From NCBI RefSeq assembly GCF_024802625.1, contig NZ_CP103371.1, positions 744,001 through 808,000 of the forward strand: 64,000 bases of DNA, given 5' to 3'. Positions 1 to 64,000 of the stretch are shown one piece after another. The number at the start of each line of letters is the position of its first letter. The first letter of the stretch is position 1. Below the pieces are notes generated by a model. The model did no database searches. It worked only from the letters and a program-made list of their open reading frames with translations, and was not told where the DNA came from. The position numbers were made by a program, and so were the translations under genes. This DNA is from Massilia sp. H6. GTDB lineage: Bacteria > Pseudomonadota > Gammaproteobacteria > Burkholderiales > Burkholderiaceae_D.

Positions 1-2088
1 CTGTACAAGAAGGTCGCACCGCACATCGCCCCGAACGCGATCTTCGCCTCGAACACGTCGGGCCTGTCGATCAACAAGCTGGCCGAAGGATTCGACGACG
101 AACTCAAGGCGCGCTTCTGCGGCGTGCACTTCTTCAACCCGCCGCGCTACATGCACCTGGTGGAACTGATCCCGACCAGCGGCACCCGTCCTGAAATCCT
201 CGACCAGCTCGAGACTTTCCTGACCTCGACCCTGGGCAAGGGCGTCGTGCGCGCCAAGGACACCCCGAACTTCATCGCCAACCGCGTCGGCATCTTCGGC
301 ATGCTGGCCACCATCCACGAAGCCGAGAAATTCGGCCTGTCGGTAGACGTGGTCGACGACCTGACCGGCGCAAAACTAGGCCGCGCCAAGTCGGGCACCT
401 TCCGCACCGCCGACGTCGTCGGTCTGGACACCATGGGCCACGTCATCAAGACCATGCAGGACACGCTGCAAGACGACCCGTTCTTCAGCATGTACAAGAC
501 GCCTGAAGTACTGGCCAAGCTGATCGAGAAAGGCGCCCTGGGCCAGAAATCCGGCGGCGGCTTCTACAAAAAGGTCGGCAAGGAGATCCAGCGTCTCGAC
601 TTCGCCACCGGCGAATACGTCGCAGGCGGCGCCAAGGCGGCCGACATCGTCGCCCGCATCCTGAAAGAAAAAGACCCGGTCAAGAAGTTCAAGGCCATGC
701 GCGAGTCGACCAATCCGCAGGCGCAGTTCCTGTGGGCGATCTTCCGCGATACCTTCCACTACATCGCCGTCCACCTCGACACCATCGCCGACAACGCGCG
801 CGACATCGACTTCGCGATGCGCTGGGGCTTCGGCTGGAGCGTCGGCCCGTTCGAAACCTGGCAGGCCGCCGGCTGGACCCAGATCGCCCAGTGGGTGAAA
901 GAAGACATCGACGCTGGTCACGCACTGACCGATGCACCGCTGCCAGCCTGGGTGTTCGAAGGCCCGGTCGCCGAAAAGGGCGTGCACACCGCCGAGGGTT
1001 CGTACTCGGCGTCGAAGAACGCCTACGTGCCGGCGTCCGACCTGCCGGTGTACCAGCGCCAGCAGTTCCGGGCACCGGTACTGGGATCGACCACGCTGGA
1101 TCCAAAAACCGCGGGCACCACGGTGTTCGAAGACGAATCCGTGCGCCTGTGGCATGCGGACGATGAAGTGCTGGTCATCTCGCTCAAGACCAAGATGCAC
1201 GTCATCGGCGAAGGCGTGGTCAAGGGCCTGCAGCGCGGCATGCTCGAGGCCGAAAAAGGCTACAAGGGCCTGGTGATCTGGAATACCGATGCGGCCGAAG
1301 GCGGCGCGTTCTCGGCCGGCGCCGACCTGCAGTCGGCCATGCCGGCCTTCATGATGGGCGGCGCCAAGGCGATGGACCCGATGGTCCGCGACCTGCAGAA
1401 CGTCTTCATGCAGATGAAGTACTCGAACATTCCAGTGGTCGCGGCTGTGGCCGGACTGGCACTGGGCGGCGGCTGCGAGATGATGCTGCACGCCTCCAAG
1501 CGCGTGGCCTCGATCGAGTCCTATATCGGCCTGGTGGAAGTCGGCGTCGGCCTGGTGCCGGCCGGCGGCGGCCTGAAGGAAGCGGCAGTGCGCGCCTTTA
1601 CCGAAGCCAAGGGCAACGACATCCTGCAATTCCTGAAGACCGGCTTCACCAACGCGGCCACCGCGCAGGTGTCGAAATCGGCCCTGGAAGCAAAGAGCAT
1701 GGGTTACCTGAAAGAAGACGACGTCATTGTCTTCAACCCGTACGAACTGCTGCACGTGGCGAAGCTCACTGCACGCGCCATGTTCGACGCCGGCTACCGC
1801 GCCCCAAGCCGCCGCCCGATCACCGTCACCGGCCGCTACGGCTGGGCGACGATCCGCGGCCAGCTGGTCAATATGCGTGACGGTGGCTTCATCTCGGCCC
1901 ACGACTACAAGCTGGGCGACATGATCGCCGAGATTGTCACCGGCGGTGACGTCGACCAGGGCAGCGTGGTGTCGGAACAGTGGCTGCTCGACATGGAGCG
2001 CAAGGCCTTCATCGAGCTGCTGGGTAACCCCAAGACGCAAGAGCGGATCATGGGCATGATGCAGACCGGTAAGCCCGTCCGTAACTAA
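1..2088 (+). CDS. 3-hydroxyacyl-CoA dehydrogenase / enoyl-CoA hydratase, 5'-truncated by the window edge
   Basis: Bifunctional beta-oxidation enzyme that hydrates enoyl-CoA and oxidises the 3-hydroxyacyl-CoA with NAD. The frame is open from base 1, so the N-terminal Rossmann half lies outside the window; the visible start contains the end of the NAD-binding domain (NTSGLSI, HFFNPPRYM). The middle is the 3HCDH C-terminal domain (DTPNFIANRVG, GALGQKSGGGFYKK). The last third is a crotonase domain with the oxyanion-hole segments FSAGADLQ and AGLALGGGCE. Dehydrogenase before hydratase is the order of Bacillus FadN, the reverse of E. coli FadB. The thiolase gene follows 26 bases downstream, so the two are probably co-transcribed and act on the same acyl-CoA intermediates. 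Confidence 0.93.
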   Translation: MYKKVAPHIAPNAIFASNTSGLSINKLAEGFDDELKARFCGVHFFNPPRYMHLVELIPTSGTRPEILDQLETFLTSTLGKGVVRAKDTPNFIANRVGIFGMLATIHEAEKFGLSVDVVDDLTGAKLGRAKSGTFRTADVVGLDTMGHVIKTMQDTLQDDPFFSMYKTPEVLAKLIEKGALGQKSGGGFYKKVGKEIQRLDFATGEYVAGGAKAADIVARILKEKDPVKKFKAMRESTNPQAQFLWAIFRDTFHYIAVHLDTIADNARDIDFAMRWGFGWSVGPFETWQAAGWTQIAQWVKEDIDAGHALTDAPLPAWVFEGPVAEKGVHTAEGSYSASKNAYVPASDLPVYQRQQFRAPVLGSTTLDPKTAGTTVFEDESVRLWHADDEVLVISLKTKMHVIGEGVVKGLQRGMLEAEKGYKGLVIWNTDAAEGGAFSAGADLQSAMPAFMMGGAKAMDPMVRDLQNVFMQMKYSNIPVVAAVAGLALGGGCEMMLHASKRVASIESYIGLVEVGVGLVPAGGGLKEAAVRAFTEAKGNDILQFLKTGFTNAATAQVSKSALEAKSMGYLKEDDVIVFNPYELLHVAKLTARAMFDAGYRAPSRRPITVTGRYGWATIRGQLVNMRDGGFISAHDYKLGDMIAEIVTGGDVDQGSVVSEQWLLDMERKAFIELLGNPKTQERIMGMMQTGKPVRN

Positions 2089-2114
2089 GCCGCGAACAGA
2101 ACAGGAAGACTGAC

Positions 2115-3311
2115 ATGAGCAAACAACTTCAAGACGCATACATCGTCGCCGCCACCCGTACCCCGATCGGCAAGGCGCCGCGCGGCTTCTTCAACAAGAC
2201 CCGCCCGGACGACCTGTTGGTGCACGCGATCCGCGGCGCCATGGCGGCAGTGCCGAACCTGGACCCGGCATTGATCATCGACGCCATCATTGGCTGCTCG
2301 TTCCCGGAAGCGGAGCAGGGCTTCAACGTGGCGCGTAACGCCGTGGTGCTGGCCGGCCTGCCGAACACCGTGGGCGGCGTGACCGTGAACCGCTACTGCG
2401 CTTCGGGCATCACCGCCCTGGCCATGGCGGCCGACCGCATCCGCGTCGGCGAAGCCGACGTGATGATCGCCGGCGGCGTCGAATCGATGTCGATGGTGCC
2501 GATGATGGGCCACCACCCGTCGATCAACATGGACACGTTCAAGGACGAAAACGTGGGCCTGGCCTACGGCATGGGCCTGACCGCCGAGAACGTGGCGAAC
2601 CAGTGGAAGGTCTCGCGCGAAGACCAGGACGCCTTTGGCCTGGAATCGCACCGCCGCGCCATCGCCGCCCAGCAGGCCGGCCATTTCAAGGACGAGATCA
2701 CCCCGGTCGAGATCATCACCCGTACGCCGAACCTGGCCACCGGTGAAATCACCGTGAAACGCCGCACCGTCGACCTCGACGAAGGCCCGCGCGCCGATGC
2801 GAGCATGGAAGGCATGGCCAAGCTCAAGCCGGTGTTCGCGGCCAAGGGCACCGTCACCGCCGCGACGTCGTCGCAGATGTCGGACGGCGCCGGTGCGCTG
2901 ATCGTGGTCAGCGAGAAGATCCTGCGCGAGCACAACCTGACCCCGCTGGCCAAGTTCTCGTCCTTCGCCGTGCGCGGCGTGCCGCCTGAAATCATGGGCA
3001 TCGGCCCGAAGGTGGCCATTCCTGCAGCGCTGGCCGCCGCCGGCATCACCCAGGACCAGCTGGACTGGATCGAACTGAACGAAGCCTTTGCCGCCCAGGC
3101 GCTGGCCGTGATCCGCGACCTTGGCCTGGACACCAGCAAGGTCAATCCGATGGGTGGCGCCATTGCGCTGGGCCACCCGCTGGGCGCGACCGGCGCGATC
3201 CGCGCCGCGACCGTGGTGCACGCACTGCGCCGCAATAACCTGAAGTACGGCATGGTGACGATGTGCGTCGGCGCCGGCATGGGCGCTGCAGGTATCATCG
3301 AACGCGTCTAA
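2115..3311 (+). CDS. fadA: Acetyl-CoA C-acyltransferase (3-ketoacyl-CoA thiolase)
   Basis: Catalyses the last step of beta-oxidation, thiolytic cleavage of 3-ketoacyl-CoA to acetyl-CoA and a shortened acyl-CoA. The protein is 398 residues, normal for a type II thiolase. The nucleophilic cysteine is Cys95 in NRYCASG, the acid/base histidine is His354 in GHPLGATGA, and the second catalytic cysteine is Cys384 in CVGAGMG. An AGGAAG Shine-Dalgarno precedes the ATG. It follows the dehydrogenase/hydratase gene, as in fad operons. An acetoacetyl-CoA thiolase (PhaA-type) role cannot be fully excluded, but the neighbours favour fatty-acid degradation. Confidence 0.95.
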   Translation: MSKQLQDAYIVAATRTPIGKAPRGFFNKTRPDDLLVHAIRGAMAAVPNLDPALIIDAIIGCSFPEAEQGFNVARNAVVLAGLPNTVGGVTVNRYCASGITALAMAADRIRVGEADVMIAGGVESMSMVPMMGHHPSINMDTFKDENVGLAYGMGLTAENVANQWKVSREDQDAFGLESHRRAIAAQQAGHFKDEITPVEIITRTPNLATGEITVKRRTVDLDEGPRADASMEGMAKLKPVFAAKGTVTAATSSQMSDGAGALIVVSEKILREHNLTPLAKFSSFAVRGVPPEIMGIGPKVAIPAALAAAGITQDQLDWIELNEAFAAQALAVIRDLGLDTSKVNPMGGAIALGHPLGATGAIRAATVVHALRRNNLKYGMVTMCVGAGMGAAGIIERV

Positions 3312-3330
3312 TCAATCGTTTGCGTATCAC

Positions 3331-3373
3331 CGCGTGGGGCAGGTCAGGCCAGTGGCCCGGCCTGCCCCACGCG
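3331..3373 (+). other. Intergenic stem-loop between thiolase and enoyl-CoA hydratase genes
   Basis: A 13-bp perfect inverted repeat (CGCGTGGGGCAGG at 3331-3343, its complement at 3361-3373) encloses a loop holding a second small palindrome (GGCC-AGT-GGCC). There is no U-run, so it is not a classical terminator. It may act as an mRNA 3'-end stabiliser or partial attenuator that separates expression of the thiolase from the hydratase. Confidence 0.5.
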
Positions 3374-3411
3374 TCCAACCAGCCTCAGAAAAATACGGGA
3401 GACTCCAGAAC

Positions 3412-4191
3412 ATGGATATGTTGATCACCAAGGCCGCCGGCCTGCTTACCATCGAATTCAACCGCCTTGAACGCAAGAACGCGATCACGGCCGTGATGTA
3501 CCAGGCGATGGCCGACGCGCTGCTCGACGCCGAGCAGGACAGCGCGGTGCGCGCCATCCTGATCGCCGGCAAGCCCGAGATCTTCACCGCCGGTAACGAC
3601 CTGGATGACTTCATGAAGAATTCGGCCCCGGTGCCGGGCGTCCCGGCCGAGAACCGTCCGGTGTTCCAGTTCATGCGCGCGCTGCACGGATCGAGCAAGC
3701 CGGTGATCGCGGCCGTGGCCGGCGCCGCCATCGGCATCGGCACCACCATGCTGATGCACTGCGACCTGGTGTACGCGGCCGACAACGCCAAGTTCTCGAT
3801 GCCCTTCACCCAGCTGGGCCTGTGCCCGGAATTCGGTTCTTCGCTGCTGCTGGCCCAATTGGCCGGCTACCCGCGCGCGGCCGAGAAGCTGCTGCTGGGC
3901 GAAGCCTTCGGCGCGCAGGAAGCGGCCGAAATGGGCCTGGTCACGCGCGTGCTGCCGGCGCTCGAGCTGCGCGCCTTCGCCGAACAACAGGCGGCCAAAC
4001 TGGTGGCGCTGCCGGCGGCTTCGGTGCGCACCACCAAGGCGCTGATGAAGCGTCCGCGCATCGACGCCATCGAGGGCGCGATCGCGGCCGAGAACGAACG
4101 CTTCGCCGCCATGCTGCTGGCACCCGAGGCGAAAGAGGCTTTCATGGCCTTCTTCCAGAAGCGCAAGCCCGACTTCAGCCAGTTCGACTGA
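3412..4191 (+). CDS. Enoyl-CoA hydratase/isomerase family protein
   Basis: Single-domain crotonase-fold protein of 259 residues, the usual size for the family. It carries the oxyanion-hole segment FTAGNDLDDF and the second conserved loop around AGAAIGIGTTMLMHCDLVYA, then SMPFTQLGLCPEFGSS. The canonical second catalytic Glu of crotonases is not obvious, so isomerase or other enoyl-CoA chemistry is possible. The start at 3412 was chosen over the longer in-frame start at 3334 because GGGAGA lies just upstream and the protein then begins at the family's normal N-terminus. It is probably expressed with the two upstream fatty-acid genes. Confidence 0.9.
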   Translation: MDMLITKAAGLLTIEFNRLERKNAITAVMYQAMADALLDAEQDSAVRAILIAGKPEIFTAGNDLDDFMKNSAPVPGVPAENRPVFQFMRALHGSSKPVIAAVAGAAIGIGTTMLMHCDLVYAADNAKFSMPFTQLGLCPEFGSSLLLAQLAGYPRAAEKLLLGEAFGAQEAAEMGLVTRVLPALELRAFAEQQAAKLVALPAASVRTTKALMKRPRIDAIEGAIAAENERFAAMLLAPEAKEAFMAFFQKRKPDFSQFD

Positions 4192-4225
4192 CCCAACCGG
4201 CCCGGGAGGCACCGCTCGTTGGGTT

Positions 4226-4283
4226 TCGCATAAGTTGAGATTTTTCTCGCATAAAGTGAGATTTTTCTCGCATAAGTTGAGAT
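4226..4283 (+). repeat. Left-end iteron array of the 4.7-kb element
   Basis: Three direct copies of a 16-bp motif, TCGCATAAGTTGAGAT (4226-4241), TCGCATAAAGTGAGAT (4247-4262) and TCGCATAAGTTGAGAT (4268-4283), spaced exactly 21 bp apart, about two DNA turns, and separated by TTTTC. The same motif recurs inverted at 8787-8908. Ordered multi-copy sites at both ends suggest recombinase or transposase binding sites. Confidence 0.85.
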
Positions 4284-4552
4284 CGCGTGTGGCCACTTCG
4301 GATCTCTACTTTACTCCGCCAACCGCCGGGTATCTGTGCAACCACGCCAGCCGGAAACGTACGTGAGGTACCTCCGCGGCGGCAGAGTTACACTTGTGAT
4401 TAATTTTTAAGATATGCGCGGGGAAGTCATACGCCGGATCAGGTTTGCGATTGCCGCTCGACGCAACGCTCGTAGATAGTTCGCTAGGTATGTGGAGAAG
4501 TGATCGACGCCGATCTGCTGCTTTCAGCAGCAGCTTGCAACCCATTAGAGAC
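4284..4552. other. Non-coding stretch inside the element
   Basis: I see no convincing gene here. The open frames present on either strand have no recognisable motif, no Shine-Dalgarno and no plausible start. Composition is mixed and less GC-rich than the chromosome. Confidence 0.4.
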
Positions 4553-4696
4553 TTAGGGCAAAAGAAGCTTTTGCGCTTCAACATCCCAATCGACACTATC
4601 ATTCAATGCAAAGTCGAGGAAATCATTGACCGACGAGTCAACCAAGGTACGCTTGCTCAGGTCGTTGGGCCGTTCAGCGATATCTAGAGAAGTCAG
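4553..4696 (-). CDS. Possible small protein, 47 residues, unknown
   Basis: A minus-strand frame closing at a TAA (4553-4555) reads as ordinary protein sequence (for example ERPNDLSKRTLVDSSVNDF followed by acidic and hydrophobic residues, ending LLLP). It lacks an ATG; a CTG at 4696 or an internal TTG would have to serve. It overlaps the end of the 52-residue gene upstream in another frame, which would suit translational coupling. It may instead be the tail of a deleted gene. Confidence 0.3.
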   Translation of the reverse strand: MTSLDIAERPNDLSKRTLVDSSVNDFLDFALNDSVDWDVEAQKLLLP

Positions 4697-4832
4697 AACT
4701 CACGTTCAGCACTGCCTGTTTCGGTTTGCCCGGCTTGTGCTCGTAGCCCATCACGCGGTACAACCCGCCCTTCGGCGTCTTCCATACTTCGCCAGGCTGG
4801 AAGGCGTCCCCTTTGTTGAGCGTCGTCGTCAT
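4674..4832 (-). CDS. Small hypothetical protein (52 aa)
   Basis: Short soluble basic protein with the segment GEVWKTPKGGLYRVMGYEHK, which resembles small beta-rich accessory proteins seen on plasmids and islands; no function can be assigned. The start at 4832 is preferred over 4865 because GGAAAA precedes it and the extra 11 residues look like intergenic sequence. It is the third of three tightly spaced minus-strand genes (5554 to 4674), which probably form one transcript. Confidence 0.6.
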   Translation of the reverse strand: MTTTLNKGDAFQPGEVWKTPKGGLYRVMGYEHKPGKPKQAVLNVSSDFSRYR

Positions 4833-4846
4833 TCTTGTTTTCCGGT

Positions 4847-5083
4847 CTATTTCGTGGGAATGCAAGTTCCAGAATTTGCCTGACTAAGCATGAACGTTCG
4901 GCTTGCTTTCTTGTCTTCTGCTGACAATTTTTGAAAAGCTGGTTGGGACATCGCTTCGTTGAAACGATTCGCCCACTCCCTGCGCATTTGTTCCTCGGCC
5001 TCCATACACGCTTTCAGAGACTCGAAGGTTAGATCAGTTTTGACAGGCTGATTCATAATCAAGACAACAAGCAACCATTGCAT
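4847..5083 (-). CDS. Small hypothetical protein with hydrophobic N-terminus (78 aa)
   Basis: The first ten residues (MQWLLVVLIM) are hydrophobic and could be a short signal or anchor; the remainder is charged and probably helical (SLKACMEAEEQMRREWANRF). The start lies 6 bases after the stop of the 154-residue gene, so the two are co-transcribed. I do not recognise a family. Cys26 and a Cys near the C-terminus (GTCIPTK) could form a disulfide if the protein is exported. Confidence 0.6.
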   Translation of the reverse strand: MQWLLVVLIMNQPVKTDLTFESLKACMEAEEQMRREWANRFNEAMSQPAFQKLSAEDKKASRTFMLSQANSGTCIPTK

Positions 5084-5089
5084 AGTGGA

Positions 5090-5554
5090 TTACTCGGCTT
5101 TGTAATTCTTGCGGTCCAATGACGGCCGGGCGCGCACTTCGGTACAACGAATCGGGTGCCACATCATGCGCCGAGACGCTGCTTTTTCGACAGCAGCTTG
5201 TAGTCGGTCGGGCAACTCAGGGGCTGGTGCATGCGAGGCCATGTTCTTAAAACTCACGTACAGGTTCGGTTCCATGTACTGAAATCGTGCGATCGCCTCG
5301 ATCAGGGACTCATGTACGATGTCTGTCGTGATGTCCACCCAAAGCGTAGTCTTTTCAGAACCACTAAAACGAAGCAGTGCTTCAAGCAGTCCTTTGATCT
5401 CGCCAGCATCAAAGCCTTGCGCAACGTGCGGGCCGATGTAAATGCGGAAGACGTATTCGTGCCAGTCGTACGAGGAAGTGTCGACTATGGTGTAGGTGAA
5501 TCCACGCTTGCGCGCGCGCTCTAAGGCTAGGCGATCAGTATTTTCAAATGCCAT
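5090..5554 (-). CDS. Hypothetical protein (154 aa)
   Basis: First gene of the minus-strand trio. It is soluble, with no signal peptide or membrane segment; it alternates beta-like stretches (FTYTIVDTSSYDWHEYVFRI, TTLWVDITTDI) with helices. No motif links it to a known family. The size and position beside a toxin module make an immunity-type or accessory role possible, but this is only context. The upstream region (5555-5592) is short and shared with the divergent toxin fragment. Confidence 0.6.
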   Translation of the reverse strand: MAFENTDRLALERARKRGFTYTIVDTSSYDWHEYVFRIYIGPHVAQGFDAGEIKGLLEALLRFSGSEKTTLWVDITTDIVHESLIEAIARFQYMEPNLYVSFKNMASHAPAPELPDRLQAAVEKAASRRMMWHPIRCTEVRARPSLDRKNYKAE

Positions 5555-5592
5555 TTTTCCTGCTCTTCGGGAGTATTTGCAATAGCGACTAA

Positions 5593-6150
5593 GCGCACGT
5601 TGAATCGCCAGGAGTTGTCAATTCAGTCGCTGGCTTTGGAGATACCTTGTCCTTCGGACTGTCCTCGGCCGCGCGAGGAACACTACTAGGAGGGGATAGT
5701 GTTGATAAGTCGTCGGATGCGTATGGCTACGGTGAAAATGCGGGTGTCGTCCACAGCCTAGCCTTTGGAGGCGTCCATTTGGGTAAGAATGTGCTGTATC
5801 AAATGGGTAAAAAAACGGGACTTGATGGGCTTCAGTTGGGGCTTACCCGCATTGTTTCGGATGCACGTAAATGGGGAAGTGTGCGTAGCATGTGGAGCAC
5901 GGCTGCTGGCGGCGGGAAAGCCTGGCTAAAGGCAAATGGGCAGAGTTTGCACCATTGGCTAATTCCACAGCGCATGGGGCAGTTTAACGCCGGATTTAAC
6001 TATATGCCAATCAGTGCTGGTTTCAACAGTTGGATGAACGGTGCAACAGCTACGCGTAATGCAGTCGAGGTTGGCTTTCGTGGTACGGTATTGGGAATAT
6101 ATGGTGCGCCTGCAACGAAAGCTGTTTCTGAGGCAACTAGGGACGATTAA
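5593..6150 (+). pseudogene. Orphan C-terminal module of an RHS-type polymorphic toxin
   Basis: The frame opens directly after a TAA at 5590 and has no good start (the first candidate is TTG at 5647). Its beginning (GFGDTLSFGLSSAARG, then DKSSDAYGYGENAG) matches the pre-toxin linker found after RHS repeats, and the rest is a separate C-terminal domain with LHHWLIPQR, reminiscent of histidine-rich HNH/EndoVII toxin signatures such as SHH. The large N-terminal carrier (secretion, YD repeats) is absent, so this is a displaced or captured C-terminal cassette that can only act if recombined onto a full RHS gene or if translated from a weak start. Low GC compared with neighbours supports transfer. 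The nuclease activity is an inference. Confidence 0.6.
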
Positions 6151-6177
6151 TGCGCCAACTGAACAACGGATAGAAAT

Positions 6178-6402
6178 ATGGATATTCAAGTACGCATAAA
6201 GCAGTCACGTGTTCGCGTTAAAAGCGGACTTCGATTAATTGCAGTTCTCGTGGCGATACTCGTTCCTCTATTTCTCGCTGAAATCTACTGGGCTATAAAG
6301 TTTGCACTGGTTGGGATTGCAGTTTTCGGGTTTACGACAGCTCTTGAAGCTTGGAATGTGCGTCGACTTAAGCGGGATGCCGACGTCGCTCGCCATAGGT
6401 AA
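6178..6402 (+). CDS. Small membrane protein (74 aa), candidate immunity or accessory factor
   Basis: Basic N-terminus (about residues 1-20) followed by two hydrophobic segments (LIAVLVAILVPLFLAEIYW and FALVGIAVFGFTTAL) and a basic tail. It begins 27 bases after the toxin fragment and just before a second candidate immunity gene. A membrane-embedded partner for a periplasm-acting toxin is conceivable; no family is recognised. Confidence 0.55.
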   Translation: MDIQVRIKQSRVRVKSGLRLIAVLVAILVPLFLAEIYWAIKFALVGIAVFGFTTALEAWNVRRLKRDADVARHR

Positions 6403-6406
6403 CTTT

Positions 6407-6865
6407 ATGAATAGTCTAGCTAATGGTGATCACCCGGCATATCTAATTGAGTTGAATGGCGAGCGGTTTAAGGCATCATCCTTTGATGAGCTCAATAAGA
6501 TCATTCTGAAGGCGGAAGAGATCCAGGCCGGACGCCTCTGGGTTGGCTTGGAAGGGGGAGCGAGGCCTTTATGGCACCGAGTATTTGGATTGAAGGATTT
6601 TGTTAACGCTCTCTTGGTGGTTGAGTGGTTCGGAGAGAATGCAAGTCTAATTTTTTATGATGAAAATTGGAGTGAATACCGAGTGTTGGATAATGAAATT
6701 CCCGAGTTTCCAGATGAGATAGTTAGGTCTCAAATCTCACATGGCGAGCAGCAAGCCATTGCTGAGGACGAATGTATGCGTAAAGAGCGGGCTTTTATTG
6801 CGATCTATGAATTAATCAAAACACGGCATAGACCGACTTGGCTCACCTATCGGTTTGTGCGGTAG
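6407..6865 (+). CDS. Candidate immunity protein (152 aa)
   Basis: Soluble acidic alpha/beta protein with SSFDELNKII, GRLWVGLEGG and ALLVVEWFGENASLIFYDE, a layout resembling the Imm1-type immunity proteins of polymorphic toxins; the assignment is tentative. The start at 6407 was chosen because it follows the small membrane gene by 4 bases, whereas the longer frame overlaps it. Position after an orphan RHS toxin C-terminus is the main argument that it protects against that toxin. Confidence 0.55.
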   Translation: MNSLANGDHPAYLIELNGERFKASSFDELNKIILKAEEIQAGRLWVGLEGGARPLWHRVFGLKDFVNALLVVEWFGENASLIFYDENWSEYRVLDNEIPEFPDEIVRSQISHGEQQAIAEDECMRKERAFIAIYELIKTRHRPTWLTYRFVR

Positions 6866-7219
6866 TTCGACCAGGAGACAGGGTTTGCCGAGCAGGCAGG
6901 ATATTTCCCATGATTCGTATCTTGTTCGTATCATGTCGCGGGGCGGCGGGGTCAGTGCCGGCAAATGGACACGGGTGCAGCCGTAGCACTGGAATTCAAA
7001 AACGGTTTGGCATGGCGCGAACGCGGCCAGCGGCAGGCCGGCACCACGACCGAGTCATGATTCAACGGCGGGCGAGCGTGGTGGTCTACATGGGGGCTAA
7101 AGCGCCCCCATACCCTGCAACCTTGCCATCTCTCGGCACTTAGCTGTCCGGTTACGGCTGTTGCTTGCATGACAGAGCTTGGATGAAAATGTTGGCGCAT
7201 TACCTTGCCGAGCGCTCGG
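6866..7219. other. Non-coding stretch inside the element
   Basis: No convincing gene. The frame on the plus strand from 6838 overlaps the immunity gene and has no family features. A short GC-rich hairpin-like stretch (ggggctaaagcgcccc near 7085) is visible but lacks a T-run. Confidence 0.4.
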
Positions 7220-7371
7220 TTATTTCTTGCTCTTGCGCTTGTCGTCCAGCGCCTCCTCAGGAGGTTGCTCTACCATGTCCGAGCGGCTGCCCTTGTTGCC
7301 GATGCTTTCCATGCGCGCAGTCTCGTATATGAATTTCTCAAAGTCACTTTGACTGGTTGAGAAGTTCAGTC
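7220..7371 (-). pseudogene. C-terminal remnant of an unknown gene, cut by the IS
   Basis: Reading the minus strand from the IS boundary gives about 50 residues of ordinary hydrophilic protein (FEKFIYETARMESIGNKGS, ending in a lysine-rich KRKSKK tail) before a TAA. No start exists because the insertion sequence at 7372 removes the upstream part. The matching upstream portion is not found intact beyond the IS, so there has also been a deletion. The parent gene may have been a core gene of the iteron element. Confidence 0.45.
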
Positions 7372-7431
7372 TGAATCGCCACGACTATCGTAGACACTTC
7401 TGACCCATAATGTCGGGCACAAGGAGAAGAT

Positions 7432-7710
7432 ATGAGCGGTAAGCGGTACACAGAAGAGTTCAAGATTGCAGCGATCAAGCAGGTGGCGCAGGGCGGTCAC
7501 CCACCGAGCGAAGTAGCGGCGCGGCTCGGGATAAGCATTCATAGCCTCTACGCTTGGACGAAGCGCTACGGCGTGCCTGAGACGGAGCGCAAGGCCGTCG
7601 ATGCCCAGGCCGACGAGATGAGGCGCCTGAAGGCCGAGCTCAAGCGCGTCACGGAGGAGCGTGACATATTGAAAAAAGCCGCGGTGTACTTTGCCAAGAC
7701 GTCCGGGTAA
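7432..7710 (+). CDS. IS3-family transposase OrfA (HTH subunit)
   Basis: 92-residue helix-turn-helix protein (RYTEEFKIAAIKQV, EVAARLGISIHSLYAWTKRY) followed by a leucine-zipper-like coil (MRRLKAELKRVTEERDILKK). It binds the IS ends and, by a -1 frameshift near its 3' end, supplies the N-terminus of the OrfAB transposase. AAGGAGA upstream is the ribosome site. Confidence 0.93.
   Translation: MSGKRYTEEFKIAAIKQVAQGGHPPSEVAARLGISIHSLYAWTKRYGVPETERKAVDAQADEMRRLKAELKRVTEERDILKKAAVYFAKTSG
7672..7678 (+). promoter_or_regulatory. Programmed -1 frameshift site (A6G)
   Basis: A run of six A followed by G lies in the OrfA codons for Lys-Lys, just before the OrfA stop. A -1 slip here enters the OrfB frame (continuing SRGVLCQD), which stays open to 8582. 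This is the standard way IS3 elements make OrfAB. Confidence 0.7.
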
Positions 7711-8582
7711 GGTACACCTTAATTGCTGAGTTACAGGACCAGTTCCCGGTGCGTCGGCTGTGCAAAGTGCTCGAGGTGCATCCGAGCGGCTTCTATGCCT
7801 GGAGTCTGAACCCCGAAAGCCGTCGCACCAAAGAAGACAAGCGCCTTCTGGTTTCAATCAAGGAATCGTGGCTGGAAAGCGGCAGCGTGTACGGCTACCG
7901 CAAAGTCAGCGACGACCTGCGCGAGCTCGGTGAGCAATGCGGCGTCAATCGCGTCCACCGTCTCATGAGGTCGGCCGGGTTTCGTTCGCAAACCGGTTAC
8001 GCCAAGCGGAAATACAAACGAGGCGGCGCCCCTTCGCTGGTGGCGCCTAATCATCTACAGCGCCAATTCGACGTGCAGGAACCGAATCGGGTCTGGGTGA
8101 CGGACATCACGTACATTCGCACTTACGAAGGGTGGCTTTATCTGGCCGTTGTACTGGACCTGTTTTCGCGTCAGGTGGTCGGCTGGTCGATGAGTTCTCG
8201 AATTGACCGCGAGCTGGCGATGAATGCGCTCTTGATGGCCGTCTGGCGTCGGCAACCCAAGAATGCAGTGATGGTGCATTCCGATCAGGGCAGCCAATTC
8301 AGTAGCTACGACTGGCGCGACTTCCTGGACGAGCATAACCTGCAGCAGAGCATGAGCCGACGTGGGAACTGTCACGATAACGCCGTGGCCGAGAGCTTCT
8401 TCCAGCTCCTGAAAAGGGAACGAATCCGACGCAAGACCTACGGCACTCGGGAAGAGGCAAAGCAGGATGTCTTCGATTACATTGAGATGTTTTACAATCC
8501 AAAGCGCCGGCACAGCTTCAGCAATGACTTGTCGCCGGTCGAGTATGAAAAGCAGTATTTCAAGCGGCTCGCGAGTGTCTAG
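7677..8582 (+). CDS. IS3-family transposase OrfB (DDE integrase)
   Basis: Catalytic part of the transposase. The frame is open from the frameshift site; the first possible independent start is GTG 7749, so the natural product is the OrfAB fusion. HTH_21-type region (SVYGYRKVSDDLRE), then the rve core: Asp in VWVTDITYIRTY, Asp in HSDQGSQF, Glu in NAVAESFFQLLK. Length is normal for IS3 OrfB. Confidence 0.93.
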   Translation, partial: SRGVLCQDVRVRYTLIAELQDQFPVRRLCKVLEVHPSGFYAWSLNPESRRTKEDKRLLVSIKESWLESGSVYGYRKVSDDLRELGEQCGVNRVHRLMRSAGFRSQTGYAKRKYKRGGAPSLVAPNHLQRQFDVQEPNRVWVTDITYIRTYEGWLYLAVVLDLFSRQVVGWSMSSRIDRELAMNALLMAVWRRQPKNAVMVHSDQGSQFSSYDWRDFLDEHNLQQSMSRRGNCHDNAVAESFFQLLKRERIRRKTYGTREEAKQDVFDYIEMFYNPKRRHSFSNDLSPVEYEKQYFKRLASV

Positions 8583-8663
8583 GAAACTCGTGGCGATTCA
8601 ACTTGGCGATGGCACCAAACTGGATGATTGGACTTTACATGCCAGCGGCTACGCCAAGGAGTG

Positions 8664-8774
8664 CTAGCGCCCGTAGAGCAGGGAATATGAAATCCAGTTC
8701 AGTGCGGTAAGCGAATCAATGGACTCAAATTTGAATCGTTCTGTAAGTCGCGGGTCGAATTGCCTGAAAAACAC
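8664..8774 (-). CDS. Possible short gene remnant (36 aa)
   Basis: A minus-strand GTG-started frame reads as protein-like sequence (FFRQFDPRLTERFKFESIDS) just inside the right iterons and ends at a TAG. It may be the beginning of a lost element gene whose continuation was removed around the IS. No family is recognised. Confidence 0.25.
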   Translation of the reverse strand: MFFRQFDPRLTERFKFESIDSLTALNWISYSLLYGR

Positions 8775-8786
8775 ACAATCCGAATG

Positions 8787-8908
8787 ATCTTAACTTATGT
8801 GAGAATTTGCTGAATAATCTCATCTTATGTGCGTACTGATCTCAACTTATGTGAGAACCTTCCGACTAAGTAATTGATTTATAAGGATTCTGATCTCATC
8901 TTATGTGA
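8787..8908 (-). repeat. Right-end iteron array of the element
   Basis: Four inverted copies of the left-end motif: 8787-8802, 8817-8832, 8839-8854 and 8893-8908 (consensus ATCTYAWCTTATGTGA). Spacing is 30, 22 and 54 bp, less regular than on the left. The outermost copy abuts the truncated DUF4262-type gene. Confidence 0.85.
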
Positions 8909-9685
8909 GGGCCAACGCCGCTGCCGACACATACGCACGCGTTTTCGCACTGGCCGTTTGCGGACAGTGCCGACACCGTCGTCTTTTGCACGGGCGAGGT
9001 CGCGCGCGGCCGCCTGCCGGTGCTGCAAGTAACGCATGACGTCAAGGGCGACTGGCAATTTCTCGATGCGGGCAGCGAACAGCCCGGCGAATGCAGGCGC
9101 ATGTGCCTGGGCTGCATCGTCGAGCGCGATCCGACCCTGGCCCAGCTGGGCGACCTGCCGCCCGGCTGGAGTGCCCACCGGGCCGGCCTCGACGCGCCCT
9201 GGGAACGCTGGCGCGAGGATGGCAACCAGCACGCGGCCGAGCGCAAGGCGCTCGATGACATCGACACCTACGGCCTGCACATCCTGCACGTGGCCGAGGC
9301 GGGCGAGCTGCCGCCATTTTCCTATTCGATCGGCATCGGGCAGTCGCTCGGCTTGCCCGAACTGATCGTGATCGGCCTGCGCCACGAGGTTGCCCAGGCC
9401 GCGCTCAACGCCTGCTATGCCATGCTCAAGTCGGGCCAGAGCATCGTGCCCGGCGCGCGCGTCGCCGGCCTGCTCGGCGGCGGCTTCGAATGCGAACTGG
9501 TCGAGGTGTCGCCTACGCAGTTCAGGCAATACATGGGTTGGGCCTGGTGGCTGTACGACGGTCCGTCGTTTCGCGCCTACCAGATCGTGTTTCCGAATAC
9601 GGCAGGCGTGTATCCGTGGGAGCCGGCCGCCGACGCCTGGTTCCGCAACTGGCAGCCGCTGTTGAACGAGGCGGCAGCGAACTAA
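8909..9685 (+). pseudogene. DUF4262-domain protein, 5' end lost at the element junction
   Basis: The open frame runs to the exact edge of the right iteron, where a stop within the element closes it, and the sequence directly after the junction already looks like conserved protein (HTHAFSHWPFADSADTVVFC). The first possible start inside the frame is GTG 9020, about 37 codons too late. The N-terminal part is followed by a DUF4262-like domain (FSYSIGIGQSLGLPELIVIG). A DUF4262 role is unknown. Left of the element, GGGAGG followed 9 bases later by TTG (4219) could be the original ribosome site and start, which would rejoin in frame if two flanking G bases are shared. That reconstruction is inference. 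Confidence 0.7.
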
Positions 9686-9788
9686 GGCAGCAGGCCATGC
9701 AAACGATATGTGCATGGCGCGGCTTCCAGGCAAATAATATTTGGCAGGGACGCCGCGGATGCAGATGATCGTTGCATAGTACACTGGC

Positions 9789-11024
9789 ATGCTTGTCGTT
9801 CCGGCCCGCACCATGTCCCTACCATCTCCAGCTTCTTCCGCTACTGGCGCCGCCCCGCCCGCGGCCGTCATGCAGATCCTGTTCTCGGTCGCCTTCGTGC
9901 ACCTGCTCAACGACTGCGTGCAGGCGGTGCTGCCGGCCATCTACCCGCTGCTGAAACAGCAGTTCGCGCTGAGCTTTACCCAGATCGGCCTGATCACGCT
10001 CACCTTCCAGTGCACCGCCTCGCTGCTGCAGCCATGGATTGGCCTGTACACCGATAAACGCCCCTTGCCCTTTCTGCTGCCGTTCGGGATGTGCGTCACC
10101 CTGGGTGGCGTGGCGCTGCTGGCCACGGCCCCCAGCTACCCGGTGCTGCTGCTGGCCGCGGGCCTGATCGGCATCGGTTCCTCGACCTTCCACCCCGAGG
10201 CGTCGCGCGTGGCCCGCCTGGCCTCGGGCGGGCGCTTCGGCTTTGCGCAGTCGCTGTTCCAGGTCGGCGGCAATCTCGGTTCCGCGTTCGGGCCGCTGCT
10301 GGCTGCGGCCATCATCATCGGCAGCGGGCAAGGCCGGATCGCCTGGCTGATGCTGCTGGTGCTGCTGGCGGTGGCGGTGCTGGTGTTCGTGAGCCGCTGG
10401 TATGCGGGCCACCTGCGCAATGCGGCGAAGAAGATCGCCGTGCATGCGGGAGCCGGCATGTCGCGCGGCCGCGTACTGTGGGCGCTGACGGTGCTGGCGC
10501 TGCTGGTGTTTTCGAAATACATCTACATGTCCAGCCTGTCGAGCTACTACACGTTTTTCCTGATCGAGAAATTCCAGGTGTCGGTCGAGTCGGCGCAGAT
10601 GTACCTGTTCCTGTTCCTGGCGGCGGTGGCCGCGGGCACGTTCGCGGGCGGCCCGATCGGCGACCGCATCGGGCGCAAGCGCGTGATCTGGTTCTCGATC
10701 CTGGGCGCGGCGCCGTTTGCACTGATGCTGCCTTATGCGAACCTGTTCTGGACCGCCGTGCTGTCGGTGGTGATCGGCCTGGTGATGTCGTCGGCGTTCT
10801 CGGCCATCGTGGTGTTCGCGCAGGAGCTGGTGCCAGACAAGGTGGGCATGATCGCCGGCCTGTTCTTCGGGCTGATGTTCGGCATCAGCGGCATTGGCGC
10901 GGCCGCGATGGGCGCCATCGCCGACACCACCGGCATCGAATACGTGTACCGGATTGCCTCTTATCTGCCGCTGCTCGGGGTCCTGGCGGTGCTGCTGCCG
11001 AAGATGGAATCGGCCAGGCGCTGA
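9789..11024 (+). CDS. fsr: MFS exporter, fosmidomycin-resistance (Fsr) type
   Basis: Twelve-segment major facilitator of about 411 residues; inner-membrane drug:proton antiporter. Recognisable Fsr features include VHLLNDCVQAVLPAIYPLLK in TM1, LYTDKRPLPF in the first cytoplasmic loop, SSTFHPEASRVARLASGGR and GPIGDRIGRKRV in the second half. The ATG at 9789 and the one at 9813 are both possible and neither has a clear ribosome site. It converges with the next MFS gene with 6 bases between stops. Confidence 0.85.
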   Translation: MLVVPARTMSLPSPASSATGAAPPAAVMQILFSVAFVHLLNDCVQAVLPAIYPLLKQQFALSFTQIGLITLTFQCTASLLQPWIGLYTDKRPLPFLLPFGMCVTLGGVALLATAPSYPVLLLAAGLIGIGSSTFHPEASRVARLASGGRFGFAQSLFQVGGNLGSAFGPLLAAAIIIGSGQGRIAWLMLLVLLAVAVLVFVSRWYAGHLRNAAKKIAVHAGAGMSRGRVLWALTVLALLVFSKYIYMSSLSSYYTFFLIEKFQVSVESAQMYLFLFLAAVAAGTFAGGPIGDRIGRKRVIWFSILGAAPFALMLPYANLFWTAVLSVVIGLVMSSAFSAIVVFAQELVPDKVGMIAGLFFGLMFGISGIGAAAMGAIADTTGIEYVYRIASYLPLLGVLAVLLPKMESARR

Positions 11025-11030
11025 GCGCCA

Positions 11031-12221
11031 TCATGCAGCCTTGGCTGCCGGCGTGCGCGAAGTCCGGGTCGCGGACAAGTACAGCAGCAGCGAAGCCAGC
11101 GCGCAGCCGCACAGCCACCAGGGCAGCATGGTCGCGCCGGATGCACCGGACAGGATTGCCGCGGCCAGCAGCGGAGCTGCGGCCTTCGATAGCAGCGAAG
11201 GCGCCGCCAGCGCGCCCATGATGGCGCCGTAGTGGCGCGCGCCGAACAGGGCGCGTGGCAGGGTGCCCCTGATGATCGTGAGTACCCCGTTGCTCATCCC
11301 GTACAGCAGGCAGAACAGCGCGACCGCCCAGGCCCGGGTACCCAGCAAGGTCAGCACCAGCAGCCCGAAGGGCAGGGTCGCGAACACGAAGCGGCCCACC
11401 ACTTGTGGTGCGGTATCCCTGGCCAGCGTGCGCTCGCCGATGCGGCCGGCGACCTGCATCGGGCCGACCAGCGCGGCCAGCATCACCGCGGTGGCGGCCG
11501 TGTGGCCAAGCGATTGCAGCAGCGGGATCAGGTGCACCGCCAGCGCCGAGAAAATGAACACATTCGCCGAAAAGGCCAGCGCCAGCTTCCAGAAGATCGG
11601 GTGGCGCACGGCTTCGGCCAGTGTGTGGCTGTCGCGCGGCGCATCCGGCGCCGCCGGTGGGTGGGGCGCATCGCGTCCCAGCCAGAGGTGCAGCGGCAGG
11701 CAGAGCGCGAGCTGCAGCAGCGCATAGACGAGATAGGTATCGCGCCATCCCAGGCGCGACGCGATGGCGAGCGTCAGCGGCCAGAAAATGGTGCTGGAAA
11801 AGCCGGCGAACAGGGTCAGGGTCGAGATGGCGCGCGCTGCGCCGTGTCCGACCTTGCGATTGATGGTGGCGAATGCGGCCTCGTACAGCGTCAGCGCCAT
11901 GGCCAGGCCAATGACGGTCCAGGCGCCGAAATACGACAGCGTGGTGCTGCAGCGCGACAGCCAGACCAGGCCCGCGGCGCAGACCAGCGAGCCGGCCGCC
12001 ATGACATGGCGCCCGCCATGGCGGTCGACCAGCGCGCCGATGGGAGTCGCGCTGATGCCGGCCACCAGCAAGCTCCAGGAAAAAGCCGCGAACGCCGTTT
12101 CGGCGCCGATGCCGAGGTCGCGCTGGATGGCAGGCGCCAGCACCGCGAACGCGTAGTACAGCGCGCCCCACGACACGATCTGCGTGACGGCAAGGATGCC
12201 GATGGTCCTGCGTGCCGACAA
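11031..12221 (-). CDS. MFS transporter, divergent from the ars operon
   Basis: Twelve-segment major facilitator of 396 residues (TIGILAVTQIVSWGALYYAF at the start, LVDRHGGRHVMAAGS in the A-loop, STLTLFAGFSSTIFWP). The TTG at 12221 is chosen because GGGAG sits 5 bases upstream and it yields the usual N-terminus; the longer frame from 12293 reaches toward the ars promoter. The substrate is unknown. Because it shares an intergenic region with arsR it may take part in arsenic or organoarsenical export, but it lacks the GAPDH neighbour that marks ArsJ. Confidence 0.8.
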   Translation of the reverse strand: MSARRTIGILAVTQIVSWGALYYAFAVLAPAIQRDLGIGAETAFAAFSWSLLVAGISATPIGALVDRHGGRHVMAAGSLVCAAGLVWLSRCSTTLSYFGAWTVIGLAMALTLYEAAFATINRKVGHGAARAISTLTLFAGFSSTIFWPLTLAIASRLGWRDTYLVYALLQLALCLPLHLWLGRDAPHPPAAPDAPRDSHTLAEAVRHPIFWKLALAFSANVFIFSALAVHLIPLLQSLGHTAATAVMLAALVGPMQVAGRIGERTLARDTAPQVVGRFVFATLPFGLLVLTLLGTRAWAVALFCLLYGMSNGVLTIIRGTLPRALFGARHYGAIMGALAAPSLLSKAAAPLLAAAILSGASGATMLPWWLCGCALASLLLYLSATRTSRTPAAKAA

Positions 12222-12309
12222 TTGATCTCCCGATGCGTAACGAACCCAGCCCGTCACTCTAGCGCAGGCGCTTGAAGCGTGCCAGCCCGTCAACGTTTGC
12301 TCACAACGC

Positions 12310-12355
12310 TTCGATAATATTCGAAATGTCAGAATTTCAGGCTATAATTCGATAA
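12310..12355 (+). promoter_or_regulatory. ars promoter with overlapping ArsR operator
   Basis: A perfect -10 (TATAAT, 12343-12348) has a 17-bp-spaced -35 candidate (TTCGAA, 12320-12325). The -35 is part of the inverted repeat TTCGA-N6-TCGAA (12310-12325), and TTCGATAA recurs at 12348-12355. ArsR bound there would block polymerase, giving derepression by As(III). Confidence 0.6.
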
Positions 12356-12381
12356 ACATGGAAATGACTGGAGCCCCTCGC

Positions 12382-12711
12382 ATGGAGACCACAACCGCCA
12401 TCGCCGCGCTGGCCGCGCTGGCCCAGGAGTCGCGCCTGGCGGTATTCCGCCTGCTGGTGCAAACCGGTCCGGAGGGACTCGCCGCCAGCAAGATCGCCGT
12501 GGCGCTGGGCATTCCTGCGTCGTCGCTGTCGTTTCACCTGAAGGAGTTGAGCCACGCGGGCCTGATCGCAGCGCGCCAGGATGGTCGCTTCATCATCTAC
12601 GCGGCGCAGTTCGAGACCATGAATGGCCTGGTCGCTTTTCTTACCGAGAACTGCTGCGGCGGCAAACCCTGCACCCCGGCCGGCGCGCCCGACTGCACCC
12701 CCACCACCTGA
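12382..12711 (+). CDS. arsR: ArsR-family arsenic-responsive repressor
   Basis: Winged-helix repressor of 109 residues; helix-turn-helix around [20 protein letters not shown] and wing at [10 protein letters not shown]. It lacks the classical Cys-Val-Cys in the DNA-binding helix; instead Cys91, Cys92 and Cys97 lie in a C-terminal tail, an arrangement like the As(III) site of Acidithiobacillus ArsR. The start at 12382 is preferred over 12358 because GGAG is 8 bases upstream and the promoter's predicted transcript would start at about 12355. First gene of arsRCBH and probably self-repressed. Confidence 0.9.
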
Positions 12712-12728
12712 CTTTACCAACTTCGCCC

Positions 12729-13217
12729 ATGACCACTACCAACGTCCTGTTTCTCTGCACCGGCAACTCCTGCCGCTCGCTCATCGCCGAAGCGCTCTTC
12801 AATCACCTGGCGCCAGAAGGCTGGCGTGCGTTAAGCGCAGGCAGCCAGCCGATGGGGCGCCTCAATGCGCGCGCCCTGCAGCTGCTGGCCGAGAAGGGCA
12901 TCGCGCACGACGGCTACTACAGCAAGTCGTGGGATGCGCTGCCGGTGACGCCCGACATCGTCATCACGGTCTGCGCCAGCGCGGCCGGCGAAACCTGCCC
13001 GGCCTATCTCGGCCCGGTCTTGCGCGCCCATTGGGGCGTGGACGACCCGAGTCACGTCGAAGGCACGCCAGAAGAAATCAGCGCCGCGTTCGAGCACGCC
13101 TACGCGATCCTGCGCGATCGCATCGAAGCCTTGCTGGCGCTGCCGCTGGACGAACTGGTCCAGGACCGTACCCGCTTCAAGACCGAGCTCGACCGCATCG
13201 GCAAGCTCGGGAATTGA
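12729..13217 (+). CDS. arsC: Arsenate reductase, low-molecular-weight phosphatase type
   Basis: Reduces As(V) to As(III) in the cytoplasm so that ArsB can expel it. The P-loop is C10-TGNSC-R16 (CX5R) followed by Ser17, with redox cysteines Cys82 and Cys90 in [10 protein letters not shown], and the DP motif (Asp107-Pro108) supplying the general acid. This pattern is that of the thioredoxin-coupled ArsC family. It lies 17 bases after arsR and 5 bases before arsB. Confidence 0.93.
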
Positions 13218-13222
13218 GCCCC

Positions 13223-14503
13223 GTGCTGCCGGCCTTTCTGATTTTCGCCGCCACTCTCGTGCTCGTGATCTGGCAGCCGCGCGGCCTGGGCATTGGCTGG
13301 AGCGCGTCCCTTGGCGCGTTGGCGGCGCTGCTGGCCGGCGTTATCTCGGTGGGCGACATTCCGGTGGTCTGGAGCATCGTATGGAACGCCACTGGCGCCT
13401 TTGTCGCGATCATCATCATCAGCCTGCTGCTGGACAAGGCCGGCTTCTTCGAATGGGCGGCGCTGCACGTGGCGCGCTGGGGTGGCGGCAACGGCCGGCG
13501 CCTGTTCATCCTGCTGGTGCTGCTGGGCGCGGCGGTGGCGGCGCTGTTCGCCAACGATGGCGCGGCGCTGATCCTCACGCCGATTGTCATCGCCATGCTG
13601 GCCGCGCTGCGTTTCACCCCAAAGGCCACGCTGGCCTTTGTGATGGCGGCTGGCTTCATTGCCGATACCGCCAGCCTGCCGCTGGTGGTGTCGAACCTGG
13701 TCAACATCGTGAGCGCCGATTATTTCGGCATCGGTTTTGCGCGCTACGCGTCCGTGATGGTGCCGGTCAACCTGGTGTCGGTCGCCGCCACCCTGGGGGC
13801 GCTGCTCTGGTTCTTCGGGCGCGACATCCCGCCCGACTACGACCTGGCGCAGTTGCGCCATCCGGACGCGGCGATCCACGACCGCGCCACCTTCGTCGCC
13901 GGCTGGTGGGTACTGGCAATGCTGCTCGCCGGGTTCTTCTGGCTCGATGAACTGGGCGTTCCGATCAGCGCGGTGGCGGCGCTCGGCGCGCTGCTGCTGT
14001 TTGCCGTCGCCGCACGCGGCCACCGGATCGCCACGCGCGAGGTATTGCGCGGCGCGCCGTGGCAGGTGGTGGTGTTCTCGCTCGGCATGTACCTGGTTGT
14101 CTACGGCCTGCGTAACGCGGGCCTGACCGGCTACCTCACTGCGCTGCTGGAGCGCTGCGCCGAACATGGCATCTGGGGCGCGGCCCTGGGTACCGGCGTG
14201 ATTACCGCCGTACTGTCTTCGGTGATGAACAACATGCCAACCGTCTTGATCGGCGCGCTGTCGATCGATGCGACCACCACCACTGGCGCGGTGCGCGAAG
14301 CCATGATCTACGCAAACGTGATCGGCAGCGACCTGGGGCCGAAGATCACGCCGATCGGCAGCCTGGCGACGCTGCTATGGCTGCATGTCCTGGCAAGCAA
14401 GGGCATTCGCATCTCGTGGCGATACTATTTTCGCGTCGGCTTGGTGCTGACGCTGCCGGTGCTGCTGCTGACGTTGGCGGCGCTGGCGCTACGCTTGAGC
14501 TAA
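13223..14503 (+). CDS. arsB: Arsenite efflux pump ArsB
   Basis: Inner-membrane arsenite exporter of 426 residues with about 12 hydrophobic segments. ArsB features include [37 protein letters not shown] and [20 protein letters not shown]. The GTG at 13223 is chosen; a TTG at 13214 overlapping the arsC stop is a possible coupled start. No arsA ATPase follows, so export would rely on the membrane potential. Confidence 0.94.
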
Positions 14504-14515
14504 CAAGGACCCCCC

Positions 14516-15232
14516 ATGAGCACGATCCCACACCTTCCGAACCTCAGGCCCGAGCAGCTCGACATGCCGACCATGGACAAGCTGGCGCAGCAAGGCAGCC
14601 TGGCGCATCCGCCGCGCATCCTGCTGCTGTATGGGTCGCTGCGCGAGCGCTCGTTCAGCCGCTTTCTCACCTTCGAGGCGGCGCGCATCCTCGAGCACTT
14701 TGGCGCCGAGGTCAGAATCTTCGACCCGATGGACTTGCCGATGGCCGGCAGCGTACCCGAGACGCACCCGAAGGTGGTCGAGCTGCGCGCGCTGTCGCTA
14801 TGGTCGGAAGGCCAGGTCTGGTGCAGCCCCGAGCGCCACGGCGCGATCACGGCGGTGATGAAGAACCAGATCGACTGGATACCGCTGGAGCAGGGCGCGC
14901 TGCGCCCAAGCCAGGGCCGCACGCTGGCGGTGATGCAGGTATGCGGCGGCTCGCAGTCGTTCAACGTGGTGAACACGATGCGCCTGCTGGGACGCTGGAT
15001 GCGCATGTTCACGATCCCGAACCAGTCCTCGGTGCCGATGGCGTACAAGGAATTCGACGACGAGGGACGCATGCGCGCCTCGAGCTACTACGATCGCGTG
15101 GTGGACGTGATGGAAGAGCTGTTCAAGTTCACGCTGCTCATGCGCGGGCGCAGCGACTACCTGACCGACCGATACAGCGAGCGCAGCGAACGCGCGCTGC
15201 GCAGCATCAACGCGCAGATCGACAAGATCTAG
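14516..15232 (+). CDS. arsH: ArsH NADPH-dependent FMN reductase
   Basis: Flavodoxin-like protein of 238 residues that oxidises trivalent organoarsenicals and reduces quinones or metals. The FMN-binding loop is [13 protein letters not shown], followed by [10 protein letters not shown] and [20 protein letters not shown], all typical of ArsH. AAGGA precedes the ATG 12 bases after arsB, so it completes arsRCBH. It stops 6 bases before a converging gene with no obvious terminator. Confidence 0.95.
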
Positions 15233-15238
15233 CCAGGC

Positions 15239-15862
15239 TTACTTGACGGCGACCACGCTGCCGATGCCCGACACCGACTTGCTCACCACGCGCGGGTTGC
15301 CGTAATAGGTCAGTTGGCCCATGCCCTGTACCTTGGCATTGAGCTTGTCCCTGGCATGCACGCTGACCGAACCGATACCTTCGAAGCTGACATCGGCTTG
15401 ATTGGTGACCAGGCCCTTGGCATCGACTTCGCCGACGCCCTGGGCGCGCAGGCGCAGCGCGCGTACTTCGCCGTCGATCGCCAGGCGGCCGGCGCCCCGG
15501 AAATTCACGTCGAGACGTTCGCCGCGCACCTTGGTCAGGCGCATGAGGCCGGCGCCTTCGCCGGAAAAGGTCTGCAGTTCGGGCATGGTCACCAGAATGC
15601 GGTCGTTCGAATCGATGCTGTTGCGGGTGCTTTCTTTCATGTGCAGGCGCAGCTCGCCGCCCACCACTTCGCTGGTGACGCGCTCGATAAAGCGCGGGTC
15701 GCCGATCACCTTGAGGGAAAACGCCTTGCCAGCTTCCACGTTCAGGCTGACCGGGCCATGGACACTGATGCCCGTGAACGGCGCGACCTGGCGAATCTGC
15801 TCGTCAGCGTAGGTGTTCATCGAAACGAGCGACAGGGCAGTGGCGAGAATCAGGGCGTGCAT
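15239..15862 (-). CDS. Secreted DUF2807 (GIN-domain) protein
   Basis: 207 residues with a signal peptide (MHALILATALSLVSMNTYA) followed by repeated short beta-strands of the GIN/auto-transporter adhesin head type (FTGISVHGPVSLNVEAGK, LQTFSGEGAGLMRLTKV, VSFEGIGSVSVHARD). Such proteins are periplasmic or surface beta-helices of unknown role. The start at 15862 was chosen for its GGAG ribosome site and signal peptide rather than the longer frame to 16024. Confidence 0.85.
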   Translation of the reverse strand: MHALILATALSLVSMNTYADEQIRQVAPFTGISVHGPVSLNVEAGKAFSLKVIGDPRFIERVTSEVVGGELRLHMKESTRNSIDSNDRILVTMPELQTFSGEGAGLMRLTKVRGERLDVNFRGAGRLAIDGEVRALRLRAQGVGEVDAKGLVTNQADVSFEGIGSVSVHARDKLNAKVQGMGQLTYYGNPRVVSKSVSGIGSVVAVK

Positions 15863-16093
15863 GGTGGTCTCCGGTGAGTGGTGTGAAGCCATTCTAGGCA
15901 GGCGCGGCGCGGGCGGGTGGCGTATGCGATGAACGGCACGAATGCGGGGGTGGACGGTCGTCGGAGCAGGCTTGACGGCATTTCCCGACGAATAGCAGGT
16001 CAATAGCGTCAATTGCTTGCGCACGATTGCGCAGATGACAATATTGCCGAAGGGTTAAGGCTATAATTTCCTTGTCCCCTTATAGGCAATATC

Positions 16094-16561
16094 ATGCATA
16101 TCTCAACCGTCACCCTACCTGAAATGAAGCTCGCCGGGCTGCCTCTGGCAGGTCCGTTTTCGGTGCTGGACGCGGACTTGCCCGATACCTGGGATAGCTT
16201 TCTGGAACGCGAAGCCGAGCTGGGCGGATCGAGCGGCATGCGCTATAGCCTGCGTCTGCAAGAAAAAGACGGCGTGTATCTCGAATGCGTTGCAACCGAA
16301 GTGGCCGATCTCAATGCACTGCCCCCGGGCATGATCGCCATTCGTATTCCAGAGCGGCGCTATGCCTTGCTGACGCACCGCGGACCGATGGCGCGCGTAC
16401 AGGCCACTTACGTGACCGGCAACGCCGCCATGGAACAACTGGGCATGGTGCCGGACGAAGCTGCCTGGCGCATCGAGCGCTACGACCGCCGCTACACGCC
16501 GAGCCTGGACGACGGCAACCGCCCCGATAATGCCTACGACATATTGATTCCGCTACGATAA
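16094..16561 (+). CDS. GyrI-like / AraC effector-binding domain protein
   Basis: Stand-alone small-molecule-binding domain of 155 residues, the SOUL/GyrI-like fold used by AraC-type regulators and the gyrase modulator SbmC. Typical features are the strand-loop LPPGMIAIRIPERRYALLTHRG and the C-terminal ERYDRRYTPSLDD with a final strand YDILIPLR. There is no DNA-binding domain. A TATAAT (about 16063) upstream may be its -10. Confidence 0.75.
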   Translation: MHISTVTLPEMKLAGLPLAGPFSVLDADLPDTWDSFLEREAELGGSSGMRYSLRLQEKDGVYLECVATEVADLNALPPGMIAIRIPERRYALLTHRGPMARVQATYVTGNAAMEQLGMVPDEAAWRIERYDRRYTPSLDDGNRPDNAYDILIPLR

Positions 16562-16600
16562 TCTGGTGCCGGTATATTTCCCGACTGCCGACGCCGGTAG

Positions 16601-16616
16601 GGCAGCTCGCGCTGCC
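16601..16616 (+). terminator. Small hairpin after the GyrI-like gene
   Basis: GGCAGC-TCGC-GCTGCC forms a 6-bp stem followed by AGTTTCCTT, a weak terminator between this gene and the converging small gene at 16727. Confidence 0.35.
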
Positions 16617-16726
16617 AGTTTCCTTCGGAAGGACCAGGCTAGTGTGCCTGCCGATTGTGACAGGCGTTTGACGCAGCCAGCACCTATCGGCGCCTATCAG
16701 TACCCATCAACGCCGATCAGGGTCAA

Positions 16727-16996
16727 TCAGGGGGCGTCGTCCACCGGCCGGTCGTCGGGTTCTTCGTGGGTGGCCGCGAACACTTCGTTTTCAGCGTATT
16801 GCGTGAGCTCGTCGGTACTATCGAGGGCGACTTCGGGCGGATGAAGCATATCGTGCAGCATGTCGCGCAGTGCCGGGGTATCCCAGGCCACGCCTGCGCG
16901 CTCGCAGCGCTGTATGTAGTTGAGCACTTCGCGGTTTTGCGCCGGACTTAGCGGCAGACCGTGCCAGGCGCCGTTGGGAGATAAATCGCTTTTCAT
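16727..16996 (-). CDS. Hypothetical protein (89 aa)
   Basis: Soluble acidic protein with no recognised domain (SPAQNREVLNYIQRCERAG, then an acidic C-terminus). A strong GAGGAG sits 6 bases before the second of two adjacent ATGs, so 16996 is preferred to 16999. Confidence 0.6.
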   Translation of the reverse strand: MKSDLSPNGAWHGLPLSPAQNREVLNYIQRCERAGVAWDTPALRDMLHDMLHPPEVALDSTDELTQYAENEVFAATHEEPDDRPVDDAP

Positions 16997-17238
16997 CATG
17001 AGCTCCTCACGGCCGTCGGCCGCGTCGTTCCACTATACGCCGCACGGGCCGGCACGGCGCACGCCACAGTCAGGCCGGAGCAGGGCAGGTCTGCTGACGA
17101 AATGTTGTAATACGGCTAACGTGCGCTGTGGTGGCGACTGCAGGTCTACACTCTGATCAGCTTGACCGCTACATCATCGGTAGCTCGCCGGTGGGACGTT
17201 CGCGTTCCACCGCGCTTGACGTGTTCCAGGAGAATTTC

Positions 17239-17871
17239 ATGCACAAGAAACACCCTATCGGCACCATGCTTGCCGCCTCGCTCGCCGCAGCGATCCTTGG
17301 CGCCGCGCCTGCCCATGCCGCGCGCGGCCAGGCTGCGCCAGCGACCCAGGACGCCCCTGCAGCGGCCACTGCGCCGGCCACTGCGCCAGCGGCCAAACTG
17401 GCAGACGCGGACCGCGAGGTGCTGGCCGACCTGGCGATGGCCAACATGGCCGAGATCGCTACCGCCAAAATTGCACTCGACAAGAGCACCAACCTTGAGG
17501 TCAAGGGCTACGCCCAGCGCATGCTCGACGACCACACCAAGGCGCAAGCCGAAGTGGAGGCGCTGGCCAAGGCCAAGGGCGTGGAATTGCCAACCGAGCT
17601 CAACATTAAGTACAAGGCCAAGACGGCCATGCTCAAGGCGCTCAAGGGCGAAATCTTCAACCGCACCTATATCAAGCAATCGGGCCGCGCCGATCACAGC
17701 GACACGCACGGCAAGCTCAAGGATGGGCTCGAGGACGCCAAAGACCCCGAGGTCAAGGCGCTGGTCGCGAAAATCCGTCCGATCGTCGAACAGCACCTCA
17801 TCATGGCCGAGGAATTGATCGCCAAGTCAGGACGTACCTCGATGGGGACCGCGGGCGCGCCGACCAAATAG
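17239..17871 (+). CDS. DUF4142 periplasmic protein
   Basis: 210 residues with a signal peptide (cleavage near AHAA), an Ala/Pro-rich linker and a ferritin-like four-helix domain of the DUF4142 type (NMAEIATAKIALDKSTNLEV, KGYAQRMLDDHTKAQAEVEA). The family is stress- or envelope-associated with unknown chemistry. AGGAGA precedes the ATG at 17239; the longer frame from 17128 has no such site. Confidence 0.85.
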   Translation: MHKKHPIGTMLAASLAAAILGAAPAHAARGQAAPATQDAPAAATAPATAPAAKLADADREVLADLAMANMAEIATAKIALDKSTNLEVKGYAQRMLDDHTKAQAEVEALAKAKGVELPTELNIKYKAKTAMLKALKGEIFNRTYIKQSGRADHSDTHGKLKDGLEDAKDPEVKALVAKIRPIVEQHLIMAEELIAKSGRTSMGTAGAPTK

Positions 17872-17911
17872 GCGCAGGTCAGCACCCGCGCCGCTGATTT
17901 ATACTTCGGCA

Positions 17912-18517
17912 ATGACCGCATCCGCTATCTTGCAACGCTGCTCCTGGGCCAACGTGGCCAACCCGCGCTACCTGGCCTACCACGACCACGAATGGGGCGT
18001 GCCCTGCCACGACGAGACCACCCTGTTCGAGATGCTCAACCTCGAAGGCGCGCAGGCCGGGCTGTCGTGGGAGACCATCTTGAACAAGCGCGACAGCTAC
18101 CGCGCCGCCTTCGATGGCTGGGATGCCGAACAGATCGCACGCTATGGCGACGACAAGAAGGCCGAGTTGCTGGCCAACCCCGGCATCGTGCGCAACCGCC
18201 TCAAGGTGGCGGCGGCGATCACCAATGCCAGGGCCTATCTCGCCATGCGCGAGCAAAGCCTGACGCTCGACGCCTACCTGTGGGGCTGGGTCGACGGCCA
18301 GCCGATCGTCAACGACTGGCCCATCGGTGCGCGCCCGGCCACGACCACGCTGTCCGACCGCATCTCGAAAGACCTGGCCAGGCGCGGCTTCAAGTTCGTC
18401 GGCTCGACCATCGTCTATGCTTACCTGCAGGGCATCGGGATCGTGGATGACCACGACCGCGGCTGCTTCCGGCATGCCGGGCGTCGCCACGCCGAGCGTC
18501 GCCACGCCGGGCGCTGA
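17912..18517 (+). CDS. tag: DNA-3-methyladenine glycosylase I
   Basis: Base-excision repair enzyme that removes 3-methyladenine from alkylated DNA. Conserved N-terminus (CSWANVANPRYLAYHDHEWG) with Cys10 and His24, and the C-terminal His/Cys pair in DDHDRGCF that complete the structural zinc site of E. coli Tag. The last 15 or so residues (RHAGRRHAERRHAGR) are extra and are encoded by a 15-bp tandem repeat. The stop lies 1 base before the next ATG, so the two genes are co-translated. Confidence 0.95.
   Translation: MTASAILQRCSWANVANPRYLAYHDHEWGVPCHDETTLFEMLNLEGAQAGLSWETILNKRDSYRAAFDGWDAEQIARYGDDKKAELLANPGIVRNRLKVAAAITNARAYLAMREQSLTLDAYLWGWVDGQPIVNDWPIGARPATTTLSDRISKDLARRGFKFVGSTIVYAYLQGIGIVDDHDRGCFRHAGRRHAERRHAGR
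18473..18517 (+). repeat. Three tandem 15-bp repeats at the 3' end of tag
   Basis: Copies at 18473-18487, 18488-18502 and 18503-18517 share CAYGCCGRGCG. They extend the Tag C-terminus by RHA/RHAGR-type residues. Multiples of 15 bp keep the reading frame, so copy-number change would alter tail length only. Confidence 0.65.
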
Positions 18518-18518
18518 C

Positions 18519-20186
18519 ATGGACCTGCGCGCCCACTGGCGCGGCCGCGAACGCTATACGGTATTCGATACGGCCTACGACGACGCTGCCGTGCGTGCGC
18601 TGCAGGCCGACTGGCGCGCCGACCCGGAGCGTCCTGCGCGGCTGCACATCGTGGCGCTGACATCGACGCTGCAACCGGGTTTCCACCGCATTCCCCAGGA
18701 CGACCCACGCTTGAGCCTGACCCTGCTTGCCATGCCCCTGGAACCGGCGCTGGCGCAGCTGGGCGCGCAGCCCGATGCGGTGTTTGTGGCGAAGGTCGCC
18801 GGCACCGGCTTTGCCCGCCCGCTTGCACGCCTGGTAGCCAGCCAGGCCCGCTTGTACGCCAGCGGGCTGGATCAGGAACAGCGCGCAGCGCTGGCGGCGC
18901 AGGGCTTCGTGTTCAGCGGCGACGGCGAAGCCGTGTTTGCCAGCCGCAAGCCGCGCCTGCCGGTGCCGCCCACGCCCGAGCGGCGCGCGCTGATTGTCGG
19001 CGCGGGCCTTGCCGGTGCGGCCGCCGCTGCCTCGCTGTGCGCGCGCGGCTGGCTCGTCACGCTGGTCGAGCACCATCCGGCGCCCGCCATGGAAGCTTCC
19101 GGCAACCTGGCCGGCATCTTCATGCCGCTGCTCTCGCGCGACGACAACATCCCGACCCGCCTCACGCGCGCGGCCTACCTGTACGCGCTGCGGGCCTGGC
19201 GCCAGCTCGGCGGCATCGGCGGCGCCATCGAAGGCCAGGCCTGCGGCGTGCTGCAACTGGCGCGCGACGCCAACCACGCCGAGGTCGCGCGTGCCATCGA
19301 CCGCGCAGGCAGCTATCCTCCAGAGTTCGCGCGGTGGCTCGAGCGAGAACAGGCCGAAGCGCTGCTCGGCTTGCCCGCACCCGACGGCGCCTGGCTGTTC
19401 GCGCAAGGCGGCTGGGCGCGGCCGGGCAGCGTATGCGAGGCGATGCTGGCTTCGTGCGGCGAGCGCTTGACGCGGCGATTCGGGGTAGGGCCCGTCAGGC
19501 TCGAACGAGCCGGCGAGCAATGGCAGGCGCGCACCGAAGATGGCGCGGTCGTGGCGCAAGCACCTACCGCGGTGCTGGCCAGCGGCGCCGGCGCACGCCA
19601 TTTGGCGCAGTCGGCCGACCTGCCGCTGGCGGCGCTGCGTGGGCAGGTCACCCACTTGCCAAGCGGCGCCGCCCCCAACTTGCCGCTGGTGCTGTGCCGC
19701 GAAGCCTACCTGACCCCGGCGGCGGGCGGCATCGTGTGCGCTGGCGCCACCTATGACCTGGACGACGATCCCAGCCTGCGCGCATCGAGCCAGCAGGAAA
19801 ACATCGCGCGCCTGCGCGCCTTGGTGTCCGACCCGCTGGCAGCCGAAGGCGCGCCCCTGGCCGGCCGGGTGGGCTTTCGGTGCGTGGCGCCGGACCGCTT
19901 GCCGCTGGTGGGCCGCCTGCCGGATGTCGCCGCCGCCGGCGCCACCGAACGCCTGCGCGAGCTTGCACGCCACCCCGGCCTGCATTGCCTGCTCGGCTAT
20001 GCCTCGCGCGGCCTGATCTGGGCGCCGCTGGCCGCCGAATTGCTGGCGGCCCAACTCGAGGGCGAGCCGCTGCCGCTGGAAACGGCGCTGGTCGATGCGC
20101 TCGATCCGGCACGCTTCGTGCTGCGCGCCCGGCGTCCAGGGCGCGCACTGCAAGGCCTGATTGCTAGCATGGATCAGCCATCCTGA
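18519..20186 (+). CDS. mnmC: MnmC-like FAD oxidoreductase with a degenerate methyltransferase domain
   Basis: MnmC makes the mnm5s2U34 modification of tRNA; its FAD domain removes the carboxymethyl group and its MnmD domain methylates. Here residues 155-530 are a full FAD-dependent oxidase domain: GAGLAG (161-166), SGNLAGIFMPLLSRDDN, and the C-terminal DRLPLVGRLPD and GYASRGLIWAPL. The first 145 residues keep the MnmD start (HWRGRERYTVFDT) but the glycine-rich SAM loop is replaced by AYDDAAVRALQADW and the DGFAP catalytic segment is missing. The methyltransferase is probably inactive and only the demodification activity remains. Total 555 residues, against about 660 in E. coli. Confidence 0.8.
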   Translation: MDLRAHWRGRERYTVFDTAYDDAAVRALQADWRADPERPARLHIVALTSTLQPGFHRIPQDDPRLSLTLLAMPLEPALAQLGAQPDAVFVAKVAGTGFARPLARLVASQARLYASGLDQEQRAALAAQGFVFSGDGEAVFASRKPRLPVPPTPERRALIVGAGLAGAAAAASLCARGWLVTLVEHHPAPAMEASGNLAGIFMPLLSRDDNIPTRLTRAAYLYALRAWRQLGGIGGAIEGQACGVLQLARDANHAEVARAIDRAGSYPPEFARWLEREQAEALLGLPAPDGAWLFAQGGWARPGSVCEAMLASCGERLTRRFGVGPVRLERAGEQWQARTEDGAVVAQAPTAVLASGAGARHLAQSADLPLAALRGQVTHLPSGAAPNLPLVLCREAYLTPAAGGIVCAGATYDLDDDPSLRASSQQENIARLRALVSDPLAAEGAPLAGRVGFRCVAPDRLPLVGRLPDVAAAGATERLRELARHPGLHCLLGYASRGLIWAPLAAELLAAQLEGEPLPLETALVDALDPARFVLRARRPGRALQGLIASMDQPS

Positions 20187-20311
20187 CTACATGACCCCGC
20201 CGGTTTCGCGCTGGTGTTCTCGGATGTGGCTTTTTTTCCAGTGTATTTATTGTTTTACCGCAATGTTGTTTGACGCGCGGTATGATTGATCGGCACGAAA
20301 AAACGTCAATC

Positions 20312-21901
20312 ATGCAGATCCGCTCGGAGAAGGTAATGAAGGTGCTCGTTCCGCTTAAAACGCAAATCAATGCACTTGCGATGAAATTGCACGGAGCATT
20401 GCCAGGTGCCATTACGGTCGACCACGCCCACAGCGTGGCCGTCAACGGCACCGCGACTCCGCTGTTAAGAAGCGGAAGCGCGGTATTGAATCTGGATTTT
20501 TCCCTGCCGGATGCCTTCAAACGAACAACCGGCGCGACCTCGACATTCTTTGTACGGGTGGCACAGGATTTCATACGGGTGAGCACCTCGGTCAAGCGTC
20601 CGAACGGCGAGCGCCCCCTGGGTACACCGCTCGACCGTGCCCATCCGGGCTACAAGGAGTTGCTGGCCGGGCGATCCTATGTCGGATATGCCACCTTGTT
20701 CGGCACCCAGTACATGACGCACTACGATCCGATCTTCGATAGCAGTGGCGCCGTGATCGGCGTGCTCTACGTCGGGATCGACGTGACCGAGCACCGGCAG
20801 ATGCCCATCTCGCTCAAGCTGGCCATGGTGGCGGTTCTGGTGGCAGGCACTGCCGGCCTGGCGGGCATCTGGGCCATGACGGCGCATGCGCCTGCAGCCG
20901 GGCTGGCGCGGCTGCGCCTGGAATACCTGCTCGCGATGCTGCCAGCCCTGCTGGTGCTTGGCGTGATCATTGACCAATGCGTGCGCCGCATGGTGACCCG
21001 GCCCTTGATTACGGCGCGCGAGACGGCCCAGAAAATGGCCCAGGGCGACCTGTCGGCCCAGATGCACGTGACGCGCAGCGACGAAATGGGCCAACTCATG
21101 CAAGCCATCAACGGGGTCAGCCAGGGGCTGGCAGATATTGTCGGCAAGGTGCGCAGCGGCTCCGACAGCATTGCGATCGCCACCCGCGAAATCGCCACCG
21201 GCAACGCCGACCTGGCCAGCCGTACCGAAACCCAGGCCGGCGCACTCGAGGAAATCGCCTCGAATATCGAAACGATGGTCACTGCGGTGCGCGCCAATAC
21301 CCAGCGTTCGGCCTATGTGACGACATTGTCGGGCACCGCTTCGGAAGAAGCGGCAGTGGGCGCCAAGGCAGTGACTGAACTGGTCGGCAAGATGACGGCG
21401 ATCCGCGACGCCTCGTCGAAAATCGCCGGCATGATCGGCACCATCGAAGCCATTGCCTTCCAGACCAACTTGCTCGCACTGAACGCGGCAGTCGAAGCGG
21501 CGCGTGCCGGGGAGAACGGACGCGGCTTTGCCGTGGTGGCGTCCGAAGTGCGCGCGCTGGCGCAGCGCAGCGCCACCGCCGCGCGCGATATCGGTGTCGT
21601 CATCAAGGCGTCGGTGGAGCAGGTCGACGGCGGCAGCTTGATGGCCGACCAGGCCGGCGCCACCATGAACAGCCTGATGCAGTCGGTGCAAAGTGTGGCA
21701 GGCATCATGACCGAGATGAGCGGCAACAGCCGTGCGCAGAGCACCAGTATCGAGGAACTCAACCAGTCAATCAGCGATCTCGACGGCATGACCCAGCAGA
21801 ACGCCGCACTGGTCGAAGAGGCCGCTGCCGCGGCCGAGAGCCTGCACCGCCGTGCCGATGAGCTAACGGGAGTCGTGCAAGTATTCAAAATGAGCCGCTG
21901 A
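20312..21901 (+). CDS. Methyl-accepting chemotaxis protein with Cache-type sensor
   Basis: About 529 residues. A Cache_3/Cache_2-like domain ([19 protein letters not shown] through [15 protein letters not shown]) is followed by two membrane segments (about [19 protein letters not shown] and [18 protein letters not shown]), a HAMP and a long signalling coil whose tip is [20 protein letters not shown]. There is no membrane segment before the sensor, unlike ordinary receptors. The in-frame starts are TTG 20270, ATG 20282, 20312 and 20336; 20312 is a compromise and the N-terminus is uncertain. Confidence 0.85.
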
Positions 21902-21949
21902 GCATGGCGGCTGCTGCCGGTTCACCCGGCACTCCGGTATCATGCGGGG

Positions 21950-22591
21950 ATGAATCAGATTTCTCCCCCTCCATTTATTATTGGTGTCGCTGGCGGCAGC
22001 GGCAGCGGCAAGTCGACGGTGACCCAGCAAGTGCTGGCTTCGTTCGGTGCCGAGATGGTCTCGGTCGTGATGCAGGACGATTACTACCGCGATCAATCCG
22101 AGCTCTCCCCCGACGTTCGCCGCAAGCAGAACTACGACCATCCGAATGCCTTCGACTGGCCGCTGCTGGTGCAGCACGTGCAGGCCTTGCGCAATGGCGC
22201 GGCGATCGAGATGCCGGAGTACGACTTCACGCTCGACAACCGCTCCAGCAACACCATTGCAGTCAAGCCCGCCCCGGTCATCGTGATCGAAGGCCTGTTC
22301 GCCTTGTACGACGCCGACTTGTGCAACATGATGTCGCTGAAGATCTTCGTCGATACGGCACCCGATGTGCGCTTCATCCGCCGCATGCAAAGAGATATCA
22401 CCGAGCGCGGCCGCTCGCTGGAAAGCATCGTCAGCCAGTACCTCGATACGGTCCGCCCGATGCACAAGCAATTTATCGAGCCGACCAAGCGCAATGCCGA
22501 TGTTATCTTGCCCCACGGCGCGAACGGCCCGGCGGTCGATGTGATTACCACCAAGGTCGCCAGCGTGATTGGCCAGCTGAAACAGACCTGA
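21950..22591 (+). CDS. udk: Uridine kinase
   Basis: Phosphorylates uridine and cytidine to UMP and CMP in nucleoside salvage. The P-loop is GVAGGSGSGKST (residues 12-23), then DDYYRDQSEL and NYDHPNAFDW for nucleoside binding, VIEGLFALYD, and the lid RFIRRMQRDITERGRS. 213 residues is normal for Udk. TATCAT at 21937 upstream may be its -10. Confidence 0.95.
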   Translation: MNQISPPPFIIGVAGGSGSGKSTVTQQVLASFGAEMVSVVMQDDYYRDQSELSPDVRRKQNYDHPNAFDWPLLVQHVQALRNGAAIEMPEYDFTLDNRSSNTIAVKPAPVIVIEGLFALYDADLCNMMSLKIFVDTAPDVRFIRRMQRDITERGRSLESIVSQYLDTVRPMHKQFIEPTKRNADVILPHGANGPAVDVITTKVASVIGQLKQT

Positions 22592-22687
22592 GGTTTCCTG
22601 CGCCCTGCTTGTGCATCGGGCGAGAATTGTCAACTTCATCGCGGTATAATTGACCTACAGTAACTTCTTCGGTCCGCCGGTCCCGCC

Positions 22688-23395
22688 ATGGAAGACACGC
22701 CACAATCGAATCCGCTGTTCCTGTACCTGGCGTCCACTGCGCACGACATGAAGAATTCGATCAGTGTCCTGTCCGGCACGCTCGAGCGCCTGCTCGACGA
22801 CGCCTCGCCCGAGACTGAAGCGGCCTACCCGCAGATGGCGCAGATGCTGTACCAGACGCGTCGCCTGAACGACAGCCTGATGCAGCTGCTGGCGCTGTAC
22901 AAGCGCGTCGGCACGCCGGAATACCCGTTCGACATGCAGCCGATCGAGGCTGGGCAGTTGGTCGAGGCGGTGGTGGCACTGGGGCGGGTGCTGCTGGAGT
23001 CGCGCGGCGTCACCCTCGACCTCGACGTTGAACCCGAGCTGGTCTGGCATGTCGATGAAGACCTGATCGTGGGCGTGGTTTCGCACGCGATCAACAACGC
23101 CGTACACTATACGCGCGACCGCATCCGGCTGACCGCACGCCAGCACGATGGTTGCCTGGAGATCCGGGTCGAAGACAACGGCGCCGGCTACCCGGCCGCG
23201 CTGCTCGAAGCGGGCAACGGTGGCATGAGCGGCACCGCCCAGGGCGTTAATTTCCTGACCAATAGCGCAGGCCTCGGCCTGCATTTTTCGCGCGAAGTCG
23301 CCCGTATGCACCGCCACCGCGAGCGCGCCGGGGCAGTGCGGCTGGAAAACGGCGGCGTGCTCGGTGGCGGCTGTTTCATCCTGACCCTGCCATGA
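22688..23395 (+). CDS. Cytoplasmic histidine kinase
   Basis: Short (235 residues) soluble kinase without sensor domain or membrane segment. His19 in STAHDMKNSISVL is the phospho-acceptor; the ATPase domain has the N-box SHAINNAVHYT, G1 DNGAGYP and G2 SAGLGLHFS. It probably takes its input from a partner. The next gene (response regulator) starts within its last four bases (ATGA), so they are translationally coupled. Confidence 0.9.
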   Translation: MEDTPQSNPLFLYLASTAHDMKNSISVLSGTLERLLDDASPETEAAYPQMAQMLYQTRRLNDSLMQLLALYKRVGTPEYPFDMQPIEAGQLVEAVVALGRVLLESRGVTLDLDVEPELVWHVDEDLIVGVVSHAINNAVHYTRDRIRLTARQHDGCLEIRVEDNGAGYPAALLEAGNGGMSGTAQGVNFLTNSAGLGLHFSREVARMHRHRERAGAVRLENGGVLGGGCFILTLP

Positions 23396-25071
23396 ACGCC
23401 CCCGCCCACGACCAGGTCGACTGGGCCGGCAAGAACTACCTGGTGGTCGACGACTTCATCGGCGTGCGCCAGTTGCTGCGCGAAGCCCTGCGCAGCCTGG
23501 GGGCGCGCAACATCGACCAGGCCTCCAGCGGCGGCGAAGCAATGGGGTTGCTCAACAAGACCCGCTACGACGTGGTGCTGTGCGACTTCAACCTGGGCGA
23601 GGGCAAGAACGGCCAGCAGGTGCTGGAAGAGGCGCGCCTGCGCAACCTGCTGCTGCCCTCGTGCGTGTTCCTGATGGTCTCGGCCGAAAAAAGCGTGGAG
23701 TCGGTGATGGGCGCGGCCGAGCACCAGCCCGACGCCTACCTGGTCAAGCCGATCACCGAGGGCGTGCTGCTGTCGCGCCTGACCCGGGTGTGGCGCAAGA
23801 AGCAGGTGTTCAGCCTGATCGACCAGGCCTATGCCGAGAAAGACTACCTGCGCGCGGCCCGCCTGTGCGACGAGCAGATCGCGGCTAGCCGCGTGCACGA
23901 GATCGACCTGCTGCGCATGAAGGCGCGGCTGATGGAACGCAGCGGCGAACCGGGCAAGGCGCGCGAGACCTATGAGCGCGTGCTGGCCCAGCGCGAATAC
24001 CAGTGGGCGCGTAACGGCCTGGCCAAGATCCGGCTGGCCGACGGCGACTACGAGCAGGCGCGCCAGATGTTCGCTACCGTCATCGCCGAGAACCGCTATT
24101 ACATCGACGCCTACGACCAGCTGGCCCTGAGCTACCAGCGCATGGGCCAGCACGAAGAAGCGCTCGGCATCCTCGAGCGCGCCGCCAGGCTGTCGCCGAA
24201 CTCGGTGCCGCGCCAGCGCAACCTGGGCCGGGCCTGCCTCAAGTTGGGCAATGTGGGCACGGCCGAAAAGGCTTTCCGCAAATGCATCGCCGTCGGCGAA
24301 TACTCGATCCGCAAGACACCGGACGCCTATCTCGGCCTGGCGCGCGTCTGCGGGCTGAAGAACGACCCGAAAGAAGCGCTGCAGCTGTTGACCGCTGTGC
24401 AGCGCGATTTCGGCGCCGACCATCCCGACCTTGAACTGCGCGTCAAGATCACCGAAGGCCTGGTGTATCACGAGAGCGGCGACTACCGCCGTGCGCGCAA
24501 GGCCGGCGACGAACTCGAAGCGCTGCTGCAAGCCAGGCCCGAGCGCCCCGATGTGCCGACCTGCATCGAGATGGCGACGCTGCTGTTCGCAGTCGGCGTC
24601 AAGGAAGCGCCGGTTGAACTGCTGTGCTACATCATCCGCAACAACCACGACAACCAGCTGCTGCAAGACGAGGTGCAGAACATCTTCGAGAAAGCACGCA
24701 TGGGCGACGAGGGCGAGTCCCTGATTCGCGCCGCGCGCAAGGAGGCGGTCGACCTGATGAACCAGGGCGTGCTGCTCTGGAAGACCGGCAAGCTGGCCGA
24801 AGCCGTGGAATGGATGCGCAATGCCAGAACGGCGCTGCCGCACAATGGACGCATCCTGTTCAATTCGGCGCAGATCCTGGTGTCGCACATGCAGCAGCGC
24901 GGTTACAGCGTGGCGCTATCGAGCGAGGCGCATGAGGTGCTGGCGCATGTCGACCGGCTGCAGCCGGGGCAGCAGCGCTTTGCGCAACTGATGGAGCAGC
25001 TGATGGCGTTGCCGCCAAAGGTGGAGCCGCCATCGGCAGACGCAGCGCCTGGCCCGGCTGGCGCTGCCTGA
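23392..25071 (+). CDS. Response regulator with TPR repeats
   Basis: 559 residues. The N-terminal REC domain has acidic residues Asp20-Asp21, phosphorylatable Asp65 (VVLCDFNLGEG) and the conserved KP (VKPITEG). From about residue 140 to 470 it is a series of tetratricopeptide-like helices (for example DAYDQLALSYQRMGQHEEA, RNLGRACLKLGNVGTAEKAF), which suggests protein-protein output rather than DNA binding. It is coupled to the short histidine kinase upstream. The phosphorylation target's downstream partner is unknown. Confidence 0.88.
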   Translation: MNAPAHDQVDWAGKNYLVVDDFIGVRQLLREALRSLGARNIDQASSGGEAMGLLNKTRYDVVLCDFNLGEGKNGQQVLEEARLRNLLLPSCVFLMVSAEKSVESVMGAAEHQPDAYLVKPITEGVLLSRLTRVWRKKQVFSLIDQAYAEKDYLRAARLCDEQIAASRVHEIDLLRMKARLMERSGEPGKARETYERVLAQREYQWARNGLAKIRLADGDYEQARQMFATVIAENRYYIDAYDQLALSYQRMGQHEEALGILERAARLSPNSVPRQRNLGRACLKLGNVGTAEKAFRKCIAVGEYSIRKTPDAYLGLARVCGLKNDPKEALQLLTAVQRDFGADHPDLELRVKITEGLVYHESGDYRRARKAGDELEALLQARPERPDVPTCIEMATLLFAVGVKEAPVELLCYIIRNNHDNQLLQDEVQNIFEKARMGDEGESLIRAARKEAVDLMNQGVLLWKTGKLAEAVEWMRNARTALPHNGRILFNSAQILVSHMQQRGYSVALSSEAHEVLAHVDRLQPGQQRFAQLMEQLMALPPKVEPPSADAAPGPAGAA

Positions 25072-25097
25072 ATGTCCGTGCGCAGGCCGGTAGCCTG

Positions 25098-28000
25098 TCA
25101 GCGGCAGCGCTCCCGTACCTCCCCGCACCCGGCCGGCGCCGGCGCATTGCCGTGCCGCCGCGCCAGTTGCGCGCACAGCGCCTCGACATCGATCGCGCCA
25201 GCTTCGCTACGCGCCGCTTCGGCCGCACCGCCCAGCGCGCACTCGCCGACGTACTGCCCCAGCGCGCGGTAGCTTTCGAACTGCGTCTCGTCGAACCACT
25301 GGTCTGCCGTGCTTTCGTGCGGATAGGCGGGATGCACCTTGCGGTAGTTGAGCAGGTCGGCGTTTTCGCGGCCGACGATGGCCGGTTTCAGGTACAACAA
25401 GGTGCCGTCGGCGCCGCCCGGGTCCAGCTGGCTGTAGCGCACGGTGCCGACCGCGCAGCTGGCGCCGCACAAGCCTTCGCCGCCGCGCTGGGCAAGCTGG
25501 GAGACATCGAGGTCGATGCGTACGTGCAGGTCGGTCGCGCACTTGCGGATCGCGTTGCCGAGGTCTTCGAAGGAGAGCGCGCCGTCGCTGGCCACGTCGA
25601 CCGCGATGATCAGGCGGCAGCGGCGCCGTACCAGTTCGTAAATGCCGAGGTTGTCGAAGTGGCCGCCGTCGGACAAGTAGACATAGCTGGCGTCGGCGTT
25701 GGTCAGGCCAAACAGCTCGGCCAGCAGGCTGAACAGGCCCACCGGGGGCGATGATTGCTGCCACGCGGCCTTGCGTGGGTTGGGGCACCAGCGGCCCAGG
25801 CGCACGTTGAACATCGTCATCAAAAAGTTCAGTGGCGGCGACGAGTGTGCGCCCATGTTCGGGCTGGCCGCAGCGCCCGATACCGCCACCGCCATGCCCA
25901 GCCGCACGCCGGCGTCGTCGTCGGCGCCGGGGCCCGCGCGCGAGGCATACAGGTCGGTCGGCCGGTAGCAGCCGCGCCCGGAGTCGCCGCTCTCGGCTTG
26001 CTGCGGCAGCTCGAAGCCGCAATAGCGCGGCGTGAAGGTAAACGAGGCCGCCTTGCGGGTGCGCCAGGCAAGTTCCTCGCCGCCCACCAGGTTGAGCGAG
26101 GTATTGATGATGTGGCAGGGGCGCTGCTGCTTGAGGTCCTGGAGCAGCGGGTCGTCGCCGGGATCGAATCCGGTAAACGGATGCGGATTGCGCGCGCGGC
26201 TGCTGGCGCCGAAATAGGCGCGCACCAGCCGGTTGCGGTAGAGCATGTAAAGCGAGAACTTGTTGATGTCGACCCGCCAGCCGAGCAGCAGGGCGGCCAG
26301 CAGCAGGCCGCCGAACGCAAGCGCCAGGCGCGTGCCGCTGGTGGCCAGGGTGGCGCTGGCGTGGGCGCCGTAGACGCAGACCAGCGTGACCGGGCCGCGG
26401 CAGTCGATGGTGGGCGGCGCCACCGCCAGCTGCACCACGGTACCGAGCAGCGCGAAGACGCCGGCCGTAAACATATAGGGCGCCAGCCGTGCGGCCAGGT
26501 CGAGCCGCCAGTCGGCGCTGCGCATGCCGGTCGCGCTGCCGCTGCCGGCCTTCAGGCCGAACCAGGTCACCGCCAGCCAGCCGAGCACGGTGGTGACATG
26601 TCCCCAGGGGTCGTAGGTGAGCCAGGCCCAGTGCAGCAGCGGCCCCAGAAAGAAAGCGATGCCGAACATGGTGACCCAGGCCAGCGCGAAGATCCAGGCC
26701 CAGGCGCCCTGGCGGCTCCACCATTCGCGGCTGGCGTCGCTGTACATGCGCCCGATCAGGCCGATCATCAGGGTCATGGTGCTGGCAAACAGCGCCATCA
26801 TCAGCGGCATGCCGAAGGTGGTCAAGGCAATGGCGTTGTTAAGCACCGGGTGCGTGGCCGGCTCCGGCAACAGCGCCAGCCCGAGCAGCAGCAGCACGGT
26901 GCCGAGGGTGAGCGCACCGATGGCGCACACCAGGTGCGCCAGGCCCTCGACCAATTCGTTGCGGGTGACATCGGCAGAAGGCCGGTTGGGCTGGAACCAG
27001 GCGGCTACGCCAAGCGCGACGGCGAACAGGAACAGCGCCGCGGCCAGCACCAGCAAGCCGGTCACCAGGTAGCCGCTGGTGGCCGGTTGCATTAGCTGCG
27101 CCACGAATGCCGGGGCGAAGGTGCAGGCCGCGGCGGACAGAATCGCCGCCACGGTAACCGCGCTGGCCGCGCAGGCCGTGTAGCCGGCGCGCCGGTAGGC
27201 GCTGGTGCGGTCGTGCGCCAGGTACCAGCCACAGGCCCACACCGCAAAATAGACGACGCCAGGCGCCAGCAGCCAGTAGGCGCGGCCCTGGAACTGGGCC
27301 GGCAGCATGCCCATTTCCCAGATCGGCGCGCCGCCATGGCGCCACAAGCCCACGCTGCCGAGAAATCCGGCCAGCAGCAGCGGCAGGTTGATCCACCAGA
27401 GGACCGCGCCTTGCGACAACGGAAAGCGCCGCAAGCCGCGCGAGCTGGAGGGCTTGGTGGAGATGCTCAGGGCAATGCCGAACACCGCGCACAGGAACAG
27501 CAGGGCGCCGATGATCCAGGCCACGTCGGCATAGGCGGCCCATTGGCCGCCCGGGCTGACGATGCGGTGTACCGCCCAGACGGCGGCGCGCGGCAGCAGC
27601 AGCAGGGCGCACAGCCAGGCCACCAGCATGGTCAGGTTCAGGCCCGTATTGCGTACATAGGTGCTGATCAGGGTCCAGGTATCGGCGCTGAACATGCCGC
27701 CGTGCGGCGACAGATAGTTGCTGTACTGGCGCAGGAAACGCAGCGCCGGCGCCTCGGGCGTGCCGGCGGACGGGGCCAGCATGGCTTCGACCGCGCCGAC
27801 ATTACCGCCTTGTTCGTGGATGCACTTGGACAGCCAGCCACCGATGAAGCCGCCGCCGGAGACGGTCGACAGGTAGTCGAGCTGGCGCAGCAACCCATGG
27901 CGCGCCATCGCCTGCAGCACGCCCAGGCCGAAGGTGGCGCTGCGTACGCCGCCGCCGGACAAGGCCAGGCCGACCAGGCCGGCCGCATGGGCGCGGCCCG

Positions 28001-28307
28001 GGAGTTCGCCCTGCGCGGCGGCCTCGAGGCTGCTGCCATATTGCGGACGCAGCAGGTCGAGCTCGTCGCGGAACACATCGTTGAACGTGGCGCCGCTGAC
28101 CGCGTCGAGCCGCCGCTGCGTGACATCGTCGAGCACGCCCAGGCCGGCAATGCCCTGGCGCCGGCGGAACTCGACGATGGCGTCGGCCAGGTCGGCGAGT
28201 GTCCAGGCATGCGCGGGCGGGCGGCAACCGGCAGCGTCGAGTTTGCGGCGCAGGTCGGCAAGCTGGGACGGCGACAAGCTGGCAGGGTCGATGGCGAACA
28301 CGCGCAC
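25098..28307 (-). CDS. Large patatin-like phospholipase with multiple membrane segments
   Basis: 1069 residues. The N-terminal patatin core has the oxyanion loop GGGVRSA (118-124) and nucleophile Ser150 in STVSGGG; the catalytic aspartate lies far away, in SDGGHFDNLG near residue 880. Between them, about residues 210-700, are many hydrophobic segments (for example LTMLVAWLCALLLLPRAAVW), so the lipase halves are split by a membrane domain. It is likely an inner-membrane lipid hydrolase. The start is GTG with a poor ribosome site, so N-terminal extent is uncertain. Long open frames on the opposite strand are composition artefacts. Confidence 0.85.
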   Translation of the reverse strand: MRVFAIDPASLSPSQLADLRRKLDAAGCRPPAHAWTLADLADAIVEFRRRQGIAGLGVLDDVTQRRLDAVSGATFNDVFRDELDLLRPQYGSSLEAAAQGELPGRAHAAGLVGLALSGGGVRSATFGLGVLQAMARHGLLRQLDYLSTVSGGGFIGGWLSKCIHEQGGNVGAVEAMLAPSAGTPEAPALRFLRQYSNYLSPHGGMFSADTWTLISTYVRNTGLNLTMLVAWLCALLLLPRAAVWAVHRIVSPGGQWAAYADVAWIIGALLFLCAVFGIALSISTKPSSSRGLRRFPLSQGAVLWWINLPLLLAGFLGSVGLWRHGGAPIWEMGMLPAQFQGRAYWLLAPGVVYFAVWACGWYLAHDRTSAYRRAGYTACAASAVTVAAILSAAACTFAPAFVAQLMQPATSGYLVTGLLVLAAALFLFAVALGVAAWFQPNRPSADVTRNELVEGLAHLVCAIGALTLGTVLLLLGLALLPEPATHPVLNNAIALTTFGMPLMMALFASTMTLMIGLIGRMYSDASREWWSRQGAWAWIFALAWVTMFGIAFFLGPLLHWAWLTYDPWGHVTTVLGWLAVTWFGLKAGSGSATGMRSADWRLDLAARLAPYMFTAGVFALLGTVVQLAVAPPTIDCRGPVTLVCVYGAHASATLATSGTRLALAFGGLLLAALLLGWRVDINKFSLYMLYRNRLVRAYFGASSRARNPHPFTGFDPGDDPLLQDLKQQRPCHIINTSLNLVGGEELAWRTRKAASFTFTPRYCGFELPQQAESGDSGRGCYRPTDLYASRAGPGADDDAGVRLGMAVAVSGAAASPNMGAHSSPPLNFLMTMFNVRLGRWCPNPRKAAWQQSSPPVGLFSLLAELFGLTNADASYVYLSDGGHFDNLGIYELVRRRCRLIIAVDVASDGALSFEDLGNAIRKCATDLHVRIDLDVSQLAQRGGEGLCGASCAVGTVRYSQLDPGGADGTLLYLKPAIVGRENADLLNYRKVHPAYPHESTADQWFDETQFESYRALGQYVGECALGGAAEAARSEAGAIDVEALCAQLARRHGNAPAPAGCGEVRERCR

Positions 28308-28449
28308 TCCGACGTAACACAGGGCAGGATGGCAAGGCCGGACGGTGAACAGCTGGTCCGGTTAGTCCAGTTCAGCACGCCGGCGAAGCGTGCGCTACCG
28401 TTTGCGTCAAGTGTGCGAGGTGCGCGCCTGCAAAAATCCCCAGGGCGCT

Positions 28450-29154
28450 TTATGCCTTGTCGACTTTCCCGCGAGGATGACGTCCTGTCTTGCCGCTACT
28501 GCGCTCACTGCCGGCCGGGTCGGCGCCACTGCTTGGGCCATGTTCTGGCGCGTCGCCCGCGCTGCCTGGCTCGGGAGCGCTGCTCGCGCCCCCGTCATCG
28601 GCCGCCGCATGCGTGCCGGGCATCGGAGTCGCACTTGTTACGGCTTGGCGGAACTGGTCTTGAAGCAAGTTCCACCATGCGACCGCGGCCGGCATGACAT
28701 TGGCGCTGTCCGCCGGATAACCGGCCGGGTTGGCCTGGTCGGCCTGCGCAGAATCGGCTGCGGCCGCCGCTGCCGAGGCGCTGGCAGGCGGGGACGATGG
28801 CGCGGGCTGTGCGGCCTGCGCGAAGAACTGGGCGAACGGCGCCGTCATGGCGGCCTGGTCGCCGCTGCGGCCCATGGCCTGGGTCATGCTGTCGCTCATT
28901 GCCTTGAGCGTAGCGAGGGTGCCGCGCTGGACTTCGAGCGCCTGTATGGTGCCGCGCAACATGCCGATGTTCAGGTTCAGCCACGATTCGACTGCCTTAA
29001 GGTCGGCGATTTTCTTGTCCAGGTCTTCGGTGGACAGGCTGGTGCCGGTGCCGGGCATCGCAATGCCGGGGATATTCATGCTGCCCCAGAGATTCTTTAC
29101 GAATTCCAGCGTATCGGTCATTCCGGCGGGGTTCGGCATGGGGGGCTTGAGCAT
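28450..29154 (-). CDS. phaM: PhaM-like PHB granule-associated protein
   Basis: 234 residues. The N-terminus resembles the PhaM family of polyhydroxybutyrate granules (DTLEFVKNLWGSMNIPG, KKIADLKAVESWLNLNIGML, QALEVQRGTLATLKAMS), then a long Ala/Ser/Pro-rich linker and a basic lysine-rich C-terminus (KTGRHPRGKVDKA) that in Cupriavidus PhaM binds DNA. Its role would be tethering PHB granules to the nucleoid. No pha synthase is in the window. Confidence 0.8.
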   Translation of the reverse strand: MLKPPMPNPAGMTDTLEFVKNLWGSMNIPGIAMPGTGTSLSTEDLDKKIADLKAVESWLNLNIGMLRGTIQALEVQRGTLATLKAMSDSMTQAMGRSGDQAAMTAPFAQFFAQAAQPAPSSPPASASAAAAAADSAQADQANPAGYPADSANVMPAAVAWWNLLQDQFRQAVTSATPMPGTHAAADDGGASSAPEPGSAGDAPEHGPSSGADPAGSERSSGKTGRHPRGKVDKA

Positions 29155-29285
29155 CGATATTCTCCGGTAGGGTAGACACCCTAGCGTAGCAGATAAATAA
29201 CACCCTCACCATGGCCTGCACAAGCCGGCCACCAGGCTCGGCGCGCCTGCCTGCAGCGGTGCGCCCGGCAGGCTACACTAGCACC

Positions 29286-30380
29286 ATGAGTTTTGCTTTC
29301 CTCCGACAGCGGCGCCGCCAGTTGGTGCTGGGCACGCTGGTCGTGCTGCTGCACTGGATGGTGCTGGGCTGGATCACCGTCGGCACCGGAGGCCGGGCAC
29401 TGCCGGGGCAGGGCAGCGAGGCGCTGGTCAGCCTGGCGCGGCTGTTGCCACCAAGTGCGGCAGTGCCGCCCGACCCGGTCGTGCCGCCCGAACCGAAAAT
29501 GGCCCAGCCAAACTTGCCCGACTTCGATCCATTGCCGTCCAACATGGTGGTCGCGGAGGCGGTCGGCGAGCCCCTGCCGCAGTCCGGCCCACCCGATGCC
29601 GCGCTCGCCGCCCAGGCGGTGGCGCCCCCGCCCGTCGAAGCCGCTACCATGGCAAGCGCCGACCCGGCGCCAGCGCCGGTGCCGGGCGACCCGGTGCGCC
29701 GCTACAAGATAGACGTGCCGCCCCCGGCCGACATCACGCTCGACGTCGCGCGCGTCGATGCCGACGGCACCCGCTGGAGTGGCCAGGCAATTCTGTCGTG
29801 GAAGCACGACGGCTCGGGCGCCTACCGGGTGCGGATCGAGGCCGGCATCGGTATCATGTTCGCGCGCGTGAACCTGGTGGTGCTCACCAGCGAGGGGCAG
29901 CTGGGCAGCGCAGGACTGGCACCACTGAAAATGACCGAGAAGCGGCGTGGCCGCGCGCTCACGGCCACCCATTTCGATTGGCCGGACAACAAGCTCACCT
30001 TCTCCGCGTCGCAGGCCAGCTACGTGCTGCAGCCAGGTGCGCAGGACAAGGCCACGGTGCCGCTGCAGCTGGCGGCCATCGCGCGCGGCGACCCGGCGCA
30101 GCTCGACGGCGAGATCGATATGTTCGTCGGCGAAGACCGCGACGGCAGCGTGTATTCGTTCAAGGCCGCCGGACTGGAACAGATCGACACCCCCATGGGC
30201 CGCCTGCACACCGTGCGCCTGACCCGTCCACCGAAGCCGGGCTCGTACCGCTCGCGGCTCGATATCTGGCTGGCGCCGGCGCATGGCTGGATGCCGGTGC
30301 AGATTCGTAGCAGCGAAGCCAATGGCGCAGTGACCACGCAAACGGTGAATAACATCGCCATGAACCCACCAGGATTTTGA
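29286..30380 (+). CDS. DUF3108 protein with N-terminal anchor and Pro-rich linker
   Basis: Residues of the first 30 positions form a membrane anchor (LVLGTLVVLLHWMVLGWITV). A Pro/Ala-rich periplasmic linker follows, then a DUF3108 beta-rich domain (WSGQAILSWKHDGSGAYRVRI to LHTVRLTRPPKPGSYRSRLD). Function is unknown; family members are periplasmic, possibly lipocalin-like. The ATG at 29286 is preferred to 29211 because it sits at the anchor. The next DUF3108 gene starts just after its stop, so they are coupled. Confidence 0.85.
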   Translation: MSFAFLRQRRRQLVLGTLVVLLHWMVLGWITVGTGGRALPGQGSEALVSLARLLPPSAAVPPDPVVPPEPKMAQPNLPDFDPLPSNMVVAEAVGEPLPQSGPPDAALAAQAVAPPPVEAATMASADPAPAPVPGDPVRRYKIDVPPPADITLDVARVDADGTRWSGQAILSWKHDGSGAYRVRIEAGIGIMFARVNLVVLTSEGQLGSAGLAPLKMTEKRRGRALTATHFDWPDNKLTFSASQASYVLQPGAQDKATVPLQLAAIARGDPAQLDGEIDMFVGEDRDGSVYSFKAAGLEQIDTPMGRLHTVRLTRPPKPGSYRSRLDIWLAPAHGWMPVQIRSSEANGAVTTQTVNNIAMNPPGF

Positions 30381-30381
30381 T

Positions 30382-31164
30382 ATGCATAGATCGACACTTC
30401 CACAACCGGGCCGCGGCTTGCTGCTCGCCCTGGCCACGACCATGGCCATGGGCCACGCCGCCGCGCAGCCGGTGCCGGAGGCGACGGCCGCCCCGGCAGC
30501 CATCAAGCGCCCGTTCGCGCTGCCGCCTTCGGCCGACCTGCACTACGAGCTGCAGGCGCGCCACCGCGGCTTTAACCTCACAGGCGACGCCATCGTCACC
30601 TGGCGCGCCGGCGCTGGCAACTACACCGCCAGCGCCGAATCGCGGGTGCCGGTGCTGGGCACCATCACCGACAATCGCAGCAGCGGAACGGTCGATGCCT
30701 ACGGCCTGGCGCCGGCCGAATTTCTTGAAAAGCGCTTGCGCAAAGACCCGGCCACGACCACCTTCGATCGCGACGCGAAAGCGCTGCGCTTTAGCCAAAG
30801 CAAGCAGGTGTATGCGCTCAAGGGCGGGGAACAAGACCGGGTCTCGATTACCTGGCAGCTGGCCGCCGTGGCGCGCGCCGCCGGTGAGCAGTTCAAGGCG
30901 GGGTCGGAGTGGCCGTTTTTCGTGGCTGGCCGCAACGACGCCGAGCGCTGGGTATTCAAGGTGGTGCGCCGGGAAAGCCTGCGCACCGGCCTCGGTGAGA
31001 TCGATACCGTCAAGGTGCTGCGCCAGCGGCTGGCCGGCAAGCAGGACCAGGTACTGGAAATCTGGCTGGCGCCCAAGCACGAGTGGTATCCGGTCAAGCT
31101 GCGCTACCAGGATGGCGAGAAAGAACAGATCGTGCAGACGCTGGCGACGCTGACCAAGCGCTGA
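30382..31164 (+). CDS. DUF3108 secreted protein
   Basis: 260 residues with a signal peptide ending AAAQ, then a DUF3108 domain (FNLTGDAIVTWRAGAGNYTA, VLGTITDNRSSGTVDAYGLA, LEIWLAPKHEWYPVKLRYQ) that parallels the preceding protein in its conserved IWLAPxHxWxPV motif. The two are tandem paralogues; one is anchored and one free in the periplasm. The start is 1 base after the upstream stop. Confidence 0.85.
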   Translation: MHRSTLPQPGRGLLLALATTMAMGHAAAQPVPEATAAPAAIKRPFALPPSADLHYELQARHRGFNLTGDAIVTWRAGAGNYTASAESRVPVLGTITDNRSSGTVDAYGLAPAEFLEKRLRKDPATTTFDRDAKALRFSQSKQVYALKGGEQDRVSITWQLAAVARAAGEQFKAGSEWPFFVAGRNDAERWVFKVVRRESLRTGLGEIDTVKVLRQRLAGKQDQVLEIWLAPKHEWYPVKLRYQDGEKEQIVQTLATLTKR

Positions 31165-31206
31165 GATGCTGTGAAGAGAAAAGAATGACTGGCATGGCAT
31201 GGCGTT

Positions 31207-31230
31207 GCGTGGGCAAGCTCTTGCCCACGC
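31207..31230. terminator. Convergent hairpin between the DUF3108 gene and katG
   Basis: GCGTGGGCAA (31207-31216), loop GCTC, TTGCCCACGC (31221-31230): a perfect 10-bp stem between converging genes. There is no U-run, so the role is probably termination or 3'-end protection in both directions. Confidence 0.5.
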
Positions 31231-31263
31231 GTTCAACCGGCGAGATTCACCGGTAGGCTAGCC

Positions 31264-33788
<2,525 letters not shown>

Positions 33789-35174
33789 ATGATCGACACC
33801 CTGGCCGCCGCGGCGCTAGTCCCGGACACCTTTGCACTGCCCCCCGAAGACGACCCGCTGCAGGCGCACTTCCAGCCCGGCGTGGCGCCCGACGAGATCG
33901 AGCAGGTGTATCACCTCAAACGCGCCCAGCCGATGTTGTCGGCGTTCACGGCGCTGTTCCATGGCTCCCAGGATGGCGTGCTGGTGCGCCTGCTGGTGCT
34001 GCGCGAGCTCGCTGGCGACACTGCCAGCCCGGCGTTTTCGCGCGGCGACATCAACAATAAACTGGCTTACCTGAGCGCCGAGAGCCTGGAAACGGTGCTG
34101 AACCGCCTGCGCAGCCACGGCCTGCTGGCCTGGGATGCCCCGGCCGCGGTCTACCGCATCACGCCACTGGCGCGCAATGTGCTGTCCGCGCTGGACACCC
34201 TGATTGCACTGGCCCAGCCAGATGAAGACGACGCCGAGATGGGCTTTTTGCTGTCGCAGGTGGCGGGCGCCCAGGCGGTGGGCGGCATCACGGTGGAACA
34301 ACTCAAGCACCTGCTGGGCCGCCTGGTGGAACTGACCGAGGAGTTCCGCGACGCGATCGCATCCGGCTCCGAATTCAAGTTGCGCACCTCGCAGGCAAAA
34401 TGGCACATGGCCTGCGACTGGGTCGAGAAGGGATCGGTGATCCTGCGGGCGATTACCTCGGACGAGCGCGCCGATGCCGCCACCCACAAGGCGGCGCAGG
34501 CGATCGGCCGCGCCCAGAGCGCGCTGCTGAACATGCAGGGCATGTTCTCGCGCGCCCTGAACCAGATCGAGCGCCAGCGTGTGCACCTGGGCCAGTCCGG
34601 CCTGTCGACCACCGACGTCAAGCGCTGGCTGCTGGCCCACGACGACCTGGCCGGCCTGGCGTCGGACGCGATCGACCGCCCGGTGGTGCCGCTGTTCGGT
34701 ACCCCGGCCGAGATGATCGACGTCGCCGAAACCGAACTGCTGCTCGAACGCGTCACTGCCAGCGGCCCCAAGGGCCTGCCGACCGGCCAGGATGCTCCCC
34801 TGAGCATCAACGACAACCCGGCAATGCAGGGGGAGCTCAACGACTGGATCAACAAGCTGGCCGACTTCGCCAACCTGGGCAACTTCCCCGAGTTTTCGGA
34901 CAGCGGTCCGAAGAAGGTCGCCCTGCACGAGTCGCTGCTGCCGGCCAGTTTCGCCGTCGCCTCTTACCGCGCCTCGCTGCTGCCGCTGCTGGGCGATGCC
35001 GCCGAGGCCAGCCTGCAGGGGGCGACTGCCGAACTGGCGCGCCTGCCGGTGCGCTTCGAGACGCAAGACGACATGATCGCCCTTGACGACCCGGAAGTGG
35101 CGGCCATGTCGATCGCCTCCCTCTCACTGAATCCAGATCCAGCCAGTCCTGAAAGCGTTACGAGCAATGAATGA
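33789..35174 (+). CDS. Condensin-like kleisin-type subunit (MukF/JetA-like)
   Basis: 461 residues, soluble. Residues about 40-135 look like a winged helix (FHGSQDGVLVRLLVLRELAG, INNKLAYLSAESLETVLNRL, GLLAWDAPAAVYRITPLARN), as in the N-terminus of MukF and JetA; the middle is helical and the C-terminus acidic, roughly MukF size (440). The assignment rests mainly on operon order and length, since primary sequence resemblance is slight. It overlaps the next gene by 8 bases. No name is given because the family is only inferred. Confidence 0.6.
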   Translation: MIDTLAAAALVPDTFALPPEDDPLQAHFQPGVAPDEIEQVYHLKRAQPMLSAFTALFHGSQDGVLVRLLVLRELAGDTASPAFSRGDINNKLAYLSAESLETVLNRLRSHGLLAWDAPAAVYRITPLARNVLSALDTLIALAQPDEDDAEMGFLLSQVAGAQAVGGITVEQLKHLLGRLVELTEEFRDAIASGSEFKLRTSQAKWHMACDWVEKGSVILRAITSDERADAATHKAAQAIGRAQSALLNMQGMFSRALNQIERQRVHLGQSGLSTTDVKRWLLAHDDLAGLASDAIDRPVVPLFGTPAEMIDVAETELLLERVTASGPKGLPTGQDAPLSINDNPAMQGELNDWINKLADFANLGNFPEFSDSGPKKVALHESLLPASFAVASYRASLLPLLGDAAEASLQGATAELARLPVRFETQDDMIALDDPEVAAMSIASLSLNPDPASPESVTSNE

Positions 35175-35895
35175 CGATGCACAAATCCTGATCGCGCGCC
35201 TGCTGACGCACCAGACCCTGCGCCGCGACGACAAGATGGTCAAGCGCGCGCTGTCGGACGAGCAGTTCCGCATCGAAGTGGACAAGCGCCTGCTGGAATG
35301 CGGCATGAAGCTGCTCGACAATGTCTACGCCGACCACGTCACGATCGCGCTGCACCGCAATGTCGAACCGAAGATCTTCGGCGCCAAGGACATCTGGCAG
35401 AACAATAACTTCGGCCTGACCCGCGACGGCGTGGCGCTCCTGGTGGTGCTGTGGGCGCAGATCATCCTGCCCAAGCGCGAGCGCCAGGAAACCCACACCA
35501 CCATCAACGACGAGCAGAACGACCTGTTCGAGAAAGATGCGCCGATCCCGCGCGCCGAAGACACCTCGATCGGCATCTCGTACACCGCGCTGCTGTCGGA
35601 CTTCGGCGACAAGCTGGGCAAGAAGACGCGGATGGACATGAATTTGGGTGTGCTGTCCAAGCTCGGCTTCATCGAGCGGCGCGGCGACGTCATCCTCGAA
35701 GGACCCTTGCTCGACCTGATGATGGACACCGATGTACTCAAGGAACGCATCATCAACGGCGCCTTGACCGATGTGTTCAAGCGCGCCCCGCTGGCGGCCG
35801 TCCCGCGCCGGGTGCCGCTTGAGGGCGATGCCGCCAACGATGCCATCGCCGACGCCACTGCCGACACCGGCGACAGCACCGAACCCCTGAATTGA
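35167..35895 (+). CDS. Condensin-like accessory subunit (MukE/JetB-like)
   Basis: 242 residues, close to MukE. A helical N-terminus (RLLTHQTLRRDDKMVKRALS) precedes a mixed region (LTRDGVALLVVLWAQIILPK) and a winged-helix-like C-terminus (LGVLSKLGFIERRGDVILEG). It overlaps the upstream gene by 8 bases and is followed 8 bases later by the SMC ATPase, a layout that implies a stable three-component complex. Function is inferred from this context. Confidence 0.6.
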   Translation: MNDDAQILIARLLTHQTLRRDDKMVKRALSDEQFRIEVDKRLLECGMKLLDNVYADHVTIALHRNVEPKIFGAKDIWQNNNFGLTRDGVALLVVLWAQIILPKRERQETHTTINDEQNDLFEKDAPIPRAEDTSIGISYTALLSDFGDKLGKKTRMDMNLGVLSKLGFIERRGDVILEGPLLDLMMDTDVLKERIINGALTDVFKRAPLAAVPRRVPLEGDAANDAIADATADTGDSTEPLN

Positions 35896-35903
35896 GATAG
35901 CCC

Positions 35904-38726
35904 ATGTTCCACATCAAATCACTCGAACTGGTCCACTGGGATTACTGGCAGCGGATCAAGAACATCCCGCTCGACGCCAAGATCATCACGATCGCCGGCC
36001 AGAACGGCTCGGGCAAGACCACCTTGCTCGACGCGCTGCGCACCTTGTTCGGCCTGGACTGCTCGATGGGCCGCACCTACAAGCACTATGCGCGCCACTC
36101 CGGCCAGCAAAGCGCCTGGATCCGCGCGGTGGTCGACAACAAGGCGGTCGGCAAGCAGCTGTCGAACCGGCCGTTCCGCCACTCCGGCTTCTTTGCCGAC
36201 GACGAAGTCACGCTGTTCTGCCAGATCCAGAAGAACGGCGGCGACTGGAAGCGCCAGTACCTGATGCGCCCGGGGAACGTCGACATCGAAGAAGTCACCG
36301 AAGCGACCGACTGGCTCGGCGTGGAAAACTACCGCAAGCGCCTCGCCTCGGCCGGCCTGTCGCCGGCCATGTCGAAGGTGCTGGCGCTGGAGCAGGGCGA
36401 GACCGACAAGCTGTGCGAATATGCGCCGCGCCAGCTGCTTGACCTGGTGTTCCAGGTCTTCGGCGACAAGGAAGTGCTCGATGCCTACGATGAAGCCAAG
36501 CGCCACCAGCGCGACACCGAGACCGAACTGAAACGTTTCGAGTCCGAGCTGGAAACCTCGCGCATCAATCTCGAGGGCTTGCGCCTGCGCGTGGCCAACC
36601 ACCACCAGTGGTCCGACCTGAGCAAGGAAAAGCACGAGCTGCAAGTAGAAGTGCTGCCGGCGCTGGAATACCACGAGGCGCGCGAAAAGACCGGCGCCAT
36701 CAGCCGCACCCTGCGCGAGGCGCGTAAGCCCTTGCTGCAGGCCGACTCGATCCTGGCCGAGAAGCGCCAGCAGCTGGGGGCGCAGCAGCGCGCCTTGACC
36801 GAGGCGCAGAAGCTGGAAACCCAGCTGGAGCAAGAAGGCAATGAGCTGGCCGTGCGCCTGACCGAAGTCAATCGCCGCCTCAAGCCGCTGGAAAGCCTGA
36901 TCGAGCAAAAGGAACGCCTGCACAAGCTCTCGCTCGATGCCGGCGCCGACATCGCCGAAGTATCCAGGCAGCTCGACGAAAAAGAAGTCGAGCTGGCCAA
37001 GCAGAAGGGCAAGCGCGACGCCATCGGCGCCAAGATCGCCCATGAAGTGGCGACCGTCTCGGCCTTGCAGGGCAAGAGCGCGATGCCGGAACCGGAAGCC
37101 CAGCGCCTGATGCGCCGCGCCCTGCGCGACGAGGGCATCGCACACGCCATGCTGTCGGATATCGTCGAAGTCACGGACCCCAAGTGGCAGGGCGCGGTCG
37201 AGGGTGTGCTGGGCGGCTATGCCTCGGTGGTGTTGCTGGAAAAAGCCAAGGATGCGCCGGCGGCCTACCGCCTGGCCGAGAAGGAGCGCTACCGCCACTT
37301 CATCGTGCCCGATTGCGTCGAGGCGCCGGTGGTCAAGGATGCCAGCTTGCTGTCGGTGGTGCGCTTCTCGGGCAAGGCTCCTGGCTGGCTGATCGACCAG
37401 CTCGAACGCATCGAGCGCGTCGACTCGGTCGACCAAGGCTTCAAGACCCGCGCCGACGAGTGGATCACGCCGGACGCCTACCACCGCGAACGCCGCGGCG
37501 GACGCTCGCTGTTCGTCGAAGCATCGCGCTACCGCTTCGGTTCGGCCGGCAAGACCCAGCGCCTGGAAGCGATCCAGAAGCTGCTGCCCAACCTGGAAGC
37601 ACAGGAAGACGCACTGACGCTAACCATCAGCAAGCTGGCAGGCGAGATCGGTGCGCTCAAGGGCCGCATTGCCGGCGTCGACGCCGCCAAGGAGCTGGCG
37701 GCGCGCCAGGCCGAATTCGAAGAAGCGCTGCGCGCGATCGCTCCGCTCAAGGCCGAGCGCCTGGAAGTGGGTGCGCGCCTGGGCGAGCTGTCGACCCTGA
37801 CCAAGAACGCGACGGTGGCGCGCACCCGCGCCGACACGGTCTGGCAAAACGCGCGCATGGCGCTGTCCGAAGCCGAAGCGGGCATGCGCCTGAATAACCG
37901 CCGCACCATCGAGCAGCGCGCCGAACACGCCAAGGCGCTGCTGGGCCTGCGCCGCAGCTGGCGCCATGTGCCGCAGAACTGGAAGAACGCGGCCTGGCGC
38001 GGCGCGCTGGTGGCCAAGCACCAGAACGCGCACCAGGTCAATTTGCGCGTATCGACGCTGGAGCACGCGCTGGCGCGCGAAGACTGGGAACTGGACGCTA
38101 CCGTCATCGACCAGTACGGCCGCCTGAACGACCAGCTCAGCGGCCGCCAGTCCGAGACCGAAGAACGCCGCTACCAGAACAACCGCGCCATCGAGGCCAC
38201 CGCCAACGCGCGCGGCGCCTATATCGAGCGCCTGCGCTACACGATCAAGGCCTATTCGAAGAACATCAAGGACCTGGGTGAACTGGCCGGCATCGACGTC
38301 CAGGCCGACCCGGTGCGCCTGGAGAACGACGACGTGCAACTGGCGCAAGCCGGCCTGCACGTGCGCTTCAAGTTCGACGGCAAGGACCAGATCGGCATGA
38401 ACGACGGCGAAGCCTCGGGCGGCCAGCAGGTGATGAAGTCGCTGGTGCTCTTGATCGGCTTGTTGAAGTCGGAAGAAGGCTCGGGCGGCTTCGTGTTCAT
38501 CGACGAACCGTTCGCCCACCTGGATATCCGTAACATCCAGCTGGTCGGCGAGTTCCTGAAGAACACCGACGCGCAGTACCTGATGACCACGCCGCTGACG
38601 CACAATACCGACGTCTACGACCCGTCGGAACTGACCTTGATCACCAGCAAGAAAAAGAAGGACGTGCAGTGGGCGCAGCCAATTTTCGTGCTGCAGCGCC
38701 GGAAAGAAGGGGCGAAAGCCGCTTGA
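35904..38726 (+). CDS. Short SMC/MukB-like ATPase
   Basis: 940 residues. ABC head N-half with Walker A GQNGSGKTT (32-40); coiled coils about 190-400 and 550-800; a hinge-like region about 410-545 (AMLSDIVEVTDPKWQGAVEG, VLGGYASVVLLEKAKDAP); C-half with signature SGGQQ (838-842), Walker B FVFIDEP (863-869) and D-loop AHLD. The arms are much shorter than in MukB (about 1490), nearer MksB or JetC. It should be the motor of a three-part chromosome-organising or plasmid-defence complex. Downstream there is no JetD/MksG-like nuclease. A terminator follows directly. Confidence 0.85.
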   Translation: MFHIKSLELVHWDYWQRIKNIPLDAKIITIAGQNGSGKTTLLDALRTLFGLDCSMGRTYKHYARHSGQQSAWIRAVVDNKAVGKQLSNRPFRHSGFFADDEVTLFCQIQKNGGDWKRQYLMRPGNVDIEEVTEATDWLGVENYRKRLASAGLSPAMSKVLALEQGETDKLCEYAPRQLLDLVFQVFGDKEVLDAYDEAKRHQRDTETELKRFESELETSRINLEGLRLRVANHHQWSDLSKEKHELQVEVLPALEYHEAREKTGAISRTLREARKPLLQADSILAEKRQQLGAQQRALTEAQKLETQLEQEGNELAVRLTEVNRRLKPLESLIEQKERLHKLSLDAGADIAEVSRQLDEKEVELAKQKGKRDAIGAKIAHEVATVSALQGKSAMPEPEAQRLMRRALRDEGIAHAMLSDIVEVTDPKWQGAVEGVLGGYASVVLLEKAKDAPAAYRLAEKERYRHFIVPDCVEAPVVKDASLLSVVRFSGKAPGWLIDQLERIERVDSVDQGFKTRADEWITPDAYHRERRGGRSLFVEASRYRFGSAGKTQRLEAIQKLLPNLEAQEDALTLTISKLAGEIGALKGRIAGVDAAKELAARQAEFEEALRAIAPLKAERLEVGARLGELSTLTKNATVARTRADTVWQNARMALSEAEAGMRLNNRRTIEQRAEHAKALLGLRRSWRHVPQNWKNAAWRGALVAKHQNAHQVNLRVSTLEHALAREDWELDATVIDQYGRLNDQLSGRQSETEERRYQNNRAIEATANARGAYIERLRYTIKAYSKNIKDLGELAGIDVQADPVRLENDDVQLAQAGLHVRFKFDGKDQIGMNDGEASGGQQVMKSLVLLIGLLKSEEGSGGFVFIDEPFAHLDIRNIQLVGEFLKNTDAQYLMTTPLTHNTDVYDPSELTLITSKKKKDVQWAQPIFVLQRRKEGAKAA

Positions 38727-38731
38727 AGCAG

Positions 38732-38754
38732 GGGAGCCGGAAGGCTCCCTTTTT
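38732..38754 (+). terminator. Rho-independent terminator of the condensin-like operon
   Basis: Stem GGGAGCC-GGAA-GGCTCCC (38732-38749) followed by TTTTT (38750-38754), 5 bases after the SMC stop codon. This ends the operon at three genes. Confidence 0.9.
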
Positions 38755-39098
38755 GCAGGTGCCGGCACCGTCGGCCAGGGACGACTTTTCATGCGATGCG
38801 CAGCAATGATTCGTGAGACTTCCAGCTTGACGATCTGCTATCTTCACGTCATGGTACTTCCCGTACCCTGAATCATGCCGCCGCCGACGGCCACGCGGTG
38901 CCTCTACTGAAGCGCTTCCCCTGCCTGGCTCCACTGGCTCGACGGCCGTTGCGCCGATAACGCGTCTCTGATCCCGGGCAAACCGGGCCAGCATTGCTTG
39001 TTGACAGCGTCGAGCCCAGCGCTCAGCCTCGATGGTTCGGCCAATCCTGCCGACACCCATCCCGGTACGTCGCTTCTCTCCTGAATGAGGCCCTCACC
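38755..39098. other. Intergenic region before the methanethiol oxidase gene
   Basis: About 340 bases with no gene. A short hairpin-like GGTACTTCCCGTACC lies near 38850. A TTGACG at about 38828 could be a -35, without a clear -10. No riboswitch consensus is recognised. Confidence 0.4.
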
Positions 39099-40505
39099 AT
39101 GCTGGACACCCTGCGTCCCGATCCCACCTTTCATCCATCGCCGCGGCTGGCAATGGAAGCCGAACCCGAACAACTGGCCTACACGGTGCTGCTGTCGCCC
39201 GACCGTGCGCGGCCCGACGCGCTGGCCGTGATCGACGTCGATCCGCAATCCGCGACCTATGGCACGGTCATCAGCCAGCTCGTCATGCCGCATACGGGCG
39301 ACGAATTCCATCATTTCGGCTGGAATGCCTGCAGTTCGGCGCTGTCGCCGATGTCGGGCCACGCGCACCTGCAGCGCCGCTATCTCATCATTCCCGGGAT
39401 CCGCTCATCGCGCATCTATATCGTCGATACCCAGCCCGATCCGAGAAACCCCATCCTGGTCAAGACCATCGAGCCGGAAGAACTGATGCGCAAGACCGGC
39501 TACTCGCGTCCGCACACCGTGCATTGCGGCCCGGAAGGCATCTACATCAGCACCCTGGGCGGGGCGGGGGCGGACGGCACGCAGGGGCCGCCAGGGGTCT
39601 TCATCATGGATTGCGAAAGCTTCGAGATCCTGGGGCGCTGGGAGATCGAGCGCGGACCGCAAAAAATGCATTACGATTTTTGGTGGAACCTGCCGCGCGA
39701 CTATATGGTCTCGAGCGAATGGGGCTTGCCGCCGCAGTTCGAACACGGCATCGTCGCCGAAGACCTGCTCGCCAATCGCTACGGCCACTCGGTGCATTTC
39801 TGGAACCTGCGCGAGCGCAAGCACGTCCAGACCATCGACCTCGGCGCCCACCACCAGATGGCGCTCGAGGTCCGTCCGGCGCACGATCCCACGCGCGAGT
39901 ACGGTTTCCTGGGCGTGGTGATCGATACCACCAACCTGGAAGGTTCGATCTGGACCTGGTGGCGCGAAAACGGCAGCTTCCATATCCGCAAGACCGCAAC
40001 CATCCCGGCCGAGCCGGCCGATGCCGACCAGCTTCCGGCGCTGCTCAAAGGCTTCGGCGCGGTGCCGCCCCTGGTCAGCGATATCGACCTGTCCCTCGAC
40101 GACCGCTTTTTATATGTGGCGTGCTGGGGAACCGGCGAGCTGCGGCAATACGATGTGAGCGATCCGTTCGCGCCCAGGCTCACCGGCAGCGTACGTATCG
40201 GCGGCATTGCGCGGCATGCACGCCATCCGAACGGCCGGCCATATGGCGGCGGCCCGCAGATGACCGAAATCAGCCGGGACGGCAAGCGCGTGTATTTCAC
40301 CAATTCGCTCTACAGCAGTTGGGACGCGCAGTTTTATCCGGAGGGCGTGCCCGGCGTGCAGCTGATGTGCCATGTCGGCGCGAACGGTGGAATCGAACTG
40401 GACCCGGCGTTCTACGTGGACTTCGGGCCGGACTACGCGGCGCACCAGGTTCGCCTGCAAGGCGGCGACTGCTCGACCGATTCATTCTGCTATCCGTCGG
40501 CTTGA
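39099..40505 (+). CDS. SBP56 family methanethiol oxidase / selenium-binding protein
   Basis: 468 residues. SBP56 homologues (MtoX in Hyphomicrobium) oxidise methanethiol to formaldehyde, H2S and H2O2 and are copper-containing. Conserved features: GDEFHHFGWNACSS, SGHAHLQRRYLIIPGIRSSR, YSRPHTVHCGPEGIYISTLG and QKMHYDFWWN, with many histidines for the metal. There is no visible signal peptide. The start at 39099 was chosen because GAGG precedes it, not 38994. It overlaps the membrane protein gene by 4 bases (TTGA). Confidence 0.9.
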   Translation: MLDTLRPDPTFHPSPRLAMEAEPEQLAYTVLLSPDRARPDALAVIDVDPQSATYGTVISQLVMPHTGDEFHHFGWNACSSALSPMSGHAHLQRRYLIIPGIRSSRIYIVDTQPDPRNPILVKTIEPEELMRKTGYSRPHTVHCGPEGIYISTLGGAGADGTQGPPGVFIMDCESFEILGRWEIERGPQKMHYDFWWNLPRDYMVSSEWGLPPQFEHGIVAEDLLANRYGHSVHFWNLRERKHVQTIDLGAHHQMALEVRPAHDPTREYGFLGVVIDTTNLEGSIWTWWRENGSFHIRKTATIPAEPADADQLPALLKGFGAVPPLVSDIDLSLDDRFLYVACWGTGELRQYDVSDPFAPRLTGSVRIGGIARHARHPNGRPYGGGPQMTEISRDGKRVYFTNSLYSSWDAQFYPEGVPGVQLMCHVGANGGIELDPAFYVDFGPDYAAHQVRLQGGDCSTDSFCYPSA

Positions 40506-41161
40506 ACAGCTCCGCACTCTGGCTCACCGTGATCGGGCTGGGCCTGTACCACGGCGTCAACCCGGCCATGGGATGGCCGCTGGCGGTCGCCAATGGCATG
40601 GCCGCGCGCCGGGCCAGCGCCGTCTTTGCCACTGTGCTGCCCCTCGGCGGTGGGCATTTCATGGCAACCGCCATCGTGCTGCTGCCATTCGCCTGGCTTG
40701 GCTGGTATGTGGAATGGAGCCGCGCCATACGCATCGGTGCCGGCGCGCTGGTACTGCTGTTCGGCGTCTTCAAGCTGGTGAAGCGGCGGCATCCCCGCTT
40801 GCTGGCACGCATTGCGCCCACCCGGCTTGCGTGGTGGTCGTTCCTGATGGCCACTGCGCATGGGGCGGGCCTGATGCTGGTGCCCTTCATGCTGGGACTG
40901 TGCACAGCGCCGGAAGCAGGCGCGGTGCAGGCAGGCCATGCCGCCGTAATGGATTACCTGGCGCGCGCGAACCTGGGTACAGCGCTGCTGGTGGCCGCGG
41001 TACATGCGGTCGCGACCATCTTCGCCGGGATCGGCATGGCCTGGGCCGTATATCGCTATCTTGGTCTACGCTTGCTGCGGCGCGCCTGGCTGAACCTGGA
41101 CGTGCCATGGGGGATCAGCCTGGTGCTTGCCGGTGCGGCGGGGATGGTACTAGGGATCTGA
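40502..41161 (+). CDS. Membrane protein coupled to the SBP56 gene
   Basis: About 219 residues with roughly six hydrophobic segments (SALWLTVIGLGLYHGVNPAMG, GGHFMATAIVLLPFAWLGWY, LAGAAGMVLGI). His/Asn-rich segments in the first helix and GLYHGVNPAMGW may be metal-contacting. The start is the TTG that overlaps the SBP56 stop. I do not recognise a characterised family; it may export or import a sulfur compound or metal for the oxidase. Confidence 0.7.
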   Translation: MNSSALWLTVIGLGLYHGVNPAMGWPLAVANGMAARRASAVFATVLPLGGGHFMATAIVLLPFAWLGWYVEWSRAIRIGAGALVLLFGVFKLVKRRHPRLLARIAPTRLAWWSFLMATAHGAGLMLVPFMLGLCTAPEAGAVQAGHAAVMDYLARANLGTALLVAAVHAVATIFAGIGMAWAVYRYLGLRLLRRAWLNLDVPWGISLVLAGAAGMVLGI

Positions 41162-41168
41162 CAGCTTG

Positions 41169-41205
41169 AAGGGCCGGGTTCTGTTCGACACAGTACCCAG
41201 CCCTT
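41169..41205. terminator. Hairpin between converging SBP56 operon and terC
   Basis: AAGGGC...GGGT (41169-41179) pairs with ACCC...GCCCTT (41195-41205) with one mismatch; the loop contains a small palindromic CTGTTCGACACAG. No T-run, so this is a weak or bidirectional terminator. Confidence 0.4.
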
Positions 41206-41224
41206 GGTCCTATCCACCTACGGC

Positions 41225-42190
41225 TTACTTGCCGCCGTCCTTGCGTGTCACGATCAGGCTGGCGATGCAGCTGCCGGCGATCAGCACGGCCACGATCGTC
41301 AGCGAAGCCTGCACCGGCACGTGGTACCACGGCATGATCAGCATCTTGACACCGATGAAGGTCAGCACCATCGCCAGGCCATACTTGAGCAGGTGGAAGC
41401 GGTCAGCCACGTCAACGAGCAGGAAGTACAGCGCACGCAAGCCCAGGATCGCGAACATGTTCGACGTGAACACGATGAAGGGATCGGTCGTGATCGCGAA
41501 GATCGCCGGGATCGAATCCACCGCGAAGACCAGGTCGGTCACCTCGATCAGGATCAGTACCAGGAACAGCGGCGTGACATAGCGCACCCCCGACTTGGTG
41601 ACGAAGAACTTCTCGCCATGGTCGTCGTCGCTGACCTTTAAATGCCTGCGTGCGAACTTCAGTACCGGATTGTTCGCCACGTCGGGTTCCTGGTCCACCG
41701 CCACCAGCATGCGCATACCGGTGTAGAGCAGGAAGGCGCCGAAGATATACAACACCCAGCTAAATTCGCTGACCACCCAGGCGCCGGCGCTGATCATGAC
41801 GGCACGCATGACGATCGCACCCAGTACACCGTAGATCAGGACCCGTCGCTGGTATTGCTGCGGAACCTGGAAAGCGGTAAAGATGAGCAAGAACACGAAC
41901 ACGTTATCGACCGACAGCGCCTTCTCGATCAGGTAACCCGAGAAGAACTCGAGCGCCTTCTGGTCGGCAATCGCTGAACCGACCGTTCCGTTCAGGTACC
42001 ACCACAGGCCGGCGTTGAAGGCCAGCGCCAGGCTGACCCAGACCAGCGACCAGATGCCGGCCTCCTTGACGCTGACCTTGTGCGCCTTGTTGCCGCCAAA
42101 GACGAACAGGTCGAGCGCCAGCATGACCAGCACAAAGCCGACGAAGCCGGCCCAGATCGGGCCACTTGCAATTGTTTCCAATCCGTTCAT
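41225..42190 (-). CDS. TerC family membrane protein
   Basis: 321 residues with about nine hydrophobic segments. TerC/Alx features: ALEFFSGYLIEKALSVDNVFVF with the acidic Asp-Asn, LILIEVTDLVFAVDSIPAIF and SNMFAILGLRALYFLLVD. The family is linked to tellurite resistance and Mn2+ export; acidic residues in the membrane could coordinate the ion. The start ATG overlaps the TGA of the upstream HPF-like gene by 3 bases, so it is translationally coupled. No yybP-type riboswitch is seen. Confidence 0.9.
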   Translation of the reverse strand: MNGLETIASGPIWAGFVGFVLVMLALDLFVFGGNKAHKVSVKEAGIWSLVWVSLALAFNAGLWWYLNGTVGSAIADQKALEFFSGYLIEKALSVDNVFVFLLIFTAFQVPQQYQRRVLIYGVLGAIVMRAVMISAGAWVVSEFSWVLYIFGAFLLYTGMRMLVAVDQEPDVANNPVLKFARRHLKVSDDDHGEKFFVTKSGVRYVTPLFLVLILIEVTDLVFAVDSIPAIFAITTDPFIVFTSNMFAILGLRALYFLLVDVADRFHLLKYGLAMVLTFIGVKMLIMPWYHVPVQASLTIVAVLIAGSCIASLIVTRKDGGK

Positions 42191-42594
42191 CGAGGCTCTC
42201 CTTGCTCATCGGTGGACAGGGTGACGTTGACCTCGGTGTCGTCTGTGTCATCCAGGTTCTGGACGGGTGCAGCCATGCGCTCGTGGGTGAATTTCCGGGT
42301 GCGCTCTACCGACCGTACCACGGCGCGATCGGCGCGCTCGGCGGCGCGGTCGATGGCCGCGTACAGGTCGGCCTCGCACTCGTCGATGATGACCTCGCGG
42401 CCACTGTCGAGCTGGACCTGGATCTTGCAGCGCTTGTCGACGCCACCACGCGGGCCATTGACGTCGGACAAGGACACCGCCAGCTTGCGCATATGCAGGC
42501 GAGCCCAGCCCAGCGCGGTGGATACCCGTTGCTCGGTGTACTGGTGCAGGGCTGCCGTCATGTCGAAGCCGTTTGCTTGAATCGCGATACGCAT
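42187..42594 (-). CDS. HPF/RaiA-like ribosome-associated protein
   Basis: 135 residues. The N-terminal HPF/YfiA-type fold (MRIAIQANGFDMTAALHQYT, RVSTALGWARLHMRKLAVSL) is followed by the conserved helix EADLYAAIDRAAERADRAV and a charged tail. Such proteins bind stationary-phase ribosomes. This is not the canonical hpf, which sits near rpoN/ptsN, so it may be a specialised paralogue. Start chosen at 42594 (GGGAGA upstream), not 42657. Confidence 0.8.
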   Translation of the reverse strand: MRIAIQANGFDMTAALHQYTEQRVSTALGWARLHMRKLAVSLSDVNGPRGGVDKRCKIQVQLDSGREVIIDECEADLYAAIDRAAERADRAVVRSVERTRKFTHERMAAPVQNLDDTDDTEVNVTLSTDEQGEPR

Positions 42595-42685
42595 GGAGAT
42601 CTCCCGTTGAAATGAAGCTCCACTATAACCAGCACGAATGCATCGTACAATTCGCATCTAAAGTATATTCACATCCAATTTTTCG

Positions 42686-43600
42686 ATGAATGGAATGTGC
42701 GTGGCAACACTCAACTATAAACATTTGCGGTATTTCTGGATGGTGGCCAAGACCGGCAGCATCGCCAAGGCGGCAGCCCAGCTGCACCTGACGCCGCAAT
42801 CGATCTCGGGGCAGCTGAGCGAATTTGGCGAGAGCCTGGGCGTAACGCTATTCCGGCGCGCCGGGCGCAACCTCGAACTGACCGATACCGGGCGCCGCGT
42901 GGCACGCTACGCCGAAGAGATTTTTACTACCGGTGACGCCCTGCTGGAGCTGGTGCGCGACAAGGACTTGACGACGGCGATGTCGTTTCGGGTTGGCTGC
43001 GCCGACTCGGTGTCCAAGCTGATTGTCTGCGAACTGGTGCAGCCGGCCCTGGCGTTGAGCGAACCGGTCAGGCTGATCTGCCGCGAGGGCCGGCTCGACA
43101 GCCTGGTGGCCGAGCTGGCGGTGCACCGGCTCGACCTGGTCATTGCCGATCGCCCGATTCCGCCTCAGTTCAGCGTGCGCGCCTATAGCCACCTGCTGGG
43201 GCAAAGCACGATGAGCGCGTTCGCCACGCCCGCGCTCGCCGACCGGCTCGGCCCGGCATTTCCTGCCTGCCTGAACGAAGCGCCGCTGCTCTTGCCGGGC
43301 GAGGATTTCGCCATCCACCAGCGCCTGCTGCGCTGGTTCGAGCACATCGACGTCCATCCAGATGTGGTTGGAGAGTTCGATGACAGCGCCATGATGAAAG
43401 CCTTCGGCCAATCGGGCACAGGGGTGTTCTTCGCGCCCACGGTGATCGCACCGCAAATATGCCGGCAGTACGGGGTGGTGGTGCTGGGCCAGGTCGACAC
43501 CGTCATCGAGCAGGTCTATGCGCTCAGTACCGAGCGCCGCATGCGCCATCCGGCCACGCTGGCGATCAGCGCGCTCGCGCGCGACGAACTGTTCGTGTAA
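42686..43600 (+). CDS. LysR-family regulator, NhaR-like
   Basis: 304 residues. The winged-helix N-terminus (LNYKHLRYFWMVAKTGSIAK, LHLTPQSISGQLSEFGESLG) is nearly that of NhaR, the sodium-responsive activator; the C-terminal part is the LysR effector domain. It diverges from the HPF-TerC pair, so it is a plausible regulator of it. NhaR's usual partner nhaA is absent. Start may be any of ATG 42686, ATG 42695 or GTG 42701. Confidence 0.8.
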   Translation: MNGMCVATLNYKHLRYFWMVAKTGSIAKAAAQLHLTPQSISGQLSEFGESLGVTLFRRAGRNLELTDTGRRVARYAEEIFTTGDALLELVRDKDLTTAMSFRVGCADSVSKLIVCELVQPALALSEPVRLICREGRLDSLVAELAVHRLDLVIADRPIPPQFSVRAYSHLLGQSTMSAFATPALADRLGPAFPACLNEAPLLLPGEDFAIHQRLLRWFEHIDVHPDVVGEFDDSAMMKAFGQSGTGVFFAPTVIAPQICRQYGVVVLGQVDTVIEQVYALSTERRMRHPATLAISALARDELFV

Positions 43601-43628
43601 TGCGACGGGCTCGCCGCGACGGGCCGGC

Positions 43629-44147
43629 TCAGCTGTGGTCGAGCGCCTTGCGCAGCCTGCGCCGCCAGCGCAGCAGGCCCGCCGAGTAGTAGCCGAAATA
43701 ACCGGCCGTCAGCCCCACGCAGAGCATGGTCAGCGGGCTGTCGGTCAGCCTGGGCGCTGGAATGCCCTTGCCCTGGTTGGCATAGATTTCCACGCCGATG
43801 TAGAGTACGCGCGCTACCAGCACCATCGCCATCAGGATGCCCAGGCGTGCGGCCGGGGTAAAGAAATAGCCTTGCGGGGTGTCCTCGTAGCGCGTGCGCT
43901 TCAAGGCCCATATGCTCCAGCCGATGCCAAATACGGTGCCAACCGCGAGGGCGCCCAGGCTGTAGGGCTGCGCGAGCAGCTGCGCAGCCGGCACCGCGAT
44001 CATGGCGCCGAACACCAGAACGCCCGTGTAGTGGCGCGAGACGATCGAGCGCTGCCGCGTCATGCGGGCCTTGATGCGGGTGTACACGCGCCACACCAGC
44101 AGCGGGGCCAGCACGAGCAGGGCGAGGGTAGTGATCGAAAGGTCCAT
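43629..44147 (-). CDS. CcdC/DUF1453-like membrane protein
   Basis: 172 residues with about five hydrophobic segments (LALLVLAPLLVWRVYTRIKA, LGILMAMVLVARVLYIGVEI) resembling CcdC/DUF1453 proteins. Function is uncertain: Bacillus CcdC is linked to cytochrome c maturation, but no such genes are nearby. It converges with the LysR gene. Confidence 0.6.
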   Translation of the reverse strand: MDLSITTLALLVLAPLLVWRVYTRIKARMTRQRSIVSRHYTGVLVFGAMIAVPAAQLLAQPYSLGALAVGTVFGIGWSIWALKRTRYEDTPQGYFFTPAARLGILMAMVLVARVLYIGVEIYANQGKGIPAPRLTDSPLTMLCVGLTAGYFGYYSAGLLRWRRRLRKALDHS

Positions 44148-44248
44148 GGTGCGTAAAAAAGAGTCGGGGCCGCCATTGTAATGGAGCGGGCCACGCGGAC
44201 GGCATCATGATAAGGTTGTCACTCCGCTATCCAAGAGGAGTGCCTGCC

Positions 44249-44443
44249 ATGAATGCCCCCCAGTCGACGAATTTCCCTGCGCCTGTTTCGATACACGCGC
44301 ACCGCGCGCCCGACCCGGCCCCGATCGAAGAACCGGCGCCCCAGCCCTTCGACATGCCCCAGCCGCACCACCCGCCGGGCCATGGCCACACGCCGTCCAA
44401 CGAAGACCCGGTGCCCGATCCCAAGCCTAGCGTGTTGTGCTGA
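44249..44443 (+). CDS. Small proline-rich hypothetical protein (64 aa)
   Basis: Strong AAGAGGAG is 8 bases before the ATG, which argues the gene is real. The peptide is Pro/His/Ala-rich (PHHPPGHGHTPSNEDPVPDP) with a final Cys and no domain. Its short histidine-rich tail could bind metal. It ends 3 bases before the converging sbtA stop. Confidence 0.5.
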   Translation: MNAPQSTNFPAPVSIHAHRAPDPAPIEEPAPQPFDMPQPHHPPGHGHTPSNEDPVPDPKPSVLC

Positions 44444-44446
44444 GCG

Positions 44447-45466
44447 TCATCCCAGTACCGCGCCAGCGACCCAGGTGTAGGCAGGAATGCCCAGCAGGAT
44501 GTTCAACGGAAAGGTCATCCCGAGCGACATGCTGAAATAGACCGCCGGGTTCGCTTCCGGAATCGCATGGCGCAGCACCGCCGGCACGGCGATGTACGAC
44601 GCGCTGCTGGCCAGTACCATCAGCAGGGCGGCATTGCCCGCCGTCAGGCCCAGCAGCAGGGCCAGCGCCATGGCCAGGCCGGCATGCACTACCGGCGCGC
44701 CCACCGCGTAGGCCAGCAGCCAGCGCGACTGGCCGCGCAGCTTGCCGAGATTGCGCGCGGTCAGCAGTCCCATGTCCAGCAAGAAGAACGCCAGCATGCC
44801 TTTGAACAGGTCGATCGAGAACGGCGCCATGGCCTCCTTGCCGGCCTCGCCGGTCAACAGTCCCACCGCCATCGCGCCGAGCAGCAGCAACTGGGTTCCG
44901 TCGGTGAACGACTCATGCAGGATCTTGCCCAGGCCGGTACCAGTACCGGTACCAGTGCCGGCGGCAGGCCCTGCCAGCGCCAGCGTATTGCCCGAGGCCA
45001 GCACGACCGGCGCGCCGGCGGACTGGCGCAGGGTATTGGCCAGCACCACGGCAATCACGATGGCGGGCGACTCCATCAGCGCCATCGCCGCTGCCATGTG
45101 CCCGCCGTAGGCGATGCCTTGCACGTCAAGGTATTGGGTGGCGGTAATGAAGGTGACGGCGCTGACCGAGCCATAGGTAGCGGCCACGGCCGCGGCATCG
45201 AAGGGCGGCACCAGGCGTTTTAACACTTGCCAGGCAATCATGGGCACCACGATCGCGAGCAGGACCGCAGCGCCGAGGCTGGCTGCAATTTCAGTGGTAA
45301 AACCAGATTGCGCCAGCGCAAAGCCGCCCTTCAAGCCGAGCGCCATCAGCAGGTAAAGCGACAGGAAACGTGCAATCGGCTGGGGAATTTCGAGATTCGA
45401 CTTTACACAGCCGGCCAGGATACCGAATGCAAAAAACAGGATGGCAGGATCAAGAAAACTGTGCAT
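44447..45466 (-). CDS. SbtA-type sodium/bicarbonate transporter
   Basis: 339 residues with about ten hydrophobic segments of the DUF897/SbtA family (AILFFAFGILAGCVKSNLEI, YLLMALGLKGGFALAQSGFT). SbtA imports HCO3- in cyanobacteria. The cytoplasmic loop contains a short Gly/Thr-rich repeat (AGTGTGTGTG), from a repeated GGTACC-like DNA stretch at about 44935-44960. It is divergent from a CbbR-like regulator, consistent with inorganic-carbon response. Confidence 0.88.
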   Translation of the reverse strand: MHSFLDPAILFFAFGILAGCVKSNLEIPQPIARFLSLYLLMALGLKGGFALAQSGFTTEIAASLGAAVLLAIVVPMIAWQVLKRLVPPFDAAAVAATYGSVSAVTFITATQYLDVQGIAYGGHMAAAMALMESPAIVIAVVLANTLRQSAGAPVVLASGNTLALAGPAAGTGTGTGTGLGKILHESFTDGTQLLLLGAMAVGLLTGEAGKEAMAPFSIDLFKGMLAFFLLDMGLLTARNLGKLRGQSRWLLAYAVGAPVVHAGLAMALALLLGLTAGNAALLMVLASSASYIAVPAVLRHAIPEANPAVYFSMSLGMTFPLNILLGIPAYTWVAGAVLG

Positions 45467-45558
45467 GGAGACGTCCTCAACAAGGGGACCTGCATGCTAA
45501 ACGCTGGAGCGTATAAAGAAAAATCGATTATTATGATGCGTTGAATAGACAAAACTCT

Positions 45559-46479
45559 ATGAGTGCGACTTTCCGTCAATTACGCCTGTTTCTCTCCTTT
45601 GCCCAGCACCTGAGCGTGACGGCTGCCGCCCGTGCCTGCCACGTCACCCAGCCAACCGCCTCGATGCAGCTGCGCGAGCTGGCCAATAGCGTCGGCATGC
45701 CGCTCTACGAGCAGGTCGGCAAGCGCCTGTACCTGACCGCCGCCGGGGAAGCGCTGGCCGCCACCGCGCGCGCCATGCTCGACGAATGGTCGGCCTTCGA
45801 GCAGCAGGTCGATGGCCTCCGGGGCATGACCCGGGGCCGCCTGCGGGTGTCGGTGGTGAGCACCGCGAAATACTTCGTCCCCAGGCTGCTCGGCGCCTTT
45901 TGCGCGGCGCATCCCGAGATCGACGTCGCCCTCGAAGTGCTCAACCGTGATGGCGTGGTGCGGCGCCTGCGCGAGAATCTCGACGATCTCTACATCATGT
46001 CGATGCCCCCCGACGACCTCGAGCTGGAGCGCCATACCTTCCTGGCCAATCCGCTCGATCTGGTCGCTGCCGCCGCGCATCCGCTGGCCAGCGCCGGACG
46101 CATCAACCTGGCCGAGCTGGCCCCGCTGCGCTTTATCTTGCGCGAACCGGGGTCGGGCACCCGGCTGGCCTGCGACCAGCATTTCAAGGCGCTGGGATTC
46201 AAGCCCGACCTGCGCCTGGAGTTGGGCAGCAACGAAGCGATCAAGCAGGCGGTGGCCGCCGGCCTGGGCGTCGGGGTGGTCTCGCGCCACGCGCTGGCCG
46301 ACGATCCCGGCGCGGAAGGACTGGCCGTGTTGCGGGTCGAAGCGTTTCCGGTACAGTCCTGCTGGTGGACCCTGTACCGCAAAGGCAAGAAGCTCTCGCC
46401 GGTGGCCACCGCTTTTTTGCAGCATCTGCAGCAGGTCGGCGCCGCGGCTGCGGCGTCGCTACCGGCCGCGCAGCGCTAA
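45559..46479 (+). CDS. LysR-family regulator, CbbR-like
   Basis: 306 residues. HTH: FRQLRLFLSFAQHLSVTAAA, then TQPTASMQLRELANSVGMPL. The effector domain begins at GRLRVSVVSTAKYFVPRLLG. CbbR/CmpR-type regulators control carbon-fixation and bicarbonate transport genes; its divergent arrangement from sbtA supports control of that gene. Start at 45559 instead of TTG 45541, with weak ribosome sites for both. Confidence 0.82.
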   Translation: MSATFRQLRLFLSFAQHLSVTAAARACHVTQPTASMQLRELANSVGMPLYEQVGKRLYLTAAGEALAATARAMLDEWSAFEQQVDGLRGMTRGRLRVSVVSTAKYFVPRLLGAFCAAHPEIDVALEVLNRDGVVRRLRENLDDLYIMSMPPDDLELERHTFLANPLDLVAAAAHPLASAGRINLAELAPLRFILREPGSGTRLACDQHFKALGFKPDLRLELGSNEAIKQAVAAGLGVGVVSRHALADDPGAEGLAVLRVEAFPVQSCWWTLYRKGKKLSPVATAFLQHLQQVGAAAAASLPAAQR

Positions 46480-46484
46480 GTCTC

Positions 46485-46506
46485 AGAACCTACTGGGATA
46501 GGTTCT
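46485..46506. terminator. Bidirectional hairpin between LysR gene and tamB
   Basis: AGAACCTA (46485-46492), loop CTGGGA, TAGGTTCT (46499-46506), flanked by CTAAG/CTTAG. It lies in the 31-base gap between two converging stops and probably terminates both. Confidence 0.6.
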
Positions 46507-46510
46507 TAGC

Positions 46511-49500
46511 TTAGTCGAAGGCCCACGAGTACAGGATGTCGAGCGCGGTGTTGGTGCCGGTCTGGAACTGCAGCGAGATCCTCGGGGTCAGCTTGTAGCG
46601 CAAGCGCACCAGGCTCGAGGCCGTGCTCGTGCCTTGCTCGAAGCTGAGATAGGCACGCGACGAGATGCGCTTGCCTACCGTGACGACCGTATTTTCCAGG
46701 CCGCTGCCGTTGCCGGTAGCCTGACGTAGCCCCACTTCGTCGACGCCGAGCGAGCTTGCCAGTTTTTGCGTAAAGCCGCCGGTACCGCCTTTGCCGCCAA
46801 GCAGCGCAGCCGCCGCGGCCGTCAAGATATCCTTCTCGTTGCCGCTGGTGCCTTCCATGCCATGGCCGAGCACCAGCCACGACAGCTTCTCGCTGTCCGG
46901 TACGTTGGGCGTCGAGACCAGCCGGGCTTGCGGAGACTGGGCAGTGCCGCGCACCTGCACCCCGGCTTCGACATTCGATTGCGACAGTTGTTCGCCTGGT
47001 GCACGCTTGCGCACTGCCAGGATGTCGAGCGAAGGATTGTCGTAGGCGCCGCTGAAGGTCATGACGGCACGCTCGATCGCCAGCTTCTGGCCATAGGCCG
47101 CGTAGTTGCCCTCCACGGCGCGAATCGTGCCGTTGACCCGCGGTGCGGAGGCGCCGACCTTGCGCACCCGCACATTGCCGGCGAGCCTGGCGTCGATGCC
47201 CATGCCGCGCAGCTGGAACGCCTCGCCCAGGTCGGCCCGCAGGTTGATCGACAGGGGCATGTCGGATTCTTTGTTCGACGGCACTGGCTTGGCGCCACCC
47301 TTGCCCAGCACGATGACGTCGTCCGACATCGTCGGGCGGCCCTGGGGGGCGAATTCGATCAGTGCGCGGTCGACGCGGACATTGCCGTCCAGCGTGAACT
47401 GGCTGGCGTCGCGGACCAGATCGGCATTGCCGCTGACCACCACGGTGCGGTCCGGACGCGACAGCACTTCGAGTTTGTCCGCCGTGACCTTCAGGTTGGC
47501 CGCCGCCAGCCCGTCGGAGAAGCGCAGGAAGCCTGCGGCAGATGCGCTGCCCTGGCGCCCCTGGAACGACAGGCGCTGCAGTTGCAGTTCGTCGCCTGCG
47601 AGCTGGGCGCGCAACTCGCCGCTGTGCAAGCGCACGCCTTGTTCGGCCCAGCGCACGGCCAGCTTGTCGCCGGTGACGCTGCCGCTCAGGCGCGGCGTGC
47701 CGATGGTGCCGGTGCCAGTGAGCGCCATGCGCAGTGCGCCGTCCAGTTCCAGCCCTGGCTGGCCGGCGAACGGGGCCAGCCAGGCAATCGATGCCATGTT
47801 GGCGTTGGCGCTCATGCGCAGCGGGCTGTCACGGTCCAGGCGGCCCTGCAACAGCTGGGCCGTGGCGTCCAGGTTGGCGCTGCCGGTACGGGTGCCGTCG
47901 AGGTTGACGCGCATGCGCAGGGTGCCTGCCTCGACATCGGCGCGGGCATCGAACTGGCGCAGGCCGAGCGGCACCGGATTGTCGCCGCCGGCGATCACGT
48001 CGCCCTTTTCGCGGAACACCTCGACCATGCCGTCGAGCGCGGGAGCGCCGCCGGTGGCGCTGGCGGTGCGCAGGTCGAGCGCCCAGCGGGCGCCCAGGGT
48101 CAGGTCGCCGCGTGTGTTCTCGCGGATCGCCGGCGAGAACTGCGCCAGGTAAGTCAGCGGCACGTTGTCGGCGTGGCCGCGGCTGGCCCAGCGCGCGCCG
48201 TTCTTGACCAGCGACTCGACCGTGACGCTGCCCGAGGCCAGCTTGACCACGGCGCCGTTGAAGGCAACCCGTTCCGGCTTGGCCAGGCCCATGATGCCGC
48301 TGCCAGGGGCGGCGCCGATGCGCAGCGGCACCGGCGCCTGCAGCGCCATGGCGTAGCGGCCGCGGTTCTGCAGCGTCGCCAGGGTGCCGTTCCAGGTATC
48401 GCCCGCCAGGGCGCCACGCAGCGCAAGATTGGCGTCGAAGGCTTCGCCCTTGGCGCTGGCGCGCAAGGTGTGGGCACCGCGCGTGCCTTCGGTGGTCAAG
48501 CTGGCCGAGGCCACCCGGGTTTCGCCGCTGACATAGCCGGTGATCTGGATGTCGCTGGCCAGCGCGTCGCGCGCGCCGCGGCCGGAGCCGAGGTTGGCGT
48601 TGGCGCGCAGCGAACGGATGTTGTGGGTGCCGAGCAGGCGCAGGTTCTGGCCCTCGAGCGCGGCGCTGAGCGAGGGGGTGTCCATGGTGCCCGACAGCGT
48701 GCCCTGGCCGCGCAGCACGCCGCCGTAGTCGGGACCGAGCGCCGCCAGCTGCGGTGCGTCGATACGCCAGGCCAGCTGGTCGGAACCAAGGCCGAAGCTG
48801 CCCTTGGCCGCCACCACGTTGGCGCCCACGTGCAGGTCGATATCGGCATTCGACACGTGGCGGCGGTCTGCCGTGAGCCGGGCGTGACCCCACAGGGGCG
48901 AATTCGACAGCGTCGAATCCTGCACGCGCAGATCAAGCGCGGCGCGCCAGTCGGCGCCGCCGCGGCCACTGCCGCTGAAATTGGCGTTGATGGAGCCGGC
49001 CAGCGGCGAGCCGAAGGCAGCCGGGTTGAAGCGCTGGGCGCTGCCGGTCAGCTTGGCCTCGACCGCACGCGCGCCTTCCGGCCCGGCCAGCCAGGCTTCG
49101 CCCTTGGCGCTCAAGCTGCCGCCAGCGTCCTTGCGCTGCGCCGCCACCCAGCCCAGACCCTTTGCATCGAGCTCGAAGGTGGTGCGCGGATCTTGCATGC
49201 TGCCGGTGGCGACGCCGTTGGCGACCACCGCGCCGTACAGGCCGCTGCGCACCGCCGCCAGCTGGCGGCCGTCCACGCGCCATTGCAGGCGGTCGCCGCT
49301 GCCGCCAAAGGCGCCATCCAGGGCTACCGTGTTCTGGCCCAGGGCCAGGTCGGCGTCGATGCCGCTGATGCGCGCAGCAGTGGCGCGCAGCTTGCCCTGG
49401 CCCGACAGCGGCTGGTCGAACAGACGGCTGCGGCGCAGCGCGAAGTCGGCATCAACGCGCCACGTAGGGGCAAGGGCGCCGGCCAGGTTGACGCTGGCAT

Positions 49501-50959
49501 TGATGTCGGCCTGCGGGTAGTCGCCAAAGGCGGCCGGGTTGAAGCGGCTGGCGCTGGCGCTGGCCTTGAAGGCCTTGTCTTCCAGCAGGTTCATGCTGCC
49601 GGTGAGGTCGACGCTGCTGCTGCCGCTGGATAACCGGCCTTCGCGCAGCGTGACCAGGTTGTTCTCCAGGGTCGCCAGTGCCGCCAGGCGCAGGCCCTGG
49701 TCGACCAGGTTGGCCTGCAGCGTTTGCGTCTGGCCGGTGTTGGTCACCTGAATGTCGCCGCGGATACGGGTCGGCTTCAGGCTGGAGTGGATCTGCTTCA
49801 GGTCGAAGCGGTCAGTGTGCAGCGTGAAGCGCGCGGTGCCAAGGCCTTGCGCGTCGGCGCCACGCTCGACGCCGCCCTTGCCGGTGAACTGTCCGGCTTT
49901 GCCGAAGTCGAGCAGCACATTCGACACCTGCAGCGCATCGAGGTTGCCGCCGAGCTGCCCGCGCATGGCGCGCAGCGGCAGGCGTTGCTGGTCGATCGTG
50001 CCTTCGGGGCCGTCGTTGGTAATGTCTACCTTGCCGCTGATATTGCGCCTGGCGTCGAGCTGGCCATTGACGGCAAAGCTCAGGTCGGCAGTCGGCAGCG
50101 ACGGATTGAAAAAGCCCGGATCGACATTGCGGCCACTGATGCGCAGCGAGCGCAGTGGAATGGCGGCATAGGGCGACAGCACGAAATGCGCTTCGCCGAC
50201 GGCGCGCCCGGCCTCGCCCACGGCGTCGACCAGAGTGGTTTCGAGGTCGCCGCCGACCTTGATCTTCAGCTGGGCGGCCCTGGCGCCGGCCTTGGCCTGC
50301 GACTGGCTCAGGCCGACCTTGGCCTCGATCTTGAACGGACGCTGGGCGCCGATGCTGCCGGCGGCGCTCAGGTCGCCCCAAGGGGTCACGGCGGCGCCAT
50401 CGCGTATTTGCCAGCGGGTCTTGCCGCCCTCGAGGCGCAGGCGGATATTGTCGATATGCGTCTCGGCGCCCTGGTTGACGAAGGTCGCGCGGTTCAGGCG
50501 CGCGTCGACAATCGACACCGCGAACGGTGCCTCGAGCTTGAGTGGCATCGTGCTCGGTTCCGTGCTTTGCTTGAGCGTCTCGGCGCGCAGGTTGGCCGCG
50601 TGCAGCTTGTCGATCAGGATGCCGCGCGACATGATTTGCCGGGGCGACCACACCAGGTTGATCTTGTTAACAATAATCACCTGCTCGTCGGTGCGCCAGG
50701 TCAGGCGGTCGATATACATCGCGCCGTACAGCGAGCCGGACACGCCCGTCATGCTCAGCTTGCCGCCGGTGGACGCGGCGACCTTCTGCGCGACCATTTG
50801 CAGCGTGCTTTCGCGGCCCAGGTACCAGAGCGTGCCACCGACGATCGCGGTGGTGACGAGCACGCCGACGGCGACGCGGCGCGGCCAGCGCCGCTGCTTG
50901 GGGCCGGGTGCCGGGGCAGGAGAACCCGCAACCGCCGGGGAAGTGTCGTTGGTAGCCAT
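46511..50959 (-). CDS. tamB: TamB translocation/assembly protein
   Basis: 1482 residues, a periplasm-spanning beta-taco protein that moves lipids or assembles outer-membrane proteins with TamA. The N-terminus has a single membrane anchor (RRVAVGVLVTTAIVGGTLWY) after a Pro-rich segment; most of the length is repetitive beta-strand; the C-terminus is a DUF490 domain (SFQGRQGSASAAGFLRFSDG, QVRGTAQSPQARLVSTPNV, GLRQATGNGSGLENTVVTVG). The ATG lies at 50959 and overlaps the tamA stop (TGATG), so the pair is translationally coupled. The longer frame to 51727 is a read-back into tamA. Confidence 0.94.
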   Translation of the reverse strand: MATNDTSPAVAGSPAPAPGPKQRRWPRRVAVGVLVTTAIVGGTLWYLGRESTLQMVAQKVAASTGGKLSMTGVSGSLYGAMYIDRLTWRTDEQVIIVNKINLVWSPRQIMSRGILIDKLHAANLRAETLKQSTEPSTMPLKLEAPFAVSIVDARLNRATFVNQGAETHIDNIRLRLEGGKTRWQIRDGAAVTPWGDLSAAGSIGAQRPFKIEAKVGLSQSQAKAGARAAQLKIKVGGDLETTLVDAVGEAGRAVGEAHFVLSPYAAIPLRSLRISGRNVDPGFFNPSLPTADLSFAVNGQLDARRNISGKVDITNDGPEGTIDQQRLPLRAMRGQLGGNLDALQVSNVLLDFGKAGQFTGKGGVERGADAQGLGTARFTLHTDRFDLKQIHSSLKPTRIRGDIQVTNTGQTQTLQANLVDQGLRLAALATLENNLVTLREGRLSSGSSSVDLTGSMNLLEDKAFKASASASRFNPAAFGDYPQADINASVNLAGALAPTWRVDADFALRRSRLFDQPLSGQGKLRATAARISGIDADLALGQNTVALDGAFGGSGDRLQWRVDGRQLAAVRSGLYGAVVANGVATGSMQDPRTTFELDAKGLGWVAAQRKDAGGSLSAKGEAWLAGPEGARAVEAKLTGSAQRFNPAAFGSPLAGSINANFSGSGRGGADWRAALDLRVQDSTLSNSPLWGHARLTADRRHVSNADIDLHVGANVVAAKGSFGLGSDQLAWRIDAPQLAALGPDYGGVLRGQGTLSGTMDTPSLSAALEGQNLRLLGTHNIRSLRANANLGSGRGARDALASDIQITGYVSGETRVASASLTTEGTRGAHTLRASAKGEAFDANLALRGALAGDTWNGTLATLQNRGRYAMALQAPVPLRIGAAPGSGIMGLAKPERVAFNGAVVKLASGSVTVESLVKNGARWASRGHADNVPLTYLAQFSPAIRENTRGDLTLGARWALDLRTASATGGAPALDGMVEVFREKGDVIAGGDNPVPLGLRQFDARADVEAGTLRMRVNLDGTRTGSANLDATAQLLQGRLDRDSPLRMSANANMASIAWLAPFAGQPGLELDGALRMALTGTGTIGTPRLSGSVTGDKLAVRWAEQGVRLHSGELRAQLAGDELQLQRLSFQGRQGSASAAGFLRFSDGLAAANLKVTADKLEVLSRPDRTVVVSGNADLVRDASQFTLDGNVRVDRALIEFAPQGRPTMSDDVIVLGKGGAKPVPSNKESDMPLSINLRADLGEAFQLRGMGIDARLAGNVRVRKVGASAPRVNGTIRAVEGNYAAYGQKLAIERAVMTFSGAYDNPSLDILAVRKRAPGEQLSQSNVEAGVQVRGTAQSPQARLVSTPNVPDSEKLSWLVLGHGMEGTSGNEKDILTAAAAALLGGKGGTGGFTQKLASSLGVDEVGLRQATGNGSGLENTVVTVGKRISSRAYLSFEQGTSTASSLVRLRYKLTPRISLQFQTGTNTALDILYSWAFD

Positions 50960-52827
50960 CAGAAGGTGAATCCCAGGGAGAAGTGCAGGCGCGCTTTTTT
51001 CACGGCATGGCCGTAGGCCAGGTCGACGTTGATCGGTCCGACCGGGCTGCGCCAGCGCGCGCCCAGGCCGAAGCCGGATTTCGGCTGCAGGTCGCCGATC
51101 TTGTCGGCCGCATTGCCGATGTCGTAGAACACCGCCACGCCCCATGGTGGACGGAACCAGTACTGGTATTCGACGCCGGCGGTGGCCAGATACTTGCCGC
51201 CGACGATGGCGCCGTTTTCGCGCACGCCCAATTCGCGGTAGCCATAGCCGCGCACCGACTGGTCGCCGCCGGCACGGAACAGGAAGGTGCTGGGCACGCC
51301 GATCTTGTCCTTGGCCGCGACTGCCCCGAACTCGCCGCGCAGCACCAGGGTGCCGCTTGGCCCGAGCGGCTTGTACATCAGGGCGCGCAGGTAAAGGCGC
51401 AAGAATTTCTCGTCGGTCAGGATCGGCAGCAGGGCGCCGCCCAGCTGGCCCTGGAACACATAGCCATTGGTCGGCTGGATCAGGCTGTCGAGCTTGCGCC
51501 GGGTCAGGCTGTAGGTGAGCGGCAGGCTGCGCGTGCTGGTGGCCGGGTTCGGCGGCACTTCGCGCTTTTCGATGAGCGCTTCGAGCGTGAGGCTGCGCTC
51601 GAGCAACGGCGAGCCCCAGGTGCGGCGCGCCGCGACCGTGGCCAGCGTGGTGATTTCGCCGCGCACGTCGTTGCGTTCGATGCCGGCGCCAACGCTGTCG
51701 TTGTAGCCACTGGCGGTGGTCGGCCAATAGAAATCGGTGCGTACGGTCTGGCGCTTCTGTTCGTAGATCAGGTCGCTCTTCATGCGCTTGCCGAACACGT
51801 TCAGGTCGTCGTAGCTTGCGCTCAGGCGCGCGCCGGTGTCGGTCGAGAAGCCGACGCCGACTTCGACGTTCTTCTGCAGGTTTTCGGTGACCCGTACCAG
51901 CACCGGCAGCACGGTAGGGCCGTCCGCCGCCACGCCGGTGGGTGCTTCGGGCGTGGTGGGGTCGCCATCCGGATCGCCGTCGCCTTCCTTGAGTTCTTTC
52001 AGTTCGGCATTGAGCACCGCGCGCAGGTCGACCGATACCTCTACGGTGCTGAAATATCCGGTGTCTTGCAGGCGCGCCTGCAGCCCCTGCAGCGCCGCCT
52101 CGCTATACGTGTCGCCCGGATCGATACGGTTCAGGTTGGTGATGACTTCGCGCGGGTAGCGTTTCAGGCCATCGATGCGCAGCTCGCCGAAATGCATTTC
52201 GGGGCCGCTGTCGATGACCACGTGCAGCGCGGCGCTGCGCGCTTCCGGGTCGACCGTGGCGCTGGTTTCGACCAGGCGCGCGCGTGGAAACCGCACCTGC
52301 GTCACCTCGCGCAGCAGTGCGCGCTTGGCGTCTTCCCAGTCGGCCTGGCGAAAACGGCTGCCCGGTGGCAGCTGCCAGCGGCTGCGCAGGGCGTCCGCGT
52401 CGAACGGCGCGGCACCCTCGCCGAGTTCGGCAAAGCCCTGCAGCACCAGGTCGACGTCGCCGACCACCACCGGCTCGCCCGGATCCACGATCAGGCGTGC
52501 GACCGGGCGCCCGCCCGCGGTATCGAGCCCGGCTGAAATCTTGGGCGAGTAATAGCCTTCGGTGGCGATCAGGGTTCGGGCCTGCTCGGGCGCTTCCTTG
52601 ACCAGGCGCTGCAGTTGCTCGATGTCCACCTTCGGATTGCCGCGCCAGCGCATCAGGTCGAGATTGTCTTCGAGCAGGCTCTCGAGCTGGCGCGGAGCGT
52701 CGATGCGGACCTGGTAATCGATGCCCTGGGCGTGCAGCGAACTTGCCACCAGCAATGCGCCGATGCCCATCAAGAGGCGGGGCAGGGGACGCAGGCGACG
52801 GCGTGGAATCGATCTTGCGGCAGACAT
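50959..52827 (-). CDS. tamA: TamA outer-membrane beta-barrel assembly protein
   Basis: 622 residues, outer-membrane partner of TamB. A signal peptide ([17 protein letters not shown]) is followed by POTRA-like repeats (about 25-280) and a BamA-type C-terminal barrel ending in a phenylalanine (GFTF), with the VRGY-like motif [20 protein letters not shown]. Classical FhaC/BamA-like positions are visible. It leads the tamA-tamB unit. Confidence 0.93.
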
Positions 52828-52991
52828 GGCGCTCCGATGGGTGGGTTTATGACAATCTTAACGGATCGGCAAAAACCATGACGGACGTTTTAACTCATCC
52901 GTCCAGTGCCCGCCGCTTCACGCGGGGCGCTGTTTTATGCCAGAATCCGCGCTTGCCCAGCTTGCCGCCATCATTTTTCCGGACTATCGCC

Positions 52992-53699
52992 ATGCCATCT
53001 CAAGATACCGCACTCGTCCTTTTCAGCGGGGGCCAGGACTCCGCCACCTGCCTGGCCTGGGCGCTGCAGCGCTACGCGCGCGTCGAGACCATCGGTTTCG
53101 ATTATGGCCAGCGCCACGCGATCGAGCTGGCCGTGCGGCCGACGGTGCTGGCCAGGATGCGCGCGCTCGATCCGGACTGGGATGCGCGCCTGGGCGAAGA
53201 CCACCTGATCGACCTGTCCCTGATCGCGAAGATCTCGGACACGGCGCTGACCAGCAATGTAGCGATCGCGATGCAAGAAAACGGCTTGCCGAACACCTTT
53301 GTTCCGGGCCGCAACCTGTTGTTCATGACGGTGGCGGCCACCGTGGCCTACCGCCGCGACCTGACGGTGCTGGTGGGCGGCATGTGCGAGACCGACTTTT
53401 CGGGCTATCCCGACTGCCGCGACGACACCATGAAGGCGCTGCAGGTGGCGCTGAACCTGGGCATGAATACGCGCCTGAAGGTCGAGACCCCGCTGATGTG
53501 GATCGACAAGGCGCAGACCTGGCAGCTGGCCCACGACTGCGGCGGCGAAGCGCTGGTGGACCTGATTCGCTTCGATACCCACACCTGCTACCTGGGCGAA
53601 CGCGGCGCGGCGCATTCCTGGGGGCATGGCTGTGGAAGCTGCCCGGCCTGCGCGCTCAGGGCGCGTGGGTATGCGCAGTACGTGGCCGGCAAGGATTGA
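52992..53699 (+). CDS. queC: 7-cyano-7-deazaguanine synthase
   Basis: Makes preQ0 from 7-carboxy-7-deazaguanine in queuosine synthesis, an ATP and ammonia-dependent step. 235 residues with PP-loop [14 protein letters not shown] and four zinc cysteines in HTCYLGE...[15 protein letters not shown]. The ATG at 52992 is chosen because it starts immediately before the PP-loop; the longer frame to 52743 is not conserved. Other que genes are not in the window. Confidence 0.95.
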
Positions 53700-53717
53700 G
53701 CGGCGCCAGCCGGTCGC

Positions 53718-56378
53718 TCATGACGGCCCTGGCTGGCCGCCCTGGAGCAGCGGCAGCACCGCCTCGCGTTCGAGCGGCCTGCTGAACAAAAAGCCCTGGT
53801 ATTCGTCGCAGGCCATGCCGCGCAGCACATCGAGCTGGGCCTGGGTTTCCACGCCCTCGGCCACGACCTTGAGCTTGAGCCCGCGCGCCAGGTTGACGAT
53901 CGACAACGCGATCGCGGCGCTGTCCTCGTCGCGGTCGAGGTCGCGAATGAAGGCGCGGTCGACCTTCAGGCGCGACACCGGGAAGCGCTTGAGGTAGGCC
54001 AGGCTCGAATAACCGGTGCCGAAGTCGTCGATGGACAGGTCGACGCCGAGCGCGCGGATGTCGTGCATCAGTATGTCGACTTCCTTTTCGCGGCTCATCA
54101 AGGCGGTTTCGGTGATTTCCAGTTCCAGGGTGCCGTCCGGAAGCCGGTACTGCGCCAGGCAGCGCCCGATCGTCTCGAGCAGCGATTTCTGGTAAAACTG
54201 GCGCGGCGACAGGTTGACCGCCACCTTCACCGGCCGCCCCAGCTGCTCCGACCAGGCGCCGGCCTGGCGGCAGGCTTCTTCCAGCACCCAGGCCCCGATC
54301 GGAATGATCAAGCCGGTACGTTCGGCGATCGGGATGAACTGGGCCGGCGCAACCTCGCCCAGCGCCGGGCTGGTCCAGCGCAGCAAGGCTTCGAATCCGA
54401 CCACGTCCTGTTGCTGGACGGTGACTTTCGGCTGGTACACCAGCCGCAGTTCGCCGCGCTCGAGGGCGCGCCGCAGGTTCGCTTCGATCGTCAGGCGCCG
54501 GCCCAGTTCGGTGTACATGCCGGCCGAGAAGAAGTGGATGGCCTCGTCCACCTCGACACCGGCGCCGGTGCAGGCGCTCTGCGCACTGCGATAGAGCTCG
54601 TCGGCGTTGTGGCCATCTTGCGGGAACAGCGCCACCCCGAGCACCGGATTGAGGAAAAAATCGTGGCCGTCGACGCATAGTGGCCCCGCCATCAGCGTAT
54701 GCAGCGTCAGTGCGAAGCGCTCCAGCGCCGGGCGCCCGCCGCCGGCGTCGAGCACAAGGGCAAATTCGGCGCCGCGGATGCGCGCCGCCACGGCGGCGTC
54801 GGCGCAGGTGTCGCGCAGCAGGTCGGCGGCCTGGCGCAGCGCGCGGTCGCCCGCGTCGTGGCCCAGCAGGTCGACGATTTCATGCAGGCGTTCGAGCGTC
54901 AGTGCCAGCACCGCCAACTGGCGTCCTTCCGCCTGCGCATTGGCGATGCTCGCGTCGAGCAGGCGCCAGAATTGCGACTGGTTCGGCAGCCCGGTCAATG
55001 GATCGAATTCTGCCAGCCAGGCCAGTCTTGCCTCGGCCCGCTCGCGCTCTGTGATGTCGGTCAGCACATTGACCAGGTGCGCCTTGCCATCTTCGCTGGC
55101 CAGCCGCGTGGTCAGCTGGATCACGGTGCGGGTTTCGCCGCTGCCGTCGCGTATCGACCCTGCCGCGTCCAGGCTGATGCCTTGCGCCAGCACGGTGTCG
55201 TAGCGCCGCTCGCGCTCGTCGTCGGTGCTATCGAAGACCTGGCTTTCCGCCAGCCCCGGCAGCGACTCGGTGGGGCGTCCGACCAGCCGCGCGAAAGCCT
55301 CGTTGGCCAGTACGATGCGGCGCGCGCTGTCGAGCACCCAGATCGGGGCGCCGACCGCGTTGACGATCGAGGCCAGGTAGTCGAAGCGCTTGCCCAGCCG
55401 CGCTTCGCTGGCCGACACCAGTTCGATCAGGCGAAACTGGCGGCGCGAGTCGCGCGCCACGCGCCAGGCCAGAAAAGACAGCAGCGCGGCCAGCAGCACG
55501 TAGAATGCCAGCGCCATCCACAGGCGCTCGTACCAGGATTGCAGGGCGACCTCGCGTGCCATGCCGGTGATGATGACCAGCGGGAAGCCCTCCACGGTAT
55601 CGTAGCCATACAGGCCACGCTTGCCATTGATGGGACTGGTAGCTGCGAAGGTACCGCGGCTGGCACGCTTGAGGTGTTCCTGGAACAGCGGGGTATGGGC
55701 GAACGAGCGTCCGATGCCCTGCGCAAAGCCCGGCCCGCGGATCAGCATGGTGCCGTCCAGGTGCAGCAGGGTGACCGATCCGCCTTCGCCGAGTTCGACC
55801 AGACGATACAGTCGCTCGAACCGCGCCGAGTCGACCTGGGCCGCCACGATGCCCGCATGCTGGCCAGTCGGATCGCGCACCACGCGCCCGAAGTTGAGGA
55901 TGCCGTGGCCGGTGGCGCGGTTGACGTCGCTGATCGTGACCTGGGGCGCGTCGCCATTGACCGGCGGCGCTGCCGGAGGCGGCAGACTGAACAAGGCGTT
56001 GGTGGGCGCCACGCTGGCGGCGACCCGTCCCTGGGCGTCGAACAGCATGACGCGCATCAGGTAGGGGTGGGCCAGGCCGGCGTGTTCTTCGAGGAATCCC
56101 GGTGTCAGGACTCCCGAACCGCGGGCACGGTATAGCGTGGCTGCACGCTGGGCGGTGCTGTCGATGGCCTGGGCCACGCCCGTGGTTTGCGCCGCAAAGG
56201 CAATCGCCATGTTGCGCAAGGTAACCTGCTGGTCACGCAGTGCATCGTTGTAGCTTGCGTGCAGCATCGATGCGGTCACCAGTCCGAGCGTAACGATCAG
56301 CCCGGCCGTGACGACCGCCAGCCGTGCCAGCGGATAGGGACGGACAGCAGGTGAAGGTGCGGGTGTTGATAGATGCAT
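53718..56378 (-). CDS. Membrane PAS-GGDEF-EAL c-di-GMP phosphodiesterase
   Basis: 886 residues. An N-terminal membrane segment (LARLAVVTAGLIVTLGLVTA) and a Cache-like periplasmic sensor (about 45-285) are followed by a second segment, a PAS domain (about 325-440), a GGDEF-like domain and an EAL domain. The cyclase signature is RGAEF instead of GGDEF, so no cyclase activity is expected. The EAL site is complete: EALLRW, ITETALM, IDDFGTGYSSLAYL, AEGVETQ. It should lower c-di-GMP in response to its sensor. Confidence 0.92.
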   Translation of the reverse strand: MHLSTPAPSPAVRPYPLARLAVVTAGLIVTLGLVTASMLHASYNDALRDQQVTLRNMAIAFAAQTTGVAQAIDSTAQRAATLYRARGSGVLTPGFLEEHAGLAHPYLMRVMLFDAQGRVAASVAPTNALFSLPPPAAPPVNGDAPQVTISDVNRATGHGILNFGRVVRDPTGQHAGIVAAQVDSARFERLYRLVELGEGGSVTLLHLDGTMLIRGPGFAQGIGRSFAHTPLFQEHLKRASRGTFAATSPINGKRGLYGYDTVEGFPLVIITGMAREVALQSWYERLWMALAFYVLLAALLSFLAWRVARDSRRQFRLIELVSASEARLGKRFDYLASIVNAVGAPIWVLDSARRIVLANEAFARLVGRPTESLPGLAESQVFDSTDDERERRYDTVLAQGISLDAAGSIRDGSGETRTVIQLTTRLASEDGKAHLVNVLTDITERERAEARLAWLAEFDPLTGLPNQSQFWRLLDASIANAQAEGRQLAVLALTLERLHEIVDLLGHDAGDRALRQAADLLRDTCADAAVAARIRGAEFALVLDAGGGRPALERFALTLHTLMAGPLCVDGHDFFLNPVLGVALFPQDGHNADELYRSAQSACTGAGVEVDEAIHFFSAGMYTELGRRLTIEANLRRALERGELRLVYQPKVTVQQQDVVGFEALLRWTSPALGEVAPAQFIPIAERTGLIIPIGAWVLEEACRQAGAWSEQLGRPVKVAVNLSPRQFYQKSLLETIGRCLAQYRLPDGTLELEITETALMSREKEVDILMHDIRALGVDLSIDDFGTGYSSLAYLKRFPVSRLKVDRAFIRDLDRDEDSAAIALSIVNLARGLKLKVVAEGVETQAQLDVLRGMACDEYQGFLFSRPLEREAVLPLLQGGQPGPS

Positions 56379-56517
56379 GCGCGCCTTAGCGACATTTCCA
56401 CATTAACCATGGTTCAATTCTACATGGGCTGGAAGGGAAAGCGGCGCAAACCGGGAAAATCGTGCACCACGCAAAATACGGCCGGATGTCCCCGGCCTTA
56501 CTGGCGCTGAACCGCAC

Positions 56518-56895
56518 CTATGCAGCCGGCTGCACCAGGCGCGCCCGGCGCTGGCGGCTGAGCAAGAACCAGATGAGTGCGAGCGGCAGCAGCAGGGGCA
56601 GCAGCAGCGGCGACAGCGCCAGCACCAGCGCGACCGCCGCTACGCCCAGTGCACCGAGCACCATGATGCCAACGCCGGCGAACACCACGGCCAGCAGCAC
56701 GCCAACCAGCAGCATCGCGATACCACCAATGATCACGCCGCCGCCGGCAAGCAGCAGCGCCAGCAAGGCGCCGAGCGGGCCGCCGACGTGCTCGCCGCCA
56801 AGGTCCACGGTCATGAACTGGCTGGCGTCGCTGGAAATTTCCCACAGCAGCAAGGCAAACAGGAAAAGGATGACATACGGTGCAAGTTTTTTCAT
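56518..56895 (-). CDS. Small membrane protein (125 aa)
   Basis: After a first helix (YVILFLFALLLWEIS) there are several Gly/Ala/Val/Leu-rich segments (GALLALLLAGGGVIIGGIAM, VAAVALVLALSPLLLPLLLP) and a basic tail. No family is recognised. The start at 56895 was chosen for its normal N-terminus; the longer frame is the antisense of an intergenic region. Confidence 0.65.
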   Translation of the reverse strand: MKKLAPYVILFLFALLLWEISSDASQFMTVDLGGEHVGGPLGALLALLLAGGGVIIGGIAMLLVGVLLAVVFAGVGIMVLGALGVAAVALVLALSPLLLPLLLPLALIWFLLSRQRRARLVQPAA

Positions 56896-57123
56896 GGCGG
56901 GCCTCGTCGGGTCGATGTTGTCGGGTTCTGGCAATGCATGCACTGTAGGCTCACGCCCCGGCCGCAGCCACCGGATTGCGACAGGCTGCATCTTTCGCGC
57001 ACCGGGACGCGCCCATGGCCGATAAGGCCGGCAGCGCGCAGCGGGGAATCACTGGCCAGTCTGGCATTGCAATCGTGGCCTGCTTGCCTATACTGAGAGA
57101 CCGCTCCGTCATAGGAGGATCGC

Positions 57124-57342
57124 ATGCATGCTCTTGTTTACCATCTTGGGGACCACCTGGCCGCAGCGGCCAGCGGTGGCTTGAAAAGTCCGCCATCGGC
57201 GCCGCCGGCCATTCCGCCGATTATTATCGATCCGTTCAGCCGCGACGCGCCAGCGCCGGCCATCGAACCGTGGCCCACGCCCGGGAGGCCGCCGACACGG
57301 CCACCCGGCCACCCGGACTGGCGCTTTCCGCGCATTGCCTGA
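57124..57342 (+). CDS. Small proline-rich hypothetical protein (72 aa)
   Basis: ATAGGAGGATCGC precedes the ATG, a near-perfect Shine-Dalgarno at good spacing, which is the main argument that it is expressed. The peptide is Pro-rich (PPSAPPAIPPIIIDPF) with no domain. Its features resemble the small Pro-rich protein at 44249. Confidence 0.5.
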   Translation: MHALVYHLGDHLAAAASGGLKSPPSAPPAIPPIIIDPFSRDAPAPAIEPWPTPGRPPTRPPGHPDWRFPRIA

Positions 57343-57438
57343 TGCGGCGCGCCAGGCAGTCGGCTACCGAACTGCTTTGCGCGCCCGGTTTCCTCTATGA
57401 TCTCGGCTTGACGTCACGGGAGCACGAGGAAACACGAC

Positions 57439-57945
57439 ATGAACGACAACATCGAACACGAACACGAAGAAGACCCAGACGCCCTGGTGCAGCAACCCCG
57501 CCTGTGGCAGGGCAACGGCTGGACCGCGCGCGTGATCAAGAACGAAGACGACGAAGGCTGGGCGGTGGCCATGATCAAGGACGGCGAACCGGAACCGGCG
57601 CTGGTCGGCCCCTGGACCATGGGCCGCGACAAGAAAAACCCGAAGCCGCTCGACGTGAATGCCTTCCACACGCTGGTCAAGACTGCGTCCGAGGTGATCC
57701 GCCGCCACGAGCAGCACCTGCACGCGATCCTGCACAAGAACCTGCATGTGTGGACCGAAAAGAGCGGCAACCTGAAGGTGACGCTCGATATCGTGCCGGA
57801 CGACGACGATCCGTACGCAATGCTGGCCGCCACCGACGACATGAGCGAGCAGGTAGCCAGGGTGCGGGTGCCGGCCAGCTTCAAGCTGACGCAGTCGTCG
57901 GCGATTGCCTGGATCGAGGCCGACTTCAAGGCCCCGCGCGCTTGA
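57439..57945 (+). CDS. Conserved-looking hypothetical protein (168 aa)
   Basis: Soluble acidic protein (NIEHEHEEDPDALVQ at the start; GNGWTARVIKNEDDEGWAVA and KDGEPEPALVGPWTMGRDKK). Features suggest a compact alpha/beta fold, but I cannot assign a function. It lies between small unknown genes with no operon. Confidence 0.65.
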   Translation: MNDNIEHEHEEDPDALVQQPRLWQGNGWTARVIKNEDDEGWAVAMIKDGEPEPALVGPWTMGRDKKNPKPLDVNAFHTLVKTASEVIRRHEQHLHAILHKNLHVWTEKSGNLKVTLDIVPDDDDPYAMLAATDDMSEQVARVRVPASFKLTQSSAIAWIEADFKAPRA

Positions 57946-58043
57946 TGCCCGAAAAGCCACAATCTGGCCAATAGGGCTACGGCCAGCCGGCCCGAACTGT
58001 TAATATTTCCCCTGTGCACTAATTCGAATTGTCAGGGGAAGCC

Positions 58044-59990
58044 ATGGAACGTCTCGACCGGCTGGAAGCCGTCCAGTCGATGCTGCTCGAAATCGGGCAG
58101 TTGTCGACCAGCTGCAGCGATATCACCGATTTCATCGGCGCCGTCCACCGCGCGCTGGGCCGCATCATGTACGCGGCCAACTTCTATGTGGCGCTGTGCG
58201 ACCGCGAGGGCGGCACCATCCATTTTCCGTATTTCGTCGACGAAATCGACAACGAGGTGCCGGCCCCGGGCCAGCGCGTCGCCCTGGCCGCGCCGGAGCA
58301 GTCGCCCACTTCGTGGGTGGTGGTGAACCGCCAGCGCCTGATGATCACGGCCGACGATTTCGAGGCGCGCGACCGCGAAGGCATGCAGTGGGGCCATGGC
58401 AGCGCCGCCGAGCACTGGATGGGCGTGCCGCTGCTCGACCGGCACCAGCAGGCGCTGGGCGCGATGGTCATCCAGAGCTATACCAGGGACGTCACCTACA
58501 GCGCGGAAGACCAGGCGCTGTTTACGCAGATTGCCAACCACGTCTCGAACGCGCTGCAAGGGATGCAGAGCATGGACCGGCTCGAACGGGCGGTGAAGGA
58601 ACGCACCGCCGCGCTGGCGATCGAGGTGGCCGAACGCGGCCGCGCCGAGCAGGTGCAGCACGCGCTGTACCAGATCGCCAACCTGTCGGCGCAGGCGCTC
58701 GACACCGCCACGCTGTCGGCCAGCCTGCACCGCATCGTCGGCGAGCTGATGGTGGCGGAGAATTTCCTGATCGGGCTCTACCACCCGGACACGCAGGAAA
58801 TCAGCATTCCTTATTTCGTCGACCAGAAAGACCGCGAAGCGCCGGTCAAGCGCTTCCCGTTCGGCAAGGCGATGTGTTCGTACGTGTTGTCGAGCAAGCA
58901 GGCGCAGCTTCACGACGCAACCAGCTTCAGCCACCTGGTTGCCAACGGCCTGGTACACGAACCGCTCGGCAATGCCGACATCGCCAGCTGGATGGGCGCA
59001 CCGATGCTGGTACACGAACAGCCCTACGGCGTGCTGATCGTGCAGAGCTACGACCCGGCCATCGTCTACACCAAGGCCGACCTCGACCTGCTGGCCTTCA
59101 TGGCCAGCCACGTCGCGGTGGCGCTGGCGCGGATGCAGGCCGACCGCCGCATGCGCAAGGCCAAGGACGCGCTGGAAGCGCAAAACGCGGCGCTGAGCGT
59201 GGCCCTGACCCGCCTGCAAGAAGCGCAGTCGGAGCTGGTGCGCCAGGAAAAACTGGCCTCGCTCGGACGCCTGGTGGCCGGGGTGGCGCACGAGATCAAT
59301 ACCCCGCTGGGCATCTGCGTGACCGCGACCAGCCACCTGGTGCAGGAACTCAAGCTCACGCGCGAAGAACTGGCTGCCGGCGAGATGACCGAAGAGAGCC
59401 TGGACTCCTTCCTGGACATCATTGACCAGTCGCTGCGCATCATGACCACCAACACCCAGCGCGCGGCCAGCCTGGTGCGCAGCTTCAAGCAGGTCGCGGT
59501 GGACCAGTCTTCGGACGACATCCGCCACTTCAAGCTGCATGCCTACCTGAGCGAAGTGCTGCTGTCGCTGCAGCCCAAGTTCAAGGGCCGCAAGGTGACG
59601 GTGGAAGTGGATTGCCCGCAGGACCTGGTGCTCGACAGCTTCCCGGGCGCGGTCTCGCAGATCGTCACCAACATGGTCATGAACTCGCTGGTGCACGGCT
59701 TCGAGCACGAGCAGCCAGGCAGGATCACGATCCGCGCCGCGCTGCAAGACGGCCAGGTGCTATTCGAGTATGCCGACGACGGCGCCGGCATGGACCGGGA
59801 AACGCTCGACAAGCTGTTCGACCCGTTCTTCACCACCAGGCGCGGGCTTGGCGGCAGCGGGCTGGGCGCGCACATCCTGTACAACCTGGTGACGGGCGCG
59901 CTGGGCGGCACGGTGCGCGCGACCAGCGCGCCGGGGCAAGGCTTGCACTACGAGCTGCGGTTTCCGAGCTCGCGAAGGGTGGCCCGTTAA
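58044..59990 (+). CDS. Tandem-GAF sensor histidine kinase
   Basis: 648 residues, no membrane segment. Two GAF domains (about 20-175 and 215-375; note the repeated IxFPYFVDE / ISIPYFVDQ segments) are joined by a coil, then a HisKA helix with His416 (VAGVAHEINTPLG) and an ATPase domain with N-box NMVMNSLVHGFE, G1 DDGAGMD and G2 GSGLGAHI. The ATG at 58044 follows AGGGGA. Its stop overlaps that of the convergent HD-GYP regulator by 4 bases, a probable partner. Confidence 0.92.
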   Translation: MERLDRLEAVQSMLLEIGQLSTSCSDITDFIGAVHRALGRIMYAANFYVALCDREGGTIHFPYFVDEIDNEVPAPGQRVALAAPEQSPTSWVVVNRQRLMITADDFEARDREGMQWGHGSAAEHWMGVPLLDRHQQALGAMVIQSYTRDVTYSAEDQALFTQIANHVSNALQGMQSMDRLERAVKERTAALAIEVAERGRAEQVQHALYQIANLSAQALDTATLSASLHRIVGELMVAENFLIGLYHPDTQEISIPYFVDQKDREAPVKRFPFGKAMCSYVLSSKQAQLHDATSFSHLVANGLVHEPLGNADIASWMGAPMLVHEQPYGVLIVQSYDPAIVYTKADLDLLAFMASHVAVALARMQADRRMRKAKDALEAQNAALSVALTRLQEAQSELVRQEKLASLGRLVAGVAHEINTPLGICVTATSHLVQELKLTREELAAGEMTEESLDSFLDIIDQSLRIMTTNTQRAASLVRSFKQVAVDQSSDDIRHFKLHAYLSEVLLSLQPKFKGRKVTVEVDCPQDLVLDSFPGAVSQIVTNMVMNSLVHGFEHEQPGRITIRAALQDGQVLFEYADDGAGMDRETLDKLFDPFFTTRRGLGGSGLGAHILYNLVTGALGGTVRATSAPGQGLHYELRFPSSRRVAR

Positions 59991-61492
59991 TCCGGCCACT
60001 GCGCATTGATCGCCAGCGCCTTGTCCATGTTCTTGATCAGCAAATTCACATAGAACGGGTCGAGGTGATGCCCGGCCACCTCGCGCAGGTGCTCGGTCAC
60101 CTTGGCGGCGGGCCAGGCGTCCTTGTAGCAGCGCTTGTGGCTCAGGGCGTCGAACACGTCGGCCACTGCCACGATGCGCGCGTACGGATGGATCGCTTCG
60201 CCGCGCAGGCCTTGCGGGTAACCGCTGCCGTCGAATTTCTCGTGGTGCTGGTGCGCGATCACGGCGGCGGCTTTCAGGATCGGGCGCTGCGAGCCGTCCA
60301 GGATCTGCAGGCCGACAGTGGGGTGCTGGCGCATGATGTCCCACTCTTCGTCATTGAGCTTGCCTGGCTTGAGCAGCACCGCGTCTGGCGTGGCGATCTT
60401 GCCGATGTCGTGCATTGGCGCGGCGTGCATCAGGGTGGCGGTTTCGTCTTCCGGCATGCCGGCGGCCTGTGCCAGCAGATGACACACCTGCGACATGCGG
60501 CGCACGTGGTTGCCTGCCTCGTGCGAGCGCGATTCGACCACGTCGCCCAGGCGCAGGATCAGCTCGGCCTGGGTATCGGTGATTTCCTGGTTCAGCAAAA
60601 TGTTATCGAAAGCGATCGCCACGCCCGAGCAGAACACCTCGAGCAGCTGGGCGTCGATTTCCGCGATCTCTTCGACGCCCTTGAGCACCAAGAGCGAGGC
60701 CTTGCCGCTGGCATTCGGGAAGTAGCCGACATAGGTGTCGCCATGCAGGCGCGAGATGCGGTTGTGGCGTGCGTCGTCGAGCTGGGCGATCAGCTCGGGG
60801 CCGATCTGTTCGCCTTCCATCTCGCCGATCTTCGCCAGTACTTCGTACTGGCACTGGCCGGCGATCACGCTGGCGCCTTTCAGGCGCAGCAGCATGCTCT
60901 GCTCCAGGCGCAGCAGCGCCACCACCTGCTGCAGCAGGCCGTTGGCGAAGTCTTTCAGGTTACGCTGCTGGAAAATATGGGCCGAAGCGGCAATCACGCG
61001 CTCCAGGCCTTCGCGGTAATTCTGCTGCAGGCGGCGCGCATCCTCGACCTGCATGATGTCGCGGTAGGCGCGTAGTGCAGCGAAGGTGGTGGTAAACAGC
61101 TTGGTACGATCGAGCTCGGTCTTTTCCTTGTAGTCGTTGATGTCGTAGTCGACGATCACGCGCTCTTCCGGCGCCTGGCCCGGCTGGCCGGTACGCAGCA
61201 CGATGCGGGTGAATTGGTTGTCGAGCTCCTTGCGCATCCAGCGCGCCACTTCCAGGCCGCTGTCCTCGCGCTCCATGACCACGTCCAGGAATACCAGCGC
61301 AATATCCTTCTCGCGCGCCAGCACTTCCTTGGCTTCGGCTCCGCTGTAGGCATGCACGAAGCTCAGTGCACGCCCGTCAAGGCGAAAGCGCGACAGGGTC
61401 AGCTTGGTGATGTCGTGGATATCCGGTTCGTCATCGACTAGCAGAACTTTCCACGGAGCCAGCTTGGGCGCGGCATTAGACAAGAAAGACAT
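59987..61492 (-). CDS. REC / DUF3369 / HD-GYP response regulator
   Basis: 501 residues. REC domain with Asp20-Asp21 and phospho-acceptor Asp70 (LVFLDVVMERED); a DUF3369-like (GAF-type) middle; and an HD-GYP c-di-GMP phosphodiesterase with HDIGKI (HD) and HHEKFDGSGYPQGL (GYP). This is the RpfG-like class. Partner kinase is likely the overlapping tandem-GAF kinase. Confidence 0.93.
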   Translation of the reverse strand: MSFLSNAAPKLAPWKVLLVDDEPDIHDITKLTLSRFRLDGRALSFVHAYSGAEAKEVLAREKDIALVFLDVVMEREDSGLEVARWMRKELDNQFTRIVLRTGQPGQAPEERVIVDYDINDYKEKTELDRTKLFTTTFAALRAYRDIMQVEDARRLQQNYREGLERVIAASAHIFQQRNLKDFANGLLQQVVALLRLEQSMLLRLKGASVIAGQCQYEVLAKIGEMEGEQIGPELIAQLDDARHNRISRLHGDTYVGYFPNASGKASLLVLKGVEEIAEIDAQLLEVFCSGVAIAFDNILLNQEITDTQAELILRLGDVVESRSHEAGNHVRRMSQVCHLLAQAAGMPEDETATLMHAAPMHDIGKIATPDAVLLKPGKLNDEEWDIMRQHPTVGLQILDGSQRPILKAAAVIAHQHHEKFDGSGYPQGLRGEAIHPYARIVAVADVFDALSHKRCYKDAWPAAKVTEHLREVAGHHLDPFYVNLLIKNMDKALAINAQWPD

Positions 61493-61768
61493 GGTTTTCC
61501 GTTACCTATGTTGATCATTGACACGATCCGACGGCAAGAGAGTCAAAAAAATAATGCCGCAAGTCAAATTGATTGTAGTACGCCTATGAGGGCTTAACAA
61601 CAGGCAACATTAAAAGTGTTGGTTAATGCGGTTGCGGCGACAGGGCGCCCAGGCCGGGGGGCTAACATTTCGATACAAATATTTCATCTACGCCTCGCTC
61701 GAAAAAACCGGCGAAGGGCGTATATTGAACCTGGGACTAAGCCGTGTGGAACACTGAAAGGGAAAGCA

Positions 61769-62260
61769 ATGAAAACCTTGGTTGGCAAACTGGCTGTCGC
61801 AGGCCTGTTCGCGCTCGGTGCCGGCGCCGCCTCGGCGGGCGTGACCGTCGATTATGTCGAATCCGACAAATTTGCCGATCTGCCGTTTGCGCCGTGGGAG
61901 CGCGAAGCAGTCCTGCGCGAGCTTGCGGACCATTTCACGCACCTTGGCAAGTCTTTGCCGCCAGGCTACGACCTGAAAGTCGAGATTACCGAGATCGACC
62001 TGGCTGGCCGCGAATATCCGAACCTGCGCTCCGGGCGCGAGCTGCGCGTGCTCAAGGGTATGGCCGACTGGCCCATGATCGAGCTGCGCTATACCCTCGT
62101 CAACAATGGCCAGGTCGTCGATAGCGGCAACGCGCGCCTGCAAGACATGGCTTACCTGGACCGCATCAGCCGCTTCTCCGATCACGACAGCCTGCGCTAT
62201 GAGAAGCGCATGATCGAAGACTGGTTCAACCAGACTTTCGTTCGGAAAAATCCCGGCTGA
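61769..62260 (+). CDS. DUF3016 periplasmic protein
   Basis: 163 residues with a signal peptide (KLAVAGLFALGAGAASAG) and a DUF3016 domain (DKFADLPFAPWEREAVLREL, PPGYDLKVEITEIDLAG, WFNQTFV). Function unknown. The start at 61769 follows AAAGGGAAAG; the long frame from 61616 is not used. A strong hairpin follows its stop. Confidence 0.85.
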   Translation: MKTLVGKLAVAGLFALGAGAASAGVTVDYVESDKFADLPFAPWEREAVLRELADHFTHLGKSLPPGYDLKVEITEIDLAGREYPNLRSGRELRVLKGMADWPMIELRYTLVNNGQVVDSGNARLQDMAYLDRISRFSDHDSLRYEKRMIEDWFNQTFVRKNPG

Positions 62261-62277
62261 CACCGGGTCGGCAGGCA

Positions 62278-62313
62278 ACAACCAAACGGCGCGATGACGC
62301 GCCGTTTGGTTGT
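62278..62313. terminator. Perfect 16-bp hairpin between converging genes
   Basis: ACAACCAAACGGCGCG (62278-62293), tetraloop ATGA, then its exact complement (62298-62313). The T/A-rich outer arms give U-rich 3' ends in both directions, so it may terminate both converging transcripts. Confidence 0.7.
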
Positions 62314-62330
62314 GCCCACCATCGCGCCTG

Positions 62331-63290
62331 CTATGGCGCTTTCCTGTCGCTATGGCGTCGCGCCACCGCCACCGGATCCTTGACCGTGTAATCGGCGGGC
62401 ACCGCAAACAGCGCTGCCGCCGGCTCGGCGCGGCTCAAGCGCTCGAGGCGAAACACTGCCTCACCGGTGCGCGGGTCGCTGCGCTTGTGGAACACCACCG
62501 CCTGCAGTTCAGGCGACACCCAGGTTTCGCTACTGACCGCGATCGCTTGGCGGTTGCCGATCTCGCCGGCCGGGATCTCGTAGCTGCGGCTGGTGCCGGT
62601 GGCTTTGACGCCATAAAATTCGCGCGTGCCCAGGTCCCTGGTGTCGGCCTTCGACGCCCACTTGCGCTCGTCCATGACGCCGGCGATCATCGGGGCCAGG
62701 CGCGCCGCCATTGCCGGCGAGGCGGCCTGGGCGATACGGATCCGGACCTCGCGCTGCTGGCCATGGCGCTCGCCGCTGCGCTCGACCTGCTTGACGATCG
62801 CGGGCTCCTGGTTCGGTTCCGACTCAGCGCCGGGCAACTGGCCTTGCTCGCGCAGTTGGTCGATCCTGGCGCGGGCCCGTGGGGCGGCCAGCTTGATCGC
62901 GGTCTTTTCGCGCGGACGCAGCAGGTAGCGCGTAGCGCCGACCGGATCGACAATGCTCACGCTGCGCACTTCGCCCTCGTCGTTGCGAATCTCGGTGCGG
63001 GTGCGGCCGGCGCTGTCGCGGTAGAACATGGTGCTGGTCTTGTTGACGATCTGGTTGCCGTCGCCCAGGGTCTGGATGCGCTCGGACACCATCTCGGCGC
63101 TGTAGGGCGCGTTCTTGACCGGCCTGCCACGATGCATGTGCACCAGCGGGCCGCCGCCGACGCCGGCGAGTGCGCCGGGGCCATCGAGCGCGGGCGCTTC
63201 GGCCAGCTTGCCCATGTCATCGGCCAGGGCCGCTGCCGGCATTAAGGCGCAGGTCAATAGTGCGGTAATCAAGATGTTGGTGGGTTTCAT
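62331..63290 (-). CDS. Secreted protein of an ECF sigma cassette
   Basis: 319 residues with a signal peptide (NILITALLTCALMPAAALA). The mature part contains a His/Gly-rich start and a beta-rich region (SSETWVSPELQAVVFHKRSD, PRTGEAVFRLERLSRAEPAA), with no recognised family. The second of two nearby ATGs (63290) is preferred because GAGG precedes it at 6 bases. It sits 35 bases after the anti-sigma gene, so it is part of the same cassette, perhaps as the envelope stress sensor. Confidence 0.7.
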   Translation of the reverse strand: MKPTNILITALLTCALMPAAALADDMGKLAEAPALDGPGALAGVGGGPLVHMHRGRPVKNAPYSAEMVSERIQTLGDGNQIVNKTSTMFYRDSAGRTRTEIRNDEGEVRSVSIVDPVGATRYLLRPREKTAIKLAAPRARARIDQLREQGQLPGAESEPNQEPAIVKQVERSGERHGQQREVRIRIAQAASPAMAARLAPMIAGVMDERKWASKADTRDLGTREFYGVKATGTSRSYEIPAGEIGNRQAIAVSSETWVSPELQAVVFHKRSDPRTGEAVFRLERLSRAEPAAALFAVPADYTVKDPVAVARRHSDRKAP

Positions 63291-63325
63291 TGCCATCCTC
63301 GGTGAGTGAACTGGATTGGGGTTGA

Positions 63326-63823
63326 TTAGTAAAATGCGGTAGCGGAACTGAGCCGTACGGCAAGCGGCTGGCCATCGGCGGCGACCAGCATTTCGGCGCG
63401 CACGGTGTCGGCCGCGTTCTCGGGACTGACCGGCACCCCGAGCCGAGCCAGCGCCGTGCGCGGCATGTCAGCTTCGACCAACCGGGCACCGGGTTCGCCG
63501 GCGATCCGTTCGAGCGAATCGAGCGCAACGAAGGCAGCGCCCTGGTCGATGCCGACCAGGCGCTGGCCACCCACGCCGAGCGCATGGTGCGGCGACAGCG
63601 CCAGCAGCGCCGCCACCACCGCCAGCGAGCACACGGCGGCAGCCGTGCCCCACTGTGGCAGGCTGAGCGCGTGGTACCAGCGCCGTTGCGGCGCGAACTG
63701 GCGACTGAACGCCTGCAGCAATTCCTTCTCGACCCCACGCGGTGCATCGAGGCCGGCCAGCGTGGCGCGCAGAGTCGCGAAGCAGGGCGCGAGGGTGGCA
63801 TCGGGCTTGTCGGTGGTATCCAT
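63326..63823 (-). CDS. Putative anti-sigma factor
   Basis: 165 residues. A cytoplasmic N-terminus, one membrane segment (about residues 55-75; AAAVCSLAVVAALLALS) and a periplasmic C-terminus: the topology of ECF anti-sigma factors, though no zinc-binding anti-sigma motif is evident. It starts 11 bases after the sigma gene's stop; GGAG precedes ATG 63823 at 6 bases. The in-frame TTG at 63838 is rejected. Confidence 0.7.
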   Translation of the reverse strand: MDTTDKPDATLAPCFATLRATLAGLDAPRGVEKELLQAFSRQFAPQRRWYHALSLPQWGTAAAVCSLAVVAALLALSPHHALGVGGQRLVGIDQGAAFVALDSLERIAGEPGARLVEADMPRTALARLGVPVSPENAADTVRAEMLVAADGQPLAVRLSSATAFY

Positions 63824-63834
63824 CGTTATCTCCA

Positions 63835-64000
63835 TCAATTCACAAGGCAGTCCGGCGCATGCGCCTTCAGGCGTTTGGCCAGGGCCGCCCGGCCACGCGA
63901 CAGGCGCGAGCGGACGGTGCCAATGTCGACCTGGCAGACCGCGGCGATCTCCAGGTAGGACAGGTCGTGCAGTTCATACAAAATGACCACGTCGCGGTAG
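63835..64000 (-). CDS. ECF-type RNA polymerase sigma factor, C-terminal part
   Basis: The last 54 codons are visible; the 5' part is beyond the window. They form sigma-70 region 4 ([20 protein letters not shown], then [17 protein letters not shown]), which binds the -35 element. The gene is probably the first of the sigma/anti-sigma/secreted-protein cassette. Confidence 0.85.

Follow-up and report, generated by a model that had tools for sequence, protein, structure and literature searches.

A nuclease-free SMC operon of the MukBEF-like (Mks)/Wadjet group in Massilia sp. H6 and its relatives with and without JetD

Introduction

SMC complexes of the MukBEF-like (Mks)/Wadjet group have been surveyed before, operons without MksG included, and MukBEF and several further members of the group are described as lacking a nuclease (PMC7617805). 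A part in chromosome organisation and segregation has been reported for MksBEF of Pseudomonas aeruginosa (PMC7485682; PMC10586767); the complex of Corynebacterium glutamicum, which includes MksG, has plasmids as its target and does not act on the architecture of the nucleoid (PMC7083940). How plasmid-destroying SMC complexes relate to chromosome-organising ones is an open question (PMC10586767). Here, we describe an operon of three genes, termed mksF-like (F), mksE-like (E) and mksB-like (B), in a 64,000-nucleotide stretch of Massilia sp. H6 DNA (contig NZ_CP103371.1; hereafter the window). This kind of system is already known from the nuclease-free group members MukBEF and P. aeruginosa MksBEF; the useful part appears to be the clade itself, in which closely related motors occur with the nuclease present or absent.

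Results

Organisation of the locus

The three ORFs lie exactly where the initial annotation had placed a three-gene condensin-like operon, with the sizes it had given and in the order F-E-B (Table 1). All are co-directional; the F and E ORFs share 8 bases, and 8 bases separate E from B. Since F, E and B recur jointly, with their order kept, in distant relatives (see below), a chance arrangement is excluded. A strong terminator directly after the ATPase gene had also been noted, and a GC-rich hairpin followed by TTTTT is indeed found there, starting 5 nt past the stop codon of B and folding with -24.1 kcal/mol (z -3.0); a separate terminator scan of the window does not have the hairpin at the end of B in its list. 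In a simple exact-stem scan, a hairpin starts at most 7 nt past the B stop codon in 16 of 30 same-genus loci, that of the window included, and a T-rich tail stands behind most of these 16; thus, the unit commonly closes after B in the genus. The next gene, as had been claimed, is unrelated, and codes for an SBP56 selenium-binding protein. It stands where a nuclease gene would be expected.

Table 1. Features of the F-E-B locus (positions are those of the window)
Feature	Position	Strand	Basis
mksF-like (F), kleisin-like subunit, 461 aa	33789..35174	+	ORF
mksE-like (E), KITE subunit (predicted), tandem winged helices, 242 aa	35167..35895	+	ORF
mksB-like (B), SMC ATPase, 940 aa	35904..38726	+	ORF
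Intrinsic terminator, GGGAGCC-GGAA-GGCTCCC then TTTTT, closing the three-gene unit	38731..38753	+	RNA fold
Divergent KatG-like catalase-peroxidase, upstream neighbour, outside the system	31264..33534	-	Pfam peroxidase, E 2.7e-67
SBP56 selenium-binding protein, downstream neighbour, unrelated	39102..40505	+	Pfam SBP56, E 1.2e-177

B is an SMC-type ATPase with a JetC-type hinge

The motifs of an SMC-type ATPase that had been reported for B were all found: Walker A (GQNGSGKTT, residues 32-40), the SGGQQ signature (EASGGQQ, residues 836-842), Walker B (FVFIDEP) and the hinge, which is of the JetC type. B thus combines a complete ABC head with short coiled-coil arms and an SMC-type hinge, and Walker A, signature and Walker B are invariant among relatives down to about 40% identity. 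The shortness of the ATPase and of its arms was likewise borne out, B having 940 aa as compared with 1096-1151 aa in the JetC proteins encountered in the analysis; MukB, at about 1,490 aa, is far longer still.

The head matches SMC_N of Pfam (E 1.8e-13), but generic SMC_N, RecF and Rad50 profiles all do so, and matches of this sort say little. The best PADLOC models for B are those of JetC (JetC1, E 5e-16), and weak similarity to PF04310, the MukB head, was seen in 5 of 10 relatives. In a profile comparison, the hinge aligned over about 200 columns with the JetC of L041 (96% probability, E 1e-9), a complete four-gene JetABCD locus of an order-level relative whose products have 499, 226, 1151 and 389 aa. 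Because of this JetC-type hinge, B is assigned to the Wadjet (Mks) group and not to RecN or SbcC. Membership in the RecN or SbcC-Rad50 families was also considered directly and rejected: the similarity is confined to the head domain, there is no SbcD-like neighbour, and the partners are KITE- and kleisin-like.

The partner subunits E and F

The window copies of F and E are matched above noise by no family in Pfam, PADLOC or NCBIfam, the MukE and MukF families of Pfam included. Relatives of E give weak matches to DUF4194 (MukE-like) and to JetB profiles. The structure model of E (pLDDT 79, 34 sequences in the input) is a tandem winged-helix fold that comes closest to the JetB chains of Wadjet, 8as8_C and 8dk1 (Foldseek E 2e-4), with Z of 12.2 and 11.7 over residues 1-208; a direct comparison of the E profile with one JetB sequence was negative. 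From its modelled fold, E is predicted to be a KITE subunit of the MksE/JetB type.

F has an N-terminal winged-helix domain, a helical middle and a small C-terminal winged-helix-like end. Its AlphaFold model is of medium confidence (pLDDT 79, 40 sequences in the input) and finds its best fold matches in MukF chains, at Z 11.3 (residues 57-265, and residues 60-447 in one alignment; rmsd 13 Å), with a Foldseek E of only 0.05 and with MarR-type winged-helix proteins about 1 Z unit below MukF over the N-terminal domain. At the sequence level, the search for a kleisin was negative in Pfam, NCBIfam, PADLOC, a sequence search of the PDB and an hhalign comparison with a JetA, for which the control scored equally low. 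Judged from the model, F is a probable kleisin subunit. Some F proteins give weak matches to JukB of PADLOC.

Absence of JetD from the genome and the genus

The initial annotation had JetD/MksG missing, and this holds for the genome as well as for the locus: no such gene adjoins the operon, and profile searches with JetD_C and DUF2399 (PF09983 and PF09664) gave no match anywhere in the genome. A profile of the family's own JetD, made from the nucleases of relatives (see below), found nothing convincing in this genome or in 61 congeners; the one match in a congener (G060, E 0.009, 50 residues) is taken as noise. Behind the B gene of the window, a tblastn search with the JetD proteins of the family gave no match, and the window holds no remnant of a decayed nuclease. 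An adjacent JetD in close relatives, named at the outset as a finding that would speak against the initial annotation, was found in none of the same-genus and same-family relatives examined. In the B tree (see below), the family of the window lies within a wholly nuclease-free branch.

Relatives with a nuclease gene

In a scattered subset of more distant relatives, a gene for a protein of about 410 aa lies directly 3' of B. This protein matches the PADLOC JetD models with E down to 1e-21 and, in a profile search, the JetD of L041 with E 1.6e-8; the better-scoring proteins also match DUF2399, JetD_C and the Spo11/TopoVI Toprim domain. The Toprim residues E274, D323 and D325 (numbering of L032) are invariant in 11 aligned copies. 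With its Toprim E and DxD, the fourth gene is, by its sequence, an active-looking JetD homologue.

Of the 141 distinct B proteins compared, 20 have the nuclease gene directly behind them, about 111 lack it there and 10 are not assignable; the class without nuclease was limited to loci with 1.3 kb or more of sequence past B. A 2,569-aa B 'fusion' in G731 (L159) proved to be an artefact of masked N bases, and L159 was not counted as nuclease-free. In a tree of 65 of the 141 proteins, nuclease-bearing members are scattered, with at least 11 changes, and a single clade of nuclease-bearing B is rejected (p-AU 2.5e-33). Distances between B proteins correlate with those between nucleases (r 0.85, Mantel p 0.0005), and the two identities are nearly equal in several pairs, which suggests a long association. 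Two pairs depart from this: their B proteins are similar (87% and 74%) but their nucleases differ strongly (52% and 45%), as if the nuclease had been replaced or acquired anew. The nuclease module is labile, to judge from these comparisons, and loss, gain and exchange have probably all occurred. Given the roughly 20 relatives with a JetD homologue after B, the operon belongs to a divergent Wadjet (Mks) lineage, in which it represents a branch without the nuclease, and does not stand apart from Wadjet; we infer that the direction of change was nuclease loss rather than gain.

Distribution, genomic setting and selection

Each of the 61 same-genus genomes contains B, usually as a single copy (two incomplete assemblies have fragments only), and B also occurs in three further genera of the family. 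Genus-wide conservation of this kind also fits a fixed defence gene. Within the order, B occurs in a minority of genomes (39 of the 250 in a broader sample), and a scan of named genomes yielded at least 430 B loci, of which 80 were kept; the taxa that bear it include Chitinibacteraceae, Chromobacteriaceae, Rhodocyclales, Nitrosomonadales, Rhodanobacteraceae and others. Relatives with enough flanking sequence have all three genes side by side and in the same order, with the exceptions of L073, L119 and L121. In other lineages, the neighbours are housekeeping genes: the operon adjoins rplU-rpmA-obgE in Chitinibacteraceae and some Chromobacteriaceae and lies near prfB and lysS in Rhodocyclales (gene names read from the sequences). 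B was found in 2 of 72,556 plasmid records, both times as a partial copy; the one inspected lies beside transposases and is annotated as an orphan 'AAA family ATPase'. F-E-B operons are probably now annotated in this manner, as an orphan 'AAA family ATPase' together with hypothetical proteins.

The dN/dS values of B and E (0.07-0.22) indicate purifying selection, and the frames are full-length across congeners. ScpA, the canonical kleisin and the subunit of Smc-ScpAB that was looked for, is encoded elsewhere in the genome. In G075, a complete order-level relative with the operon, ScpA was not detected.

Discussion

The reading that we favour, and regard as probable, is that of an SMC complex without a nuclease, belonging to the MukBEF-like (Mks)/Wadjet group and most likely organising the cell's own chromosome. 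B would serve as the ATP-driven SMC motor, F would bridge the SMC heads as the kleisin and E would grip DNA as the KITE; the complex would load onto the DNA of its own cell, then extrude loops and, beside Smc-ScpAB, aid chromosome organisation and segregation in the manner of P. aeruginosa MksBEF and E. coli MukBEF. The operon would descend from four-gene Wadjet operons, or share a recent ancestry with them, JetD having been lost or detached; such a loss would remove plasmid cutting and keep the motor. That the complex assembles, extrudes loops and has a chromosomal role is what we infer. The presence of the operon in every same-genus member checked makes service to the own chromosome most likely, rather than defence, and the best reading of a motor with KITE and kleisin-like partners that is fixed in the genus without a nuclease, beside ScpA, is that of an accessory condensin.

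The main rival to a chromosomal role, to which we give a minor but real chance, is a nuclease-independent defence, in which small circular DNA would be recognised by loop extrusion and then silenced or sequestered, or passed to a nuclease encoded elsewhere. The operon is clearly akin to Wadjet, which is directed against plasmid DNA, some relatives carry an active-looking JetD, JetC models are the best PADLOC matches of B, and Smc5/6 provides a case of an SMC complex that silences extrachromosomal DNA without a nuclease (PMC10586767). Defence genes are, however, usually patchy and mobile, whereas the operon is fixed in the genus and nearly absent from plasmids; moreover, the use of a nuclease encoded elsewhere, which the initial annotation had proposed, gains no support from a genome in which searches for JetD_C, DUF2399 and the family JetD all came back empty. 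The repeated appearance of nuclease-free forms among the relatives could also mean that the operon is a decaying, functionless Wadjet remnant left after nuclease loss, but dN/dS of 0.07-0.22, together with the intact catalytic motifs and the full-length frames seen in congeners, strongly disfavours this, and we consider it very improbable.

Equally improbable is that the ATPase is a repair protein of the RecN/RecF/SbcC-Rad50 type preceded by two unrelated regulators: the generic head matches to SMC_N, RecF and Rad50 models would agree with it, but the hinge is of the JetC type, the predicted KITE fold is best matched by JetB, the three genes are linked in well-covered relatives, and a JetD homologue is the fourth gene in some of them. 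A wider proposal builds on the preferred reading of a chromosome-organising complex and is tentative and, taken whole, unlikely: a Wadjet lineage in Beta- and Gammaproteobacteria would repeatedly have shed its nuclease to become a fixed housekeeping chromosome organiser, universal in the genus of the window, and some members, such as G075, may have displaced Smc-ScpAB, as MukBEF did in enterobacteria.

The idea that the operon belongs to an undescribed subtype finds partial support; the existence of nuclease-free Wadjet (Mks) members, however, had already been stated (PMC7617805; PMC10586767). A clade whose nearly identical motors occur both with the nuclease and without it offers natural pairs for the effect of the nuclease, together with a genus that has the nuclease-free form fixed throughout and with F and E proteins that lie beyond current Pfam or PADLOC models.

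Among known systems, Smc-ScpAB has the same SMC-kleisin-KITE logic, but the genes are separate, and F and E match neither the ScpA nor the ScpB family. E. coli MukBEF is nuclease-free and of the same group (PMC7617805), and the predicted folds of F and E are similar to those of MukF and MukE; MukBEF replaces Smc-ScpAB, however, whereas ScpA is present here. P. aeruginosa MksBEF is likewise a three-subunit MukBEF-like complex without MksG alongside Smc-ScpAB. No full-length relative was found in the 148 Pseudomonadaceae genomes sampled, which gave only generic 1,105-aa JetC-like frames and hinge matches; the analogy is therefore limited to architecture and does not amount to demonstrated orthology. 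From type I Wadjet (MksBEFG, JetABCD) the operon differs in that its genome and genus are without JetD, B is shorter, and the F and E of the window are too diverged for Wadjet models. It resembles type I Wadjet in the gene order kleisin-KITE-SMC, with F as the probable kleisin, in a B hinge like that of JetC, in a predicted E fold like that of JetB and, in a minority of relatives, in a JetD homologue at the usual fourth position.

Gene content within and around the operon

In two pairs of relatives, the SMC ATPase (motor, gene B) and the nuclease, a JetD homologue encoded directly after B in a minority of relatives, differ in their degree of conservation: L110 and L121 share 87% identity in the motor and only 52% in the nuclease, and L171 and L174 share 74% and only 45%, respectively. 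These identities look like the outcome of a nuclease exchange. A nuclease-family gene was also detected away from B, at L090.

Extra genes are present inside the operon of other relatives. Between F (kleisin-like) and E (KITE), some Chitinibacteraceae-type relatives (L047, L049, L050, L054 and L055) carry an inserted gene, conserved and about 220 aa long, for which no Pfam match was found. Between E and B, Thauera-type relatives (L094, L095, L107 and L118) carry a gene of about 368 aa, which, judged by eye, looks like a TrmA-like tRNA (uracil-5-)methyltransferase. Downstream of B, Rhodocyclales loci besides L082 often have a GGDEF-domain gene at similar positions and on the same strand.

Features in loci of relatives
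Feature	Locus: positions	Remarks
Partial gene, nuclease family of the window's relatives	L090: 14217-14765	about 5.4 kb downstream of B, not adjoining it; truncated where the locus ends
GGDEF-domain gene	L082: 9028-10203	3′ of B, same strand
Wadjet-type JetABCD, complete, separate	L041: 3256-10053	same genome as L034

Relation to Smc-ScpAB and Wadjet

The order-level relative G075 (complete single contig) carries F-E-B without the nuclease (L036). A match to ScpA, the kleisin of canonical Smc-ScpAB, was found in 78 of the 81 genomes surveyed, and not in G075; possibly, Smc-ScpAB has been replaced there, or its ScpA has diverged. In one genome, an operon of the window's family in its four-gene version (L034) coexists with a separate, complete Wadjet-type JetABCD (L041).
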